From contig NZ_JAKFUM010000015.1 of NCBI RefSeq assembly GCF_021732705.1, forward strand, positions 1-64,000: 64,000 bases of DNA, given 5' to 3'. This DNA is from Nevskia sp. (GTDB lineage: Bacteria; Pseudomonadota; Gammaproteobacteria; Nevskiales; Nevskiaceae). The stretch's first letter is position 1; each line of letters begins with the position of its first letter. Under the pieces are notes generated by a model. The model ran no database searches and had not been told where the DNA came from. It was given only the letters and a program-made list of their open reading frames with translations. The translations under genes and the position numbers were made by a program. Shown in pieces: positions 1-64,000 of the stretch.

Positions 1-1219
1 CGAGCGTGCTGCCGCGGCTCATGTCGCCGCCGGGTGCGGCGATGTCGACGCCGGTGCCGTAGTTCGAGTACGGCGCGCGACTGCCGCCATCGCCGATCGA
101 CGCCACCGAGATCACGCCGCTGCAGCTGGCCGGCGAGAAGTTCGCGGCATCGCTGTTCGAGTTGCCGGCCGCGACCACGACCGTGGTGTTGCGGCTGCGC
201 GCGCTGTTGATCGCGTTCTGCAGCTCCGGCGAGGCCGAGCACGGATAACCGCCGCCGAGGCTCATGTTCAGCACCCGTGCCGGCTGCGGATTGGCCGGCA
301 CATTGGCCACGGTGCCGCCGGAGGCCCAGATGATCGCGTCGGCGATGTCCGAGGTCATGCCGCCGCAGCGGCCGAGCACACGGGCGATCACCAGCTTGGC
401 GCCGAACGCGGCACCGGTGACGCCGAGCGCGTTGTTGCCGAGCGCGGCGATGGTGCCGGCGACGTGCGTGCCGTGCCAGCTGCTGTTCGAGCTGCCGGCG
501 TTGCCGCAGGAGCCGGAGACGCGGAAATCGCCCGGATCGCTGGCATCGGCATCGCGGCCGTTGCCGTCGTTGGCGCTGGTGGCATCGCTGATGAAGTCGT
601 ACTGCGCGACGACCTGACCGGCAAGGTCGGCATGCGGCCGGTAGCCGGTGTCGATGATGCCGACGACCGCGCCGCTGCCGGTGCTGCGGTCCCATGCGGT
701 GAACGCGTTGATGCCGGCGATGCCGTAGCTCTGCGCCGGCCCGGCCAGGCCCCAGAGATTCGGCAACTGGGGATCGTTCGGCGTCAGCACCGGCTGGAAC
801 ACGCGATCCGGTTCGATGCGCAGCAGGCCGGGCGGGGCGTTGCGGCGAATCTGCGCGGCCAGCTCCTCGAGCGCGGTGTCGTCGAGATCGCCACCGGCGT
901 CGACCAGCAGCGCACCGCTGCCGAGCGTGCGCAACAGGCTCAGCGGACGCGCGGTGAGTGCGGCAAGCGCACTGACGCGGCTGCGGGCATCGGGTGCTGG
1001 CACCGAACCTGCACGAAGGCTGGCAACGGAAGCGCTGGCATCGTCCTCGAAACGGACGATCAGTTGCGACGGTCGCGCGGCGCCGCGTTTCAGCACGCCG
1101 TATGACGGCGAGCCGTCAAGGCCTGATGCGGCCAGCGCGAATGGCGACGGAAATGTGACGCTGGCGGCAGCCACGAGGGCCGACGACAGCAGTCCGAGAC
1201 GATGGCCAGGAAGTTTCAT
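1..1219 (-). CDS. Secreted subtilisin-like serine protease (S8), 3' end outside window
   Basis: An exported endopeptidase of the subtilase family, acting in the periplasm or outside the cell. About 406 codons are visible, reading off the left edge. It starts with a Sec signal peptide (MKLPGH..., hydrophobic run, ALA-like cleavage site) and then a propeptide-like region of roughly 100 residues. The catalytic Asp is in VVGIIDTGY near residue 190 and the catalytic His in WHGTHVAGT. The oxyanion-region stretch and the VVVAAGNSN strand follow. The catalytic Ser (GTSMA motif) and the C-terminus lie beyond the window, so activity cannot be confirmed. The ATG is chosen because the signal peptide begins there. 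It is divergent from the small repeat protein at 1500. Confidence 0.92.
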   Translation of the reverse strand, partial: MKLPGHRLGLLSSALVAAASVTFPSPFALAASGLDGSPSYGVLKRGAARPSQLIVRFEDDASASVASLRAGSVPAPDARSRVSALAALTARPLSLLRTLGSGALLVDAGGDLDDTALEELAAQIRRNAPPGLLRIEPDRVFQPVLTPNDPQLPNLWGLAGPAQSYGIAGINAFTAWDRSTGSGAVVGIIDTGYRPHADLAGQVVAQYDFISDATSANDGNGRDADASDPGDFRVSGSCGNAGSSNSSWHGTHVAGTIAALGNNALGVTGAAFGAKLVIARVLGRCGGMTSDIADAIIWASGGTVANVPANPQPARVLNMSLGGGYPCSASPELQNAINSARSRNTTVVVAAGNSNSDAANFSPASCSGVISVASIGDGGSRAPYSNYGTGVDIAAPGGDMSRGSTL

Positions 1220-1499
1220 CGCGCGAGTCCGGAATCAGGGTGATCCCTTGATATCGGCCGCGCCGTGCGTGGCTTGATCGCAGGCGCGACCGCCTGCGGG
1301 GGTTCGCGCTACCGCCGGTCGCAATGAACAATCTGGACCACGGCAACGGCACCGGGCACCGAGCCGGCGCACGTGCGAGCGGCACGCAAAACCGCGCTGA
1401 CATCATGTGTCAGCCCGAAGACATCATCGTGATACCGGCGGCGCGCAGGCTGTCTCCATCGACCGGATACGCCGATCGAGCCTGCCTCGGAGTACTGCC

Positions 1500-1817
1500 A
1501 TGACCACGATCCCATCCTTCGTCCGTACCCGTCTGTTCCCTGCCGTGGCACTCGGCGTCGCCGTGCTGTCGACGTCTGCCAATGCCTGCGTGGGTTGCGG
1601 CGGCATCAAGCTCAATGGCCCGATCCTGAACGGTCCGATCTTTCAGGGCCCGATCCTTCAGGGCCCGATCCTGCAGGGTCCCGTCATCCAAGGTCCCATC
1701 GTCCAGGGCCCCCTGCTGCAGGGGCCGATACTGCAGGGGGCGGCCGCACATGGCACCCAGACGGGCCGGGTCGTGTCGGTGACCCTGCCGAACGGCCTCA
1801 CGGTGCCGGTGCGCTGA
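1500..1817 (+). CDS. Small exported protein with pentad (xGPIL-type) repeats
   Basis: A 105-residue protein with a signal peptide (MTTIPSFVRT..., STSANA cleavage site) and a Cys pair (ACVGCGG) just after cleavage. It then carries about eight tandem five-residue units of the type N/Q-G-P-I-L. The periodicity recalls pentapeptide-repeat folds, although the units are richer in Gly-Pro than the usual A(D/N)LxX. The underlying DNA is a 15-bp tandem repeat. In some bacteria, especially myxobacteria, similar NG/QG pentad stretches precede an ADYC domain in one polypeptide. Here the ADYC lipoprotein is the next gene, 102 bp downstream on the same strand, so the two probably act together. The molecular role is unknown. 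The ATG at 1500 is preferred over an upstream in-frame ATG because it opens the signal peptide. Confidence 0.75.
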   Translation: MTTIPSFVRTRLFPAVALGVAVLSTSANACVGCGGIKLNGPILNGPIFQGPILQGPILQGPVIQGPIVQGPLLQGPILQGAAAHGTQTGRVVSVTLPNGLTVPVR

Positions 1818-1919
1818 GACCTCGCGGCTTTCGCGCCGTGTCGTGCGGGCAGCGTTGCAGTGCGCGTGGCGCCGGCCGTCTCCGGCTGTGTCGTCGAACC
1901 TGACCGTGGAGCGCCCGCG

Positions 1920-2753
1920 ATGAACGCGACCCGGATGGTGGCGGGGCTCGGCCTCGCGATGGGCCTGACGATGCTGGGTGCCTGCCGCGATCAGCGCACG
2001 CCGGCGTCGGCTGCGTCAGCGGCGGATCGGTCGAACCTGGTGGTCGAAGGCAGCGGCTTCGCCCTGACGCTGCCGGAGGGTCGCGTGCTGCGCGGCAACG
2101 AACTGGCGGGCGCCACGCTCGAACTGGCGCTGGCAGACGGGCAGGTGGCGCCGGTGCGGCTGGCATCGATCACGCCGGACCCGGATCACCCGGACATCCT
2201 GCGCCACGATTTCCAGTCCCCGGACGACCATGGCGGCTGGCGGCCGACCTGCACGCCGAATGCCTACGGCGAGCGCTGGGGCTTTCCGGTATCGCTGCCG
2301 GAAGGCCATCCCGGCCGTGAAGGGCGGATCACGATCAGCTGCGCGTCCGGAGCCGTGGTCAAGTGCGCGCGCTTCGGCTACCCGCCGTGGCGGCGCGGAC
2401 CGAACGGCGAAGACCTGCTGCCGCTGCACGCGGCCTGCATGCGCATGGTCCGCGCCGACTACTGCGGCGATGGCACGCCGTGGACCAAGGAAGGCACGGT
2501 GATCGACAACTACGACGATCTCGGCATCCAGACCCGCGGCCTGCGCGACGACCCCCGGCACACCTTCGAAGCCGGCTGGACGGCTGCGGGCGCGGTCTGC
2601 GTGGCGCACACGCGATGGTCGGACCTCACGACCACCGCGCAGCTCGAGGCGCGCTGTCCGCGGCTGGCGGCCGTGCCGCTGTGCACGGAAGACACGGCCC
2701 GCGCGCTCGGCGCGCGGATGTTCAACCACTCGCGCGAATTGCCGTCGCCGTAG
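1920..2753 (+). CDS. ADYC-domain lipoprotein
   Basis: A predicted lipoprotein of 277 residues. The N-terminal signal ends in the lipobox LGAC (Cys22). The mature part contains the motif that names the ADYC domain (RADYCGDG, residues 178-185), followed by the usual TxxGT...YDDLGIQ stretch. Several paired cysteines (111, 141, 149, 173, 182) suggest disulfides and a periplasmic or surface location. No enzymatic activity is known for this domain. The ATG at 1920 sits at the start of the lipoprotein signal; a longer in-frame extension would bury it. It follows the pentad-repeat gene and is convergent with the M20 peptidase gene, 12 bp away. Confidence 0.85.
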   Translation: MNATRMVAGLGLAMGLTMLGACRDQRTPASAASAADRSNLVVEGSGFALTLPEGRVLRGNELAGATLELALADGQVAPVRLASITPDPDHPDILRHDFQSPDDHGGWRPTCTPNAYGERWGFPVSLPEGHPGREGRITISCASGAVVKCARFGYPPWRRGPNGEDLLPLHAACMRMVRADYCGDGTPWTKEGTVIDNYDDLGIQTRGLRDDPRHTFEAGWTAAGAVCVAHTRWSDLTTTAQLEARCPRLAAVPLCTEDTARALGARMFNHSRELPSP

Positions 2754-2765
2754 CCGTGCGCGGAC

Positions 2766-4187
2766 TCAGCCCTTCTGCAGCGCGTAGGCCTTGACCACGT
2801 CGTGCAGGAAGCGGCGGCCGTCCAGCAGCGACTTCACCCGGATGCGCTCGTCGAGCCCGTGGGCGTGGCTGCCTTCGGCGTCGTGGAACATGCCGGACAG
2901 GCCGTAGCTCGGAATGCCGGCGGCGTTCAGGAAGCGGCTGTCGGTGGCGCCGGTCGACATCGTCGGCACCAGCACCGCCTCGGGCCAGATCGAGGCCCCG
3001 ATGCTGCGCACCGGATCGAGAATCGCCGCAGACAGCGGCGGGGGCGGGCCGACCACGGCCTTCTCGCCCGCCGGAGTGACGGTGATGCCGGCATCGCCGA
3101 GCTGCTGCTCGATGGTCTTCCGCACCGCGTCGATCGGCGTGCCCGGCAGGATGCGGCAGTTGATGTTGGCGCGGGCGCGCTGCGGCAGGGCGTTCAGGGC
3201 ATGGCCGGCGTCGACCTTGGTCGCGACGCAGGTCGTGCGCAGCATGCTGTTCCAGCCCGGGTTCAGCTTCCACAGCGTGTCGCTCGCCGCCGGATCGGCC
3301 GGATTGGCCAGCACCGCCTTCATCGCCGCCGCCGCGTCGGCCGGCACCAGCTTCGACTGCGCTTCGAAATAGCCGCGCGTCGCGGCGTTGAATGCGGCCG
3401 GAAAGCGATAGCCGGAGAACCGGGTCAGCGCGGCACTCAGGCGGTAGATGGCGTTGTCCGGCACCGGGCGCGAGCTGTGACCGCCGGCGTTGGTGATCTC
3501 CAGCGTGAAGTCCTGATAGACCTTTTCGCCGGCCTGGATCTGCAGCACCGCCGGCTTGCCGCTGGCATCGAGCTCGCCGCCGGCGCCCTCGTTCAGCGCG
3601 AAGGCGGCCTTCAGCACCTCGGGCTTCGTGTCCAGCAGCCAGCGCACGCTGTTGAAGGTTTCCGCGGTCTCCTCGCCGCAGGTCAGCGCCAGCTTGAGGC
3701 CGCGGCGCGGCTTGAAGCCGCTGGTCTTGAAGCGGATCAGGCTGTCGGTGAACACCGCCGCCATCGCCTTGTCGTCGCTGGCGCCGCGGGCGTAGAAGAA
3801 GCCGTCTTCCTCGACCAGCGTGAACGGGTCGCGCTGCCAGTCCTCGCGCCGGGCTTCGACCACATCGATATGCGCTAGCAGCAGGATCGGCAACGCGGCC
3901 TTGTCGCTGCCGGGGAGCGTGGCGATCAGCGCGCCATCCTTCGGCCGCTCCGGTGGGGCGATGATCTGCAGGTCGGCTTCGGCAAAGCCGGCCGCCTTCA
4001 GGCGCGCGGCCATCGCTTCCGCGGCGCGGGTGCAGCTGCCGTTCGACAGGGTCGTGTCGATCTCCACCAGTTCCCGGTACAGGCCGCGGAAGGCGGTTTC
4101 GTCCGGCGTCGGGGTGGCGGCCAGCGCGGGCACGGCGAGCAGCAGCGGCGCGCAGTGCAGCGCGGCTTGACGAACGAGGCGAGTCAT
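2766..4187 (-). CDS. Exported M20-family zinc metallopeptidase
   Basis: A 473-residue peptidase of the M20 (carboxypeptidase G2/ArgE-like) family, probably hydrolysing peptides or acyl-amino acids in the periplasm. A signal peptide (MTRLVRQA... ending VPALA) is followed by the metal-site motifs LLAHIDVV (HxD), GASDDK (bridging Asp) and CGEETAE (Glu-Glu). NAGGHSSRP in the dimerisation lid completes the family pattern. The start at 4187 has a GGAAG element five bases upstream; an in-frame ATG at 4199 lies inside that element's leader. It is divergent from the TonB-dependent receptor, and the two share a 270-bp upstream region. Some M20 proteins of this type process imported peptides, which would suit the receptor, but this link is inferred. 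Confidence 0.9.
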
Positions 4188-4457
4188 CGGAGCTTCCATC
4201 GGAACGGGCGGGAGAGGCGCGAGCGTAACGCGGGGCGGCCAGCGTCGGGCGAGCGGGCGACGCAGCCGGCGTGCCAGCGCCGGTCGCGACGGCATCGGGA
4301 ACTTTGCCCATATGGCAGCCCGATTCGACTTGTCTATCTTTCCGATGTGGTCCCGAGCGGCGCGATGTTCCGTCCTGCATCGCGTCCGGTCAGTATCCGC
4401 GGCGAGCGGCGTCAGACCGCCGCCGAAAAACAAGAACCAACACGAGGAGACGTTCCG

Positions 4458-7016
4458 ATGTCCACCACCCCGACGGGCCTGCGCCTGCGCCCGATCGTGC
4501 TCGCGATCCTGCCGATGCTCGGCGCCGGCCCGCTGCTCGCGCACGCCGCGCAGGACGACGAGGCCGGCAGCCTCGCGCCGCTGACGCAGCTGGCACCGGT
4601 CACCGTCATCGGCATCACGCCGCTGCCCGGGCTGGCGGTCGATCGCGACCGGATTCCCGGCAATGTGCAGTCGGCCACCGCGACGGACATCGCCGACAGC
4701 CATGCGATCGATCTGACCGAATACCTGAATCGCCGCCTCGGCAGCGTTTTCGTCAACGAGATCCAGAACAATCCGTTCCAGCCGGACGTGAACTACCGCG
4801 GCTACACCGCGTCGCCGCTGCTCGGCACGCAGCAGGGCCTGTCGGTCTATCTCGACGGCGTGCGCCTGAACCAGCCGTTCGGCGACGTCGTCAGCTGGGA
4901 TCTGATCCCGAAATCGGCGATATCGGCGATCACGCTGGTTCCCGGCTCGAACCCGCTGTACGGCCTCAATTCGCTCGGCGGCGCGCTGTCGGTGCAGACC
5001 AAGAACGGCCTGCGCGATCCCGGCAGCTCGGTGCAGCTGCAGGGCGGCACCTTCGGCCGCGCCTCGCTGGAAGTGGAGGCCGGCGGCAGCGACAAGGCCA
5101 GCGGCCTGAACTGGTTCCTGACCGGCAACGTCTTCCACGATGACGGCTGGCGCGAAGAATCGCCGACCGACGTCGGCCAGCTCTTCGGCAAGGTCGGCTG
5201 GAAGCGGGACGACACCGACCTGTCGCTGACCGTCGCCTATGCCGATACCGATCTGAACGGCAACGGCCTGCAGGAGCAGCGCTTCCTGGCCCGCGACCGT
5301 GCCAGCGTCTACACCAAGCCGGACAACACCAAGAACCGTTCGTGGTTCGTCAACCAGGCGTTCAGCCAGGGCCTGAGCGAGGGGCTGAGCCTGACCGGCA
5401 ACGCCTATTACCGGCACATCAGGACCAAGACCTTCAACGGCGACATCAACGACGATTCGTTCGATCAGGCGCTGTACCAGCCGAACGCCGCCGAGCGCGC
5501 CGCGCTCGCCGCCGCCGGCTTCACCGGCTTTCCGCTGGCCGGCGAGAACGCCGGCAATGCGCCATTCCCGTTCTGGCGCTGCATCGCCAATGCCCTGCTG
5601 CGCGACGAGCCGGCCGAGACATGCACCGGCGTCATCAACCAGACCGCGACCAGGCAAAGCAACTATGGCTTCGCGACGCAGCTCAATCTCGACGGCGCCG
5701 CGTTCGGCATTCGCCACCAGAGCGTCGCCGGCGTGGCGGTGGACCTGAGCCGCAGCCAGTTCGATCAGTCGTCCGAACTCGGCTACCTCAATCCGGATCG
5801 CTCGATCACCGGCGTCGGCGCGTTCGGCGACGGCGTGACCGGCGGCGATGTCGATGGCGAGCCGTACGACACCCGGGTCGATCTGGCGGGCCGCTCGAAC
5901 ACCTACAGCGCCTACCTGACCACCATCCTGACGCTGACCGAAGGGCTCGATCTGACAGCCTCGGGCCGCTACAACCACACCCGCATCCGCAACCGCGACG
6001 GCATCATTCCCGGCGGCGAGCCCGGCTCGCTCGATGGCAAGCAGAGCTTCAGCCGCTTCAATCCGGCCGTCGGCCTCACGTGGTCGCCGCTGCGCGCGCT
6101 GAACCTGTACGCCGGCTGGAATCAGGGCAGCCGTGCGCCGTCGTCGATCGAACTCGGTTGCGCCGACCCGGCCAATCCGTGCCGGCTGCCGAACTCGTTT
6201 GCCGGCGATCCGCCGCTGGATCAGGTGGTCACCACCACGATCGAGGCCGGCGTGCGCGGCTCGGTGCCGGGCCGCTACCAGTGGAACGCCGGCGTCTTCC
6301 GCTCCGACAACCGGGACGACTTGCTGTTCGTCGCCGACGATGCCGCCGGCTTCGGCTACTTCCGCAACTTCGGCAAGACCCGCCGCCAGGGCGTCGAAGC
6401 CGGTGCCAGCGGCCAGTTCTTCGATCGCCTGACGCTCGGCTTCAACTACACCTTCCTCGACGCCACCTACCGCAGCAGCGAAGTGCTCGATGGCTCGTCG
6501 AATTCGAGCAACGAAGCCGCCGAAGACGGCTTTCCGGGCGTCGAGGGCACGATCGAGGTCGGCCGCGGCGATCGCATCCCGCTGGTGCCGCGGCAGATCC
6601 TGAAGGTGTTCACCGATGTCGACCTGTTCCGCTGGTGGTCGATCGGCGCCGATGTCACCGCCGTCGGTGGCTCGCTTGCCCGCGGCAACGAGAACGGCGA
6701 GCACGAAGCGGACGGCGTCTACTACCTCGGCCCGGGCCGCAGCGCTGGTTATGCCGTGGTCAACCTGAACACCGAGTTCCGGCCGGCCGCGGGCATCAAG
6801 CTGTTCGTGCAGGTCAACAACCTGCTGGACCAGCGCTACAGCACCGCGGCACAGCTCGGTGCCACCGGTTTCAACGACGCCGGCAACCTCGAAGGTCGAC
6901 CGTTCCCGGCCGATGCCAACGGCGATCGTCCGGTCCGCCATGCCACGTTCTACGCGCCGGGCGCGCCGCGCTACGTGATCGCCGGCGTGCGCTACTCGTT
7001 CGGCGGCAAGCGCTGA
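4458..7016 (+). CDS. TonB-dependent outer-membrane receptor
   Basis: An 852-residue outer-membrane beta-barrel importer driven by TonB-ExbBD. A signal peptide ([10 protein letters not shown]... HAAQ) is followed by a TonB-box-like strand ([11 protein letters not shown]) near residue 50, then a plug domain that includes [16 protein letters not shown] and the [14 protein letters not shown] stretch. The long beta-barrel ends in [16 protein letters not shown] strong ribosome-binding site (GAGGAG) lies ten bases before the ATG. The plug resembles iron/organic-complex receptors of the Fe(3+)-dicitrate/FecA type, but the substrate cannot be assigned from sequence alone. A GC-rich hairpin after the stop probably ends transcription. 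Confidence 0.93.
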
Positions 7017-7024
7017 GTCACGCC

Positions 7025-7053
7025 CGCGGGTCGGCCGTCGTGGCCGGCCCGCG
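7025..7053 (+). terminator. GC-rich hairpin between convergent genes
   Basis: Stems of 12 bp (7025-7036 and 7042-7053, with one T-G wobble) enclose a five-base loop nine bases after the TonB receptor stop. There is no clear T-run, so it may be a weak or Rho-assisted terminator. The converging BLUF gene ends about 90 bp further on. Confidence 0.55.
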
Positions 7054-7140
7054 GAAGGGCTGGCGGTTCAGGGCCCGCCCGGCGTCCGCGCATCCGGCTG
7101 CACCGGTCGCGCTGCGCGTGCCGATGCGCGCTGACGGCGT

Positions 7141-7623
7141 TCAGGCGGCATCGGTCGACACCGGGACCGCCGCGCCCGTGGTGGCACCCGGTGCATCGCT
7201 GTTGCGCTGATACAGGTCGAGCAGCACTTCGGCGACGGTGCCGTTGCGGATCAGATCCGGGTTGACCAGTGGATACGGCGTGGCCGGCACGAAGCCCGGC
7301 AACACCTGCGTCAGGCGGGTGTCGCTCAGCGCCTCGAAACCCATCGACCACTGCGTGAACTTGCGGTGTTCGATCGGTGCCCGGCTGAGCAGGCGCAGGC
7401 GGGTATGGCGCGAGTCGCCAACGATGCGTGCATAGAGCGAATCGAGCGCTTCCCGTTCTCCTTCGAGGATCTGGAGGAAGCTGCCGTTGGCATACAGCAG
7501 CATGCCGGAAAGCCCGGCGTGGGCGTTGTGCCGGCGGGCCGCGATCAGCAGATCGGCCAGTTCGTCCTCGTTCATCGGGTGCACCGCCTGACTGGCGTAG
7601 ATTAGTTGCGAAAGCATTGGCAT
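7141..7623 (-). CDS. BLUF-domain blue-light sensor protein
   Basis: A 160-residue stand-alone BLUF protein, which binds FAD and changes its hydrogen-bond network on blue-light absorption. The key positions are visible: Tyr9 (QLIYAS), Asn33 (RRHNAHAGLSG) and Gln51 in GSFLQILEGE. The conserved GMLLY, DSRHTRL and QWSMGF segments also match the family. After about residue 100 only a short tail remains, so any output is by protein contact and not through a fused effector. It is divergent from a PAS histidine kinase and lies close to a photolyase-like gene at 18 kb, which hints at a light response; this is inference. A second in-frame ATG lies two codons in. Confidence 0.92.
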   Translation of the reverse strand: MPMLSQLIYASQAVHPMNEDELADLLIAARRHNAHAGLSGMLLYANGSFLQILEGEREALDSLYARIVGDSRHTRLRLLSRAPIEHRKFTQWSMGFEALSDTRLTQVLPGFVPATPYPLVNPDLIRNGTVAEVLLDLYQRNSDAPGATTGAAVPVSTDAA

Positions 7624-7919
7624 CTCCTCGTCGTCTGTGCTGCCATCGCCGAACGGATCGCCGGCTCGGTCTCCGCGATGGCGCCGCCACGCCCTGCGTG
7701 AACAGCGTCATTCGCAGCGATTAGACGCCTGATTTGCGGCGCGGACGATGATTCCCGTTGTGTTCGATACCGTACAGAAGTGCGCGACACGCCCCGCTAG
7801 TCTCGTACGCCGCTTCCGCCAAACCAGTGCCCAGCCGGCGACGCAAGCCGATGCCATCGTGCGCGGATGGGCGTTGCCGTGCCGACCGGAATCCGAAGCC
7901 CCCGCCGATGCCAGTTCCC

Positions 7920-9629
7920 ATGACGACTCCCCGCATCGACCCGCCGGTCTGGACTTCCGGCGAGCATGAAGCGGCCCTGCTGAAATCCGGTGCCCTGCAG
8001 CGCGCGATCCTGTCCAGCGCCACGTTCCCGATCATCGCGACCGACGAGCGCGGCATCATCCAGTTGTTCAACGTCGGTGCCGAGCGTCTGCTCGGCTATC
8101 CGGCCGGCGAAGTCATCAACCGGATCACGCCGAGCGAAATCCAGGATCCGGAAGAGGCCAAAGCTCGCGCGATCGCGTTGAGCGCCGAGTACGGCACCGA
8201 GATCGCGCCGGGCTTCGAGGCGCTGGCCTACAAGGCTTCGCGCGGCATCGAGGACATCCACGAGCTGACCTACATCGGCCGCGATGGCCTGCCGTTTCCG
8301 GCGCTGGTGTCGATCACTGCCCTGCGCGGCGAGGACGAGACGATCATCGGCTATCTGCTGATCGGCGCCGACAACACCGAACGCAAGCGCGCCGAAGCGG
8401 AACTGGTGGCCGCCCGCGTGCTGGCCGAGCGCGCCAGCCTGGCGAAATCGGAATTCCTGTCGAGCATGAGCCACGAGCTGCGCACGCCGCTCGGCGCCAT
8501 CCTCGGCTTCGCGCAGTTGCTGGAATCCGGCCAGCCGCCACCGAGCGCGACACAGGGGCGCAGCATCGACCAGATCCTGAAGGCCGGCTGGTATCTGCTG
8601 AAGCTGATCAACGAAGTGCTGGATCTGGCCGTGGTCGAATCCGGCACGGTGACCTTGAACCTGGAGCCGGTGTCGCTGTTCGAGGTGCTGTACGAATGCC
8701 ATGCCATCGTCGAGCAGCATGCGCGCAAGCGTGCCGTGCGCGTGTTCTACCCGAAGTTCGACAAGGCGCATCTGGTCCGCGCCGACCACACGCGCCTGAA
8801 GCAGGTGCTGATCAACCTGCTGTCGAACGCGATCAAGTACAACCGCCACGGCGGCACGGTGACCGTGACCTGCTGCGTCGTCGACGATCGGCTGATCCGC
8901 ATCGGCGTGCAGGACACCGGCGAAGGCCTGAGCCCGTCGAAGCGCGATCAGCTGTTCCAGCCGTTCAACCGGCTGGGCCAGGAAAGCGGCAGCGAGGAGG
9001 GCACCGGCATCGGCCTGGTGCTGTGCAGGCGACTGGTCGAGCTGATGGGCGGCGCCATCACCGTGCACAGCGAAGTCGGCGTCGGCAGCTGCTTCTCGAT
9101 CGATCTCGCGCTGGAACCGGATGCGCTGCCCGATCCGGCCACGGCGTCGACGATTGTCGCGCAGCGGCAGGCACCGCCGGTCTCCCCGGCGTCCGACCGC
9201 TTCATCGAAACCCGGCGCTGCACCCTGCTGTACATCGAAGACATCGCCGCCGATGTCCTGCTGGTGCACGAGCTGGTGGCGCGCCGATCCGACGTCGGCC
9301 TGATCACCGCCACCGACAGCACCTGCGGCATCGAGATCGCCCGTACGTATCGTCCGGACCTGATCCTGATGAACATCGACCGGCTCGCCGCCAGCGGCCT
9401 GCGCTCGCTGCGGGCGCTGGCGGACGATCCGATCACGGCCCGAGTTCCGGTGATCGCGCTGACCACGCAGAGCATTCCGGCGGCGATCGAGAAAGGGCTG
9501 CAAGCCGGCTTCTTCCGCTTTCTGGCCAAGCCGATCCGGATCGACGCCTTCATGGACGCACTCGATGCCGGCATCCAGCGCAACGCCCTGCGTCTCCACC
9601 CGACGTTGCCCGTCATGGACAGCCCATGA
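7920..9629 (+). CDS. PAS hybrid sensor histidine kinase with degenerate receiver
   Basis: A 569-residue cytoplasmic hybrid kinase. A PAS domain spans residues 26-155, followed by a short coiled linker. The HisKA box SSMSHELRTP carries phosphoacceptor His185, and the HATPase domain shows N (NLLSNAIKYN), G1 (QDTGEGL) and G2 (GTGIGLVLC) boxes. A C-terminal receiver domain (about 430-550) keeps the acidic pair (YIEDI) and the Lys (LAKP, about 537). However, the phosphoacceptor Asp is replaced by Asn485 (LILMNIDRL), so it probably cannot be phosphorylated. The ATG at 7920 opens the recognisable protein; a longer reading adds only low-complexity residues. The stop overlaps the start of the next gene (ATGA), implying coupled expression with the receiver-PAS partner. 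Confidence 0.9.
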   Translation: MTTPRIDPPVWTSGEHEAALLKSGALQRAILSSATFPIIATDERGIIQLFNVGAERLLGYPAGEVINRITPSEIQDPEEAKARAIALSAEYGTEIAPGFEALAYKASRGIEDIHELTYIGRDGLPFPALVSITALRGEDETIIGYLLIGADNTERKRAEAELVAARVLAERASLAKSEFLSSMSHELRTPLGAILGFAQLLESGQPPPSATQGRSIDQILKAGWYLLKLINEVLDLAVVESGTVTLNLEPVSLFEVLYECHAIVEQHARKRAVRVFYPKFDKAHLVRADHTRLKQVLINLLSNAIKYNRHGGTVTVTCCVVDDRLIRIGVQDTGEGLSPSKRDQLFQPFNRLGQESGSEEGTGIGLVLCRRLVELMGGAITVHSEVGVGSCFSIDLALEPDALPDPATASTIVAQRQAPPVSPASDRFIETRRCTLLYIEDIAADVLLVHELVARRSDVGLITATDSTCGIEIARTYRPDLILMNIDRLAASGLRSLRALADDPITARVPVIALTTQSIPAAIEKGLQAGFFRFLAKPIRIDAFMDALDAGIQRNALRLHPTLPVMDSP

Positions 9630-10492
9630 TCACCGAAGCCGAGTTGCTGCAGTCCAACATCCTGATCGTCGACGATCAGAAGTCGAACATCGACCTGCTG
9701 CAGGAATTGCTCGGCCAGTCCGGGTTCACGCGCGTGACCGCCACCAGCCGCCCGTCCGATGTCTGCGAACTGCACCGGCGCATCGGCTACGACCTGATCC
9801 TGCTCGATCTGCAGATGCCGGACATGGACGGCTTCCAGGTGATGGCGGCCCTGAAGGCCAGCCTCGGCGACGATTACCTGCCGGTGGTCGTGCTCACCGC
9901 GCAGCCCGGGCACAAGCTGCGGGCCCTGATGAGCGGCGCGAAGGATTTCATCAGCAAGCCGTTCGATCTGGCGGAAGTCCGAACGCGCATCCGCAACATG
10001 CTGGAGGTGCGGCTGCTGTACCGGAAGCTGGAGGCGCACAACGCGACGCTGGAACTGCTGGTGGCCGAGCGCACCGCGGAGCTGCGCGAAAGCGAGGCGC
10101 GCTACCGCAGCCTGACCGAGCTGGCCTCCGACTGGTACTGGGAGCAGGACGCGGCGGGCCGCTTCACCAAGGTGTCCGGCCCGGTGCTGGAAATGCTCGG
10201 CATCCGGGTTGCGGCACTGGTCGACGCGGACACGCCGCCCGGCGCGTCACCGATGCAGCCAGCCGATGGGGTGGCCGGTGTCGATGCCGGCGCGGGCTGG
10301 AACGAGACCGAGCGCTCGGAGCTGCGCGAAAAGATCGACGCCCGCGAGCCGTTCATCGATTTCGTCTACAGCCGGCACGACGCCAGCGGCGCGCTGCGCA
10401 AATACCAGGTCAGCGGTGAGCCGATGTTCAACCGGGCCTGCCAGTTCATCGGCTACCGGGGCATTGGCGTCGAACTCACCAGCCACCGCTAG
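9626..10492 (+). CDS. Response regulator with receiver and PAS domains
   Basis: A 288-residue protein with an intact N-terminal receiver: acidic pair in ILIVDDQ, phosphoacceptor Asp61 in LILLDLQMPDMDG, Thr in VLTAQ and Lys in FISKPFD. A coiled-coil linker (about 120-150) and a PAS-like segment from about residue 150 (SLTELASDWYWEQDAAGRF) follow. There is no DNA-binding or cyclase domain, so output is probably a protein interaction or relay. It overlaps the kinase stop by four bases, and since the kinase's own receiver lacks its Asp, this protein is the likely phosphoryl acceptor. The Crp-like gene starts 13 bp downstream and may be co-transcribed. Confidence 0.88.
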   Translation: MITEAELLQSNILIVDDQKSNIDLLQELLGQSGFTRVTATSRPSDVCELHRRIGYDLILLDLQMPDMDGFQVMAALKASLGDDYLPVVVLTAQPGHKLRALMSGAKDFISKPFDLAEVRTRIRNMLEVRLLYRKLEAHNATLELLVAERTAELRESEARYRSLTELASDWYWEQDAAGRFTKVSGPVLEMLGIRVAALVDADTPPGASPMQPADGVAGVDAGAGWNETERSELREKIDAREPFIDFVYSRHDASGALRKYQVSGEPMFNRACQFIGYRGIGVELTSHR

Positions 10493-10505
10493 CCCCCGCC
10501 GACTC

Positions 10506-11237
10506 GTGCGCGACCTCCATCAACCCCGCGATCCGGCGCGGCACAACGGCCTGCTGGCCCTGCTGCCTGCGCAGGATTGCTCGCGCCTCGCGCCGCATCT
10601 GGAATGGCTGCCGATGCGGCTGGGCGAAACCGTTCATGAACCCGGCCGCGAACTGCGCTACGGCTATTTCCCGACGACGGCGATCGTCTCGCTGGTCTAC
10701 ATCCTCGCGTCCGGCGCATCGGCCGAGCAGGCCAGCATCGGCAACGAGGGACTGGTCGGCATGCCGCTGCTGCTGGGCGGCAACACCACCGTCAGCACGT
10801 CGGTGGTGCAGACCGCCGGACACGCCTACCGCGTGCCGGGCCGCGTGCTGAAGGAGATGTTCGTCGAGTCGCCGGAGTTCCAGCGACTGCTTCTGCGCTA
10901 CACCCAGGTGCTGGTCACGCAGGTGGCCCAGACGGCGGTCTGCAACCGCGGCCACAGCATCGAGCAGCAGTTGTGCCGGTGGCTGCTGGCGATGCTCGAT
11001 CGCGGCGTCACCGGCGAACTGGTGGTGACGCAGGAACTGGTCGCCAACGCCCTTGGCGTGCGCCGCGAAGGCGTGACCGAAGCCGCCGGCCGACTGCAGC
11101 GCGCCGGCATCATCAGCTATCGCCGCGGCCACATCTCGGTGCAGGACCGCGCACGGCTCGAAACCGGCAGCTGCGAGTGCTACGGCGTGGTCAAGGACGA
11201 GGTCAAGCGCCTGCTGGCGGGCTACCGCGCACGCTGA
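10506..11237 (+). CDS. Crp/Fnr-family transcriptional regulator
   Basis: A 243-residue regulator with an N-terminal cyclic-nucleotide-binding-like beta-roll (about residues 20-140) and a C-terminal winged helix (about 165-230; TQELVANALGVRREGVTEAAGRL is the probable recognition region). The Cys set typical of Fnr iron-sulphur binding is absent, so it is neither a clear oxygen sensor nor a canonical CRP; the ligand is unknown. A GTG start is used because it is the first start after the preceding stop and directly precedes the conserved region. It is the third gene of the kinase/regulator cluster. Confidence 0.85.
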   Translation: MRDLHQPRDPARHNGLLALLPAQDCSRLAPHLEWLPMRLGETVHEPGRELRYGYFPTTAIVSLVYILASGASAEQASIGNEGLVGMPLLLGGNTTVSTSVVQTAGHAYRVPGRVLKEMFVESPEFQRLLLRYTQVLVTQVAQTAVCNRGHSIEQQLCRWLLAMLDRGVTGELVVTQELVANALGVRREGVTEAAGRLQRAGIISYRRGHISVQDRARLETGSCECYGVVKDEVKRLLAGYRAR

Positions 11238-11251
11238 GGCGCGACCGCCGC

Positions 11252-12454
11252 TTACCAGTACGACTCGCGATCCGGCGTCGACGCGATCTTGTGGATGCTC
11301 AGGTCGGCGCCGTTGAATTCCTCTTCCGGCGTCAGGCGCAGCCCCATCGCCGCCTTCAATCCGCCGTAGACGATGAAGCCGCCGGCCAGCGCGATGACGA
11401 TGCCGAGCGCGGTGCCGACCAACTGCGCGCCGAGGCTGACGCCGCCGAGCCCGCCCAGCGCCGTGCCACCGAAGAGGCCGGCAGCAACGCCGCCCCAGGC
11501 GCCGCACAGCCCATGCAGCGGCCAGACGCCGAGCACGTCATCGATCTTCCAGCGGTTCTGGGTCAAGGTGAACAGGTAGACGAACAGGCCGCCAGCGACC
11601 GCCCCCGTGGCCAGCGCGCCGAGCGGATGCATCACGTCCGAACCCGCGCAGACCGCGACCAGCCCGGCGAGCGGCCCGTTGTGGACGAAGCCCGGATCGT
11701 TGCGGCCCATGACCAGCGCGACGAGCGTGCCGCCGACCATCGCCATCAGCGAGTTCATCGCGACGAGGCCGCTGATCTTGTCCAGGGTCTGCGCACTCAT
11801 CACGTTGAAGCCGAACCAGCCGACGATCAGGATCCAGGCCCCGAGCGCCAGGAACGGAATGCTCGAAGGCGGATGCGCGGAAATCTCGCCGGAATTGCCG
11901 TAGCGGCCCCGCCGCGCGCCGAGCACCAGCACCGCTGCCAGCGCGATCCAGCCGCCGACCGCATGCACCACGACCGAGCCGGCGAAGTCATGGAAGTTGG
12001 CGCCGAACGTCGCCAGCAGCCAGTCCTGCACGCCGAAGCCGCCGTTCCACGCGATGCGCTCGAACAGCGGATAGACCAGCGCGACGATCAGGAAAGTGCC
12101 GGCCAGCTGCGGGTAGAAGCGCGTGCGCTCGGCAATGCCGCCGGAAATGATCGCCGGCACCGCAGCCGCGAACGTCAGCAGGAAGAAGAACTTGGTCAGC
12201 CCGAAGCCGCTGTTCGCCGCCAGCTCCGCGGCCGGCACGAAGAAGGTTTCGCCGTAGGCAATCAGGTAGCCGATGACGAAGTAGGCGAGCGTCGACACAC
12301 CGAAATCGCACAGGATCTTGACCAGCGCATTGACCTGATTCTTGCGCCGCACGGTGCCCAGTTCGAGGAACGCGAAGCCGGCATGCATGGCGAGGATCAT
12401 GATCGCGCCAAGCAGAATGAACAGGACGTCTGCGGGCGTCTTGATGTCGTGCAC
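11252..12454 (-). CDS. amt: Ammonium transporter (Amt)
   Basis: A 400-residue inner-membrane ammonium channel with eleven predicted membrane segments. Family landmarks include FAFLELGTVRRKNQVNALVK near residues 28-47, the DFAGSVVVHAVGGW segment, GWFGFN, and the pore-proximal PLHGLCGAWGG. There is no separate long signal peptide; the GTG start places the first membrane helix about eight residues in, slightly shorter than exported-type Amt proteins. No glnK/PII gene adjoins it, which is unusual because amtB is commonly paired with glnK. It is convergent with the Crp-like gene. Confidence 0.93.
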   Translation of the reverse strand: MHDIKTPADVLFILLGAIMILAMHAGFAFLELGTVRRKNQVNALVKILCDFGVSTLAYFVIGYLIAYGETFFVPAAELAANSGFGLTKFFFLLTFAAAVPAIISGGIAERTRFYPQLAGTFLIVALVYPLFERIAWNGGFGVQDWLLATFGANFHDFAGSVVVHAVGGWIALAAVLVLGARRGRYGNSGEISAHPPSSIPFLALGAWILIVGWFGFNVMSAQTLDKISGLVAMNSLMAMVGGTLVALVMGRNDPGFVHNGPLAGLVAVCAGSDVMHPLGALATGAVAGGLFVYLFTLTQNRWKIDDVLGVWPLHGLCGAWGGVAAGLFGGTALGGLGGVSLGAQLVGTALGIVIALAGGFIVYGGLKAAMGLRLTPEEEFNGADLSIHKIASTPDRESYW

Positions 12455-12877
12455 TGAAATGGTCTCTTGAGTGGACTGGAGCGGCCATCCCTGTGCACGC
12501 GGCGCGCATTATCGCCAAAACCGCGCTGAATGCGGCATGTCCCGCGCCACCGCGGTGCAGACGACGCGTTGGATGCCGCAGGTCATGCGCCGAAACGAGG
12601 CGTTCGCGTCGGATTTCGGCGGCACGTCGGCCGGACATCGGCGCCGCTGGGACAGGCATTCGATCCGCGGGTTCCAGTGCCCGGTGGTCTGCGGGCCCTG
12701 CCATCGCGGCGCGAGATCGCGATCACGCCGCGCCGCCGACGCCGTCGATGCGACTCGACGACAGGCCAGCCGGATCGGGCACCATCCGGCGCAGCACCGG
12801 TCGCCGTCATCGCTTGCACGAGCCGCCCGATTGCCGCCCGATTGACGGCCGAACCGACCGCCGCCGAACATTCCGTC
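12455..12877. other. Intergenic region upstream of amt
   Basis: A stretch of 423 bp with no convincing gene. Open frames here lack start signals and family resemblance. It should hold the promoter for amt (minus strand) and for the small protein at 12878, but no strong -35/-10 pair stands out. Confidence 0.5.
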
Positions 12878-13267
12878 ATGGCCCGCACAATCGATCGATC
12901 CCGCCGCTCGCCGACGCCGGAACGCCCGGTTGCCCCGCCAGCCCCACCGCTGTTCTACCGCGACGGCCGCAAGCTCGATGACGCCGAGCGCGGCATCGCA
13001 CCACCCGAAGACGCACCGCAAGACCTGTTGCGGCTGCTGAAAGACCAAGATGCCCGTCAGGCTGCCGCCAAGGCTCCGTCGGAACGCAAGGGCGCATCCG
13101 ATCAGGTGTTCGACATCATCCTGCTGATCAGCGACCTGTTCGTCGGCCTCAGCCAGTGGCTGACCTGGCGGCGGCTGACCTGGCGGCGGCTGATCGGCGC
13201 GATCGTGCTGGTGGCGCTGGTGAAGGGCTGTCTGGACACTGCTGCCGCCGCCACACGCCTGCATTGA
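12878..13267 (+). CDS. Small hypothetical protein with C-terminal membrane helix
   Basis: A 129-residue protein of unknown function. The N-terminal part is Pro/Arg-rich and contains LFYRDGRKLDDAERG. An amphipathic stretch (SDQVFDIILLISDLFVGLSQWL) is followed by a short duplicated LTWRR unit and a hydrophobic helix (LIGAIVLVALVKGCL) near the C-terminus. This suggests an inner-membrane-anchored protein with its bulk in the cytoplasm. The duplicated LTWRR reflects a 15-bp tandem repeat near 13160. The ATG at 12878 is the first plausible start; no strong ribosome-binding site is visible. It could be spurious, but coding GC bias and the hydrophobic C-terminus favour a real gene. Confidence 0.5.
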   Translation: MARTIDRSRRSPTPERPVAPPAPPLFYRDGRKLDDAERGIAPPEDAPQDLLRLLKDQDARQAAAKAPSERKGASDQVFDIILLISDLFVGLSQWLTWRRLTWRRLIGAIVLVALVKGCLDTAAAATRLH

Positions 13268-13422
13268 CTCGAAGGCGCCCGCCGCGTCGCGGCCGACGGT
13301 AACGCTCGACCGGCAGGAAGCCTGACCGCGTCGCGTCGAAATCCGCGTTCGCCATTCGTCGTCATCATGACCACACGACCATCGGCTGGCCTGCGGGCCG
13401 CCACGCGACCGGAGATTCCGCG

Positions 13423-13758
13423 ATGCAGTACTGGATTGCCATCCACCATCCGCTCGACTTCGATCCGCCCGTCGCGGACGACGCGACGATGCGCGACATT
13501 GATGCGCTGAACGACGAGATGGTCGCGGCCGGCGTGCGCCTGTTTGCAGGCGGGCTGCGGCCGCCGGCGGCGGCACGATCGATCCGAGCCGGTGACGACG
13601 GGCAGGCGCGGGTCAGCGATGGTCCGTATCTGCGGACGCAGGAATACGTCGGCGGCTTCTGGATTCTCGACGTCGCCGACCTCGACGCCGCGCTGGCGTG
13701 GGGACGGAAAGCGGCGTTGGCCTGTCGGACGCCGGTGGAGGTCAGGCCGTTCTTCTGA
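13423..13758 (+). CDS. YCII-domain protein
   Basis: A 111-residue protein of the YCII-related family (DGPF type). It shows the conserved N-terminal strand (MQYWIAIHHP), the central DGPYLRTQEYVGGFWIL segment and the helix DLDAALAWGRKAA. These ferredoxin-like proteins are often found next to ECF sigma factors, but none is adjacent here. The function of the family is not established; a catalytic His-Asp pair is proposed in YciI-like members. The ATG directly begins the conserved strand. Confidence 0.85.
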   Translation: MQYWIAIHHPLDFDPPVADDATMRDIDALNDEMVAAGVRLFAGGLRPPAAARSIRAGDDGQARVSDGPYLRTQEYVGGFWILDVADLDAALAWGRKAALACRTPVEVRPFF

Positions 13759-13803
13759 TGGCGCCGTCGGGCGGTCTCGCTGCCGTTGGCCGGGCGAGCG
13801 GGA

Positions 13804-14631
13804 TCAGTGGCCGCCCTGATCCTTCCACGCCGGCGGCGCGGGCGGGTACAGCCCGGTGCGCTCGACGACCGGCTCGCTGTCATCGAACTGTTCGCAGCGA
13901 TCGCTGTTGAAGTTCAGCGTACCGAACACGGCAACGCAGGCCGTCACGTCCTGCGGCTTGATGCGCATGTGCTTCGCCAGCCACGTGCATTGCGCGGTGG
14001 TGCCGACGAGGTAGCTGCCGATGGCCTGCACCGCGCCGGCCGGTGCGGTCTGCTTGGTGTCCGTCAGCGCGTGATGAAGCTGCACGGCGTCGGTGCTGAT
14101 CAGGTGCGACAGCTCATGGCTCATCGTGTTGATCGCGCAGGAGCGCGTCACCGCATTGCCCGACAGCCAGCGCTTCAGGTGCGCACGGCCGAGGCTCACC
14201 GATGTCGACGAGTCGCCGTCTCCAAACGGATCGCCGGTCCAGCCAGCGGTGGCGGTCGCGTCGTAGGTGCCGCCGACCAGCGCGAGCGGGCTCGGCACGT
14301 CGCGCAGCCCGGCGCGCTTCAGCGTGACGATGTTGGCGAGGTCGTCGCGCGAGCCCAAGTCACCGGCCCTGAGGTAGATGCGCTGGATGGACGAGGGCAG
14401 CGCGCGCAGGTTCTGTTCGAAGGCCGGCGATTTCAGGATCTCGGTGGCTTCGGCAATCCAGGCCTCGACCGCCGCTTCCTCCCGTCCCGGGCTGGTCGCG
14501 CCGAGATGAACCCAGGGGTCGACAGCCCAGGCCGCGGGCGTGAGCAGCACGATCGCGATCCACGTCGCGGTCCACGTCGCGACAGTGCCGACGGCGGTGG
14601 CGCGCCGGGTCCTCCAAGCGGCGACAGGCAT
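13804..14631 (-). CDS. Exported putative zinc metalloprotease-like protein (HELSH)
   Basis: A 275-residue protein with a signal/anchor segment (ATWIAIVLLTPAAWA, about residues 22-36). Its best landmark is INTMSHELSHLIST with HELSH at residues 172-176, an HExxH zinc-site signature. Cysteines at 165 and in TTAQC and VTACV suggest disulfides in the periplasm. No third zinc ligand can be assigned with confidence, and the family is not one I can name, so protease activity is inferred from the motif alone. The ATG at 14631 has a GGAG element seven bases upstream; an upstream ATG at 14679 is less well placed. It is convergent with the YCII gene. Confidence 0.7.
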   Translation of the reverse strand: MPVAAWRTRRATAVGTVATWTATWIAIVLLTPAAWAVDPWVHLGATSPGREEAAVEAWIAEATEILKSPAFEQNLRALPSSIQRIYLRAGDLGSRDDLANIVTLKRAGLRDVPSPLALVGGTYDATATAGWTGDPFGDGDSSTSVSLGRAHLKRWLSGNAVTRSCAINTMSHELSHLISTDAVQLHHALTDTKQTAPAGAVQAIGSYLVGTTAQCTWLAKHMRIKPQDVTACVAVFGTLNFNSDRCEQFDDSEPVVERTGLYPPAPPAWKDQGGH

Positions 14632-14741
14632 TCGAGTTCTCCAAAGCCGGATGCCGACAGTCTTGCGAATGCCGGGCATGGCCGGAACGTCGTCAATCCG
14701 TCCCAGTCCGGAATGCCGGCACAGGCCGCACTCGCCCGGCT

Positions 14742-16571
14742 TCAGGCCAGCAGCTGCAGGCTCGCCAGCCGCGAATACAGGCCGCCGCTCTGCATCAGGG
14801 TGGCCGGCGTGCCGATCTCGACGATGCGGCCGGCGTCCATCACCACGATGCGATCGGCACGCTGAACCGTGGCCAGACGATGCGCGATGATCAAGGTCGT
14901 GCGGTTCTGCATCGCCGCTTCGAGCCCGCGCTGCACGTGCTGCTCGCTTTCGGCGTCCAGCGCGCTCGTGGCTTCGTCGAGCAGCAGCAGCGGCGGGTTC
15001 TTGAGGATGGCGCGGGCAATCGCGATGCGCTGGCGCTGGCCGCCGGACAGGCGCACGCCGCGCTCGCCGAGGAAGGTCCGGTAGCCATCCGGCAGGCGGT
15101 CGAGGAATTCGTCGGCGCGGGCGGTGCGGGCGGCGGCGCGCACTTCGTCATCGGTGGCGTCGGTGTTGCCGTAGCGGATGTTGGCGTAAGCATCGGCCGA
15201 GAAGATCACCGCGTCCTGCGGAACGATGCCGATGCGGGCGCGCAAGGTCTGCGGATCGAGTGTGCGGATGTCCACGCCGTTGAAGCGGATGCTGCCGCTT
15301 TCGGCATCGTAGAAGCGCAGCAGCAGTTGGAACAGCGTGGTCTTGCCGGCGCCACTCGGGCCGACCAGCGCCACGGTTTCGCCTTCGGCGATGTCGAGCG
15401 TGATGTCGTCCAGCGCCCGGGTTTCCGGCCGCGACGGGTAGCGGAAGTTCAGGTGGCTGAAGCTGACGCTGGCCTTCTGCGCCGGCGGCAGCGCCGCCGG
15501 GCTGGCCGGCGCGCGGATCTCCGGTTCCGCGGTCAGCAGTTCGACGAGGCGCTCGGTGGCGCCGGCGGCGCGCATGACATCGCCCCAGACTTCGGCGATC
15601 ACGCCGACCGAGCCGGCGGTGAGCACCGCGTACAGCACGAACGAGGCGAGGGTGCCCGCGGTCATCGTGCCGGCGACGACCGACTGCGCACCGAGCCACA
15701 GCACGAAGACGATGGCACCGAAGACGCCGCCGATGAGCGCCGCCGTCATCGTCGCGCGCAGGCGGGTGCGGCGGATCGCGGCGGTGAAGCTGCCTTCGAC
15801 CGTTTCGTCGTAGCGGCGGGCTTCCCAGCGCTCCTGGGTGAAGGCCTGCACGGTCGGGATCGCGTTCAGGATTTCGCCGGCCACGGCGGAGGTATCGGCA
15901 ATGCGGTCCTGCGATTCGCGGGACAGCTTCTTCACTGCGCGGCCGATCGCCACCAGCGGCAGCACCACGGCCACCAGCATCGCCACGGTGATCGCGAACA
16001 GTTTCAGGCTCGTGACCGCGAGCATGACCATGCCGCCGGCGAACTGGAACGCGCTGCGCAGGCCCATCGAGATGGTCGAGCCGACCACGGTCTGCACCAC
16101 GGTGGTGTCGCCGGTCAGGCGCGACAGCACTTCGCCGGTACGGGTGGTTTCGAAGTACGCCGGGGACTGCGACAGCATCGAGCGGTAGACCGCGCTGCGG
16201 ATGTCGGCGGTCACCCGTTCGCCGATCCAGCTGACGAAGTAGAAGCGGCCGGCGGTCGACAGCGCCCAGAACAGCGCGATGCCGGCCAGGGCCAGGAAGT
16301 GGCCGTTGATGTCGCCGGAGGTGGCGTGGGTGACGAAGCCCTTGTCGATCAGGTCGCGGAACGCGATCGGCACGATCAGCAGCGCGGCCGAGCTGATGCA
16401 CAGCAGCACGAACGCGATGGCGATGCGTCCGCGATACGGGGCCAGGAACGGCCGCAGACCGGCGAGCGACGACAGCTTCCGCTTCGGCGGCGGGCTGGTG
16501 ACTGCGTCATCGACGGGCGTGCCGCTGGCAGCGGAGGACGAACCGGAGGTGGGGGACACGGAGGCGTTCAT
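14742..16571 (-). CDS. ABC exporter, fused permease and ATPase (MsbA-like)
   Basis: A 609-residue half-transporter of the ABC-B/MsbA type. A Ser/Thr/Pro-rich leader of about 35 residues precedes a six-helix membrane domain (about 50-340). The ATPase domain shows Walker A GPSGAGKTT, Q-loop, signature LSGGQRQR, Walker B LLLDEATSALD and H-loop AHRLAT. It would dimerise in the inner membrane and export lipids, drugs or peptides; the substrate is not evident. The ATG at 16571 begins the leader; the longer open frame upstream overlaps the divergent BenE gene and is discarded. Confidence 0.92.
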   Translation of the reverse strand: MNASVSPTSGSSSAASGTPVDDAVTSPPPKRKLSSLAGLRPFLAPYRGRIAIAFVLLCISSAALLIVPIAFRDLIDKGFVTHATSGDINGHFLALAGIALFWALSTAGRFYFVSWIGERVTADIRSAVYRSMLSQSPAYFETTRTGEVLSRLTGDTTVVQTVVGSTISMGLRSAFQFAGGMVMLAVTSLKLFAITVAMLVAVVLPLVAIGRAVKKLSRESQDRIADTSAVAGEILNAIPTVQAFTQERWEARRYDETVEGSFTAAIRRTRLRATMTAALIGGVFGAIVFVLWLGAQSVVAGTMTAGTLASFVLYAVLTAGSVGVIAEVWGDVMRAAGATERLVELLTAEPEIRAPASPAALPPAQKASVSFSHLNFRYPSRPETRALDDITLDIAEGETVALVGPSGAGKTTLFQLLLRFYDAESGSIRFNGVDIRTLDPQTLRARIGIVPQDAVIFSADAYANIRYGNTDATDDEVRAAARTARADEFLDRLPDGYRTFLGERGVRLSGGQRQRIAIARAILKNPPLLLLDEATSALDAESEQHVQRGLEAAMQNRTTLIIAHRLATVQRADRIVVMDAGRIVEIGTPATLMQSGGLYSRLASLQLLA

Positions 16572-16656
16572 CGGGGACGTCAGGCGGGGGTCGTCTATTG
16601 TAAGTGGCGGGTCAAAATGTGGGTTTGTGCGGCGAGGCGCGCGGGCGAACCGCTGG

Positions 16657-16676
16657 ATTCCCGCCTGCGCGGGAAT
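16657..16676. repeat. REP-like palindrome
   Basis: A perfect 8-bp inverted repeat (ATTCCCGC / GCGGGAAT) with a CTGC loop. It matches the short palindromic 'cgcctgcgcggg' type of dispersed intergenic repeat common in many proteobacteria. It lies between the divergent ABC exporter and BenE genes. Only one copy is present in this window. Confidence 0.65.
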
Positions 16677-16787
16677 GACGAACGTGATTGATGAACGAAT
16701 GGTGGGAGTCGCGCCGCTCCAGCCACGACAGGACTCGCCTCGGCACGAATCCCGCTTTGCGCAGCTACCGGTTTCGTACACTGCGCC

Positions 16788-17960
16788 ATGTCCTTGTCCT
16801 TCCTGAAAGATTTTTCGCTGCCGGCGGTCGTCGCGGGCTTCGTGACGGTGCTGGTCGGCTTCACGAGCTCGGCCGTCGTCGTGTTTCAGGCGGCGCAGGG
16901 GCTCGGGGCCTCGCCGGCGGAAATCGGCTCGTGGATGTGGGCACTGGGCTGGGGCATGGGCATCACCTGCATCGGCCTGTCGCTGCGCTACCGGGTGCCG
17001 GTGGTCACGGCGTGGTCGACGCCCGGTGCGGCGATGCTGGTCACCGCGGCGGCCGGGGTGCGGCTGGACGAGGCGATCGGGGCGTTCACCGTGTCGGCGG
17101 CGCTGATGGCGCTGGCCGGCTTTTCCGGCGCGTTCGAGCGCGTGATCAGCCGCATACCGGTGGCGCTGGCGTCGGCGATGCTCGCCGGCATCCTGCTGCG
17201 CTTCGGCATCGACCTGTTCACCGCGATGCAGCAGCAGTTCGCGATGGGCTTCGCGATGTTCGCGGTGTATCTGGCGATGCGCCGGCTGCAGCCGCGCTAC
17301 GCCGTGGTGGCGACGCTGGCGGTCGGCATCACGGTGGCCGGTTACGAAGGCTTGCTGAAGGTCGAGGGCCTGCATCTGGCGCTGGCAATGCCCACCTGGA
17401 CGACGCCCGCGTTCAGCCTGCAGGCGCTGGTCAGCATCGCGATTCCGCTGTTCGTGGTGACGATGGCCTCGCAGAACATTCCGGGGCTGTCGGTGCTGCG
17501 GGCGTCCGGCTATTCGGCCCCGGTGTCGCCGGTGATTGGCTGGATCGGCACGGTGAATCTGGTGCTGGCGCCGTTCGGCGCGTTCGCGCTGAATCTGGCG
17601 GCGATCACGGCGGCGATCTGCATGGGCCGCGAGGCGCACGAGGACCCGGCCAAGCGCTACACGGCGTCGATCTCGGCCGGCGTCATCTACTGCGTCGTCG
17701 GCGTGTTCGGGGCGACGGTGGCCGCGGTGTTCGCCGCGTTTCCGCGCGAGCTGGTGCTGGTGATTGCCGGGCTGGCGCTGCTCGGCACCATCGGCAGCGG
17801 ACTGGCCGGGGCCGTGGCCGACGAGCGCCACCGCGAGCCGGCGCTGGTGACCTTTCTGGTGACGGCGAGCGGTGTCAGCTACGTCGGCGTCGGCTCGGCG
17901 TTCTGGGGGCTGGTGGCCGGCGCGCTGGCGATGGCCGTGCTGCGCGGGCGTCTGCGCTGA
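16788..17960 (+). CDS. BenE-family benzoate/aromatic acid symporter
   Basis: A 390-residue inner-membrane carrier with about twelve hydrophobic segments, matching the BenE family of benzoate:H+ symporters over its length. Landmarks are VVAGFVTVLVGFTSS at the N-terminus, TAWSTPGAAML near residue 80 and TMASQNIPGLSVLRASGY in the middle, followed by the NLAAITAAICMGREAHEDP loop. No aromatic catabolic genes adjoin it, so the natural substrate is uncertain. The ATG is preceded by a weak purine stretch. Transcription is divergent from the ABC exporter. Confidence 0.9.
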   Translation: MSLSFLKDFSLPAVVAGFVTVLVGFTSSAVVVFQAAQGLGASPAEIGSWMWALGWGMGITCIGLSLRYRVPVVTAWSTPGAAMLVTAAAGVRLDEAIGAFTVSAALMALAGFSGAFERVISRIPVALASAMLAGILLRFGIDLFTAMQQQFAMGFAMFAVYLAMRRLQPRYAVVATLAVGITVAGYEGLLKVEGLHLALAMPTWTTPAFSLQALVSIAIPLFVVTMASQNIPGLSVLRASGYSAPVSPVIGWIGTVNLVLAPFGAFALNLAAITAAICMGREAHEDPAKRYTASISAGVIYCVVGVFGATVAAVFAAFPRELVLVIAGLALLGTIGSGLAGAVADERHREPALVTFLVTASGVSYVGVGSAFWGLVAGALAMAVLRGRLR

Positions 17961-18045
17961 TCGCGACCCGACCGCCGCGCCCGCACCGGCGCGGGCCGCA
18001 AGCGATTACAGTGCGGTCCCACTTTTCGCCCGGTTTCGCACCGCC

Positions 18046-19278
18046 ATGACCTTCACCCCGACCCGCGCCGCCGCGCTCGCGCGCCTGCGCGACTTCCTGC
18101 CGAGCACCGGCAGCGTCTACGCCAACGAACGCAACGCCGATCGCGGCCCGAACCCGGCCACCGGCCTGCGCGACAACGTGTCGATGCTGTCGCCGGCGGT
18201 CCGCCATCGCCTGATCACCGAGCAGGAGATCGTCGCCGCCACGCTCGGCCGCTATGCCTTCTCGACCAGCGAAAAGTTCGTGCAGGAAGTCTGCTGGCGC
18301 ACGTACTGGAAGGGCTGGCTGGAACTGCGGCCGCAGGTCTGGCGCGACTATCAGGCGTCGCTGGTCGGCTGGCACGCGAAGGTCGGCGACGGCGATGGCG
18401 TCGACCGGCCGATCCGCAAGCGCTGGCAGGCGGCGGTCGACGGCAACACCGGCATCGCCTGCTTCGATGACTGGACGCGCGAGCTGATCGCGACCGGCTA
18501 CCTGCACAACCACGTGCGGATGTGGTTCGCGTCGATCTGGATCTTCACGCTGAACCTGCCGTGGCAGCTCGGTGCCGACTTCTTCTATCGCCACCTGCTC
18601 GACGGCGATCCGGCCTCGAACACGCTGAGCTGGCGCTGGGTGGCCGGACTGCAGACGCGCGGCAAGCACTATCTGGCGCGGCCGGACAACATCCAGAAGT
18701 ACACCGGCAACCGCTACTGGCCGAAAGGCGCGCTGAACGAGGATGCGCTGCCGCTGCCGCCGGACGAGATTCCCGCCGCCGGCCGCATCGGCGAGCTGCC
18801 GCTGCCGAAGGCCGGCCTGCGCACCGCGCTGTGGCTGACCGAGGAAGACCTGCATGCCGAAAGCTGGCCGATCGCGCCGGTGACCGACATTGTCGCGATC
18901 GGCGGCGATGTGTCGCCGGAGACCCGCTCGTGGCACCCGGTCGCCGAGCCGGTGATCCGCTACACCGAGTCAGCGCTCGATGACGGGATGGCCCGCGCGG
19001 CGAGTCACTGGTCCTTGCCGGCCGGCCGCGTCCGTCCGGCGGATCGCCATCGCTGGCTGGCCGATCACGGCGTGCAGCAGGTGGTGACAGCCTACGCGCC
19101 GGTCGGCCCCGCGGCCGACGCGCTGCGCGCCTTCGGCAAGCAGCTCAAGGCCGACGGCATCGCGCTGGTACAGGTCCGCCGGGACTGGGACAGCGCGTTC
19201 TGGCCGCATGCCGCGAAGGGCTTCTTCCAGCTGCGCGAGAAGATCCGGCCGGTGCTGGCGGAGCTGCAGGTACCGTGA
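18046..19278 (+). CDS. Photolyase/cryptochrome-like flavoprotein with permuted domain order
   Basis: A 410-residue relative of DNA photolyases. Residues 1-250 match the helical FAD-binding domain: EKFVQEVCWRTYWKGWLE, the HNHVRMWFAS helix, LPWQLGADFFYRHLLDGDPASN and WRWVAGLQTRGKHYLARPDN. In ordinary photolyases an alpha/beta antenna domain precedes this part. Here a region resembling that antenna domain follows instead (about 258-410): TALWLTEEDL is like the usual first strand, and VVTAYAPVGPAADALRAFGKQLKADG is like the later part. The order therefore appears circularly permuted. Whether it repairs DNA or senses light is unknown. The ATG is the only start that includes the first FAD-domain helix. 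Confidence 0.85.
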   Translation: MTFTPTRAAALARLRDFLPSTGSVYANERNADRGPNPATGLRDNVSMLSPAVRHRLITEQEIVAATLGRYAFSTSEKFVQEVCWRTYWKGWLELRPQVWRDYQASLVGWHAKVGDGDGVDRPIRKRWQAAVDGNTGIACFDDWTRELIATGYLHNHVRMWFASIWIFTLNLPWQLGADFFYRHLLDGDPASNTLSWRWVAGLQTRGKHYLARPDNIQKYTGNRYWPKGALNEDALPLPPDEIPAAGRIGELPLPKAGLRTALWLTEEDLHAESWPIAPVTDIVAIGGDVSPETRSWHPVAEPVIRYTESALDDGMARAASHWSLPAGRVRPADRHRWLADHGVQQVVTAYAPVGPAADALRAFGKQLKADGIALVQVRRDWDSAFWPHAAKGFFQLREKIRPVLAELQVP

Positions 19279-19399
19279 CCGGCGCTCGCCGTTAGCAGCC
19301 GCCAAGTCACTGTGCTAACAGGAGTTTTTGACGAAGGACAGTTGAAATCGGGCGCAGGATTTGCATGATTCCGGGCAGGCACTTGTTCCGGAGGACGTC

Positions 19400-20086
19400 A
19401 TGCAATCTCCCGATTTCGCGCAGTTCGGCACATCCGCGCTGGAGCAGAAGGACCTGCTGTTCCTGTTCGAGCATTTCCCGGTGCCGGGGACCGATGCGGT
19501 GGAAGCCGCGCGCCGGGTGATCGAGCAGCCGAGCACGCTCGAATCGCTGCTTGAAAGCCGTTACGTGCAGGACGCGATGCTCGACCCGGCGGCGGCCTGG
19601 GTCGATGTTTCGCCGAAGCTGTACTTCAACGTGATGCTGCGCCGGGCGCTGGCTGGCCGTCGCGACGCCGGCGAGCGCCGCACGATCCACTACCTGTCGA
19701 ACCTGCTGGCGCTGTTCTCGTCGAACGAGCGCCTGCACCGGGTACAGCACGGCGACGCGCAGGATTACGACTATCTGGTCGATCTGGTGCAGGAGGCGGC
19801 GAATGCCGGCCACGAGCGGCGCTTTCTGGTGCTGAGCCAGATCGGCAACTACGCGCTGTTCCTCGCCGGCTGGTGCGCGCCGTGGATCGAGCACCGCCGC
19901 CGCTTCTTCAACCGGCCGCTCGGGCTCGACTACTACTGCAACATGAGCCGCACGCATTACGCATCGGCCGCGAAGCACGAACTGGCCGACACCTTCGGCC
20001 TGAAGCCGGTGTTCGCGCAGCTGGCGATGCGCTTCGATTACTACCGCGACGGCATCGAGAAGATGGCCGGGGCGCGGGTGCACTGA
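19400..20086 (+). CDS. Hypothetical protein, 228 residues
   Basis: No family is recognised. The protein is soluble and mostly helical, with aromatic-rich segments such as YFNVMLRRALAG and RRFFNRPLGLDYYCNMSRTHY. LSQIGNYALFLAGW is a probable buried helix; no signal peptide is seen. A good ribosome-binding site (GGAGG) lies seven bases before the ATG at 19400, which decides the start over an in-frame ATG 13 codons upstream. It follows the photolyase-like gene by 121 bp on the same strand and may be expressed with it. Confidence 0.7.
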   Translation: MQSPDFAQFGTSALEQKDLLFLFEHFPVPGTDAVEAARRVIEQPSTLESLLESRYVQDAMLDPAAAWVDVSPKLYFNVMLRRALAGRRDAGERRTIHYLSNLLALFSSNERLHRVQHGDAQDYDYLVDLVQEAANAGHERRFLVLSQIGNYALFLAGWCAPWIEHRRRFFNRPLGLDYYCNMSRTHYASAAKHELADTFGLKPVFAQLAMRFDYYRDGIEKMAGARVH

Positions 20087-20147
20087 AGCGCGCGCACGGC
20101 TTGTCGAGGATCACCGTCCGCCGGGGCCGGCGGACGGCGGTCGCGGG

Positions 20148-21101
20148 TCACGGTGGCAGCGTGTCGAGAAACGCGAGATAGGCCCGCGTCACCGCGCCCG
20201 GGGCTTCGAGCATCGGCAGATGCCCGATGGCCGGCAGCCGCTGCAGCTGCGAATTCGGCAGCAGGCGCTGCAGGATCGCGGCACCGCTGACATGCAGCAC
20301 GCGGTCCTGCTCGCCCCAGACGATCAGCGTCGGGGTGGGCAGCGGCGGCTGCAACGCGGCGAGCGAGGCATCGAGCGCGCCGGACTGCTCGCGGATCTCG
20401 GTGAAGATGAACTCGTTGAGCGTGAGGTTCGCGATCTGCCGCCGCGCCAGCACCGCGCGAACCGGCGCTGGAATGAACGGCGGCTTCTGCATCACGAAGT
20501 GCAGCACGCGGCCGAAATCCGCTTCGCTGCGCGCGAACAGTGGCACCGGCAGGCCGGCCGCCATCAGCTTCACCATCTCGCTGTCGTCGGCCCCGAAAAC
20601 CCCGGCCGGATCGAGCAGCCACAGGCTGCGCACCTGTTCCGGATGGGCGATCGCGTAGGCCGCCGCGATCCAGCCGCCCATCGAATTGCCGCCGAGATGA
20701 AAACGCTCGATCTTCAGCGCCTTCGCGATCTGCGCGACGCGCTCGACCTGATCGGCCACGCGATAGCGGGCATCGGCCGGCTTGCCGCTTTCGCCGAAGC
20801 CGGGGAGATCGACGGCGTAGACCCGATAGCGCTTCGTCAGGAACGCGGCGACCCGGGTCCAGTTGTCCTTGTCGGCCCCGATGCCGTGCAGCAGCAGCAC
20901 CGGCGGCGCGTCGGCCGGGCCGCCTTCGAGATAGACGATGCCGAAGCCGGGGATATCGGTCTGCGAGCGCTGCAGGCCGGCGCGCATCCGTTCGAGGCTC
21001 AGCGCGGTGTCGGCCAGCTTCACCGGCGCGAAGAAGTACAGGCCGGCGTAGACCAGCAGGGTCAGCGCCAGCAGCGCGAGGAAGGCTTTGACGAGGATCA
21101 T
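20148..21101 (-). CDS. Membrane-anchored alpha/beta hydrolase
   Basis: A 317-residue hydrolase with an N-terminal hydrophobic anchor (ILVKAFLALLALTLLVYAGLYFF). The alpha/beta-hydrolase fold follows: oxyanion segment VLLLHGIGADKDNW, nucleophile elbow GGNSMGGW, acid in WGEQDRVLH and catalytic His in AIGHLPMLE. It probably acts on an ester or a lipid at the periplasmic face. The ATG at 21101 is preferred to an in-frame TTG three codons upstream, since neither has a clear ribosome-binding site. It is convergent with the gene at 19400. Confidence 0.88.
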   Translation of the reverse strand: MILVKAFLALLALTLLVYAGLYFFAPVKLADTALSLERMRAGLQRSQTDIPGFGIVYLEGGPADAPPVLLLHGIGADKDNWTRVAAFLTKRYRVYAVDLPGFGESGKPADARYRVADQVERVAQIAKALKIERFHLGGNSMGGWIAAAYAIAHPEQVRSLWLLDPAGVFGADDSEMVKLMAAGLPVPLFARSEADFGRVLHFVMQKPPFIPAPVRAVLARRQIANLTLNEFIFTEIREQSGALDASLAALQPPLPTPTLIVWGEQDRVLHVSGAAILQRLLPNSQLQRLPAIGHLPMLEAPGAVTRAYLAFLDTLPP

Positions 21102-21210
21102 CAGCAGCAAGGCGGCACCGAAGGGGAGAGTTCGAGCGCCATGGTAGCGGGGTCACGCGCGGTCGCGAGCGCGGCGATGGCCCGGTCGACGTGCCGTCGG
21201 CGACAGTGAG

Positions 21211-22299
21211 CTACTTCCAGACCGCCACGTCGCGGTACTTCAGTGTCGCGCCGCGATCGCCACGCAGCAGGCAGGCCGTGGACACGGCGCGCGTCTGCAT
21301 CGCCAGCAGGCTGAGCTGACGCAGATGCTCGTAGGGCTTGAGCACCGAAGCGGTCTTCTGCGTGATGTCGCGCTTGACGCTGCGGACGTAGAAGTATTCG
21401 AAGGACTTGTCGTCGTCCTTCTCGGCAAGATAGTTCGCAAGCCACGCGGTGGCGATCGAAACGATGCGGTTGCGCGCTTCGTTCGCCGTGTTCTGCGAGA
21501 TGGTCTTGCCCATCTGGACCGTGCCCAGACCTGCCATCGGGTGCTTGGCGACCCGGCCCACGCGCTGATCGCCTGGCTTCGGTTTGCGGCCCGGAATCTC
21601 GTTGGGGGCCGGCTGATCAGGCCGTCCGGCGTGCATCAGCATCGAAGCCCAGGTGTAGCGCTGTCCGTTCTGGCCGTAGGGCACCTGCCGTTCGATCAGG
21701 TCGAGCAGCATGAAGCTGGTCATGAACACGCCGCCCTTGGACGCGTCGCGATCGATCCCGCCTTCGCTGATCAGCAAGCCGGCCATCGTGTTCGCGAGTT
21801 CGACGGCATCGTCGTCGCCGCTGTCGTGGCCCCACAGCAGTTGCCGGGCCATCGTGGCGGCCGAGGCGTAGACCTTCTCGACCCGTCGGGCCTTGCGGGT
21901 GTAGACCGGCTCCTTCTTGACGTCGTAGCCGCGGTCCGCGTCGGCTTTCTCGTTGTCGTCGACGACCTTTCTGGTCGCCCCTTTCACGTCGTTGTGCAGC
22001 AGTTCCTTTGGCACGTCGGTGACATCCGACGTGTAGCTTTTCAAATGGCCCGCGTCCGCGCCCCATTTCGCGATCAGGCGATTGGCGACCTTGACGTAGA
22101 CCGTCGACGGCCCGACCGGCTGCTGCGAGAGCCAGAACCAGTCGGCAATGCCGAGCGGCATGTAGGGCCGGTCGTAGGTTCCAAGCCCGACAGGCATGGT
22201 CGCGACCGGCCGCGCCTGGTTCACGAGGGCCCAGAGGTCGGCGTAGATCAGATACTGCGGAGGTGCCAGCTTGAATGAGCGGCCGAACCCTACTTTCAT
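21211..22299 (-). CDS. Hypothetical protein, 362 residues
   Basis: Not assignable to a family. The first residues (KVGFGRSFKLAPPQYLIYAD) look like the start of a soluble or surface protein, and no signal peptide is evident. A Lys/Asp/Glu-rich middle region (DNEKADADRGYDVKKEPVYTR) is followed by helical segments such as AATMARQLLWGHDSGDDDAVEL. The C-terminus ends in RGATLKYRDVAVWK. The start at 22299 is supported by GGGAGG nine bases upstream. It is flanked by hydrolase genes on the same strand, with 150 bp to the next, so it is probably transcribed independently. Confidence 0.7.
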   Translation of the reverse strand: MKVGFGRSFKLAPPQYLIYADLWALVNQARPVATMPVGLGTYDRPYMPLGIADWFWLSQQPVGPSTVYVKVANRLIAKWGADAGHLKSYTSDVTDVPKELLHNDVKGATRKVVDDNEKADADRGYDVKKEPVYTRKARRVEKVYASAATMARQLLWGHDSGDDDAVELANTMAGLLISEGGIDRDASKGGVFMTSFMLLDLIERQVPYGQNGQRYTWASMLMHAGRPDQPAPNEIPGRKPKPGDQRVGRVAKHPMAGLGTVQMGKTISQNTANEARNRIVSIATAWLANYLAEKDDDKSFEYFYVRSVKRDITQKTASVLKPYEHLRQLSLLAMQTRAVSTACLLRGDRGATLKYRDVAVWK

Positions 22300-22449
22300 G
22301 ACGATCCCTCCCTGGAACGCCGTCAGCTTATCGCTCGCCGCGCTTTTTCCAAGCCGGTCGCCAAGCGGCGGTGCCAACCAGTTCTCGCTGCCGTCCGCGC
22401 GACATGCAGGGACGGGCTACGCCCCGGGAATGCGGGAGGCGGATCCGGC

Positions 22450-23415
22450 TCAGGCCAGCCAGCGCAGCAGGTGTGCGGCAACCGCCGGATGGTTGACCAG
22501 CTTCAGATGGTGCAGGCCGGGCAGCATCACGCCGTCGCCGGGCGCGAACGGCACGCGGCGTCGGTCGTCGGCATGGTGGCCGGTGGCGCTCGGCGCACGG
22601 ACCAGACCATCGCCGATCAGCCAGCTCGGCAACGACTCGGCCGTGGCACCGAGCAGCGCGCCGACGTAGTGATGCCGTGCCTTCGGCAGCACGCGCACCG
22701 GCTGCCGGGTGTCGTCGGCGTGCTCGTCCGGATGGCGCGACTGCCAGTCGTCGCGGCGCAGCGCGCCGTGACGCAGATCCTTGATGCCGACCGAGCGGGC
22801 GTTGATCGCGACCGCCACCGGCCGGGTGATGTCGAGCGCGCCGAGCAGGGTCGTGGCGACGTGGCCGAACTTCTCGAGCGGCGCGCCGTGGTGCGGGCTG
22901 CCGAGGCAGACCAGATGCGTGACCCGATCCGGCCAGGCGCGATTCGCTTCGAGCGCGTGGTGCGCGGCGCTGCGCGCGACCAGTCCGCCCATGCTGTGGC
23001 CAATCAGCGCGATGCGACGCACCGGCACCGGCCAGTTCGCGACCAGCCGATCCAGCGCGTCGGCGAGGGCTTCGCCGTTGTCGGCGATGTGCCGGCCGCT
23101 GTTGTAGCGGACATAGACCGGCGTCCAGCCCTGTGCCTGTTGCAGCGCTTCCGGCATCGTCGGCACGCCCGGCATGCGGTACAGCTGCCAGACCTGCTCG
23201 TCGCAGCACAGGCCATGCAGGTAGATCGCGACATCGACGCCCGCGGTGCCGAAATGTCGCGTCAGCGCGGCGCGGTCGGTCGCCACCGCCGTGCCGTCGG
23301 CGGTACGGAAGCCGAGCGTGATCGCCAGCCCGTTGCCGCTCTGGGCGAGGAAATCGCCGAAGACGCCGTTGACGGCGCCGATGCCCTTGCCGAGGACCGC
23401 GGCCAGTGCGCCCAT
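22450..23415 (-). CDS. Alpha/beta hydrolase, lipase/esterase-like
   Basis: A 321-residue lipase-like protein (triacylglycerol lipase/PGAP1-type elbow). The oxyanion-region strand VAIYLHGLCCDEQVW comes first, then the nucleophile elbow IGHSMGGLVAR; CLGSPHHGAPLEK is characteristic of bacterial lipases that recruit an HG-loop. The C-terminal HHLKLVNHP supplies a candidate catalytic His. There is no signal peptide. It is the second gene of a two-gene unit: its ATG lies one base after the stop of the small upstream gene, which strongly suggests translational coupling. Confidence 0.85.
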   Translation of the reverse strand: MGALAAVLGKGIGAVNGVFGDFLAQSGNGLAITLGFRTADGTAVATDRAALTRHFGTAGVDVAIYLHGLCCDEQVWQLYRMPGVPTMPEALQQAQGWTPVYVRYNSGRHIADNGEALADALDRLVANWPVPVRRIALIGHSMGGLVARSAAHHALEANRAWPDRVTHLVCLGSPHHGAPLEKFGHVATTLLGALDITRPVAVAINARSVGIKDLRHGALRRDDWQSRHPDEHADDTRQPVRVLPKARHHYVGALLGATAESLPSWLIGDGLVRAPSATGHHADDRRRVPFAPGDGVMLPGLHHLKLVNHPAVAAHLLRWLA

Positions 23416-23416
23416 G

Positions 23417-23719
23417 TCAGCGCGGGCCGGGCAGACGGCGCTGCGGTTCCGGCGGCGGGTCCAGCGCCTTGCTCAGTGCATCGAAACCGTGATGGGCGGC
23501 GAGACGGATCGCCAGATGCACGCCGCGGGTGATGCCATCGTGCACGGCGCGGACCTGATCGCTGACCGTGCCGACGCCGGGTACCAGGGCAAGCGCGCGG
23601 AACGGCTTGTCGGCAATCGCCAGATGCATTTCCTCGATGCGGGCGCTGCCGCGGTCGATCCCGGTCTTCAGCAGGGCCAGAGCGCCCTGCAACTGCTGCA
23701 GCGATTCGTGTCGTGCCAT
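23417..23719 (-). CDS. Small protein coupled to the downstream lipase-like gene
   Basis: A 100-residue protein with a long amphipathic helix (SLQQLQGALALLKTGIDRG) and a second half rich in Ala, His and Leu. It resembles small proteins that sit before lipase-like genes, but no family name can be given. A GGAGG element seven bases before the ATG at 23719 decides the start. Its stop is one base from the start of the hydrolase gene, so the two are probably made in fixed proportion, perhaps as partners. Confidence 0.7.
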   Translation of the reverse strand: MARHESLQQLQGALALLKTGIDRGSARIEEMHLAIADKPFRALALVPGVGTVSDQVRAVHDGITRGVHLAIRLAAHHGFDALSKALDPPPEPQRRLPGPR

Positions 23720-23817
23720 GGTCGTCCTCCGCAATGTGAACAAGTGTGCACAAAGCGTTTCAAGGTGTCCACTGGGTATTTCTTCCCGTCGCGGCGAGCG
23801 GGCCGCCGCCGACCCGG

Positions 23818-24480
23818 TCAGCCGTGGTCGCTGGGGCTTTCCGGCACCACGGGCGGGCGTTCGCGGGCGGCCTTGGCGGTGGCGACGGTGCCGGGTCCGA
23901 ACAGCGTGTCGAGCATCGGCTCGATCAGGTCATCGAGACTCAGGCCGACATTCAGCTGGCTGGCCAGATGCAGGCTCAACAGGCCGTGGAACGAGGCCCA
24001 GGTAATGTGGGCGCCGACGATGGCATCGCCCCGCAGCCGTCCGGCACTGGCGGCGAACTGGTAGGCATCCTGGACGACAGCGATGGTCCGAAGCCGTGCG
24101 GCCTGCAGCTCCGGAAAGTGGGCGGGATTCGGCTGCCGCAGCGAGTACATCAGCCGGAACTCGGCCGGCTGAGAAGTCGCGAATTCGGTGAACGACATCA
24201 CCATCCGGTACAGCTTCGCGAGCGGTTCGTCGACGACGGCGGTCGCGGCCAGCAGCCGGTCCGACAGGCGATCGAAGCAGTTCGCGCGGAGTGCCGCGAA
24301 GATGTGGTCCTTGTTCTTGAAGTAGCGGTACGGCAGCGCCTGGCTGCGGCCCATCTCGGCGGCAATCGCCCGCAGCGTCACCGCCTCGTAGCCGTTGCGG
24401 TCGTACAGGCGTGCGGCTGCGGCGCAGATTTCGGCGCGTATGCTGTCAGCGACTTCAGAGGTCTGTTTCGGGCGAGCCAT
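23818..24480 (-). CDS. TetR-family transcriptional regulator
   Basis: A 220-residue repressor-type protein. The N-terminal helix-turn-helix (residues 10-60; NGYEAVTLRAIAAEMGRSQALPYRYFKNKDHIF carries the recognition helix) is typical of TetR. The C-terminal ligand-binding half (TWASFHGLLSLHLASQL) resembles TetR_C regulators of fatty-acid or efflux genes. The ATG at 24480 starts MARPKQTS; a longer frame upstream is unlikely. It lies upstream of the small-protein/lipase unit on the same strand and may control it, though no operator could be identified. Confidence 0.9.
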   Translation of the reverse strand: MARPKQTSEVADSIRAEICAAAARLYDRNGYEAVTLRAIAAEMGRSQALPYRYFKNKDHIFAALRANCFDRLSDRLLAATAVVDEPLAKLYRMVMSFTEFATSQPAEFRLMYSLRQPNPAHFPELQAARLRTIAVVQDAYQFAASAGRLRGDAIVGAHITWASFHGLLSLHLASQLNVGLSLDDLIEPMLDTLFGPGTVATAKAARERPPVVPESPSDHG

Positions 24481-24845
24481 GGAACTCGTCGATGCTCGGG
24501 AACCTGGCAACGAACGCGGCAGAGGGTCCGAGCAACCCACCGGTCATGGCGGAGGTGTCGATCAGACGGAGCAGTCCGTTGCGATTGCCGCCAGTCGGCG
24601 CTTCCAAGAGGAAAGCCAACTTTGCGGAATGGGATCATCGCAAGAGCAGCGGGGTCGTTTCGCGAGCCAGTTCTCACTTGCGAGCCAGTGGCAAGGTCTG
24701 CGTGCTGTTCGTCCGGATTGGCCCGTCAGGTGCGCCCGCCAGCATCCACACGCAACCGATCGTCGATCGCGAGCGTCGGGCGGATCATGCGTACAGCCTG
24801 TTTTGCGCCGCGTGGCTGCCCCGCGGCAGCCCGTGCGCGCCCGCG
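24481..24845. other. Intergenic region, no gene seen
   Basis: About 365 bp between tesB and the TetR gene. The open frames present have no family resemblance, start signal or distinctive codon pattern. It should contain the tetR promoter. Confidence 0.5.
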
Positions 24846-25733
24846 TTAGCTGCGGGGCGTGATCTCGCGCATCAGGCCTTCCTGCGCGGTGCTCGCGACC
24901 AGACGGCCGCTGCGGTCGTGGATCAGGCCGCGGGTCATGCCGCGCACCGACTGCGCGCTCGGCGAGTCCATCGAGTACAGCAGCCAGTCGTCGACCCGGA
25001 CATCGCGGTGGAACCACAGCGCGTGGTCGATCGAGGCCACGACCATGTCCTGCGAGAACCAGGTGCGCTTGTACGGCAGCAGCGCCGTTGTCACCAGGTT
25101 GAAGTCCGAGGCGTAGGCCAGCACGCAGCGGTGCAGCAGCGGATCGTCCGGCAGACGACCGGCGGCGCGGAACCAGAACGCCTGCCGCGGCTCGCGCGCC
25201 TCCGGCTGGAACGGGTTCAGCGGGTTGACGTGCATGAACTCGAACGCCTGCTCGCGCAGGAACGCCGTGCGGAAGCGCTCCGGCATTCCCGGATTGCGCG
25301 CCACCTCGTCGGCCAGCCAGCGTTCGCGCAGCGCCTGCTGGCCCGTCAGGGTTTCCGGCGCCGGCACCTCGGGCATCGGCATCTGGTGTTCGAAGCCGGA
25401 TTCCTCGCGCTGGAACGACGCGATCAGCGACAGGATCGGCTGGCCGTGCTGGATCGCCTGCACCCGCCGGGTGGTGAAACTGCGGCCGTCGCGGACGCGA
25501 TCCACCTCGTACACGATCGGGGCTTCCATGTCGCCTGGCCGCAGGAAATACGCGTGCAGCGAATGCGGCAGCACGGCATCCACGGTGCGTGCCGCCGCCA
25601 CCAGCGCCTGGCTGATGACCTGACCGCCGAACACGCTCTTGCCTCCGAGATCACGCGACTGGCCGCGGAACAGGTTGACCTCCAGCGGTTCGAGATCCAG
25701 CAGGTGAACGAGATCGGTCAGGCAGCGATTCAT
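24846..25733 (-). CDS. tesB: Acyl-CoA thioesterase II
   Basis: A 295-residue TesB enzyme with a double hot-dog fold, hydrolysing medium- and long-chain acyl-CoA to free fatty acid and CoA in the cytoplasm. Family landmarks are the N-terminal LEVNLFRGQSRDLGGKSVFGGQVISQAL, then LHAYFLRPGD, and YASDFNLVTTALLPY with the catalytic Asp. Further on come SIDHALWFHRD and the terminal RLVASTAQEGLMR with the conserved Gln. Length and order match the family. The ATG at 25733 is the start because an in-frame upstream ATG adds only four residues. Confidence 0.94.
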   Translation of the reverse strand: MNRCLTDLVHLLDLEPLEVNLFRGQSRDLGGKSVFGGQVISQALVAAARTVDAVLPHSLHAYFLRPGDMEAPIVYEVDRVRDGRSFTTRRVQAIQHGQPILSLIASFQREESGFEHQMPMPEVPAPETLTGQQALRERWLADEVARNPGMPERFRTAFLREQAFEFMHVNPLNPFQPEAREPRQAFWFRAAGRLPDDPLLHRCVLAYASDFNLVTTALLPYKRTWFSQDMVVASIDHALWFHRDVRVDDWLLYSMDSPSAQSVRGMTRGLIHDRSGRLVASTAQEGLMREITPRS

Positions 25734-25827
25734 GGCAGTCGGCAAACGCGAAGAAAGGCGGGCAGCTTAGCCGTCATGTTGCAGCGCGCCAAATGGACCT
25801 GCCGGGCGCGCGCGGGCACCGGCAGCC

Positions 25828-27015
25828 TCAGGCGCTCAGTCCTGCCGCGTGGCCGGAGGCCCAGGCCCACTGGAAGTTGTAGCCGCCGAGCCAGCCGGTG
25901 ACGTCGATCACTTCGCCGATGAAATACAGGCCCGGCACCCGCTTCGACATCATCGTGCTCGACGACACGCCGTCGGTATCGACGCCGCCGAGCGTGACTT
26001 CGGCGGTGCGATAGCCCTCGGTGCCGCTGGCGGTGACCGGAAAATCCTGCAGCTGCGCGGCCAGCGCCTTCAACTCGGCGGTTCGATACTGGCGCAGCGG
26101 CTTGTTCGCCGGCAGCCAGCGTTCGCACAGGCGCTGCGCAAAGCGCTTCGGCAGCACCTCGGCCAGCACCGTCTTCAGTTCGGAGGCCGGCCGCTCCGCC
26201 TGCTGCGAGACGAGCCAGCGTTCGGCGTCGTCGTCCGGCAGCAGGTTCAGATGCAAGGCGTCGCCCGGCTGCCAGTACGACGAGATCTGCAGGATCGCCG
26301 GGCCGCTCAGGCCGCGATGCGTCACCAGCAGGCCGCCGCGGAAGCTCGCATCGTTGGCGGCGGCAGCCACCGGCAGCGCGACGCCGGCAAGATCGGCATA
26401 GTCGTCCAGCGGCTTGCCGGACAGGGTCAGCGGCACCAGACCGGCGCGCGTCGGCAACACCGCGTGGCCGAACTGCTTGGCGATCTGGTAGCCGAAGCCG
26501 GTGGCGCCCATCTTCGGGATCGACAGGCCGCCGGTGGCAACCACCAGTGACGCAGCGGTGTAGACGCCGCGCGTGGTGATCGCTTCGAAGCGGCCGAGGC
26601 GCTGCTGCACGTCGCTGATCGTGCAGTCGGTCTCGATCACGACGCCGGCGGCGGCGCATTCGTCGACCAGCATCTGCACGATCTGCTTCGACGAGACATC
26701 GCAGAACAACTGGCCCAGTTCCTTCTCGTGATAGGCGATGCCGTGGCGCTCGACCATCGCGATGAAATCCCACGGCGTGTAGCGGGCGAGGGCCGACTTG
26801 CAGAAATGCGGATTCGCCGACAGGTAGTTCGCGGCCGTGGTGCCGGTGTTGGTGAAATTGCAGCGACCGCCGCCGGACATCAGGATCTTCTTGCCGACGC
26901 GATTCGCGTGCTCGATCACCCGCACGCGCCGGCCTCGGCGCGCGGCGGTGAATGCGCAGAACAGCCCCGCCGCACCGCCGCCGAGGATCAGCACATCATC
27001 CGTCGCGCCGCTCAC
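25828..27015 (-). CDS. YhiN/HI0933-family flavoprotein
   Basis: A 395-residue FAD/NAD(P)-binding oxidoreductase of the YhiN (HI0933-like) family, whose physiological substrate is unknown. The dinucleotide-binding loop GGGAAGLFCAFTAARRG is followed by the family hallmark KKILMSGGGRCNFTN. The middle strand VVATGGLSIPKMGATGFGY and the C-terminal GEVIDVTGWLGGYNFQWAW complete the pattern. The GTG start overlaps the rluF stop (GTGA), so the two are translationally coupled. Confidence 0.9.
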   Translation of the reverse strand: MSGATDDVLILGGGAAGLFCAFTAARRGRRVRVIEHANRVGKKILMSGGGRCNFTNTGTTAANYLSANPHFCKSALARYTPWDFIAMVERHGIAYHEKELGQLFCDVSSKQIVQMLVDECAAAGVVIETDCTISDVQQRLGRFEAITTRGVYTAASLVVATGGLSIPKMGATGFGYQIAKQFGHAVLPTRAGLVPLTLSGKPLDDYADLAGVALPVAAAANDASFRGGLLVTHRGLSGPAILQISSYWQPGDALHLNLLPDDDAERWLVSQQAERPASELKTVLAEVLPKRFAQRLCERWLPANKPLRQYRTAELKALAAQLQDFPVTASGTEGYRTAEVTLGGVDTDGVSSSTMMSKRVPGLYFIGEVIDVTGWLGGYNFQWAWASGHAAGLSA

Positions 27016-27713
27016 CAGACCTTGCGTTCCGGCAGCAGCCCCTGCAGTTCTTCCGGCGTCAGGTCGCGCCAGGCGCCGACCTTCAGATTGCCGAGCCGCA
27101 CGTTGATGATGCGCACGCGCTGCAGCCGCACCACCTTGTAGTCAAACGATTCGCACATCCGGCGAATCTGGCGGTTCAGGCCCTGGGTCAGCGTGATCCG
27201 GAAGCTGAACTCGCCGAGGGCTTCGACCTTGCACGGCTTGGTGCGGACATCGAGCTCGGTCAGGTGCACACCGCGGCTCATCGCACTGATGAAGGCCGGC
27301 GTCACCACGCGGTTGACCGTCACCCGGTATTCCTTCTCGTGGTTGTTTTCCGAGCGCAGGATCTCGTTGACGATGTCGCCATTGTTGGTCAGCAGGATCA
27401 GGCCGTCGGAATCCTTGTCGAGCCGGCCGATCGGGAAGATGCGTTCGCGGTGCTTGATGAAGTCGACGATGTTGCCGGCGATGTGGCGCTCGGTGGTGCA
27501 GGTGATGCCGACCGGCTTGTTCAGCGCCAGATAGACATGCGATTTCGGTGCGCCGATCGGCTTGCCGTCGACCGTCACCTGATCGCCGTCGTTGACCTGC
27601 GTGCCGAGCGTCGCGACCACGCCATTGACCGCGACCCGGCCGGCCTCGATCCAGCCATCGGCCTCGCGGCGCGAGCTGATGCCGGTTTCGGCGATGAATT
27701 TATTCAGACGCAC
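27012..27713 (-). CDS. rluF: 23S rRNA pseudouridine synthase F (RluF type)
   Basis: A 233-residue pseudouridine synthase that would isomerise a uridine in 23S rRNA (position 2604 for E. coli RluF). An N-terminal S4 RNA-binding domain (LNKFIAETGISSRREADGWI, residues 3-22) is followed by the catalytic domain with the active-site Asp in PIGRLDKDSDGL. LTQGLNRQIRRMCE and RLQRVRIINV match RluF more than RluB or RsuA; the basic C-terminal tail of E. coli RluF is missing. The GTG start lies inside a 14-bp tandem repeat (see that entry). The stop overlaps the next gene. Confidence 0.9.
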   Translation of the reverse strand: MRLNKFIAETGISSRREADGWIEAGRVAVNGVVATLGTQVNDGDQVTVDGKPIGAPKSHVYLALNKPVGITCTTERHIAGNIVDFIKHRERIFPIGRLDKDSDGLILLTNNGDIVNEILRSENNHEKEYRVTVNRVVTPAFISAMSRGVHLTELDVRTKPCKVEALGEFSFRITLTQGLNRQIRRMCESFDYKVVRLQRVRIINVRLGNLKVGAWRDLTPEELQGLLPERKVW

Positions 27714-27758
27714 GGGTTCAGGCGCATGGGTTCAGACGCACGGGTTCAGACGCGGGTC
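27703..27758. repeat. 14-bp tandem repeat covering the rluF start codon
   Basis: Four head-to-tail 14-bp units (27703-27716, 27717-27730, 27731-27744, and a diverged 27745-27758) with consensus ttcagacgcacggg on the plus strand. On the minus strand each of the first three carries a start codon (GTG, ATG, GTG) followed by CGY CTG AA. Because 14 is not a multiple of three, only the unit nearest the gene is in frame. The ATG in unit 2 and the GTG in unit 3 would make peptides of only seven residues. Confidence 0.85.
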
Positions 27759-27780
27759 GTCGGTGCCCGGTCGGCCGTGC

Positions 27781-28059
27781 TCATGCGTAGAAATGGAACA
27801 GCGCCGCCGCGCCGAACGCGAACAGGCTGCGGACGATGCGCACGATGCGGTCACGCGGCAGCAGCAGGCTGTCGATCTCGTCCTCGGGCAGGCCCTGATG
27901 GGCGTAGGTTTCCTCGCGTTCCTTGCGCAGGATGTTGCGGTCGATCAGCGCCGTCACGAACCAGCAGAAGACGAAGTAGAGCGCCGCCAGCGGCCCGAAC
28001 AAGGCCAGCGAAATCAGCAACATGCCCCAAGACAGGAACGGCTTCAGATAGCGGTCCAC
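27781..28059 (-). CDS. Small membrane protein of unknown function
   Basis: A 92-residue protein with two closely spaced hydrophobic segments near the N-terminus (SWGMLLISLALFGPLAALYF and FCWFVTALI). An acidic, charged region (ERE... PEDEIDSLLL) and a further hydrophobic C-terminal stretch (RSLFAFGAAALFHFYA) follow. It probably sits in the inner membrane with a cytoplasmic loop. No family name can be given. It lies 12 bp after the rimO stop on the same strand, so it is likely co-transcribed with rimO. Confidence 0.7.
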   Translation of the reverse strand: MDRYLKPFLSWGMLLISLALFGPLAALYFVFCWFVTALIDRNILRKEREETYAHQGLPEDEIDSLLLPRDRIVRIVRSLFAFGAAALFHFYA

Positions 28060-28071
28060 GGCGATGCTCGG

Positions 28072-29481
28072 TCAGGCCTTCAGCACGGTGGCGTGCAGGT
28101 CGTGGGTGTCGGCGGCGGTGACCTTGGCCATCACCCGCTGGCCGGGCGTGGCCTTGGCGGCACCCTTCAGGATCACCTGCCCGTCGATCTCCGGCGCATC
28201 GGCCTGGCTGCGGCCGATGACGCCGTCCGGGCCGACATGGTCGATCAGCACTTCGATGGTCTTGCCGATCTTCTTCTGCAGCTTGGCGGCGCTGATCTCG
28301 GCCTGCTTGGCCATGAAGCGGTCGAGGCGCTCGTCCATCACCTCCTGCGGCACGGCGTTCGGCAGGTCGTTGGCGGTGGCGCCATCGACCGGCGAATAGG
28401 TGAAGGCGCCGACCCGGTCCAGCTGCGCCTCGTCGAGCCAGTCGAGCAGCGTCTGGAACTCGGCCTCGGTCTCGCCCGGGAAGCCGACGATGAAGGTCGA
28501 GCGCACGGTGATGTCCGGGCAGATCGCGCGCCAGGCTTCGAGCCGGCGCAAGGTGTTCTCGGCGGCGGCCGGGCGCTTCATCCGCTTCAGCACCGCGGTA
28601 CTCGCGTGCTGGAACGGCACGTCGAGATACGGCAGCACCAGGCCCTCGGCCATCAGCTCGATCACGCCGTCGACATGCGGATACGGGTAGACGTAGTGCA
28701 GGCGCACCCACGGCTTGTGCGGGGCGTCGAGGTTGGCGAGGCCGCGGCACAGGTCGAGCATCCGCGTCTCGTATTCGGCATCGCGGAAGCTGCGCTTGGC
28801 GTACTTGAGATCGGCACCGTAGGCGCTGGTGTCCTGCGAGATCACCAGCAGTTCCTGGACGCCGGCGCGGGCCAGCTTCTGGGCTTCGATCAGCACGTCG
28901 TCGACGGGGCGCGAGCGCAGCTTGCCGCGCATCGACGGGATGATGCAGAAGCTGCACTTGTGGTTGCAGCCCTCGGAAATCTTGACGTAGGCGTAGTGGC
29001 GCGGCGTCAGCTTGATGCCGATGTCGTCCGCGCCGCCGCCAGGACGCCGCTGAGACGGCAGCAGGTCCAGGAACGGGTCGTGCTGCGGCGGTGCGGCCGC
29101 GTGCACGGCGTTCATCACGCCCTTGTAATCCTGCGGACCGGTGATCGACAGCACGTCCGGGAATCGCTCGGTGATCACGTCGCGCTTGGCACCGAGACAG
29201 CCGGTGACGATCACCTTGCCGTTCTCGGCCATGGCATCGCCGATCGCGTCGAGCGATTCGGCCACGGCGGAATCGATGAAGCCGCAGGTGTTGACGATGA
29301 CGACATCGGCCGCGTCGTAGCTGCCGACGGTTTCATAGCCCTCGGCCCGAAGCTGGGTCAGGATCCGTTCGGAATCGACCAGCGCCTTCGGGCAGCCGAG
29401 CGACACGAAGCCGACTTTCGGGGCGGATTTCGTCCCGGCAGTGGGAGTTTTGCGACGGGAACGGGCGGCAGCGGCGGGCAT
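28072..29481 (-). CDS. rimO: Ribosomal protein S12 methylthiotransferase
   Basis: A 469-residue radical-SAM enzyme that methylthiolates Asp88/89 of ribosomal protein S12. The N-terminal UPF0004 domain has [16 protein letters not shown] and NTCGFID cysteines. The radical-SAM CxxxCxxC cluster is in [17 protein letters not shown], and the C-terminal TRAM domain runs from about residue 395 to the end. [12 protein letters not shown] and the TRAM type distinguish it from MiaB. An Arg/Ala-rich extension of about 20 residues at the N-terminus is slightly longer than usual. The ATG at 29481 is chosen over an adjacent in-frame TTG. Confidence 0.95.
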
Positions 29482-29683
29482 CAAGGCACCGGAATGAAGC
29501 GGGGAGCCGGCATTTTACCTGCTGGGGCGGCGACCCGAACCGCGCGCCACCGGCGGGGTCGAATCTGCAGGTTGTTGTCGCCTCACTCGGCGCTGTCCGG
29601 CGGCATGACGCCGGGCAAGCGGCCGTTCATCGGCGCTCGTTAGACTAGGTTCAAACAAAAGCGTCCCCCTCAGGAGCACAGTC

Positions 29684-32152
29684 ATGGGCAAGTTGCTGAA
29701 AATCGGGTTCGGAATCGTCGGCGCGCTGCTGCTGGTGGTCGTGCTGGCGGTCGGCGCCTTCGCGCTGTTCTTCGATCCGAACGATTTCCGCAGCCAGATC
29801 ACGAAGGCCACGAAGGACGCCACCGGCCGCGAACTGACCGTCGGCGACATCAAGCTCAGTATCTATCCGGTGCTCGGCGCGCGCGTGCAGGCGGTCAGCG
29901 TGAGCAACGCGCCCGGTTTCGGCGACCAGCCGATGGCCCAGATCGCCGAGGCCGATGTCGGCCTGAAGCTGCTGCCGCTGGTGCTGCAGCGCGAGCTGAA
30001 GGTCGGCAAGGTCGTGCTGAACGGCCTGAACCTGCGGCTTGCGAAGAACGCCGACGGCGTCAGCAACTGGGACGACCTGACCAAGACGGGCGAGAAGAAG
30101 CCCGATCCAGCCGCTGACGCGCCGGCCGATGCGCCCAGCGAGGGTCCGGGGCTCAAGTCGATCAACATCGGCGGCATCACGATCAACGACGCCAACATCG
30201 CCTACGACGATGCCAAGGCCAAGCAGAGCTACGCCGTGTCCGGGCTGAATCTGTCGACGGGCTCGATCACCCCGGGCGAGCCGTTCGACCTGAAGCTGGA
30301 TTTCTCGACCACGGCGAAATCGCCTGCGCTGAAGGCCGACGTCAAGCTCGCGACGCGCGTCGAGTACGACCTCGCGCAGCAGCAGTACGCGGCGGACAAG
30401 CTGGTGTTGAAGGTGCTGGCGACGATGCCTGACCAGAAGGCGGACATCGAGCTGGCCGGCAACGTCAAGGCTGATCTTGCCAAGCAGACCGCCAACGTCG
30501 ACAAGCTCACCGTCAAGGTCAAGGCCGAGCAGAAGGAACTGAAGGCGGACGTCGCGCTCGCCGTCGGCATTTCGGCCGTGATCGACAAGCAGCAGGTGCG
30601 TGCCGAGAAGATCGCGCTGAAGATCGACGCCGAAGGCAAGGCGCTGCCCGGCGGCAAGCAGACCGTGAATTTCACCGGCGATGCCATCTACGACGGCAGC
30701 AAGGGCACGATGAAGCTCGCCGGTGGCGACGTGCAGGTGGCCGGGCTCGACGCGACGATCGCGCTCGACGGCATCGGTCTGGACGGCGACAGCCCGCGCT
30801 TCTACGGTCCGATCTCGGTCAAGACCTTCAATCCGCGCGACCTGATGAAGCTGCTGGACATCAAGGTCGAGACGGCCGACGCCAACGTTTTGAAGGAACT
30901 GAGCCTGCGCGGCAAGATCGACGCCACGCCGAAGAGCGCGCGCATCGCCGAGCTGACCTTGAAGCTCGACCAGAGCACCGCGACCGGCAGCCTCGGCATC
31001 TCGAACTTCGACACGAAAGCGGCGGAGTTCGCGCTGAAGCTCGATGCCATCGACGCCGACCGCTATCTGCCGACACCCGCGCCGGTCAAGCCAGGCCCGC
31101 TGACTGCCGAGGAGAAGGCCGCCGCCAATGCGGTGGAGCCGCCGGTGCAGAGCCTGGACGGCTTCACCGCGAACGGCACGGTCGACATCGGCAAGCTCAA
31201 GGTCTCGAACGTCAGCATGAACAACGTGCAGTTCCGGCTGAATGCGACCCAGGGTCAGGACAAGGTCATCGGCCTGAACGCCCAGCTCTACGGGGGCAGC
31301 ATCGCGTCGACCACGAAGATCACCGCCGACGGCACGCCGCGCTACGCCGAGCGGCTTCAACTGACCTCGATCTCCGCCGGCCCGCTGCTGAAAGACTTCA
31401 CCGGCAAGGAATCGATGACCGGCGAAGGCAATTTCGCGCTCGATGTCACCTCCACCGGCAAGACCGTCGGCGCGATCAAGCAGGCGCTGAACGGCGATGC
31501 CTCGTTCAGCTTCGTCAACGGCGCGGTCAAGGGCTTCAACCTTGGCCAGATCCTGCGCAAGGGCGATGCGCTGCTGAAGGGCCAGCAGCTCAATGACAGC
31601 GCGCCGGTGCAGACCGACTTCACCGAGCTGAGTGCCGCCGCGAAGATCGTCAACGGCGTGCTGCAGTCCGATGCGCTGAACGCGAAGAGCCCGCTGTTCC
31701 GCGTCGACGGCGCCGGCAAGGTCGATCTCGCGCGTGAAACCATCGACTACACCGCCAAGCCGACGATCGTGAACACCGCGAGCGGGCAGGGCGGCAAGGA
31801 CCTGCCGGACCTGACCGGCATCGTCATCCCGATCCGCGTCACCGGCACCTTCGACCAGCCGAAGTACGCGCTGGACCTGAAGGCTGCGCTGACCCAGAAG
31901 GCCACGCAGGGCCTGCGCGACCAGCTCGTCGGCGACAAGGGCGACAAGCTGCGCGAGAAGCTCGATACCCAGATCGAGAAGAAGCTCGGCACCTCGCTCG
32001 ATGCCAACCCGGCGCTGAAGGACAAGCTGACCAACGGCCTGAACTCGCTGTTCGGCAAGAAGAAGCCGCCGGCCGATCCGGCCGCTGCGCCAGCACCGGC
32101 GCCCGCGCCTGCCGCGCCGGCACCCGCCCCGACGCCCGCTCCGACGCCTTGA
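29684..32152 (+). CDS. AsmA-family protein
   Basis: An 822-residue member of the AsmA family, inner-membrane-anchored proteins that reach across the periplasm and are implicated in outer-membrane assembly and phospholipid transport. One N-terminal membrane helix (LKIGFGIVGALLLVVVLAVGAFALFF) precedes FDPNDFRSQITKATKDATGRELTVGDI, the family's signature start. A long beta-rich body follows, then the C-terminal AsmA_2-like region (GEGNFALDVTSTGKTVGAIKQALNGDASF). The last 45 residues form an Ala-Pro tail. An AGGAG element lies seven bases upstream of the ATG. Its stop overlaps the mutY start. Confidence 0.9.
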   Translation: MGKLLKIGFGIVGALLLVVVLAVGAFALFFDPNDFRSQITKATKDATGRELTVGDIKLSIYPVLGARVQAVSVSNAPGFGDQPMAQIAEADVGLKLLPLVLQRELKVGKVVLNGLNLRLAKNADGVSNWDDLTKTGEKKPDPAADAPADAPSEGPGLKSINIGGITINDANIAYDDAKAKQSYAVSGLNLSTGSITPGEPFDLKLDFSTTAKSPALKADVKLATRVEYDLAQQQYAADKLVLKVLATMPDQKADIELAGNVKADLAKQTANVDKLTVKVKAEQKELKADVALAVGISAVIDKQQVRAEKIALKIDAEGKALPGGKQTVNFTGDAIYDGSKGTMKLAGGDVQVAGLDATIALDGIGLDGDSPRFYGPISVKTFNPRDLMKLLDIKVETADANVLKELSLRGKIDATPKSARIAELTLKLDQSTATGSLGISNFDTKAAEFALKLDAIDADRYLPTPAPVKPGPLTAEEKAAANAVEPPVQSLDGFTANGTVDIGKLKVSNVSMNNVQFRLNATQGQDKVIGLNAQLYGGSIASTTKITADGTPRYAERLQLTSISAGPLLKDFTGKESMTGEGNFALDVTSTGKTVGAIKQALNGDASFSFVNGAVKGFNLGQILRKGDALLKGQQLNDSAPVQTDFTELSAAAKIVNGVLQSDALNAKSPLFRVDGAGKVDLARETIDYTAKPTIVNTASGQGGKDLPDLTGIVIPIRVTGTFDQPKYALDLKAALTQKATQGLRDQLVGDKGDKLREKLDTQIEKKLGTSLDANPALKDKLTNGLNSLFGKKKPPADPAAAPAPAPAPAAPAPAPTPAPTP

Positions 32153-33426
32153 GCCGCAAGCCTGTGGCGGCGGGCGAACCCGACTTCGCCGGCCGCCTGC
32201 TGGCCTGGTTCGATGTCCATGGCCGGCACGACCTGCCGTGGCAGTCGCCGCGGTCGGCCTATCGCGTCTGGCTGTCGGAGGTGATGCTGCAGCAGACGCA
32301 GGTCGCCACCGTCATCCCGTATTTCGAACGCTTCCTCGCGCGCTTTCCGGATTTCACGGCGCTGGCCGCGGCCGACATCGACGAGGTACTCGCGCTGTGG
32401 GCGGGTCTCGGCTACTACGCCCGTGCCCGCAACCTGCACGCCGCGGCGAAGCAGGTGGCGTCGCGGCATCGCGGCGAGATGCCGAACGACCTCGAAGCGG
32501 TGCAGGCGCTGCCCGGCGTCGGGCGATCCACGGCTGCCGCGATCCTGGCCCAAGCCTATGGCGCGCGGCACGCGATCCTCGACGGCAACGTCAAGCGGGT
32601 GCTGGCGCGCCATGCCGCGGTGCCCGGCTGGCCGGGCGAGCCGAAGGTCGCCGCGAGGCTGTGGGCCGTGTCCGAGCGTCTGCTGCCGCAGACGCGGCTC
32701 GCCGACTACACGCAGGCGATCATGGATCTGGGCGCGACGCTGTGCACGGCGCGCGCGCCGGCCTGCGAGCGCTGCCCGGTGGCCGATGATTGCGTCGCAC
32801 GGCGCGACGAACGCGTCGCCGAATTCCCGGCGTCGAAACCGGCCAAGGCGCGGCCGTTCCGGCAGGCGCAACTGCTGGTGATCGAGAACGCCGATGGCGA
32901 CCTGCTGATCGAGCGTCGCCCGCCGAGCGGCATCTGGGGCGGCCTGTGGTCGCTGCCGGTGCTCGATCCCGGCATCGAACCCGCGGCTGCCGTTCGCGAT
33001 CGCTACGGACTGGCCGTGCGGAAGCTCGGCGGCCTGCAGCCGTTCCGCCATGCCTTCACCCATTTCGAGCTGGAACTGACCCCGCAGCGCCTGCGCCTCG
33101 TCACCGACGTCGGCGCGGCAGTGCACGAGCAGCCCGACCAGCGCTGGCTTAACATGCGCCGCGACCCGCTGCCCGGGCTCCCGGCCCCGGTGCTGCAGTT
33201 CCTGCTGCGCCAGCGGGCAGTCGATGCTCCGGCTGCGCCCGCGCCATCCCCGACTTCCCCGAACGCACACCCAGACCCATGTCCCGAACCGTCCACTGCA
33301 TCAAGCTCGGCACCGAAGCGGAAGGCCTCGACCGCGCGCCCGTCCCCGGCGACCTCGGCAAGCGGATCTTCGAACATGTCTCCAAGCAGGCATGGAGCGG
33401 CTGGCTCGCGCACCAGACGCGCGTGA
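32149..33426 (+). CDS. mutY: A/G-specific adenine DNA glycosylase with extended C-terminus
   Basis: A 425-residue base-excision glycosylase removing adenine opposite 8-oxoguanine. The helix-hairpin-helix and catalytic region include [15 protein letters not shown] (catalytic Glu upstream) and [12 protein letters not shown]. Asp in LDGNVKRVL is followed by the iron-sulphur cysteines LC-x6-C-x2-C-x5-C, and a NUDIX-like C-terminal domain runs to about residue 355. The frame then continues some 70 residues as a Pro/Ala/Ser/Arg-rich tail. This tail reads across the first 148 bp of yggX in another frame; usual MutY length is about 350. The TTG start overlaps the AsmA stop; GTG at 32164 is an alternative. 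Confidence 0.92.
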
Positions 33427-33554
33427 TCAACGAATACCGGCTGGTGCTGTCCGACGCCGAAGCCCGCAAGTTCCTGATGGCGGAGCTCGAAAAGTACTTC
33501 TTCGGCGGCGGCGATCTGACCCACACCAGCTACGTCCCCCCGAAGCGCGCCTGA
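33279..33554 (+). CDS. yggX: Probable Fe(2+)-trafficking / oxidative damage protection protein
   Basis: A 91-residue YggX-family cytoplasmic protein that protects iron-sulphur clusters, possibly by iron trafficking. The family pattern starts [20 protein letters not shown] with the conserved Cys7, continues [13 protein letters not shown] and ends with the KYFFGGG segment. Position after mutY is conserved in gammaproteobacteria. Here it is unusual because the first 148 bp also encode the end of the longer MutY reading. Its ATG has no strong ribosome-binding site; coupling to mutY translation is possible. Confidence 0.95.
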
Positions 33555-33602
33555 GCCGCGTTCGAGCGCGAAGCAGGCCGATGCGGCGCCGTCACGGATT
33601 GC

Positions 33603-33632
33603 TTGACGCCGCCCCCGTCCGTCGCGTCTAAT
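33603..33632 (+). promoter_or_regulatory. Predicted sigma-70 promoter for tRNA-Phe
   Basis: TTGACG (33603-33608) and TCTAAT (33627-33632) with an 18-bp spacer, ending 63 bp before the tRNA. The match is good for a stable-RNA promoter, but it is a prediction only. Confidence 0.55.
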
Positions 33633-33695
33633 CGCGCTCCGCGTTGCAGCCCGACCCGCTCGGAAGCTCAACCTGGCATGCAAAAGCTGCACGTT

Positions 33696-33771
33696 GGCCG
33701 AGTAGCTCAGTCGGTAGAGCAGGGGATTGAAAATCCCCGTGTCGGCGGTTCGATTCCGTCCTCGGCCACCA
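33696..33771 (+). tRNA. tRNA-Phe (anticodon GAA)
   Basis: A 76-nt cloverleaf with acceptor stem GGCCGAG/CTCGGCC, D arm GCTC...GAGC, anticodon stem GGGGA/TCCCC with loop TTGAAAA (anticodon GAA), T loop TTCGATT, and an encoded 3' ACCA. All stems pair. An integrase gene starts 152 bp after its end, and its 3' end is a typical phage/island attachment site, so this probably marks the island's left border. Confidence 0.96.
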
Positions 33772-33783
33772 TATATTGGTGGG

Positions 33784-33812
33784 AAAGCCTCTGAAAACAG
33801 GGGCTTTTTTTT
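33784..33812 (+). terminator. Rho-independent terminator after tRNA-Phe
   Basis: Stem AAGCCTCTG / CAGGGGCTT around AAAA, followed by an uninterrupted T-run, 13 bp after the tRNA. This is a textbook intrinsic terminator. Confidence 0.85.
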
Positions 33813-33847
33813 GCCCGCTGAATTGAGCGCCGCAGCCGTTTCGGATT

Positions 33848-33871
33848 TTTGTGCCTAAATTTGTGCCTAAA
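33848..33871 (+). repeat. Two perfect 12-bp direct repeats upstream of integrase
   Basis: TTTGTGCCTAAA occurs twice in immediate tandem, between the tRNA terminator and the integrase start. The position suggests arm-type integrase binding sites or part of the attachment region; this is inferred from location. The upstream GTG starts for the integrase lie within them. Confidence 0.6.
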
Positions 33872-33922
33872 TTCAGGTTCCGAGCGACACGGATACCGTC
33901 CCCCACAAGCAGGGGATGGCGA

Positions 33923-35269
33923 ATGGCGAGGAAAGGAAGACCGAACAGCGGGTCGATCATCGAGCGGGGGCCGTATCAGTTCTGCGCGCGGTTCAGCCAC
34001 GACGGCAGGCGAGAGAGTCGGACATTCGAGACGCGCCCGCTGGCGGAACAATGGTTGGCAGGGATCAAAGCTGCCCAAGACAAGGGTCGGTTGACCAAGG
34101 CGATCGACGCCCGCGATCTCACGCTGGCGGACGCGCTGAATCGCCGCCTTGAAATGTGCGCGGACCAGAAAAGCAACGTCGAACAGGAGCGGCAGACCCA
34201 GCGGCTCATCGAGAAGTTTCCGGATCTGACGGGCAAGCGTCTTTACGAGATCGACGAGATCGACATCCTCGGATTCATTGAGGAGCGTGAGGAACAGGTT
34301 GCCAACGGAACCATCAACCGGGACCTGTCGCTGATCAGCAACGCGTTCAATCGTGCCCGGTCGCGCATGCACTGCGTCGGGCTCACCAATCCGATTGGGC
34401 CCACGACGCGGCTGAAGGAGGCGAAGGGGCGGGACCACCGGCTGGCTGCGGATGAAGAGGAACTGCTCCTTCGCCTCGCGCATCCGGTAGAAGCACTGAC
34501 CCACACCCCCATCGGCAGCATCATCCGGTTCGCGCTCGGCACCGCGATGCGCAAGTCGGAAATCGCCCGCGTGGATTGGCGGAATGTCAATCTTGATCGC
34601 GGAACGGTGCTGATTCCCGATACGAAGAACGGCAGCCCCCGTACCGTGCCTCTGGGGCTCGCCATGCGTGCACTGGTTCGCGAGCAGGGCCCCGGGGCGT
34701 CTGGCTGCGTCTGGGCAACGACATCGGCCATTTCCAGCGCGTGGCAGCGACTTAAGAGAGTCGCGATCGCAGAGGCGCAGCAACTGGTTTCAGCTGGGGT
34801 CGCGCTGTCGGATCTGCCGGGACGGCTGCTTGATCTACGCTTTCATGACCTTCGTCACGAAGCAACATCGCGATTGATCGAGCGTACCGGCTGGGACAAT
34901 GCGCGCATCCGGGCCGTGACCGGACACAAGACCGACGCGATGCTCGCGCGATACACGCACCTCAGGACGGCCTCACTCGCTTCGGAACTGGCAGCGCTTG
35001 AAGGCGGCGCGGTTGCGAATCTGCACGCCATGGGTGCCTGCGAGCGCGACGATCGACAGCCAGACGACCCTTCAATACGGGCTCAATGGAAAGCCGTAGC
35101 CACCAATGCCACGTTACTGAAATTGCTGATTTCGTCAAAGCCGATTGCCGAGGTTGCCAAGGAGTTCGGGGTTTCAGATGTTGCCGTTCACAAGGCCTGC
35201 AAACGGCTCGGAGTTGAGAAGCAGCGCCGTGGTTTCTGGCTTGAAGGCAGACGAGCGAAGGCCGCGTGA
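33923..35269 (+). CDS. Tyrosine recombinase (island integrase)
   Basis: A 448-residue tyrosine-family site-specific recombinase. An N-terminal DNA-binding part (residues 1-150) precedes the catalytic domain. The Arg is in GTAMRKSEIARVDW, the Lys in DTKNGSPRTVPL and HxxR in FHDLRHEATSRL. His is in VTGHKTDAM and the nucleophile Tyr in ARYTHL. An unusual C-terminal extension (about 360-448) contains a helix-turn-helix (IAEVAKEFGVSDVAVHKACKRLGV), an extra DNA-binding unit not present in ordinary integrases. It starts 152 bp after tRNA-Phe, the standard layout for tRNA-targeted islands. ATG at 33923 is preferred (AGGGG upstream); GTG at 33851 lies in the tandem repeats. Confidence 0.9.
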   Translation: MARKGRPNSGSIIERGPYQFCARFSHDGRRESRTFETRPLAEQWLAGIKAAQDKGRLTKAIDARDLTLADALNRRLEMCADQKSNVEQERQTQRLIEKFPDLTGKRLYEIDEIDILGFIEEREEQVANGTINRDLSLISNAFNRARSRMHCVGLTNPIGPTTRLKEAKGRDHRLAADEEELLLRLAHPVEALTHTPIGSIIRFALGTAMRKSEIARVDWRNVNLDRGTVLIPDTKNGSPRTVPLGLAMRALVREQGPGASGCVWATTSAISSAWQRLKRVAIAEAQQLVSAGVALSDLPGRLLDLRFHDLRHEATSRLIERTGWDNARIRAVTGHKTDAMLARYTHLRTASLASELAALEGGAVANLHAMGACERDDRQPDDPSIRAQWKAVATNATLLKLLISSKPIAEVAKEFGVSDVAVHKACKRLGVEKQRRGFWLEGRRAKAA

Positions 35270-35786
35270 TGCTTGCGGAAGATTGACTGCGAAAAATCAG
35301 CCGTGCAACCGCTGCTGCCCGTATTTGTGCAGCTTTCACAGGCCTTTGGATTCGTGAAAGCCGGGTGATTCTTTGTAAATTTCGCTTGCCTTGGTTCGTG
35401 CAACGCCTTCAGCAGCGTCAAGCCTGATCCCAAGCCGACGATCGGCATCAAAAGCCATGCCGCTCGACGGCCTGAGATCACCGGCTCGGCCGGCACGGGC
35501 TTGACCCTGCTTCGGGTCGCCCGATTGGTCGCCATGCCACGATGCGGGAGACTGCCCCGCATCGTGGCCACCGTTCATGGCAAGGTTGCTTTGTACTCGC
35601 ACTTTTATTGGGTCTATCAACGTGCTTGGCTTCGTTCAGCGACACTGCGAAGTTGGTCTCCGATGGCTTGATTGGTGCCGACCACGAAGAACGAGCGAGC
35701 AATTGTAAGGTTGGGAAACGTACCGACTTGAATCGGGATGGTTTCGTCGAGTCCACCGCGCTAAATTGCTTCGACGCCTAGCTGGC
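35270..35786. other. Intergenic region after integrase
   Basis: About 517 bp without a convincing gene. A 79-codon frame (plus strand, 35542-35781, hydrophobic start) is possible but lacks a ribosome-binding site. Codon use here is less GC-biased than in the core region. Confidence 0.5.
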
Positions 35787-36488
35787 TTATAGCAATGCAG
35801 CCTCCAGCCGCCGCTTTCGCTGTTCCCAGTCGGGCATCACCTGCGCCAGATGCTTGAAAAAACGTGCATCGTGGTCGCGCTGTGTGGCATGACACAGCTC
35901 GTGGGTCACCACGTACTCGATGCAGGGGCGCGGGGCGCGCACCAGATTGACGTTCAATGTCATCGTTCCGATGAGCGACAGACTCCCCCAGCGTGACTGC
36001 ATGGTGCGCACGATCAAGCGAGGCTCGTCGACGCCCTTGAAATGCGGCAAGGCGGCATTCAGCACTTCACTGAACACGGCCCCGGCGCGGTCAAGGTACC
36101 AACGGTGCAGCAGTGCTTTGACACGATCGGGCTCGGGGGTGTCGGGTAAGCAGACAAGGAGCTGTCCGCGTGTGAGTTTCACGCTGGCCGATTCGCCTTG
36201 CAGCAGCTTGAGCCGGTACTGCCGACCCAGATACAGATGCGATTCGCCGCTGACGTACTGCCGTGCCGGGGTGCGCGGGCGGTAGCGCGCGAATTCGGCC
36301 AGTTGTCGACTGATCCAGGCGGCGCGCTTCTGTACGCGCTCGGCTATCACGGCCTCCGAGCAGCCCAGCGGCGCACGCACCAGCACGCGGCTATCGGGGT
36401 GAACCTCGATCGTCAGCGTCTGCCGCGATGCCAGGAAGCGCACCTCGTAGGGGATCGAGTCACCGCCGTAGGTCATCGAGCCAAACAT
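35787..36488 (-). CDS. YgjP/SprT-like M48-type metallopeptidase
   Basis: A 233-residue predicted metal-dependent hydrolase of the YgjP-like (DUF45) group. YVVTHELCHATQRDHDARFF carries the HExxH zinc site with the distal His. MQSRWGSLSLIGTMTLNVNL is the family's conserved SRWG strand. There is no signal peptide. It is the last gene of the type I restriction operon and begins just after the hsdR stop; an alternative TTG start at 36497 overlaps that stop. Genes of this family frequently accompany type I R-M operons, but their role there is unknown. Confidence 0.85.
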   Translation of the reverse strand: MFGSMTYGGDSIPYEVRFLASRQTLTIEVHPDSRVLVRAPLGCSEAVIAERVQKRAAWISRQLAEFARYRPRTPARQYVSGESHLYLGRQYRLKLLQGESASVKLTRGQLLVCLPDTPEPDRVKALLHRWYLDRAGAVFSEVLNAALPHFKGVDEPRLIVRTMQSRWGSLSLIGTMTLNVNLVRAPRPCIEYVVTHELCHATQRDHDARFFKHLAQVMPDWEQRKRRLEAALL

Positions 36489-36493
36489 GATCT

Positions 36494-39400
36494 TCAACGC
36501 CCCATCCGGTGCCGGGCGAGCTGCATGGCCTTATCGATGATCTCGTCCATCTCTTCGGTCGAGAGTGCGATGCCTCGTGCACCCTTCAACTCGTCATAGA
36601 GGTAATCGTCGATCTCGTTCATCGTTCGGCGCTGCGCGTCGAGGTCATCCCAGTAGCCCACCTTGCGATTGCGCCGGAAGATATTCCATACCGCTAGGGC
36701 CGCCTGAGTGGCGTCGATCTGGGCCTGCTCGGTGTCGCTCGAATGGTTCGCTACGAAAGGCCGCAGCAGACCGTAGACGGCAGCCGCATCAGCGTCACCC
36801 TTCAGCTCAAGTGGCAAGCCATCGCCCTTGCGCGAGACCACCGCATCCTTGATCTCCTTGACTCGCTGCAGATACTCCAGGTCGGACAGGCGCTTGGCGC
36901 GGTAGTCGTCGATGGCCTGCTGGATCAGCTTGGAGAATTTCTCGTAGAAGGCCGGGTCCTGTTCAAGCCGCTCGGTGATGGCGCGCTTGGTGGCGTGGGC
37001 AATGGTGTCGGCTTTGGCACCCAGGCTCCTTTCGCTCCCGGCACCCTGATCCTCTACGACCTTCTGAAACGCGGCCTCGTCGAAGATGTTCACCGGCGCA
37101 TTCAACTGCACCACCTCGGAGGCCGAGATATGCGTGTCCAGCAGCTTCTGGATACGCGGCTCGAAATCACGGTAGTCCACGGACTCCGCATAGCGAAGCT
37201 TTACGGCTGCCTTGAGATTGACGAAGCGCTTCAGATCATTCTTGTAGGCGCGCAGCTTCTGCTCGGGCGTATCGGTGACGAACCTTTCACTGGACAGTGC
37301 GATGGCCAGTGTCTTGGCGTAGGCGGACAGCCTCTCGTAGAACTCGGCACGCAACTTCTCGTCGCCCAGCAACTGCTCGAAGGCTTCCTCGTCCTGACGG
37401 TTCTTCACCGTTTTGAACAGATCCCACAGCTCGGCGTGACGCTGCGGCAGCGCCTTGATTTCCCCGAGGATCGAACTGAGCGCACCTTCGAGATCCACAG
37501 CCTCGAACCCTTCGAGCGCGCTGTAAGTGGTCAGTGCTTGATCTAACTCGCCGAGTACACCAACGTAGTCGATGATGAAGCCGAAGTCCTTCGCCTTGCT
37601 GCCGGATTCGTCTTCATAAAGGCGGTTCACGCGAGCGATCGCCTGCAACAGGGAATGGTCCTTGAGTCGGCGGGCCAGGTACAGCACGGTGTTACGCGGT
37701 GCATCGAAGCCGGTCAGCAGCTTGTCGACCACGATCAGGATCTCGGGCTCGTCGCCGAACTTGAAGGCGTTGACGATCTGCTTGTTGTAGTCCTCCTCCG
37801 ATCCGTAGCGTTTCATCATTCGCTGCCAGAAAGCCACCACCGCGTCGGCGGACTCATCGGCGTCGATTTCGTCGAAGCCTTCGCGCTCGTCGGGCGGCGA
37901 GATGATCACCTCGCTGCTGACCGCTCCAAGCTCATCCAGAAACGCCTTGTAGCGCAGCGCCGCCATTTTGTTCGGAGCCACCAGCTGGGCCTTGAAGCCG
38001 GTGCCTTGCCAGTTCTGGCGGTAATGCTCGCTGATGTCGAAAGCGCGCATGTAGATCACCTGCTCGGCCTTGTTCAGCATCTCGGCACGGGCGTACTTCT
38101 TCTTCAGATCGGCCTTCTGCTGGTCCGTCAGCCCCTGGGTGTGGCGCTCGAACCAGATGTCGATGGCAACCTGGTTCTGCTCCAGTTCCACCATCCGGCC
38201 TTCGTAGAGCAGCGGCACGATGGCGCCATCGGCCACCGCTTGGTCGATGGCGTAGGTGTGGATCACGCCGCCGAACTTGGCGACGTCGCTCTTCTCGCGG
38301 GTCAGCAGCGGCGTACCGGTGAAGCCGATGTAGCAGGCATTGGGGAACATCTGCCGCATACGCGCCGAATAGCTGCCGAGTTGCGTGCGCTGGGTTTCGT
38401 CCACCAACACGAAGATGTCCGGCGAGGCGTCGCTGAACTTCTTGTAGGCCAGCGCCTTGTCGAACTTGTGCACCAGGGTGGTGACGATATGCGCCTTGCC
38501 ATCGGACACCAGTTCCACCAGGTGGCGGCCACTGTCGGCGCGATCAGGCGAGAGGCCACAGGCGGCGAAGGTATTGCCGAGCTGCTTGTCCAGATCCACA
38601 CGGTCGGTCACCAGCACGATGCGCGGGTTGCGGATGGAAGGTTCAAGCGCAAGCGCACGGGCAAGCATCACCATGGTCAGCGATTTGCCCGAGCCCTGGG
38701 TATGCCAGACGATTCCGCCCCGGCGCTTGCCGCCGTCGTCCGTCTGCCGGACCCGGGCGAGCACCTCACGGATGGCGAACACCTGCTGGTAGCGTGCGAT
38801 CTTGCGGACGCCGCCATCGAATACCGTGTAGGCCCAAGCCATCTCCAGCAGGCGCTCAGGTCGGCACAGGGCGTAGAGCGCGCGGTCCTGCTCGGTCACC
38901 TGCCGGCCGACCAGATAGGGGGCAGTCTCCTCGCGCACGCCAAGTTCGGTTAAGGCCAGATCGAACAGCGACGCTTTCACCGATTCCGGCAATGGGCGTT
39001 CCAGCAGCGGCATCAGTTCCGCGTCCGCCGCTTCTTCCTTCCACTTCGACCAGAACTTGGCTGGCGTGCCGGCGGTGGCGTACCGGGCCTCGTTCTTGTT
39101 CACCGCCAGCACCATCTGCGCGTAGGTGAACAGGCGCGGTATGTACTCGTCGCGCTGGTTGCGGATGGTCTGCGAGATGGCCTGAGCCACCTCGATCCTG
39201 GGCGACTTGCACTCGATCACCGCGAAGGGGATGCCGTTGACGAACAGCACGATATCCGGCCGGCACGTCTCCACGCTGCGCGAGCGCTCCACCGCGAACT
39301 CGGCGGCCACGTGGTAGACGTTGTTCTGTGGATTGCGCCAGTCCACGTAGTTGAGGGTGAAGCTCTTCTGATCGCCCTCGACAGACTGCTCCAGCGCCAC

Positions 39401-39709
39401 GCCGAGGGTCAGCAGGTCATACACCGCCTCGTTGGTCTTGAGCAGGCCGTCATACTTCACGTTCTTCAGGCGTTGGATGGCGCTCTGGATGTTCTCCTCA
39501 CTGAAGAGGTAAGCACTGCCCTTGTGCTGAATCCGATTCGACTTCTTCAACTGCTCGCGCAGGATCTCCTCCAGCACCACGTTGCCGGCCTTGCCGCCAC
39601 GTGCGCCAAGCGTCTCGGCAGGTGTCAGATACCGGTAACCCAGATTGACCAGCACCTGCAGGGCCGGAATCTGGGATAGGTATTTTTCGTCGAAGCGGAA
39701 ACTCTCCAT
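36494..39709 (-). CDS. hsdR: Type I restriction enzyme R subunit (HsdR)
   Basis: A 1071-residue motor-nuclease subunit that translocates and cuts unmodified DNA in complex with HsdM and HsdS. The N-terminal PD-(D/E)xK nuclease has Asp152 in CRPDIVLF and Glu166/Lys168 in AVIECKS. The SF2 helicase follows: Walker A HTQGSGKS (336-343), Walker B VLVDETQRTQ (about 435-443), YIGFTGTPLL (motif III) and LTGFDAPRNTVLYLARRL (motif VI area). The C-terminal helical domain contacts HsdM. Length and order are complete, so the subunit should be functional. It follows the HAD gene by two bases. Confidence 0.96.
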   Translation of the reverse strand: MESFRFDEKYLSQIPALQVLVNLGYRYLTPAETLGARGGKAGNVVLEEILREQLKKSNRIQHKGSAYLFSEENIQSAIQRLKNVKYDGLLKTNEAVYDLLTLGVALEQSVEGDQKSFTLNYVDWRNPQNNVYHVAAEFAVERSRSVETCRPDIVLFVNGIPFAVIECKSPRIEVAQAISQTIRNQRDEYIPRLFTYAQMVLAVNKNEARYATAGTPAKFWSKWKEEAADAELMPLLERPLPESVKASLFDLALTELGVREETAPYLVGRQVTEQDRALYALCRPERLLEMAWAYTVFDGGVRKIARYQQVFAIREVLARVRQTDDGGKRRGGIVWHTQGSGKSLTMVMLARALALEPSIRNPRIVLVTDRVDLDKQLGNTFAACGLSPDRADSGRHLVELVSDGKAHIVTTLVHKFDKALAYKKFSDASPDIFVLVDETQRTQLGSYSARMRQMFPNACYIGFTGTPLLTREKSDVAKFGGVIHTYAIDQAVADGAIVPLLYEGRMVELEQNQVAIDIWFERHTQGLTDQQKADLKKKYARAEMLNKAEQVIYMRAFDISEHYRQNWQGTGFKAQLVAPNKMAALRYKAFLDELGAVSSEVIISPPDEREGFDEIDADESADAVVAFWQRMMKRYGSEEDYNKQIVNAFKFGDEPEILIVVDKLLTGFDAPRNTVLYLARRLKDHSLLQAIARVNRLYEDESGSKAKDFGFIIDYVGVLGELDQALTTYSALEGFEAVDLEGALSSILGEIKALPQRHAELWDLFKTVKNRQDEEAFEQLLGDEKLRAEFYERLSAYAKTLAIALSSERFVTDTPEQKLRAYKNDLKRFVNLKAAVKLRYAESVDYRDFEPRIQKLLDTHISASEVVQLNAPVNIFDEAAFQKVVEDQGAGSERSLGAKADTIAHATKRAITERLEQDPAFYEKFSKLIQQAIDDYRAKRLSDLEYLQRVKEIKDAVVSRKGDGLPLELKGDADAAAVYGLLRPFVANHSSDTEQAQIDATQAALAVWNIFRRNRKVGYWDDLDAQRRTMNEIDDYLYDELKGARGIALSTEEMDEIIDKAMQLARHRMGR

Positions 39710-39711
39710 GG

Positions 39712-40542
39712 CTAGTGCCCTTTGATTCGGGCGACCGCTTCAATCTTGTCGATGATGGCTTTCACCGCCTGATCGATAACACTATTTTCCTGGTAGTCCG
39801 CTGGCGCTCCCAGCGTTGCGCGGCCATCGTTGACGAGCTGGTCCGCGTGCTTCCTCGCGCCTCGCTTGCTTCCGTTGTAGACCGCAATGGAATGGCCGCC
39901 CTGTTCTTTCACCAGCCTCATGCAGGGGATGTCCGTTTCACCATCCCCGATGAAGATCATGTTCTCGAACGGCACCGGACGTTCCTCTTTGGGCACGAAC
40001 TTGTTGATCACCGAGTTGTCGTGAACATCCAAACTACCCTTGTTGATACGGAACAGGTACTGGGTCTTGGTCGTGTAGTTGACCGCAAGCGCGGGCCAAC
40101 ACGCGACGCCGTTGTGATCGAACATGAAGCCAGATGCATAGACTTTGGTGAACTCCTTGTAGATCGGCGTACCCTCGACCATCTCGCGGATGCCGGAAGA
40201 GATGATGAAGTGCTCCAGGCGAACGCCCTTGCTCTTGGCATAGGCGTTGATCCGCTTGAACCAGTCCGCCACGCCTGGGAACAAGGTGATGTTTTTCCCG
40301 AAGTTTTTGAAGTCGGATTTGTGGACACGGATGTCGGCCTTGTCGGCTTGCCGCAACATGGCCCACATGTAGGCAAGGATTTGGTCCATCTCGTGCTTCT
40401 GCGCAAGCTCATGCACCGACTTCCAGAATTCCGTGGAAACCATATTCAATGCAGGAATGAAGTCATATTCCTGCATGTTGCCGGGGGCGAGCGTTCCATC
40501 GAAGTCATAGGAAATCGCCATGGGAATGAGCTTTTTAGACAC
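39712..40542 (-). CDS. HAD-superfamily phosphatase within the R-M operon
   Basis: A 276-residue HAD hydrolase. The nucleophile motif is ISYDFDGTLAPG (DxDGT), the motif II Ser is in FIISSGIREM, and the terminal acidic motif is IFIGDGETDIPCM. A helical cap sits between motifs I and II. A GTG start at 40542 has AGGAG seven bases upstream, inside the hsdS end; the two genes overlap by eight bases. An in-frame ATG at 40521 is the alternative. It sits between hsdS and hsdR, separated from hsdR by two bases, so it is an integral operon member. Its substrate (nucleotide, phosphoprotein or small molecule) is unknown; a defence role is inferred from position only. Confidence 0.88.
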   Translation of the reverse strand: MSKKLIPMAISYDFDGTLAPGNMQEYDFIPALNMVSTEFWKSVHELAQKHEMDQILAYMWAMLRQADKADIRVHKSDFKNFGKNITLFPGVADWFKRINAYAKSKGVRLEHFIISSGIREMVEGTPIYKEFTKVYASGFMFDHNGVACWPALAVNYTTKTQYLFRINKGSLDVHDNSVINKFVPKEERPVPFENMIFIGDGETDIPCMRLVKEQGGHSIAVYNGSKRGARKHADQLVNDGRATLGAPADYQENSVIDQAVKAIIDKIEAVARIKGH

Positions 40543-41740
40543 TAGCAATCTCCTGCGCTTGCTTGGGGATGGGTAGCCGCCACTGACCTGTTAGCAGCTT
40601 CTGCATCAGGCCGCGCTTCTGAGCACGGAGTGCATCGGCATAGCGCGTCAGAACGGCAATTTCTTGCGATGCGGCATCGAGTAACTGGACCAGACGCGCC
40701 TGTACGTCGATAGGCGGAAGCGCAAAGGTGAACCTGCCGAGATCATCGTAGTAGATGCGCACACGCACGCCGCCGTTGCCAGCCAGCTCGAAATGGCTCA
40801 CCCACTTCTGGGAATGACGCAAGTGATGCAGGTATGAGGGAAGCAGTTTCGATTCGTCGCAGGCAAAGACCACGTAGTCGGGGCTGACGAGAACGTCGTG
40901 ATCGAACGGGGACTTGGCAATCGACCCGATATTCAGTCGCATCGGGTTATACGCAAACCCCTGTGGCGGCACCAGCTTGTAGCGTTCGATATTGCCGGCG
41001 ATGGTTTCTTCTCGCATTGGCCGCATGCCTACACTTTTGGTGATGGCCATGACTGCCTCGCGTCCGAGTATCTTGCCGTTACGCGCAGTGAGTTCTTTCG
41101 TGACGTTCGACAGCTTTGTAGTCGAAGCTCGTTTGGGTTTGCGCAGTAGTTGGTCTCTAAAGCGGCTCAGGTAAAGGCTTTTGGCCGTAATCAGTTGCTC
41201 GTTTTTCTGGATAGCAGTGTCCCAGGCCGCATTGGTATTGACGATTACCCGCTGTTCAGAAAGTGGAGGAACCAGTATTGGAAGCTCTTTCAGCTGGCTT
41301 GAATTGATACTTGCAAGGTTCGTCGTTTGCTTGGCGCACGACAAAAAATAATTCTTGGCGCGAATGGATTGTATTTCGCAGGCGAGGAATTCAGGAAGAA
41401 GAACTGTGCTGTCGATTACCCGAACAGCAAACACATGATTCTGATGAACACAATTTGGTATGTCGCCATTCCAAATTGAGCCACGACCAAGTTTGTCGAA
41501 GTCGCCCCCTTCGGTTAGAAGCACATCTCCATTACGCAGACTGAAGCGCTCTACTTGAGTAGCCGGAACTTCGATCGTTTTGATCTCCGTTAAGTCAAAA
41601 TGACCATCTTGGACGTTTGCAACGCGAAGATATGGTCGCAGTACCGATGGGCCAGTTCGATTTTGGCTTTTTGACAAGCCGGTTTGAACATTGGCAACGT
41701 CGCGTAGAGGGACCTTGCGCCATTGGGCGGACAGCTTCAT
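40535..41740 (-). CDS. hsdS: Type I restriction specificity subunit (HsdS), two target domains
   Basis: A 401-residue specificity subunit with two target-recognition domains. The first runs from WRKVPLRDVANVQTGLSK to about residue 150, followed by a conserved helix region (SEQRVIVNTNAAWDTAIQKNEQL). The second (about 215-345) is followed by a matching helix region (VQARLVQLLDAASQEIAVL) and a C-terminal RGLMQKLLTGQWRLP. The two domains together would recognise a bipartite DNA site. ATGA overlap with the RhuM gene upstream. It is AT-richer than its neighbours, which is common for variable HsdS genes. A second, half-length S gene occurs in the same operon. Confidence 0.92.
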   Translation of the reverse strand: MKLSAQWRKVPLRDVANVQTGLSKSQNRTGPSVLRPYLRVANVQDGHFDLTEIKTIEVPATQVERFSLRNGDVLLTEGGDFDKLGRGSIWNGDIPNCVHQNHVFAVRVIDSTVLLPEFLACEIQSIRAKNYFLSCAKQTTNLASINSSQLKELPILVPPLSEQRVIVNTNAAWDTAIQKNEQLITAKSLYLSRFRDQLLRKPKRASTTKLSNVTKELTARNGKILGREAVMAITKSVGMRPMREETIAGNIERYKLVPPQGFAYNPMRLNIGSIAKSPFDHDVLVSPDYVVFACDESKLLPSYLHHLRHSQKWVSHFELAGNGGVRVRIYYDDLGRFTFALPPIDVQARLVQLLDAASQEIAVLTRYADALRAQKRGLMQKLLTGQWRLPIPKQAQEIASV

Positions 41741-42750
41741 TTCTTCTTCTCCCGCTTCTTTCCGTCTAATCGCCGCTCGGTCTGCTCCAGCGTCGCCATG
41801 TCCGCGGCATCCGCCGCCAGCCGCGCCGCTTCACGTCGCGCTGCATCGAAGCTCTCGTAGCGTTCCAGCGCCAGTTTTTCCGCCACGTCGGCGCGCAGCT
41901 TGCCAGCATGGGTTAGCACCTCGCGTTCGTTGAACTGCAGGAAGGCGTCGAGCTTGTCTTCCCAGTCGCGCATGGTCAGGGTGCGGCGGCGCTGAGCCTG
42001 ATCCTCGGCGTAGTCGAGGTACATGACGACGATGCGGTCGAGCGCCCCGATTTCTTCGCGGCTCAGGTAGTTCTTGGCAACGGTGACATCCTGCTTGCGC
42101 ACCCGGCCGCCCTGCCAGGTGGTGAGGCCCATGTTGGGCAGCGCAGGGTCGGCGCGGCCGGCGATGAGTTCAGGCGCGGTGTGGCCGGTGACCGCCCAGA
42201 GCATCTTGTTCTGCACCTTCTTGAAGAACAGCTGCGCAGCTTCGGACTTGCCGTCGTAGTCCACGGCGGTGGTGTAGATATCGCGGATCTTCTGGTAGAA
42301 GCGCTTTTCCGAGGCGCGGATGTCGCGGATGCGCGCCAGCAGTTCGTCGAAGTAGTCCCAGCCGCCGGGCTCCTTGAGCCTGGTGTCGTCGAGCACGAAG
42401 CCCTTGACCAGGTATTCGCGCAGGTGGGTGGTGGCCCACTGGCGAAACTGGGTGCCGCGCGGAGAGCGCACGCGGTAGCCGACGGCCAGGATGGCGTCCA
42501 GGTTGTAGTGCGCTACCCGGTACTTCTTGCCGTCGGTGGCAGTTGTCAACCATTGGTTGACAACTGAATGCTCGGCCAGCTCGCCTTCGGCAAATACAGC
42601 CTTGAGGTGCTTGGCGATGTTCTGCTTGGTGGTATCGAACAAGGCCGCCATTTCCAGCTGGCTGAGCCAGACCGTTCCATCGAGTGCGCGAAGCTGGATC
42701 GCAATCGAACCGTCGTCCGCCGTGTAAAGGATCAGTTCGCCGCCGCTCAT
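41737..42750 (-). CDS. RhuM-family protein
   Basis: A 337-residue protein of the virulence RhuM family. The N-terminal segment (TVWLSQLEMAALFDTTKQNIAKHL) looks like a helix-turn-helix. The conserved middle is YNLDAILAVGYRVRSPRGTQFRQWATTHLREYL with the DYFDELLARIRDIRASE helix. The C-terminus is Lys/Arg-rich. Such proteins are often encoded inside type I R-M operons between hsdM and hsdS, but their function is unestablished; DNA binding or regulation is suggested by the helix-turn-helix. ATGA overlaps with hsdM upstream and hsdS downstream show tight coupling. Confidence 0.9.
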   Translation of the reverse strand: MSGGELILYTADDGSIAIQLRALDGTVWLSQLEMAALFDTTKQNIAKHLKAVFAEGELAEHSVVNQWLTTATDGKKYRVAHYNLDAILAVGYRVRSPRGTQFRQWATTHLREYLVKGFVLDDTRLKEPGGWDYFDELLARIRDIRASEKRFYQKIRDIYTTAVDYDGKSEAAQLFFKKVQNKMLWAVTGHTAPELIAGRADPALPNMGLTTWQGGRVRKQDVTVAKNYLSREEIGALDRIVVMYLDYAEDQAQRRRTLTMRDWEDKLDAFLQFNEREVLTHAGKLRADVAEKLALERYESFDAARREAARLAADAADMATLEQTERRLDGKKREKKK

Positions 42751-44306
42751 ACGCCCAGTTCCTTCAGATACTGCTTCATGCGCTTGCGCACGTCGGTCAG
42801 TTCGCCTTCCAGACGTTCGATCTCCTGCTCGACGGCCGCCACGTCGATCTCCTGCTCTTCCTCGAAGGTGTCGACATAGCGCGGGATGTTGAGGTTGAAG
42901 TCGTTGTCGGCGATTTCCTTGAGGCTCGCGACGTGCGCGTACTTGTCGGCTGACTTCCGGGCGCGGAAGGTCGCGAGAACCTTGGCCATGTGCTCGTCAA
43001 GCAACGCGTTCTGGTTCTTGCCGCTTTGGTAGTCGTCGCTGGCATCGATGAACAGCACGTCCCGGCAGCCTTCCCGGACACCGCCCTTCTCTCGGGCGCG
43101 GTCAAACAGGAGGATGGCAACCGGAATGGTAGTGGTAGGGAACAGGTTGCCCGGCAGGCCGATGACGGCGTCGAGCAGGTTTTCCTCGATCAGGGCGCGG
43201 CGGATGCGGCCCTCCGCGCCGCCACGGAACAGGACGCCGTGAGGCACGACCACCGCTACGCGACCCTCCTGCGGCAGCGCGGTTTCGATCATGTGGGAGA
43301 TGAAGGCGTAGTCGCCCTTCGACTTCGGCGGCACGCCGCGCCAGAAGCGGTTGTAACGGTCAGCTTCGGCTTCGATCGCACCCCATTTGTCGAGGCTGAA
43401 CGGCGGGTTGGCAACCACCACGTTGAAGCGCATCAGCCGGTCGGCTTCCACCAGCGCCGGGCTGTTTATGGTGTCGCCCCATTCGATGCGTGCAGCGTCT
43501 TTGCCGTGCAGGAACATGTTCATGCGCGCCAGTGCCCAGGTGCTGCCGTTGACCTCCTGGCCGAACAGAGCGAAGTCGCGGCTGCCTTGCTGCTCGACCA
43601 GTGCAGCGGCTTCGACCAGCAGGCCGCCCGCTCCGCAAGTGGGATCACAGATGCGATCGCCGGGTTTGGGCGCGGCCAGTTGTGCCAGCAGTCTAGACAC
43701 CTGCTTGGGCGTGTAGAACTCGCCGGCTTTTTTTCCGGCGTCTGAGGCAAAGCGCTCGATCAGATAGATGTAGGTGTCACCGATCACGTCTTCCGACACG
43801 CGCGAGGGGCGCAGGTCGAGCTTGGCGAAATCACCCAGCAGGTTCTCCAGGCGGCGGTTGCGATCCTTGGTCTTGCCAAGGTTGGCCTCGGAGTTGAAGT
43901 CGATGTTGCGGAACACGCCTTCGAGCTTGGCTTTGTTGGCTTCCTCGATGTGGTCGAGGACGATGTTGACCAGATCGCCGAGGTTGGCTGCTTTGCGCCG
44001 TTCGTACAGGGCATGGAAGTCGGCAAGGAAGCGGTCGGTGACCTCGCCGGTCTTTTCATCCTTGAACTCGACGTAGGGCAGGATGAAGCGCTCGCGCTCC
44101 AGCTTGCGGCGGATGCGCTCCTCGTTGTCGCCGTACTCCTTCCGGTACTCGGCGTAATGGTCGGCCCACTGGTCGCTGATGTACTTGAGGAACAGCATCA
44201 CCAGGATGTAGTCCTTGTACTGTGCTGGATCGATGACGCCTCGAAAGGTGTCGCAGGCGGCCCAGGCGGTGTTGTTGACGTCTTGTTGGGTGAGCTGGTC
44301 GTTCAT
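42747..44306 (-). CDS. hsdM: Type I DNA methyltransferase M subunit (HsdM)
   Basis: A 519-residue N6-adenine methyltransferase that with HsdS modifies the recognition site. The N-terminal helical domain begins LTQQDVNNTAWAACDTFRG. The SAM-binding motif I is DPTCGAGGLLVEAAAL, and the catalytic motif IV is NPPF in VVANPPFSLDKWG. A coiled C-terminus (DVAAVEQEIERLEGELTDVR) contacts HsdS. Length is typical of the family. ATGA overlaps join it to the half-length hsdS upstream and RhuM downstream. Confidence 0.96.
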   Translation of the reverse strand: MNDQLTQQDVNNTAWAACDTFRGVIDPAQYKDYILVMLFLKYISDQWADHYAEYRKEYGDNEERIRRKLERERFILPYVEFKDEKTGEVTDRFLADFHALYERRKAANLGDLVNIVLDHIEEANKAKLEGVFRNIDFNSEANLGKTKDRNRRLENLLGDFAKLDLRPSRVSEDVIGDTYIYLIERFASDAGKKAGEFYTPKQVSRLLAQLAAPKPGDRICDPTCGAGGLLVEAAALVEQQGSRDFALFGQEVNGSTWALARMNMFLHGKDAARIEWGDTINSPALVEADRLMRFNVVVANPPFSLDKWGAIEAEADRYNRFWRGVPPKSKGDYAFISHMIETALPQEGRVAVVVPHGVLFRGGAEGRIRRALIEENLLDAVIGLPGNLFPTTTIPVAILLFDRAREKGGVREGCRDVLFIDASDDYQSGKNQNALLDEHMAKVLATFRARKSADKYAHVASLKEIADNDFNLNIPRYVDTFEEEQEIDVAAVEQEIERLEGELTDVRKRMKQYLKELGV

Positions 44307-44872
44307 GCGGTGGCCTCGTGGGCGAATGTCATCAGAATGTGGGTGTTGAGGCGCTGCCGCAGGGTGGCGATCTGGGCCAGCAGTGCTCGTTCTTGTTCGG
44401 CCAGGGCGGCGGCTTGAACGATGCGCTGCTGGGCCGTCAGCGAGGGCAGAGGTACGTGCAGCGCCTTCAAGGCTTCGGCGCTGATCATCCGCACCGAGGT
44501 GCCTTCGGCCATTGCAGCCAATTGGTCTTGGGTAGCCGGTGCGTTGAGGTACCAGCAGAGGTACGCGGGCAGCACGCCGTGGGGCCGGATCAGCAGCATC
44601 GGCGCCGAGAGTACTGCCGGACCGATGCCGTCCAGCACCTCGGCCGCGCCATTGCTGCGGCCACGTGAGCGGAATAGCAGATCGCCCGCGCGCAGCAGGT
44701 GGTGCGCCTTCCCTTTAGGCAGCGCCACCCTGATTGCCTCGTCGGCATGCAGCAGGTTGGTGTCGTCGATGTCCTTCATCTGGATCACCGCCACATCACC
44801 CTGCGGGTCGTGCTCAAGGCGCGACCGGAATGGGTAGCCCATCTGTACGTCAGCTAAGTCGCCAATGTTCAT
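44303..44872 (-). CDS. Half-length type I specificity subunit
   Basis: A 189-residue single target-recognition domain protein. It opens with DLADVQMGYPFRSRLEHDPQG and shows RAGDLLFRSRGRSN and TSVRMISAEALKALHVPLPSL, then one conserved helix region (AQQRIVQAAALAEQERALLAQI). It has no second TRD. Some half-length HsdS proteins dimerise or combine with full-length S subunits. Alternatively it is the remnant of an older hsdS. First gene of the operon, overlapping hsdM by four bases (ATGA). Confidence 0.85.
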   Translation of the reverse strand: MNIGDLADVQMGYPFRSRLEHDPQGDVAVIQMKDIDDTNLLHADEAIRVALPKGKAHHLLRAGDLLFRSRGRSNGAAEVLDGIGPAVLSAPMLLIRPHGVLPAYLCWYLNAPATQDQLAAMAEGTSVRMISAEALKALHVPLPSLTAQQRIVQAAALAEQERALLAQIATLRQRLNTHILMTFAHEATA

Positions 44873-44887
44873 TTTTGCAGGAATGCT

Positions 44888-44951
44888 GTTACGACAGAAG
44901 TCATGGCGTGCAGCTTAAATCACCGGCACGACCTAGTCAATATGTCGTAAC
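44888..44951. promoter_or_regulatory. Inverted repeat bracketing the R-M promoter
   Basis: GTTACGACA (44888-44896) and TGTCGTAAC (44943-44951) form a perfect 9-bp inverted repeat with arms on either side of the predicted -35/-10. This is a plausible operator for a dimeric regulator or a looping repressor; no regulator is identified. Confidence 0.55.
44912..44940 (-). promoter_or_regulatory. Predicted promoter of the R-M operon
   Basis: On the minus strand TTGACT (44940-44935) and TAAGCT (44917-44912) with a 17-bp spacer, about 40 bp before the half-hsdS ATG. The -35 is strong and the -10 moderate; this is a sequence prediction only. Confidence 0.5.
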
Positions 44952-45213
44952 GCGATTTCTGCAATGTAGAGAAAATGACTGGCAGCTTCCTTGATGCGGG
45001 CGAAACATCCGTAGGTTGCGATCGCCGGGAACCACGCCCTCACGCGAAATGCTTGGAGCGCTGCAATGTTTGCCGCCCGCACCTGGGTGTTCGCCGACGC
45101 GGGAGGACGTGCTCAATGGGCTGGATCTGCTCTCGGTCGGCTCGAGGTCACGGCGGCGAAAACGCATGCCGTCTGCCGTAAGCGGTCCACTTTCAGATGG
45201 TGAAACTGAAGCA

Positions 45214-45243
45214 CCTCCCATCTCGCTTTCGCGAGATGGGAGG
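45214..45243 (-). other. Perfect 13-bp hairpin with GAAA tetraloop
   Basis: CCTCCCATCTCGC pairs fully with GCGAGATGGGAGG; read on the minus strand the loop is GAAA, the GNRA type that caps structured RNAs. It lies about 170 bp downstream (minus strand) of the intron 5'-half-like segment, and could be a terminal domain or a terminator lacking a T-run. Confidence 0.6.
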
Positions 45244-45414
45244 CCTGAATTCCCCTGAATTTAAAAGCCCTAGGACGGGGAACCCCCGGGCCGGATTGAC
45301 GCTTTACCTCCTGTTCGCAGCACCGTCGCGTCACGGTGCCACTACTGCGTGGATGAATGAAGTTTTTCGATCAGGAGCCACCTGACCGACCGAATCAACA
45401 ACGAACGAGCAACC

Positions 45415-46052
45415 TCTGCTGACGCCCTTCGAGATCCGCAGTCTTGCGACTGCGGCACCCTGCTTTGCCTTACGCGATCGTGCCTCTGCCAGAGGACCCT
45501 TTCACTGCCGTAGCTTTTAACTACCGGTTCACAGGTTCACTACTACGACGCCTCCGTTCAAGCCGATTCTCAGCGCACCTCTCGATGCGTAGCCATGGGT
45601 GCCGCCCATGGAAAACCGGCCAGAATCCCAGCTTGGTGAAAACGGACTTTCGGATGGTTTTAGGTGCCTCCTGTGCCTGCCTTTGAGGTCGTGCTGATAG
45701 CCGCACGCAGCATCAAATTTCCGGTTATGAAGTGTCTCAGTTCACCGTACTTTTCCTCTCAGGACAGACGTTCGGATGGAGGTTCCTAATCGTCACCACA
45801 CCATCAACTGACCCCTCTGCTCTACCTCATCACCTCGTGCCTCTCGGTTGTCCTTCCGTCGTTAGATTCCCCCGCGCGATCCATTGCTGGCCGCGGGTTT
45901 CACGTCACTTCGGGCAGGACCGATTGCTGGCTGCCAGCCTGGCAAGGCACTACATGTTTTGGCGAGGGATTGTTCAGCGTATTTTCCGGTTGCCCGGATA
46001 GCCCACCGGCCGCATTTGCGGCAATCACGTTGTTCACTATTATCTGGCGCAC
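45415..46052 (-). ncRNA. Group II intron 5'-half-like RNA (domains I-III, putative)
   Basis: Read on the minus strand, the segment opens with GTGCGCCAG, the canonical bacterial group II 5' end. Short GNRA-capped stems follow (GCCGC/GCGGC; CCGG-GCAA-CCGG) and phrases I recall from bacterial group II domain I: a GAACGGAGGCGTCGTAGTAG motif at 45559-45540, as commonly seen just before intron-encoded reverse transcriptase genes. A GCAA-capped stem occupies 45455-45436. No reverse transcriptase follows. The identification rests on remembered consensus, not an alignment; a covariance search is needed. Confidence 0.5.
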
Positions 46053-46098
46053 CACTCGATCCTTGACTGGATCGCCGCATTCGCGGTCATGAATTGCT

Positions 46099-46172
46099 GT
46101 GGTCTAAGCCGGCAGTTACCTGCCTGGCTTGACCCCAAACCGGACGTGCGCGTTTTCCGCCGCATCCGGCTC
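46099..46172 (-). ncRNA. Group II intron domain V and VI (3' end)
   Basis: On the minus strand GAGCCGGA pairs with TCCGGTTT, with the catalytic AGC triad, a CG bulge and a GAAAA-capped upper stem: a slightly non-canonical domain V. It is followed by a domain VI hairpin (GGTC...GACC, AGCC/GGCT and GGCAG/CTGCC with a GTAA loop). A bulged A lies in TTAGACC, seven bases from a 3' AC end. This arrangement is specific for group II introns. Its 3' end lies 46 bp before the GTGCG 5'-like end, in reversed order compared with a normal intron. Confidence 0.7.
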
Positions 46173-46553
46173 TCTGCTTAAGAACCACGATCATCTGATT
46201 GACCTCCGGCTGGCAGGCACGGAGCACGACTGGCAGTCGTGAAAAGAGGGTGGCGCCCTCATCAAATGACATGGCTCACGAGGTTGTACTGCTCGTCACA
46301 TTGTGAAAGAACGCGGGCCTGGCGAGGCCCTTTCGTAGCGCGTATTGGCTGGCGTGCCACGAATCGTTGTTCGGCCATCCACGGAGGGATCTTGGGATTG
46401 CGTCATTGCTACCGCAATGCCTTATCCCCACTTCTATGTAAACGAGCTAACCTCATGACGTAGAAAGTGAAAACCCGCTTCGAGAAGTAAATCGCTCAGA
46501 TTCGCGAAACATCGGATACCGCTCTGTTGATTCCATCAACGAGCACTCCATCA

Positions 46554-47816
46554 ATGCTTCATCCAGTAACCGCACATCCCGGTATTGCCAGCATCCGTCG
46601 ATGCCAGAAAGCCATCGCCCGGGATTACATATTGGCAAACCTTTCACGGTATCCGATCAGACCAATTTTTGAAGACGTTGCACACCTTGTCGTCGAGCAT
46701 TTCTTTCCACAGGCGGTTCAACGCGGCAACACCGCGAACGTCTCCGACCTTGTACAACTCATGGTGCATGCGTTTGTACTCGCGCCGCTTGAATACCGAT
46801 TGCCTGGCGTCTATCGCCCCGACTGGGGCATCGGAACGGTACTGTCTTGGTTTCGACGCTGTCTCGGAAAGCACACCGGGCAATGGTACTGGTGTATGCC
46901 CGATGTGGTGATTGATCGTTCACCTCAGCAGGTGCATGATCAATTCACCAAGGTGGTGCATATTCGTGACACCTTGTTTGTCGACGGCGCGGTAGAAGCC
47001 CTGTGTAATCTTGCGTGCAGCGGCGGGCGAAAATCCGAAGCAGCTCGACAGGTACTTGATCCGTTCGCTGCGGCTTCCCTCGATATTTCCATTGATGACC
47101 TTTTCAATGTCCGAGCTTCTTCACCCATTCGGCGCAAACTGCGTGCAAGCGGGCGGTGGGTGGCCAGTTACCTCAGGAAGGGAGAACGCGCAGTACTGAT
47201 CGCGGACGCAGAAACTGCACGTGCGAGTGCATCCGGACGGTTTCGGTGGAATGACATCCGCGTCACACCGCTGCTTTGGCAAGATTACGTCATTGAGTGG
47301 ATCAACAAGGATAACCACCTTCGTATCCGTCTTGACCACAAGGTCATCACCTCGGCGTTGCGTGAGATCAAGCAACTCGATAAGGCGCACAGCCATCCTC
47401 GCCGAAGGTTCGCTGCAATCACCAAGTTCGTACATCGCTTTTTGACGACACACCGATACGCCACAGGTAGTCTGGTAGCACTCCAGGAATTCAATCACAT
47501 TGTCGGTAGTCGGGTCGCCAAGAGCATCACCGCCACAGTGCCATCCTTGGTGTACCCGAGCAGGTCAGTACAGGTATACGACAAGCTCGTATTGCCGATC
47601 ACCAATCCGTTCCTTACAACGAGTACTGGTGATGTCGCCGGAGGTGATCGGTCGGGAGGCATAAGTAATGCTACTTGGCTCAGCTTTTGGAATCCCTATC
47701 GAAGTGTCACCGGCGGCCTCTCGGTGTATGACGACATTCGTGATGACGTCGATTCCGGTTTGGGTGACCGGGATATGGAATTAGATCAGGGCGCAGAGGA
47801 GCCAGATCGTCGATGA
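46554..47816 (+). CDS. Orphan protein, 420 residues, no known family
   Basis: An open frame far longer than expected by chance at this moderate GC. The predicted protein mixes helices (HLVVEHFFPQAVQRGNTANV, CLGKHTGQWYWCM) with a central basic segment (SPIRRKLRASGRWVASYLRKG). RLDHKVITSALREIKQLDK follows, and the C-terminus is acidic (DDVDSGLGDRDMELDQGAEE). No enzyme motif, signal peptide or membrane segment was recognised. The minus-strand frames opposite it do not contain reverse transcriptase motifs. The start is uncertain (ATG at 46554 or an upstream TTG). It could be island cargo of unknown function. Confidence 0.5.
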   Translation: MLHPVTAHPGIASIRRCQKAIARDYILANLSRYPIRPIFEDVAHLVVEHFFPQAVQRGNTANVSDLVQLMVHAFVLAPLEYRLPGVYRPDWGIGTVLSWFRRCLGKHTGQWYWCMPDVVIDRSPQQVHDQFTKVVHIRDTLFVDGAVEALCNLACSGGRKSEAARQVLDPFAAASLDISIDDLFNVRASSPIRRKLRASGRWVASYLRKGERAVLIADAETARASASGRFRWNDIRVTPLLWQDYVIEWINKDNHLRIRLDHKVITSALREIKQLDKAHSHPRRRFAAITKFVHRFLTTHRYATGSLVALQEFNHIVGSRVAKSITATVPSLVYPSRSVQVYDKLVLPITNPFLTTSTGDVAGGDRSGGISNATWLSFWNPYRSVTGGLSVYDDIRDDVDSGLGDRDMELDQGAEEPDRR

Positions 47817-48122
47817 CGGCCTTGGCAGAAAATCGATGAAATATTGCGATATTTCGAATAATCGCGATCAATCATTTTCATTCGGTGAAATCTCGCGGAA
47901 TGATTGGCGGGGTCTCGGGATAATTTACTAGGGAAATCGCATTGATGCTGTTGCGAAGTCCTCAGTCGGTTGTCGGTAGCGGCATATTGAGCAGCGACGC
48001 CGCGCACCAAGAGCACGTCCACACCCTTGGTCAACTTGCGCATCCGCTTCACTGGTGTGTCGCTTCAGTATCAGCATGAAGAATCCTCCGTGATTCAGAT
48101 TGAAGCACATACCACTGCAAGC
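47817..48122. other. Intergenic stretch with AT-rich hairpin
   Basis: About 306 bp without a gene. A 7-bp perfect hairpin (GAAATAT-TGCG-ATATTTC, 47838-47855) follows the orphan gene by about 20 bp and may terminate its transcript. AT-richer than both flanks. Confidence 0.5.
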
Positions 48123-48422
48123 TCACTGGCGACGCATGCGTTCTTCCTTTTCTCGGAGGTACGCGGCGAAGTGCTCTGCCTGCATGCGGCGATAAAGTTT
48201 TTCTAGTGCGCGCGCAGTACGCCAAAACCGAAAGCTTTGGTTTAGGTAAAAGGACGCCAAGAAAGCGCTCCAGCCCGTCAGTCGGAACCGGTCGTTCGCC
48301 GCATCGAGCAGTATCGTTGCGGCGATAGCGAACGAGATCGCCGAGATCACCACGCGCGGCAGGCACTCGCGTTTCCACCGCATGAAACGCATGACCTTCA
48401 TGTTCCGTTCTAGCGGGGTCAT
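48123..48422 (-). CDS. Small membrane protein
   Basis: A 99-residue protein with a hydrophobic helix (VVISAISFAIAATILLDAA) and a second moderately hydrophobic segment (GWSAFLASFYLNQSF). A positively charged C-terminus (LYRRMQAEHFAAYLREKEERMRRQ) completes it. No family is recognised. Its ATG overlaps the stop of the zinc-ribbon gene (ATGA), so the two form a coupled pair. Confidence 0.65.
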   Translation of the reverse strand: MTPLERNMKVMRFMRWKRECLPRVVISAISFAIAATILLDAANDRFRLTGWSAFLASFYLNQSFRFWRTARALEKLYRRMQAEHFAAYLREKEERMRRQ

Positions 48423-48769
48423 GGGGTCGGCTCGCAGAAGGGCAGCAGGGACTGCACGCGGACGATCCGGTTTGTGTCGATGTCGAAGGCTGCGAACCGG
48501 TAGACCGCATAAGGCTTGGCGCGCGCCGACCGGGCTTCACGAACGAGCTTGGCAAGTAAGGCCCTCGGTCTTTCGACCGGTCGATCAGCGCATTCGCTGC
48601 AGATATCGCCAGAGATGGAGCTTCCATCGCCACCGCCGAGCGTCATCGTCCGGAAAGCCACTTTTTTCCGTCTTGGCCACGGATCGCGCAGGCTGACCTC
48701 GCCGCACCAGTCGCATACGACCCCGACCGCAACGGGGTTCACGACCGCCATTGATCGAACGATCTTCAT
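48419..48769 (-). CDS. Zinc-ribbon-like small protein
   Basis: A 116-residue protein with two CxxC knuckles, CDWCGE near residue 20 and CSECAD near residue 57, separated by a basic loop. This is the layout of a treble-clef or ribbon zinc site that could bind nucleic acid. The C-terminal half (YRFAAFDIDTNRIVRVQSLL) is beta-rich. A strong GGAGGAG lies before the ATG. It overlaps the membrane-protein gene by four bases; function is unknown. Confidence 0.7.
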   Translation of the reverse strand: MKIVRSMAVVNPVAVGVVCDWCGEVSLRDPWPRRKKVAFRTMTLGGGDGSSISGDICSECADRPVERPRALLAKLVREARSARAKPYAVYRFAAFDIDTNRIVRVQSLLPFCEPTP

Positions 48770-48786
48770 TCGGCTCCTCCTGAAGA

Positions 48787-48816
48787 GCCTCGGCCACCGA
48801 TGCCGGTGGCCGAGGC
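48787..48816. terminator. 12-bp GC-rich hairpin
   Basis: GCCTCGGCCACC and GGTGGCCGAGGC flank a GATGCC loop, downstream of the lipoprotein gene on the minus strand. There is no T-run, so terminator activity would be weak. The left arm contains the last eleven bases before the 3' end of tRNA-Phe (CCTCGGCCACC) in the same orientation, so an attachment-site remnant is an alternative. Confidence 0.5.
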
Positions 48817-48872
48817 GTATAGCGACCTGCCCGCAGCACAGGTAGTCACACCCTTGACATCAACCGATCAGC

Positions 48873-49802
48873 TCAGGGTGCCGTGTTCGGCAACGACAGG
48901 TCCGGTGCCGCCAGCAGCGACGACCAGGCGTACTGACCCGCCGACCCCGGGAAGTTAATCTGCCCGCCGATCGGGTCGATGGTCAGGGTTAGCAGTCCTG
49001 CATTCGTCACCCCGGTTCCGATGACATCGGTGGCGGTCGGTCCGAAGCTCCGGGCATAACGAAACGATCCGCTGACTGGTGCACCGATGCTTCGTACTGC
49101 GACCGCGGCAGCAACTGCTGCCCTCAGATCTGAAGGCAACAACATCACTCCAAGATTGCCATCCGACAAAGCCCGCGACCGGACGTTCGAGCCCCCGAAA
49201 TTGGCATTACCCGTTGCCGGATCGAAAGCGACATTGATCCGGGCATCCGAGAACTGCACGCTCTGACCATTCGGCGCCGTCAGTACCAAGGCGACGTCGT
49301 TCCCGCCAAACGACTCGACCTGAACGGCCCCACCCGGCGACAGCGTTGTCAGCCCGGCGCTGTTCTCATAGCGCATCGAATAGCCATCGATCACGACATC
49401 CGCAGACCAGCTGATGTTGAACGTCCCGGTTCCGTCGCCATTCAGCCGGATCAGGAACTGGCGGACCTGCATCGTCCCATTGACGCGTCCGATGGCTTCG
49501 GCACAGTTGGAAAACTGGATCGAAGCACTCGGGTCAGCACCAGCCGTGGGGGTGGTATCGGCATAGGTGGCAGTTCCACCACCAGTGCAAGTAACCGCAC
49601 CAGCGCGTCGCTCGCCGATGTCGACCTCCGTCAGGTTCGCAAGCATCAGCGACCCGAGTCCCTGCATGTAGCGGTAAACTGCAGCCGACCGGGCTGCTTC
49701 GACATCGGCGAGATTCGAGCGACGATCGGGGGTGCCACTACCGCCGCCGCAGCCGGAGAGCAGCAGCGTGAACAGCAGGATCAACAGGTTGCGGGTTTGC
49801 AT
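48873..49802 (-). CDS. Lipoprotein of unknown function
   Basis: A 309-residue predicted lipoprotein. Signal and lipobox LLSGC (Cys near residue 19) are followed by a Gly/Ser linker and a beta-rich, low-charge body (TFNISWSADVVIDGYSMRYEN, NDVALVLTAPNGQSVQFSD). One Cys pair (TCTGGG and SNCAEA) may form a disulfide. Many Asn/Gly/Thr residues suggest an outer-membrane or surface domain. The ATG at 49802 has GGAGG eight bases upstream. Next to another lipoprotein on the same strand; no family recognised. Confidence 0.75.
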   Translation of the reverse strand: MQTRNLLILLFTLLLSGCGGGSGTPDRRSNLADVEAARSAAVYRYMQGLGSLMLANLTEVDIGERRAGAVTCTGGGTATYADTTPTAGADPSASIQFSNCAEAIGRVNGTMQVRQFLIRLNGDGTGTFNISWSADVVIDGYSMRYENSAGLTTLSPGGAVQVESFGGNDVALVLTAPNGQSVQFSDARINVAFDPATGNANFGGSNVRSRALSDGNLGVMLLPSDLRAAVAAAVAVRSIGAPVSGSFRYARSFGPTATDVIGTGVTNAGLLTLTIDPIGGQINFPGSAGQYAWSSLLAAPDLSLPNTAP

Positions 49803-49962
49803 GGTGTGACCTCCAATCAGACATCTGTCAGGAAGCGACACGGCACATCGCCCGGCAGGGCAGATGTACCGAGACGCAGGGTTAGCCAGAACGACGGGCA
49901 GCCGCGCCCGTCAGGCCGTCAATAAAGAAAGAGGGAGGGGTGCTTCTGGCTGAGCGATCAGC

Positions 49963-50658
49963 TCATCGGGCTTTGCCCAGCACGCGCTCGTACTCCGGCG
50001 CCACGACCGGAATCTGGCTGATGGCTTTGCCAACGCGCTCGCCATCCGCGTCCGTGGTGGGCGGGAAGCTCTTGTACAAGCTGCCCATCACGAAGCCGGA
50101 CACCTGTCGCGCAAGTCCGGCGTAGTCCTCGGCAATCTCGGCCCGCTTCTCGTCGAGGATCTGGCCGCTGACGGCATCGGTAAACACCAGCTTGCCGCGA
50201 ATCTTGTCGCCGACGGTCAGGCGCTGGATCAGGTTGCGGTCATAGGCGTCCTCGACGAAGTTCAGGATCAGAATCCGTCCGCTACACTCCACCATGACCC
50301 GGCAGACCTGAATCGGCGCCTTGACCGATGCCGCAACAGCGGTCGTGTAACTCGCGAGATTCTCGGCAAATGCCGCCGGCAGTTCCGGCACCGCATCCCG
50401 AGGCTGGATGTCCGCCAGCACCAGCACGCTGTCGATTTCCCGGAACAGCGGCTTGGCGTTCTGAAGATCCTTGACCGAGGTCACCGCGTGATAACCGGTC
50501 GTGACCGAGCGGGCCGAGTCATACAGGCCGATGGCGGACTGCGCGGTGTCGACCGCTGCACAACCGGACAGCAGCACGCCGACGATGATCATCGAAAGCC
50601 ATTGGGCCTGCGTGATGAAGAGGGGCAGAAAGGGAAGTGTGATGTTGTGTCGATCCAT
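49963..50658 (-). CDS. Lipoprotein, possibly DUF4410-like
   Basis: A 231-residue predicted lipoprotein with a long N-terminal hydrophobic segment and the lipobox LLSGC (Cys near residue 33). The body contains QVCRVMVECSGRILILNFVEDAYDRNLIQRL and GDKIRGKLVFTDAVSGQILDEKRAEIAEDY. This resembles the DUF4410 type, but the match is weak. It was probably made with the neighbouring lipoprotein. The start at 50658 is the first that gives a normal signal length; a longer frame upstream looks noncoding. Confidence 0.7.
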   Translation of the reverse strand: MDRHNITLPFLPLFITQAQWLSMIIVGVLLSGCAAVDTAQSAIGLYDSARSVTTGYHAVTSVKDLQNAKPLFREIDSVLVLADIQPRDAVPELPAAFAENLASYTTAVAASVKAPIQVCRVMVECSGRILILNFVEDAYDRNLIQRLTVGDKIRGKLVFTDAVSGQILDEKRAEIAEDYAGLARQVSGFVMGSLYKSFPPTTDADGERVGKAISQIPVVAPEYERVLGKAR

Positions 50659-50816
50659 CGCAGTGTTTCTCCGTGTGGGTGATTCGGTAGTGCCCGCAGT
50701 CCGATGGGCAGCAACGGGGCTGACCCAGCGGAGGGTTCTGATCAAACCGCAGCAACTGTCCTGATTGTTACTCATAGAGCGTGGCTTCATAAAGCAGGTC
50801 TCCGTACGTTCTGTGA

Positions 50817-51080
50817 ATGCCGTCGCATCCGCAGTTGTTGTTGGTGGGGCAGCGCCTTCGGGCGCTGCGGGAAGCGCGTGGCCTCAGTCAGGAAAACTTC
50901 GCTCTGGAAGCCGGCATCGCGAGGAGCTACTACGGCGCCATCGAGCGTGGCCTGCGCAACGTCGCCGCCTTGAACCTGATCCGGATTGCCGCGGCCCTTG
51001 GTGTGGAAGTGGGCGAGCTGTTCCCGGAAATGACGACCTTGCAGAAGGACCGTAAACGCCGCCCCCGTCAGGACGGATAG
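50817..51080 (+). CDS. XRE-family DNA-binding protein
   Basis: An 87-residue Cro/C1-type regulator. The helix-turn-helix occupies about residues 10-65: LRALREARGLSQENFALEAGIARSYYGAIERG. The body ends with AAALGVEVGELFPE, and a short basic tail follows. It probably binds as a dimer and may regulate the neighbouring lipoprotein or HD genes. Its end overlaps the converging HD gene by 13 bp. The ATG opens a plausible protein but has no strong ribosome-binding site. Confidence 0.88.
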   Translation: MPSHPQLLLVGQRLRALREARGLSQENFALEAGIARSYYGAIERGLRNVAALNLIRIAAALGVEVGELFPEMTTLQKDRKRRPRQDG

Positions 51081-52015
51081 CCGTCCCGGTCCTGAATCCG
51101 GATGTAGCGCTTCAGCTGCCCGTTGAGCCGACGATCTGCCGTCGCGTAATGGCGGGGCGAGGCTTTGAAGGCCGCGATCTGCCCATCCCGCGTGGCACTG
51201 AGCCGGTCCGCCATCGCCACCGCCACGGCTTCCGGACAGGCGGCATGCTCGCAGCGTGCTTCCTTGCTGATCAGGTAGGTCAGCATGTCGGCGCAGGCGG
51301 CATGGGTTTCGGCACGCAGGCGCGGCAACTCGGTCGCGATTTCGATGACCGATCGCGTCTCGTGCATGATCAGCGGGTTGTTGTAGGCCGAGCGTATCCA
51401 TTCGATCTTGCCGAGGTCATGCAGGATCGCTGCGGCAATCGCCGTGTCCTTCGACTCCTGGTTGGCGAAGGTCGCGGCACTCAGTCCGGCCACGATGACC
51501 GCGCACTCATGGCTGTGGATCGCTAACCCACCGGGAAAGGCGTGATGCGCTTCCCGAGATGCCCGAGCCTTGAAGAAGTACGGGTAGACGTTGTCTGAAC
51601 CCAGCACCCGATGCACGAAGCGGGCGATCGGCCGGCTCGGCATCTGCTCGAGGATGTCGATCAGCCCGTGCAGCGCCGGAACGGCCTCATCGGCACAGGC
51701 CGACCGCGGGACCACCAGCAGGTTGGGGTCCTTGTTTTCGGGCCGCTCCATGAAGTCGATCAGCAAACCGAATTCCGGATGCTCGTGATCCATCGGGAAG
51801 CCCCACATCTGATGGACGTTGCCAATCAGGCTCGACGGCTTGATCGGCCCTTCCGGCATGAACCGGGCCTTGTACGGGCCGTAGGCGTCTTCGATCACCA
51901 GATCGAGGAAGGGTGGCTCCTTCGCATCGACAAGGGACGACATGATCCGGAAGTCGTGGTTGACCAGCCGGTCGATGTCGTGGAGATCCACGCGCAACTG
52001 TTGATGCTTGTTCAT
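51068..52015 (-). CDS. HD-domain protein, TraI/MobH relaxase-like fragment
   Basis: A 315-residue protein. Its centre carries an HD-type metal site, with EAHHAFPGGLAIHSHECAVIV followed by AAAILHDLGKIEW. This HHxxxGGxxxH...HDxGK layout resembles the HD relaxase of MobH (TraI_2-type) conjugative elements. The C-terminal relaxase accessory region is missing, so it is either a truncated relaxase or an independent HD phosphohydrolase. RPIARFVHRVLGSDNVYPYF supports a regulatory N-terminal half. It is divergent from the XRE gene at 52197 and shares a palindromic upstream region. The ATG at 52015 is the first well-placed start. Confidence 0.8.
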   Translation of the reverse strand: MNKHQQLRVDLHDIDRLVNHDFRIMSSLVDAKEPPFLDLVIEDAYGPYKARFMPEGPIKPSSLIGNVHQMWGFPMDHEHPEFGLLIDFMERPENKDPNLLVVPRSACADEAVPALHGLIDILEQMPSRPIARFVHRVLGSDNVYPYFFKARASREAHHAFPGGLAIHSHECAVIVAGLSAATFANQESKDTAIAAAILHDLGKIEWIRSAYNNPLIMHETRSVIEIATELPRLRAETHAACADMLTYLISKEARCEHAACPEAVAVAMADRLSATRDGQIAAFKASPRHYATADRRLNGQLKRYIRIQDRDGYPS

Positions 52016-52106
52016 CTTCAGCCTCACAGGACGCGGTTTGTGCCGACCGGGTCCGCCCAAAGCGTCTTTACGCGTCTCCGCATAGAAAATGATGCGCGGG
52101 ACAAGG

Positions 52107-52180
52107 AAATGACGTGCACTACATCATATTGGTACGCAGATAATCGCTTGTCAAGCATATTGCTACGCTGCACGTCATTT
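52107..52180. promoter_or_regulatory. Divergent control region with a 12-bp inverted repeat
   Basis: AAATGACGTGCA (52107-52118) and TGCACGTCATTT (52169-52180) form a perfect 12-bp inverted repeat. Inside it lie two near-identical direct repeats, CATATTGGTACGCAG and CATATTGCTACGCTG. A TTGACA -35-like element reads toward the HD gene on the minus strand, within these arms. This is a likely operator for the XRE protein at 52197. Confidence 0.6.
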
Positions 52181-52196
52181 CAGTGAGGCGCAGCCC

Positions 52197-52418
52197 ATGA
52201 TTCGGTGTCGCTTGGCGTTCCTCCTCGCGGAGAGAAAGCTGAAGATCGCAGATGTATCTCGGGACACCGGGCTGAATCGCAGCACGCTCACGGCCATGTA
52301 CTACGAGACCACGCAGCGCATCGACCTCGAATCGGTCAACGCGCTCTGTCGATACTTCGGCTGCAAGGTCGAGGATCTTTTTGTCTACGTCCCGGACGGG
52401 GACGCCAAGGCCGACTAA
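52197..52418 (+). CDS. XRE-family DNA-binding protein (small)
   Basis: A 73-residue Cro/C1-type helix-turn-helix protein: LAFLLAERKLKIADVSRDTGLNRSTLTAMYY, then LESVNALCRYFGCKVEDLFVYVPD. The length suggests a repressor without a separate ligand domain. It starts 17 bp after the right arm of the 12-bp inverted repeat, so autoregulation and control of the divergent HD gene are likely. ATG start; no strong ribosome-binding site. Confidence 0.88.
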   Translation: MIRCRLAFLLAERKLKIADVSRDTGLNRSTLTAMYYETTQRIDLESVNALCRYFGCKVEDLFVYVPDGDAKAD

Positions 52419-52506
52419 GGCCGGGCAACGTCCAGCGGTGTGCAGCTTTTGTTTTGCCGCTGTTGTGTCAGATTTCAACGATGCGTTTTTGTCCTCGTCT
52501 TCAACA

Positions 52507-52530
52507 TTTTCGGAACATCAGTTCCGAAAA
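52507..52530. terminator. 10-bp perfect hairpin
   Basis: TTTTCGGAAC-ATCA-GTTCCGAAAA, about 90 bp after the small XRE gene and 143 bp before the methyltransferase gene. Its AT-rich flanks make it a possible terminator, or a protein-binding palindrome. Confidence 0.5.
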
Positions 52531-52672
52531 GCCCCGCCGGCAAGGCGGCCAGGCCGGCGAGGCCAGCCGGGAGCGCGAGGGCAGGTCCCTTTCAATCAAA
52601 GCTGGCGCGGTTGAAGAGATGCCAGGTCTGTTGGCCTTCAAGTCTTGAGCGGTACGGTTCAGGGAGAACGAC

Positions 52673-53581
52673 ATGCCGCGCGGGGGAAGACGCGAAGGGG
52701 CGGGGAGGCCACACGGGTCTGGGCGCTTTGGCGAACCGACGCGCCGAATGGATATTCCCCTTGGCCTGGTCGGTCAGGTGTCGGAACTGTTGGCCGAGCA
52801 TCAGCGCGCTGCAGCCGTCGCCGCGGTCGAAAAGCGACTTTTTGATGGCCGGAAACAGGATTCGGATGTGTCCTTGGCAGTCCCGCAGCCAGGTACTGCA
52901 TCCATCGTCGGACCAATCAACGCCGTCTCGATGCTCAATCGTCTGGCTGACCAAGGCATCAAGGCGACAACTGTCGTGCTCGACCCCTGGTATCGCGACA
53001 AGGACGCTCGAGGCCGGGTGGCCTACCTCACTGAAACGGTGCCATTGATCGAAGCGGCAAGCCGGGTCGCAGGCCACGTATTCATCTGGGGATTTCCCGA
53101 AGCGGTGGCCAGGCTGATCGACCACACGCCACCGAGTCTGAAACTCGAAGGCTGGCTGACTTGGTACTTCAAGAACGCACCATCGCGATCGAAGTCATGG
53201 CGACCATCGCAGCAAGCCTGTCTGCATCTGCGCCACCCGAAAGCACCGATGTACCCGGAGCACTTCTACGCCGAGCGGCATCGCGAACCGGCACGGCACA
53301 ACCGACTTGAGTTCAAGATGACTCCGTACAGCGTCTTCGAGGAAGCGCTGCTCAGCGGCTTCATCAAGCGCAGCGAGCAGACGGGATTCCGCTGGCAGAA
53401 ACCTGAATCGGTGATAGCACCACTGCTGCGCATGACGACGAAGCCGGGCGATCTGGTGATTGACCCGACCGCCGGCAGCGGCACCACCGGGGCTGTGGCG
53501 ATCAAGCTGGGTTGTGCTGTGATCCTGTCCGACGGAAACGCGACCGCCCTGAAAACCGCGCGAATGCGATTACGCGATTGA
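52673..53581 (+). CDS. Orphan DNA methyltransferase (beta-class order)
   Basis: A 302-residue DNA methyltransferase. The N-terminal 25 residues (RGGRREGAGRPHGSGRFGEP) form a basic AT-hook-like leader seen on several phage and mobile-element DNA proteins. The catalytic motif IV is VVLDPWYRDKD (DPWY in place of the more usual DPPY). The SAM-binding motif I lies near the C-terminus (VIDPTAGSGTTGAVAIKLG), so the order is IV then I, as in beta-class enzymes. No restriction enzyme adjoins it, so it is an orphan. Base specificity (N6-A or N4-C) cannot be told. An AGGGAGA element lies upstream of the ATG. Confidence 0.85.
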   Translation: MPRGGRREGAGRPHGSGRFGEPTRRMDIPLGLVGQVSELLAEHQRAAAVAAVEKRLFDGRKQDSDVSLAVPQPGTASIVGPINAVSMLNRLADQGIKATTVVLDPWYRDKDARGRVAYLTETVPLIEAASRVAGHVFIWGFPEAVARLIDHTPPSLKLEGWLTWYFKNAPSRSKSWRPSQQACLHLRHPKAPMYPEHFYAERHREPARHNRLEFKMTPYSVFEEALLSGFIKRSEQTGFRWQKPESVIAPLLRMTTKPGDLVIDPTAGSGTTGAVAIKLGCAVILSDGNATALKTARMRLRD

Positions 53582-53589
53582 CCGGCCCA

Positions 53590-54009
53590 TCACCGCCTTT
53601 CGAATCTGGGCGGGGAATCAAAAGCGGCTTGGGCTGCAGCGCGTCGCGCGATGGTCTCAGCCTTGGTCGGCCGGCCTCGACGACGGCGTGGGACCAAAAC
53701 GGTTGGCGCTGGCGTCGTGGCAGGCAAGCCAGTGCCGACCGTCGCACGGATGTCCGACTTCTCGTAGGCCTTCAGCCAAGTAATCACCGAGCTCAAAAGC
53801 CATCGCCGCCCGGACATTCCGGGCAACATGACAGACGGTGGCATGGGGTGACCGCGACCAATACGCATGTTGATCGCCGCACGGGCTGAGCCTGGCTTGG
53901 CAGTTCCGAGGTTGAAAAATCGGCCCAACTGCTCCGCGTCCAACAGCATGTCGGAGGTCTGAACAGCGGCCGGGGAAGGCAAGGGCAACACAAAGGAAGA
54001 CGGACGCAT
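53590..54009 (-). CDS. AlpA-like excisionase/DNA-binding protein
   Basis: A 139-residue protein with a winged-helix-like segment: LLDAEQLGRFFNLG followed by MPPSVMLPGMSGRRWLLSSVITWLKAYE. This is the layout of AlpA/MerR-type excisionases. A basic C-terminus (VPRRRRGRPTKAETIARRAA) could add DNA binding. Such proteins control excision of integrated elements or the integrase. It is convergent with the methyltransferase, nine bases apart. The start is uncertain because the first 20 residues are low complexity; an internal Met (MLLDAEQ) is the alternative. Confidence 0.65.
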   Translation of the reverse strand: MRPSSFVLPLPSPAAVQTSDMLLDAEQLGRFFNLGTAKPGSARAAINMRIGRGHPMPPSVMLPGMSGRRWLLSSVITWLKAYEKSDIRATVGTGLPATTPAPTVLVPRRRRGRPTKAETIARRAAAQAAFDSPPRFERR

Positions 54010-54341
54010 GGTTTGAACCGTGGCGATCGTGGGGAGGATCGTCTTAGCGGTATCCTTTTGTTACGGAACCCCATCAGCCCAGCAGACGGCTCGCCCACAC
54101 CAGTGGTGCTCCGGAGGAGCGCCGTATCGATCCGAAGACGCGGGTGATGGACCAAGACGTGCTGGTCGATTACTACAATCTGCGTGAGTCGGGTCATCCG
54201 CAACTGCGCCTGATGCGCGGGTTTCTTCCCGGAGCGCCGCTGGCGATCTGCCCTCTGCGCTGTCAACCGAACGGCGCCTGCGCGACTTGTGTATGGGTCG
54301 GACTTGTACCAAGGCCGAACCACCACCCAAGGAGATTCGCC
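54010..54341. other. Intergenic region, no gene seen
   Basis: About 330 bp between the AlpA-like gene and the repeat-protein gene. A frame continues into the repeat protein but has no start signal or family resemblance. It should hold the promoter of the sigma-factor operon. Confidence 0.4.
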
Positions 54342-54833
54342 GTGAAACTGATGACCTTCACCGTTGCCCTGTTGATTTCCGGCATCAGCGCCTCCCCCTT
54401 CGCTCAGGCTCAGGAAACGCCACGGGCCGATGCCATCAATCAGCGTCTCGATAACCGAGGCGAACGCATCGACACCCGTCTCGACAACCGGGGTGATCGC
54501 ATCGATACCCGGCTCGATAACAAGGGTGATCGCATCGACACCCGTCTGGACAACAAGGGCGAGCGCATTGAAAACCGCGCCGAGAATCGCAGCGATCGTC
54601 TCGAAGCTGCCGGCCACGAGAACCGCGCCAACCGTGTTGAGAAAGCCGGCGAGCGTGCCGCGACCCGTCTCGACAATAAGGGCGACCGGATCAACAACCG
54701 TCTGGACAATAAGGGTGATCGCGTTGACAACAGCTTGGACAACAAGGGTGACCGCCGCGAGAACCGGCTGGATCGAAAGGGCGACAGGGTGGTCAACCGC
54801 GCTGAGCGTCGCCAGACGCGCCGCGCGCAGTAA
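54342..54833 (+). CDS. Exported protein of 11-residue charged repeats
   Basis: A 163-residue protein with a signal peptide (KLMTFTVALLISGISASPFAQAQ). The mature part consists of about ten copies of an 11-residue unit close to RLDNKGDRIDT, with two diverged copies in the middle. The DNA shows the matching 33-bp tandem repeat. The regular charge pattern suggests an extended, perhaps coiled, periplasmic protein. GGAG lies seven bases before the GTG at 54342, which decides the start. Directly upstream of the ECF sigma operon; it may be the sensed or controlled product, but that is inference. Confidence 0.75.
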   Translation: MKLMTFTVALLISGISASPFAQAQETPRADAINQRLDNRGERIDTRLDNRGDRIDTRLDNKGDRIDTRLDNKGERIENRAENRSDRLEAAGHENRANRVEKAGERAATRLDNKGDRINNRLDNKGDRVDNSLDNKGDRRENRLDRKGDRVVNRAERRQTRRAQ

Positions 54834-54879
54834 GGGCCGCGCGGGACCGGTTTCCACGTCTGCCTGCGCCTGAATCTGC

Positions 54880-55434
54880 GTGATCGGCCCTGTCGAAGGT
54901 GCCACCTCGCTCGACGGCTTTCTCGCCAGCGTCGAGCGAAGGGCACTGCGCATTGCTCAACTCAGTATCTCCGACGTCGACGAGGCGATGGACTGTGTGC
55001 AAGACGCCATGATCCAGCTCGCCCGCCACTATGCCCAGCGCGACCCCGCCGAATGGCCGCCGCTGTTCTATCGAATCCTCGACAACCGACTGCGAAAGTG
55101 GCGGTTCAAGATGGTGCTTCGCGGCCGCTGGCTGGGCTCGCGCCTTTCCGCCAACAACGAAGGCGATGACCCATTTGACGCTATGCCCGCGCCCGACGGC
55201 GACCGACCCGATCAAGCCACTGAAAGCGCCGAGACCTTGAGCAGGGTGCGGAGCGCGCTCGAAAAATTACCTTCCCGCCAGCGCCAGGCCTTCGTCCTGC
55301 GGCACTGGGAGGGACTCTCCACCGCCGATACCGCGCAGGCAATGGCCTGCAGCGAGGGCAGCGTGAAGACGCATCTCTCGCGTGCCTGTGCGGCCCTGCA
55401 ACCGTTAATGCTCGAACAAGGACTCCGCCCATGA
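54880..55434 (+). CDS. ECF-type RNA polymerase sigma factor
   Basis: A 184-residue sigma-70-family factor of the ECF type. Region 2 (about 15-75) includes VDEAMDCVQDAMIQLARHY and region 4 (about 120-175) includes LEKLPSRQRQAFVLRHWEGLSTADTAQAMACSEGSVKTHLSRA. It would direct RNA polymerase to envelope-stress or similar genes. The GTG start lies 46 bp after the repeat-protein gene. It overlaps the next gene by four bases (ATGA), typical of sigma/anti-sigma pairs. Confidence 0.92.
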   Translation: MIGPVEGATSLDGFLASVERRALRIAQLSISDVDEAMDCVQDAMIQLARHYAQRDPAEWPPLFYRILDNRLRKWRFKMVLRGRWLGSRLSANNEGDDPFDAMPAPDGDRPDQATESAETLSRVRSALEKLPSRQRQAFVLRHWEGLSTADTAQAMACSEGSVKTHLSRACAALQPLMLEQGLRP

Positions 55435-55838
55435 GCCACTCACCCGACAATCACGATACCGCCGTCACGCAAGACCCTGCCATCCGCCGCGCCGTCACTG
55501 CGCTCAAGCAGTGGGAAGACGATGTGGACACCGTTCAGCGCGCGCACCTCGCGGCTGCCCGGCGACGGGCGCTGTCGCCTGAGCAGGCCACCGCCTGGCC
55601 TGTTTGGGCGGGCGGTGCGGTGGCGGCCAGTCTGGCACTCGTCATCGGCGTGAGCCTCTGGCCTGCCATGCAGCGCGGACCCTCATCGGCCCGGCCGACG
55701 GATGCTGCCTCGCTTGCTGCGCCGGTCGTTGCCGAATACGTGGCTGACTTCGGCGATGCCGACGACGAACTGCTGCACGAGGGACTCGATAGCGATCTGG
55801 AGCTTTATCTCTGGCTTGATGGGACCGATGCGGCATGA
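55431..55838 (+). CDS. Anti-sigma-like membrane protein (DUF3619-like)
   Basis: A 135-residue protein with a charged cytoplasmic-like N-terminal half, one transmembrane helix (WAGGAVAASLALVIGVSLWPA) and an acidic C-terminal part (DFGDADDELLHEGLDSDLELYLWLDG). The position directly after an ECF sigma gene, with ATGA overlaps on both sides, suggests that it holds the sigma factor at the membrane. The match to DUF3619-type proteins is from layout, not from a verified alignment. Confidence 0.7.
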   Translation: MSHSPDNHDTAVTQDPAIRRAVTALKQWEDDVDTVQRAHLAAARRRALSPEQATAWPVWAGGAVAASLALVIGVSLWPAMQRGPSSARPTDAASLAAPVVAEYVADFGDADDELLHEGLDSDLELYLWLDGTDAA

Positions 55839-56116
55839 AGTTGCGCCACGCCACCGCGGGTCTGATTGCACTGGCCTGCGTGGGCCATGCCCAGTCTCAG
55901 GCTGAGGCCCGCCCACTGCTGAAGCCCGCAGCGCCGCCGGACGCCGCCACGCTCGAGTACCTCGCGGACTGGCCGTCTGATGAGGATGACCCCGCAGCCG
56001 ACGACCCGTTACTGCAGTTGCTCGATGCTCCAACAGCGGACAGCACGCCTCGGGGCAAAGCGCCCGTGACGACCAACCCCGCCGACCCTCGACCCGCTCT
56101 CCGGAAACGCCCATGA
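55835..56116 (+). CDS. Small exported protein of the sigma operon
   Basis: A 93-residue protein with a signal peptide (LRHATAGLIALACVGHAQSQAEA) and a Pro/Asp-rich mature part (YLADWPSDEDDPAADDPLLQLL). No family is recognised. It overlaps both neighbours by four bases, so it is expressed in fixed ratio with the anti-sigma-like and DUF3106 proteins. Confidence 0.65.
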   Translation: MKLRHATAGLIALACVGHAQSQAEARPLLKPAAPPDAATLEYLADWPSDEDDPAADDPLLQLLDAPTADSTPRGKAPVTTNPADPRPALRKRP

Positions 56117-56682
56117 AGACTGCCCTCCGCTCCAGACCCACAGGCCTTGGCCGCGCCCGTGCCCGCACGCTGCTCGCGCTCGGCTTTCTGTTCTATTGCG
56201 GGTTGGCGCTGGCGCAGGATTTCTCCAGCCTCACCCCCGAACAGCGTGCGGTGCTCGCGCCCTTCGAAAACCAGTGGCCGACGCTACCGCAGGCGCGTCG
56301 CGACAAGCTGATGCAAGGTGCCGCGCGCTGGCAGCAGATGACGCCCGAGCAGCAGGCCAAGGCGCGTGCCAAGGCCGAAAGTTGGAGGAACCTCTCGCCA
56401 GAGGAACGTGAGCGCGCGAAGACGCGCCTTAGCCAGTGGCAGAACCTGCCGCCGGAACAGCAGGAAAAGCTCAAGCATCGTTACCGGGACCTCACACCGG
56501 AACAGAAGGCCAAGCTCAAGGCTAGGCGAGAACAGTTTCGGGCCTTGCCTCCTGAAGAGCGCGAGGCGATTCGAAGCCGCTTCAAGGCTCTGCGCGAGCT
56601 GCCCCCTGAGCAGAGAAAAGCCATCCGCGCCTGCGCCGAGGGCAAGCCGATTGAGCAGGCTGCTGCCTGTCTGCCGCCCTAA
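56113..56682 (+). CDS. DUF3106-domain exported protein
   Basis: A 189-residue protein with a signal peptide (LLALGFLFYCGLALAQ). The rest consists of repeated LTPEQRAVLAPFENQWPTL-type and LPPEQ(Q/E) helical segments characteristic of DUF3106. Such proteins commonly follow sigma/DUF3619 genes in proteobacteria; they resemble periplasmic helical sensors (Spy/CpxP-like), but the function is unproven. Last gene of the four-gene overlapping operon. Confidence 0.85.
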   Translation: MKTALRSRPTGLGRARARTLLALGFLFYCGLALAQDFSSLTPEQRAVLAPFENQWPTLPQARRDKLMQGAARWQQMTPEQQAKARAKAESWRNLSPEERERAKTRLSQWQNLPPEQQEKLKHRYRDLTPEQKAKLKARREQFRALPPEEREAIRSRFKALRELPPEQRKAIRACAEGKPIEQAAACLPP

Positions 56683-57081
56683 GCCGCCACTAAATCATGG
56701 TCGATGGCAGTTCCAATCCGTGTGATGTCTACCGGTGCACTGCGGGCTGACTGCTACTCCCAGAAAGGTTTGGGCTTTTGTAGAGAACAGTTTGCATCGT
56801 GAGCGGCCGGTAGAGGCCACTATCGCTGAGGGCCGAAGGTCAGAAAGATGATGTCAACTAGGTTGCAGGAGTGGACGACGATGAATCGAGCGGAGGGACC
56901 GTTGTGAAGGCAACTCTATCCGCACCAATGGAAACTGGCGCTGATGACATGAATATTGCGCCATTCGGTGGCGAATTTTTTCAATTCGATGAACTGCGAA
57001 AGAGCTTATGGCAGCGTGCAGCCATGTCTCTCGCGAGTTCGATCATGCACTGACTTGTCAATTACGAGAGCTAGATTCGTC
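56683..57081. other. Intergenic region, no gene seen
   Basis: About 400 bp of lower GC between DUF3106 and the lipoprotein hydrolase. Only short frames without start signals. It should contain the promoter of the hydrolase. Confidence 0.5.
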
Positions 57082-58155
57082 ATGTCACTGACTTCTATTG
57101 CTAGAGGTGTTCTAGCAGCCATTTCCGCTGTACTGCTGGCTGCTTGTGGAGGAGGCGGAACCACAATCACCACGCCTCCACCAGCACAGGCTGCCGCCCT
57201 TTACGTGGGCAATCACTTCAATGCTGCGCTGGCTTCGTCGGCAGGTGACACTTGCGGACGAATCCTGGACGCTACGCGTTCTCGTGAAATCACGGTGCAG
57301 ATACGCGTGCCGCAGGCGTCGTCGACTCGCCGTCCAATCATTGTGTTCTCACACGGCGGCGGGCCGCGGGATCCCTGTAGTTTTGGTAATCCCGAATGGG
57401 GCCGCAGCCTGTCGGAAGCAGGGTATGTGGTAATGCACATCGCGCACAGCCTGACCAGCTTTCAAAAGGACGCGGCTTGCAGCGCGATTGGTGTCACGGA
57501 TTGCAGCGTGGAGCAGGCCATGCAGTACCACCGTCCGCTTGATGTTCAGTCGGTGCTGGCAGCAATCCCGACTCTCGTGCAGTCCTTCCAGATCGCGGCG
57601 ATTGCCGATACCGGCCGAGTGGGATTGGCCGGTCACTCATTCGGTGCTTTCACCGTGATGGCGGTTGCCGGTGCGCGACATGATCTTGGCACGCTCCGGG
57701 ATATCGACCGCAGCGTGGGTAGTGTTCGGTCGGTGCTGGCCCTATCGCCGCAGGGGCCGGGCCGATTCGGCTTCTACGATCGCGGCGTCAGCGGCGGGAA
57801 CTCGTGGGACGCGATCGGGATTCCGGTAATGACCCAGACAGGTGCTGCAGATGTAACGAATGGAGAGGATGCGCCAAGTCGGCGAGTGCCGTTCACGCTG
57901 ATGCCACCTCCGGACAAGGCCGAGTTGTTCATCAATGACTCACGTGCGCAGCATGAAACTTTCAACCTCAATGACAGCAGCGCGCCGGCGCTTCTGCTCG
58001 ACACGATTCGATCCACAGCCATTGCATACTTCGATGCAACGCTTCAGGAACGACAGGCTGCTTGGGAATATCTGAGGTCTGACAATATCGCGGATGTCAG
58101 CAACGGGATTGCGACCCTCAACCGACGCGACCTGATAGCCCCCGCTGGGCAATGA
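57082..58155 (+). CDS. Lipoprotein alpha/beta hydrolase (PAF-acetylhydrolase-like)
   Basis: A 357-residue predicted lipoprotein. Signal and lipobox LLAAC are followed by a Gly-rich linker and a hydrolase domain. The oxyanion strand is PIIVFSHGGGPRD and the nucleophile elbow is VGLAGHSFGAFTV, and a His-containing segment (SRAQHETFNL) supplies the third catalytic residue. The GHSFGA elbow and PIIVFSHG strand fit platelet-activating-factor acetylhydrolase/chlorophyllase-like enzymes. The ATG at 57082 is the signal-peptide start. Its GC is lower than in the core, as in the other accessory genes nearby. Confidence 0.82.
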   Translation: MSLTSIARGVLAAISAVLLAACGGGGTTITTPPPAQAAALYVGNHFNAALASSAGDTCGRILDATRSREITVQIRVPQASSTRRPIIVFSHGGGPRDPCSFGNPEWGRSLSEAGYVVMHIAHSLTSFQKDAACSAIGVTDCSVEQAMQYHRPLDVQSVLAAIPTLVQSFQIAAIADTGRVGLAGHSFGAFTVMAVAGARHDLGTLRDIDRSVGSVRSVLALSPQGPGRFGFYDRGVSGGNSWDAIGIPVMTQTGAADVTNGEDAPSRRVPFTLMPPPDKAELFINDSRAQHETFNLNDSSAPALLLDTIRSTAIAYFDATLQERQAAWEYLRSDNIADVSNGIATLNRRDLIAPAGQ

Positions 58156-58220
58156 GTGTTCGGATCTAAGATGCCGTAGAGGTTTGCGATTCGAGGGCAG
58201 TCAGTTAGACATTGGCAGTT

Positions 58221-59318
58221 AGGGATTCTCTGATTAACTCCACCCCGGTACGGTAATACTCGGCTACTGGAAACAGCAGTGGAATCAACGCCATGGAGCA
58301 GATATCGCTGGCCTCGTCGGGGTTTGAGAAGTTTGGTCGGACGACGAAGCTAAGCGCATTTTCTGGCGGATATGGACTGGGTGGTTCCGTGGTCAGCGCT
58401 GTGCAAGTTGATTGCGCCGGTGTACCCGCAGAACGAAATTGGTTGACCACCGGTTGCACTTGATCGGATGCTGCGGACCCACTCCCTGCAGTCCTCCTTC
58501 AACTTCCTGGACCCGTCGGTGGAAGAGGCGCTGTACGACTCAGAGGCGATGCGGCAGTTCGTTGGTATCGACCTGGGTGTCGAGCGAGTTCCGGACGAAA
58601 CGACAATCTGCAAGTTCCGATGTCTACTGACGAAGAACCAGCTCCGCAAGAAGTTCTTCGCTCGGGTGAACGAGCATCTGAAGGCCAGCGGCATGAAGCT
58701 GTCGACTGGCACCGTAGGCGACGCCATGATCATCAGCGCACCGTCGTCGACCAAGAAAGGATTCGGCAAGCGAGATCCAGAGATGCATCAAACGATGAAA
58801 GGCAACACGAGATATTTCGGGATGAAGGCTCACGTTGGCGTCGACAGCCAAACCAAGCTGATTCACTCGGTCGAAGCCTCCGCCGCCAATGTCCATGACG
58901 CCCGCGCGCTGCCGAGCCTGCTGAATGCCAAGGAGCGGCGGGTCTATGGCGACCAGGCCTATTGGGGTCAGAAGGGCTTGCTGGCGGTCCACGCGCCAAA
59001 GACCAAGGACTTCACGAACCAGCGCTACCGCTACCGGGGCATCGTCGACGAAGCCGAGCGGATGAAGAACCGGACCAAGTCGAAGATCCAGGCGAGGGTC
59101 GAGCATGTGTTCGCGGTGATGAAGCTGAAGTTCGGCTTCACCAAGGTTCGTTATCGAGGCATCGAGAAGAACGCGCACCGGCTGAATGTCACCGCAGCAC
59201 TTACCAACCTGTTCATGGCGAGGAGACACTTGCTCGCGTTGCAGGCGTAATCCGCTCGAAAGGCGGAAAACCGGGGCGCTTCAAAGTCCCGCAGCAGTAG
59301 ATTGAGCAGAAAATCGTC
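58221..59318 (+). mobile_element. Degenerate IS5-family insertion sequence
   Basis: About 1.1 kb. Imperfect terminal inverted repeats, GATTCTCTGATTAA (58224-58237) and TTGAGCAGAAAATC (59302-59315), match at 11 of 14 positions. No target duplication could be found. The transposase is frameshifted and interrupted, so the element is inactive. Its exact ends are uncertain by a few bases. It inserted between the hydrolase gene and the end of the sensor kinase gene. Confidence 0.75.
58293..59250 (+). pseudogene. IS5-family transposase, disrupted
   Basis: The start (MEQISLASSGFEKF) and the later frame (MLRTHSLQSSFNFLDPSVEE... to the stop) belong to one IS5-type transposase but in different frames. 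An extra T in the TTTT run at 58359-58362 shifts the frame. After correction, GACATGGACTGG-type sequence resumes, with a further TGA at 58444-58446. The catalytic DDE residues are still present: Asp in VGDAMIISAPSS, Asp in YGDQAYWGQK and Glu in RVEHVFAVMK. A residual open frame from 58468 covers the catalytic part but lacks the N-terminal DNA-binding region. Confidence 0.85.
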
Positions 59319-59330
59319 AGATCGGCGGCT

Positions 59331-60719
59331 TCAAACGACATCCGCGACGCCTGCCTTCACACGGCGGGGGTCATTCAGAGCTTTCTTAGCTTCGACCCCG
59401 GCGGGCACGGTCACCGAAATGATCAGCCCTTCATCCGACTGCGCACTCACCGAGCCATGATGTGCCGCAGCGATTGCCGCCACCAGCGCGAGCCCGAGTC
59501 CGTGGCCACCGGTGGCGCGGCTGTCATCACCGACGCTGAAACGCTGAAACAGGCGAGGCAAGGCGCTCGATGGCACCCCAGGACCGTCATCGACGATCGA
59601 CAGCTCCGCATGTCCTGCTCGGGCTGCGAGCGTGACCTGCACCGTCGTCCCGGTTGGCGTGTGCCGCAGTACGTTGTCGAGCACATTAGCCAGCAGTTGC
59701 TGCAGCAGGCGCCGATCGCCGTTGACGTTGATCTCTGGTGCCACCACCAACAGTAGGCGGTGCCCGCTGGCCTCGAAATCCGGCCGGTAAGTCTCGACAA
59801 CCTCCGTCACCAGCTGGCTCAGCGAGAGCGATACAAAGTGGCTGCGCACCGCATGCGATTCGACTTCTGAGATCCGGAGCAGTGCGGCGAAAATCTCCAG
59901 CAGTTCGCGGGATTGATCCAGTGCGGCATCGATATGCGCGCCCGGCTCACTGGATGCGCGGGCGGCTTCCAGCTGGTTCGTGAGCCGGGTCAGCGGCGTG
60001 CGCAAGTCGTGGGCGATGTTGCCGGAGACCTCGCGCAGGTTGTCGAGCAGGCCGACGATGCGATCGAGCATCCGGTTCAGCGTAATCGACACGCGATCGA
60101 ACTCGCTGCCCGAGTCGTCAACCGGGATTCGCTGGCTCAGATCGCCATTGATGATCGCCAGTGCTGTCCGATCGATGCCGTTCAGGCGGGCCCGGGTGAT
60201 GGCCCCGACCGCCCAGGCGGCCGCGATGCCGAGCAGCAGCAGCCCACCGAAAGCCAGGGCGGTGACCTGCTGGATTGCCCGGTCGGTGGCGTCTACCGCC
60301 GCGCGATCGGCGGCCACCAGTAGCCAGCCACCGTCCGGCAACCGGCTGGTCAGCGCCTGCGCTTCGCGCTGCCCCTGGTCATGGCGCAGATGTTCGAGAT
60401 AGCCCGGCTGTGGCGGCATTGCCGCGTCAAGTGACCCCGCGAGCCGTTTGCGCCTCGAATCCGACAGCAGGTACACAAGCCGGGATTCCGCTGCAGCCGA
60501 TTCGCGCCGCGCAATCAGCTCCGCGACCGCCGGTGTTCCACCACGAGCGGCCTCGGCAAGCAGGGCGCGGGTCTCGGTCGCGATGCGGTGATCAAGCTGT
60601 TCTTCCAGCGCCTCATGCGCCACCTCATGCACCGTGGCGCCGATCGCCAGGGTCGCCAAGGCCAGCAGGATGCCGATGGCGGCCACCACGCCAGTGGTCG
60701 ATTGCCAGATTCGGCGCAT
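59331..60719 (-). CDS. Sensor histidine kinase
   Basis: A 462-residue membrane kinase. Two transmembrane helices (about 8-30 and 150-172) enclose a periplasmic sensor of about 120 residues. A HAMP linker (INGDLSQRIPVDDSGSEFD), HisKA with SGNIAHDLRTPLTRL and a HATPase domain with NVLDNVLRH, DDGPGVP and GHGLGLALV follow. The layout matches kinases of metal-responsive CusS/CopS or QseC-like systems. Gene order puts it last in the efflux operon, four bases after the response regulator. The degenerate IS5 element lies just beyond its stop. Confidence 0.92.
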   Translation of the reverse strand: MRRIWQSTTGVVAAIGILLALATLAIGATVHEVAHEALEEQLDHRIATETRALLAEAARGGTPAVAELIARRESAAAESRLVYLLSDSRRKRLAGSLDAAMPPQPGYLEHLRHDQGQREAQALTSRLPDGGWLLVAADRAAVDATDRAIQQVTALAFGGLLLLGIAAAWAVGAITRARLNGIDRTALAIINGDLSQRIPVDDSGSEFDRVSITLNRMLDRIVGLLDNLREVSGNIAHDLRTPLTRLTNQLEAARASSEPGAHIDAALDQSRELLEIFAALLRISEVESHAVRSHFVSLSLSQLVTEVVETYRPDFEASGHRLLLVVAPEINVNGDRRLLQQLLANVLDNVLRHTPTGTTVQVTLAARAGHAELSIVDDGPGVPSSALPRLFQRFSVGDDSRATGGHGLGLALVAAIAAAHHGSVSAQSDEGLIISVTVPAGVEAKKALNDPRRVKAGVADVV

Positions 60720-60722
60720 GCC

Positions 60723-61400
60723 TCAGTCCGGGACGCGGATGCGATAGCCGGCACCGCGCACGGTTTCGATCGGATCAGATTCGAAGCCGTCGTTGAGCTT
60801 GGCGCGCAGGCGGCTCAGATGGGTTTCGACGATGTTGGTCTTCGGGTCGAAATCGAAATCCCAGACCCGTTCGAGCAGCATCGTGCGGGTCATGATCCGG
60901 CCCGGGTTCCGCATCAGCTCGGCCAGCAGGCAGAACTCGCGCGGTTGCAGGACGATGCGCTGACCGGCGCGTTCGACAGTGCGACGCAGTTCGTCGATCA
61001 CCAGATCGCCAACCACCAGCCGGTGGGTTTCGACCCTCACTGCCGGCCGCCGGGTCAGGGCCTGCAGCCGCGCCGACAGCTCGGAAAACGCGAAAGGTTT
61101 GACCAGATAGTCGTCAGCGCCACTTTCCAGACCTTCGACGCGGTCGGAAATGCCGCCGAGTGCGGTCAGCATCAGCACCGGCGCATGGCGGCCGCCGGCG
61201 CGCAGCATGCGCAGCAGCGACAGACCGTCGATGCCGGGCAGCATGCGGTCCAGCACGATCGCGTCGAAATCCCGGCCGGTGGCCTCGATCAGTCCGTCAT
61301 GGCCATTGGTGCAGGCGGTGACCTGGTGACCGGCCTCGCGCAGTCCGCGTGCGATGAACTCGCGCGTCTCGCGATCGTCCTCCACCAGCAGCACCTGCAT
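60723..61400 (-). CDS. OmpR-family response regulator
   Basis: A 225-residue regulator with a receiver (acidic pair LLVEDD, phosphoacceptor Asp51 in AIVLDRMLPGIDG, Thr in LTALGG, Lys in LVKPFAF) and a winged-helix DNA-binding domain. The wing carries VWDFDFDPKTNIVETHLSRLRAKL, typical of CusR/CopR/CzcR-like regulators. It pairs with the adjacent kinase and probably activates this efflux operon, which it shares. No binding site could be located because the operon's promoter is outside the window. Confidence 0.93.
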   Translation of the reverse strand: MQVLLVEDDRETREFIARGLREAGHQVTACTNGHDGLIEATGRDFDAIVLDRMLPGIDGLSLLRMLRAGGRHAPVLMLTALGGISDRVEGLESGADDYLVKPFAFSELSARLQALTRRPAVRVETHRLVVGDLVIDELRRTVERAGQRIVLQPREFCLLAELMRNPGRIMTRTMLLERVWDFDFDPKTNIVETHLSRLRAKLNDGFESDPIETVRGAGYRIRVPD

Positions 61401-61412
61401 GTGTCCCCCGAT

Positions 61413-62759
61413 TCAGAGCGCGCCGAGCACGCGCAACAGTGTGAACTGGCTGCGCGCCAGCGCGATGTCCGATTGCAGCTTGGCCAGCCGCGCCTGCGCC
61501 TCGACCCGGTCGGCATCATGCCGCAGCAGTGGCGTCGCATCGCCAAGCCGAACGCGCGCGGCCGAGCGCTGCGCCTGCCGCGCGGCGGCCGTCACCGCGT
61601 TGCCGAGGTGCGCATTACGTCGGGCTTCCTGTTCGACGGTGGCAATCGCCGTTTCGGCTTCACGCAGCGCCCGCAGCACTGTGGCATCCCAGTTCGCCAG
61701 CGCTGCGCGTTCGCCGGCTTCGGCCTGCGCAATCCGTGCGCGTGCCGGGCTCTGGTTGGGGAACGACCAGACCAGAAACGGCGTCGCGTTGGCGACCAGC
61801 CCGCCGGTCAGCAGTCCCACCGCTCCGCCCAGATTCAGCCGTGGATACAGCTCGGCACGGGCGACACCGATGCGTGCGGTCGCCGCCGCCAGTCGCCGCT
61901 CGGCTTCGCGGATGTCCGGCCGACGCAGCAGCAGCGCCTGACCGTCGCCGACGGGCAGCGCGGTATCCAGCGCGGGAATCGCCTCGCAGTCGATGGCCAG
62001 TTCGGCGGCCTCTGCAGGCGGCCGGCCTTGAAGTTCGGCAAGTCGGTAGCGCGAGGCCTGACGCGCTGCCTCTAGCAGCGGCAGGCCGGCGCGCAGGCTG
62101 GCCTGAACGGCCTGTGCCTGTGCGACCTCGATTCCCGATACCTCTCCCGCCGCGCGCTGGCGTTCAAGGGTTGCAGTCAGCCTGTCCTGCGCTTCGGCGG
62201 CACCGTTCAGCGCCTTCGCTCCGTGAATGGCTGCGCAGTGATCGAGATAGGCATTCACAGTCTCGGCTGCGATTGCCAGCCGCAGGCCCTCGAAGGCGGC
62301 AGCGCTGGCGTCGGCATCGGCGCGGCTGGCCAAGGCGGCGGCGCGCAGCCGGCCAAACAGATCGACATCCCAGCTGGCCGCCGCTGCGACATCAAAATCG
62401 GTGGTCTGCGTGGTCTCGACCCCCGGCTGCGAGCCTCGGTCGTCAAAGCGCAGGCTGCTTTCGATCGCCGTCTGCGGCAGTCGTAAGGCGCGCGCCTCGG
62501 CGGCACTGGCCCGTGCGCGATCAACGGTAGCGTAGGCGACGCGCAGGTCGGCATTCGCGGCGAGGCTGGCCTGCACCAGCGCCTGAAGTTCCGGAAACGC
62601 CCGCAGTGCGGATTCGCTCTCAACCACAGGAGCCAGCGTGACCGTCTCGGTGTCGGTGAACGGATGCGACGCCAGCGCGGTGTTGCGCTCCGGCGCGGGC
62701 GGCACCTGCGAGCAGGCGCTGAGCATCGCGGTCGCCAGCAGCACGACTCGGCGGCTCAC
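61413..62759 (-). CDS. Outer-membrane efflux factor (NodT/TolC family)
   Basis: A 448-residue outer-membrane channel of the NodT family, a lipoprotein (lipobox LSAC, Cys near residue 16). Long helical repeats include LRVAYATVDRARASAAEARAL, ETVNAYLDHCAAIHGA and the matching second half with the typical LLLRRPDIREAERRLAAA. It would join the inner-membrane RND pump and a periplasmic adaptor. The GTG start overlaps the pump's stop (GTGA); the adaptor gene is presumably upstream, outside the window. Confidence 0.93.
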   Translation of the reverse strand: MSRRVVLLATAMLSACSQVPPAPERNTALASHPFTDTETVTLAPVVESESALRAFPELQALVQASLAANADLRVAYATVDRARASAAEARALRLPQTAIESSLRFDDRGSQPGVETTQTTDFDVAAAASWDVDLFGRLRAAALASRADADASAAAFEGLRLAIAAETVNAYLDHCAAIHGAKALNGAAEAQDRLTATLERQRAAGEVSGIEVAQAQAVQASLRAGLPLLEAARQASRYRLAELQGRPPAEAAELAIDCEAIPALDTALPVGDGQALLLRRPDIREAERRLAAATARIGVARAELYPRLNLGGAVGLLTGGLVANATPFLVWSFPNQSPARARIAQAEAGERAALANWDATVLRALREAETAIATVEQEARRNAHLGNAVTAAARQAQRSAARVRLGDATPLLRHDADRVEAQARLAKLQSDIALARSQFTLLRVLGAL

Positions 62760-64000
62760 GACGCAGCCTCCCGGTGGCCGAAACGCGCATACAGCGCCGG
62801 CATCAGCAGCAGGTTCAGCACCGTCGACGAGGCCAGACCGCCGAGGATGACGATCGCCATCGGGTATTCGATCTCATGCCCCGGTGCATTGCCGGTGACG
62901 ATCAGCGGCACCAGTGCCAAGCCCGCACAGGCAGCAGTCATCAGGATCGGAATCAGGCGTTCGCTGGCACCGCGCAGGATCAGCGCCGGGCCGAAGGCTT
63001 CACCCTCCGCGTGCTCAAGATGCTGGTAGTGCGCGAGCAGCATGATGCCGTTGCGTGCCGAGATGCCGACCACGGTGACGAAGCCGACCAGCGAACCCAG
63101 CGACAGCACGCCGCCGGACAGCGCCACGCCGATCACCCCGCCGAGCAGCGCGAACGGCAGGCTGGCGGCGAACAGTGCGGTGATCCTCACCGAGCGGAAC
63201 TCCGACCAGACCAGCACCAGCATGCCGGCCAGGCACAGCAGGGACGTCAGCAGCAGGCGCTGGCGGGCGGCCTTCAGGGCTGCGTACTCGCCGAGCACGG
63301 TCGGGAAGTAGCCGCTGGCGAACGGCACGCCGGCCAGCGCCGCTTCGACATCGCGGCCGATCCGGCCCAAGTCGGCATCACGAAGGTTCAGGGTCACGTC
63401 GATCCGCCGTTGGCCGTTCTCGCGGCGGATCTCATTTGGCGTCGGCACCACGACGACATCGGCGACATCACGCAGCCGCAGCGCCATGCCGGTCGGCGTC
63501 TGGAGCGCCAGGTCGGCGATGCTGCCGATGTCGCCGCGAATCGCCGGCTCGCCCCACAGCGCGACATCGAAGGATTTCTGCTCGCGATAGATCTCGCCGA
63601 GCTTCTGGCCAGCGATCAGGGTCTGCGCCTGGCGCCGGACTTCGCCGGCCGTCAGGCCAAACAGGGCGAGGTCGGCCGCGCGTGGCCGGATCTGGATCTG
63701 CGGTACCAGCACTTGCTGCTCCACTTTCAGATCGGCAACCCCGGGAATCGTTGCGAGCGCCGCCCGGACCCTTTCGGCTGCGGCGCGCAGTTCGGCCTGG
63801 TCGGGCCCAAAGATCCGCACCGCGATGGTCGCACCGGCACCGCTGAGCACTTCCTTGATGCGCTCGCGCAGGTAGGTCAGCACGTCGCGATACAGGCCCG
63901 GATAGCCAGCGATCACCAGCTGGATCCACTGCACGCTGGCCTGATAGTCGGCCTTGGCATCGAGACTGATCCACAGCTCGGTGAAGTTTGGTCCGACCAC
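62756..64000 (-). CDS. RND efflux transporter, C-terminal part (gene cut by window)
   Basis: The last 414 or so codons of an RND-superfamily inner-membrane pump. Periplasmic domains (IRPRAADLALFGLTAGEVRRQAQTLIAG, EIRRENGQRRIDVTLNLRD) are followed by the last six membrane helices, with LPFALLGGVIGVALSGG and SVVGISARNGIMLL-type motifs. The sequence fits the CusA/CzcA-like (HME) or closely related HAE groups; SARNGIMLLAHY resembles heavy-metal efflux members. The 5' end lies outside the window, so the substrate-binding N-terminal half cannot be read. It is coupled to the outer-membrane factor gene. Confidence 0.92.
   Translation of the reverse strand: MVGPNFTELWISLDAKADYQASVQWIQLVIAGYPGLYRDVLTYLRERIKEVLSGAGATIAVRIFGPDQAELRAAAERVRAALATIPGVADLKVEQQVLVPQIQIRPRAADLALFGLTAGEVRRQAQTLIAGQKLGEIYREQKSFDVALWGEPAIRGDIGSIADLALQTPTGMALRLRDVADVVVVPTPNEIRRENGQRRIDVTLNLRDADLGRIGRDVEAALAGVPFASGYFPTVLGEYAALKAARQRLLLTSLLCLAGMLVLVWSEFRSVRITALFAASLPFALLGGVIGVALSGGVLSLGSLVGFVTVVGISARNGIMLLAHYQHLEHAEGEAFGPALILRGASERLIPILMTAACAGLALVPLIVTGNAPGHEIEYPMAIVILGGLASSTVLNLLLMPALYARFGHREAAS

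Follow-up and report, generated by a model that had tools for sequence, protein, structure and literature searches.

In this study, we analyzed a 64-kb stretch of DNA (called the window here, at its full length) and found that a locus on its minus strand probably encodes a circularly permuted (CP) group II ribozyme, for which the divergent gene next to it, coding for a predicted dead maturase-fold protein, likely supplies a folding helper. This reading rests on one locus, in which the identity of domains I to IV (D1-D4) is a prediction. Domains V and VI (D5-D6) would come first, followed by a 46-nt linker, a 5' splice-site motif and the predicted D1-D4, and the RNA would act by back-splicing.

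First, the Rfam covariance search placed a match to RF00029 at 46174-46099 (minus strand), with 45.0 bits against a gathering threshold of 40 and an E-value of 1.3e-5 over the 64-kb window (1e-6 over 5 kb). The alignment covered the whole D5-D6 model and agreed with the D5-D6 consensus of a canonical group II intron. Based on this alignment and the fold, domain V, with an AGC triad and an ACG bulge, occupies 46137-46174, and domain VI, which has a GUAA loop and finishes in a 3' AC, occupies 46099-46135. Counting back from this AC, base seven (46105) is a bulged A that resembles a branch point. An earlier note, made from the sequence of the window, had described the same triad, GTAA loop, bulged A seven bases from a 3' AC and end at 46099, all of which were recovered. 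It had also called D5 well-formed, whereas in the fold D5 is slightly irregular: one G is bulged and the loop has five bases (GAAAA). The linker between the 3'-end-like and 5'-end-like sequences spans 46098-46053 (46 nt) and GTGCGCCAG starts at 46052 (minus strand), which bears out the 46-bp spacing noted before. In the fold, this predicted circle contains two hairpins, at 46086-46075 and 46074-46057, the latter being the CGATCC/GGATCG hairpin already pointed out. The intron 5'-end-like GUGCGCC (46046-46052, minus strand) gives a predicted 5' splice site at 46053/46052.

Such an arrangement has a published counterpart. Roth et al. (2021, PMC8637638) give the order of CP group II RNAs (T-large RNAs) as D5-D6-D1-D2-D3-D4, with a 5' site GGGCG, a 3' NU and a linker of 15-86 nt. 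They describe two pseudoknots, P2-D2 and P1-3' end, and find that circles are released in vitro; no intron-encoded protein (IEP) is reported with these RNAs, and acpG is described as often near them, although not universally and in any orientation, its product being without known function or homology. If the published chemistry applied to the window, A46105 would attack the phosphate at 46053/46052, and the linker, its 3' end now free, would attack the 3' site at 46099/46098; this would yield an RNA circle of 46 nt together with a branched RNA made of D5-D6 and D1-D4.

Second, hairpins flanking the locus resemble those of known CP RNAs, several of which have GCCA loops 5' of D5 and UGGC loops in the D2 region and at the 3' end. 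We read these loops as the published P2-D2 and P1-3' end pairing. The motif was noticed first in known CP RNAs and afterwards looked for in the window, with search lengths and cut-offs set by hand. With a minimum stem of 4 and a maximum loop of 8, five hairpins with a GCCA loop were counted in the 200 nt upstream of D5, compared with a mean of 0.29 in dinucleotide shuffles and as many as five in none of 5000; with a stem of at least 5 there were three, against a mean of 0.12 (1 of 5000 shuffles). The hairpin search located GGGCC-ucgcca-GGCCC, which is P1/P2-like, at 46315-46330, GAGGG-cgcca-CCCUC at 46246-46260 and CACGAC-ugcca-GUCGUG at 46225-46241, all on the minus strand. At least one GCCA-loop hairpin was present upstream in 12 of 18 known CP loci (none in six), and none was found at 19 loci collected by a D5-to-GUGCG pattern, the control being the 15 of them with the full 200 nt. 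Two other places in the 64-kb window, near 60500 (plus strand) and near 28300 (minus strand), each had three GCCA hairpins as well (stem at least 5). Downstream, a D2-like hairpin CCUC-uggca-GAGG at 45483-45495 (p 0.067 alone) has a loop complementary to UGCCA, and a 9-bp 3'-end hairpin, UCGGUCAGG-uggcu-CCUGAUCGA, at 45367-45389 (p 0.004) has one complementary to GCCA, both on the minus strand. The number of UGGC-loop hairpins in the 800 nt downstream did not discriminate (three in the window, 0-3 in control loci and 0-5 in known CP loci). Where CP RNAs have the two pseudoknots, the window has complementary loops that are candidates for such pairing; the GCCA loops 5' of D5 may pair with UGGC in the D2-like and 3'-end hairpins and so hold the rearranged domains together.

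The domain I-like sequence that the earlier note had seen after GTGCGCCAG was not confirmed, since Rfam D1-D4 families gave no match at E <= 1 over 43500-48500 on either side of D5. The minimum free energy fold pairs GCGCC (46050-46046) with GGCGU (45552-45548), a basal helix that would close a predicted domain I at 45548-46050 (minus strand), again with no covariance match. The absence of a D1-D4 match, which the earlier note held to speak against a permuted intron, is uninformative here because two published CP carriers, the plasmids pTT8 and pPNAP05 (L007 and L008), give none either. At E <= 5, Rfam 15 detected no D5 and no D1-D4 in either plasmid, so the CP class may be invisible to standard annotation. 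As a tentative EBS1, CACUUCAU at 45727-45734 (minus strand; position +318), a complement-search candidate that is weak alone, pairs at 7 of 8 positions, five of them contiguous, with the last 8 linker bases. When the same script was run on eight known CP RNAs, GGAAYCU was found at +318 to +373, but it ranked first among the complements in just three of them, namely pPNAP05 and two Thermus RNAs (L032 and L034). A GGAACCU also occurs in the window, at +266, without ranking among the top complements there. A D4 closing helix spanning the permutation was rejected (p 0.2-0.7). Downstream of the RNA lies a terminator-like hairpin at 45213-45244 (minus strand), one of two such sites found against 1.5 expected in shuffles.

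The lack of a D1-D4 match would also fit a tail-to-head pair of fragments, in which a decayed canonical intron by chance left its 3' end before an unrelated or partial D1, as would the canonical type of D5 and of the 5' motif; deletion or tandem insertion could produce this order, and three pattern loci (L020, L024 and L026) each carry two D5-D6 units. We consider this explanation unlikely. No second D5 was found within 2.6 kb downstream, and the assembly (4,531,486 bases) contains neither another RF00029 match nor an RVT_1 reverse transcriptase (RT). Moreover, a D1-D4 half hardly fits upstream because a conserved divergent gene starts 380 nt from D5; the earlier note had named a 5' half at higher coordinates as a finding that would overturn its proposal, and none was matched there. 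Together with the CP-type GCCA hairpins before D5, the UGGC hairpins after it and a divergent neighbour of the kind seen at published CP RNAs, these observations support the permuted order better than the pair of fragments.

A permuted intron could still be an inactive, decayed relic, with the hairpins and the neighbouring gene merely persisting. The locus is single-copy, its D5 has the bulged G and odd loop described above, and a DNA search of 146 genomes returned, besides the locus itself, only four matches of 28-35 nt that we took as chance. Searches of plasmids and phages gave no match, and among the matches listed by a looser search of E. coli and plasmids, the D5-D6 stretch alone was matched, to canonical introns. 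On the other hand, D5-D6 is still above the gathering threshold, the branch A is preserved, as are the splice motifs and the hairpins on both flanks, and the neighbouring gene is an intact ORF with relatives that are 41-73% identical, all of which makes a relic very improbable.

Third, we compared the probable permuted ribozyme with known CP loci. The 5' site GGGCGAC was present in all 15 known CP RNAs inspected. With P0096, which is encoded divergently to the pPNAP05 RNA and was taken as AcpG by its place, tblastn yielded 26 plasmid records; ten of the other 25 were examined, giving 11 loci with pPNAP05, and in eight of these a CP core lay on the strand opposite the acpG-like gene (five cores were picked by eye and used to build a covariance model, and three were found by the model). 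The other three loci (L045, L051 and L049) gave no CP core; the L049 stretch has only 109 bases upstream of the gene. This model, R2, which describes the CP core from D5 to the 5' site in five proteobacterial sequences, matched all ten Thermus CP loci (the pTT8 record and loci chosen for their similarity to its RNA stretch) and, in a partly circular way, three of six further acpG-like loci; it also weakly matched one canonical-type D5 (L010, 17.4 bits) among the four pattern loci given to it. In the window, the one site that R2 reported, at 33849 (7.4 bits), is a chance hit, and the locus was not matched; single-sequence nhmmer searches started from Thermus RNAs missed both pPNAP05 and the window. 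Another model, R1, was excluded for its poor consensus structure, and one D5 scan missed even the window's own D5. Because R2 misses it, and because its D5, GUGCG and AC are of canonical type, the window's core lies outside the published CP family, and the locus is likely a new variant of permuted group II ribozyme. Our confidence in the overall reading is tempered by the UGGC count, which lacks discrimination, and by the partly circular hits of the model on three loci.

Several observations concern the acpG-like loci themselves. Ten E. coli plasmids (L050 and H135-H144) code for an AcpG-like protein that shares about 27% identity with its Polaromonas counterpart across 69% of the latter; in L050, the one examined, a CP core is divergent to the gene and has no feature in the PLSDB table, which lists no RNA genes. 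In Gluconobacter and Novacetimonas plasmids (L045 and L051, 1583-2749), the AcpG-like protein has 388 aa and is extended at its C-terminus, in stretches where no CP core was found. In seven Thermus plasmids (L031, L033-L037 and L039), the CP RNA and a hypothetical gene have a ribbon-helix-helix gene between them.

The 19 pattern loci (18 from genomes and one viral) were not counted as relatives. All except L019 reached the RF00029 cut-off, and in nine (L013, L014, L016, L017, L018, L021, L022, L024 and L028) a YxDD frame ended no more than 41 nt before D5, which is the arrangement of a canonical intron. L023 had a D1-D4 match upstream of D5, and in L010, L011, L012 and L015 the upstream side was not visible, as D5 lay within 160 nt of the locus end. 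No YxDD frame was found upstream of D5 in L020, L025, L026, L027 and L019, among which a permuted intron is possible. Two D5-D6 units on one strand were seen in L020 (639-703 and 1461-1557), L024 (4597-4695 and 7022-7122) and L026 (7536-7461 and 7047-6972), which are possible tandem introns; the two units of L020 show the appearance of a tandem pair.

Finally, the divergent gene (46554-47816, plus strand; an upstream TTG start at 46527 is possible) encodes a 420-aa protein whose predicted model has an RT fold with a thumb, and whose best predicted-fold matches, among the PDB families listed by the aligner, were maturases bound to group II introns. No conserved YxDD was present across its 13 family members (the P0001 family), single unaligned motifs of this kind being YGDD in P0002 and FIDD in P0005, and Pfam RVT_1 did not match the protein. 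It is thus predicted to be a catalytically dead maturase-fold protein that lacks the active site. The earlier statement that there is no RT gene stands insofar as RVT_1 (PF00078) had no match in the whole assembly (one genome; the same search was positive in 3 of 14 control genomes), but it has to be qualified by the RT/maturase fold predicted for this neighbour. The family (A1) was absent from genome and viral contigs; in partly overlapping sets of 194, 369, 85 and 398 genomes it was found only in the source genome, and tblastn of three members against plasmids gave nothing. A match in G221 (E 1e-4), after its ORFs were listed, and a broken frame in G541 were judged by eye to be chance. A profile search returned the same 13 proteins (about 8000 candidates scored).

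Intron-encoded proteins stabilize the fold of their own introns, and by analogy the dead maturase may stabilize this RNA in trans. Alternatively, it could be a dead RT-fold protein that was domesticated for another role, such as defence, and neighbours the RNA by chance, which seems fairly unlikely to us. In favour of this, the linkage is seen in one genome, RTs of DGRs, DRTs and retrons also fit the predicted model, and the RNA is flanked on its other side by a type I restriction-modification cluster. Against it, the best fold matches are intron-bound maturases, PADLOC gave no credible match for the protein, and the gene stands in the same divergent place as the one next to known CP RNAs, the model of whose product likewise aligns to RTs. 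The cluster (39712-44872, minus strand, downstream of the intron) comprises HsdM, two proteins with specificity-domain matches and a RhuM-family protein; pPNAP05 has a type I system too.

Taken as a folding helper, the neighbour invites a wider proposal, which we hold at slightly less than even chance: permuted group II ribozymes may be two-part ribonucleoproteins, each with a divergent dead maturase in trans, parallel to Prp8 in the core of the spliceosome. The window's locus, whose splice sites are canonical and whose dead maturase is full-length, would be an early or second lineage, and AcpG a protein of the same kind worn to palm and thumb. If true, this would explain why AcpG has no known relatives. 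Among the families listed by the aligner, the AcpG model aligns over 156-199 residues only to RTs. By sequence, however, the neighbour is not AcpG (P0014/A3, no significant relation), and profile comparison of its family with the AcpG (TTHC007) family gave a probability of 0.4% (E 0.15). A permuted intron with canonical splice sites beside a predicted dead maturase offers a direct route to the missing partner and makes the function of AcpG testable.

Compared with known systems, the locus shares with canonical group II introns the RF00029-type D5-D6, the GUGCG start and the branch A, but its order is permuted, it has no IEP in D4 and its splice sites are internal. In common with CP RNAs, it has D5-D6 before the 5' splice-site motif, a short linker with its own stem-loop (46 nt, within 15-86 nt), no internal ORF, a divergent neighbour gene, and GCCA-loop hairpins 5' of D5 with UGGC-loop hairpins downstream, whereas it has GUGCG and AC instead of GGGCG and NU, a D5 of canonical Rfam type, and a neighbour that by sequence is not acpG. 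AcpG, likewise divergent beside a permuted group II RNA, has about 260 aa against 420 aa in the neighbour, and the RT part to which it aligns starts 77-152 residues into the chain. Group II maturases and RTs (6me0, 8fli, 8t2r and GsI-IIC RT) are 12% identical to the neighbour protein, which lacks YxDD and is encoded outside the intron on the opposite strand. A more distant comparison is the RT-like domain of Prp8. In bacteria, the locus would be an example of a ribozyme with rearranged parts that is served in trans by a dead reverse transcriptase, much as the spliceosome has Prp8.
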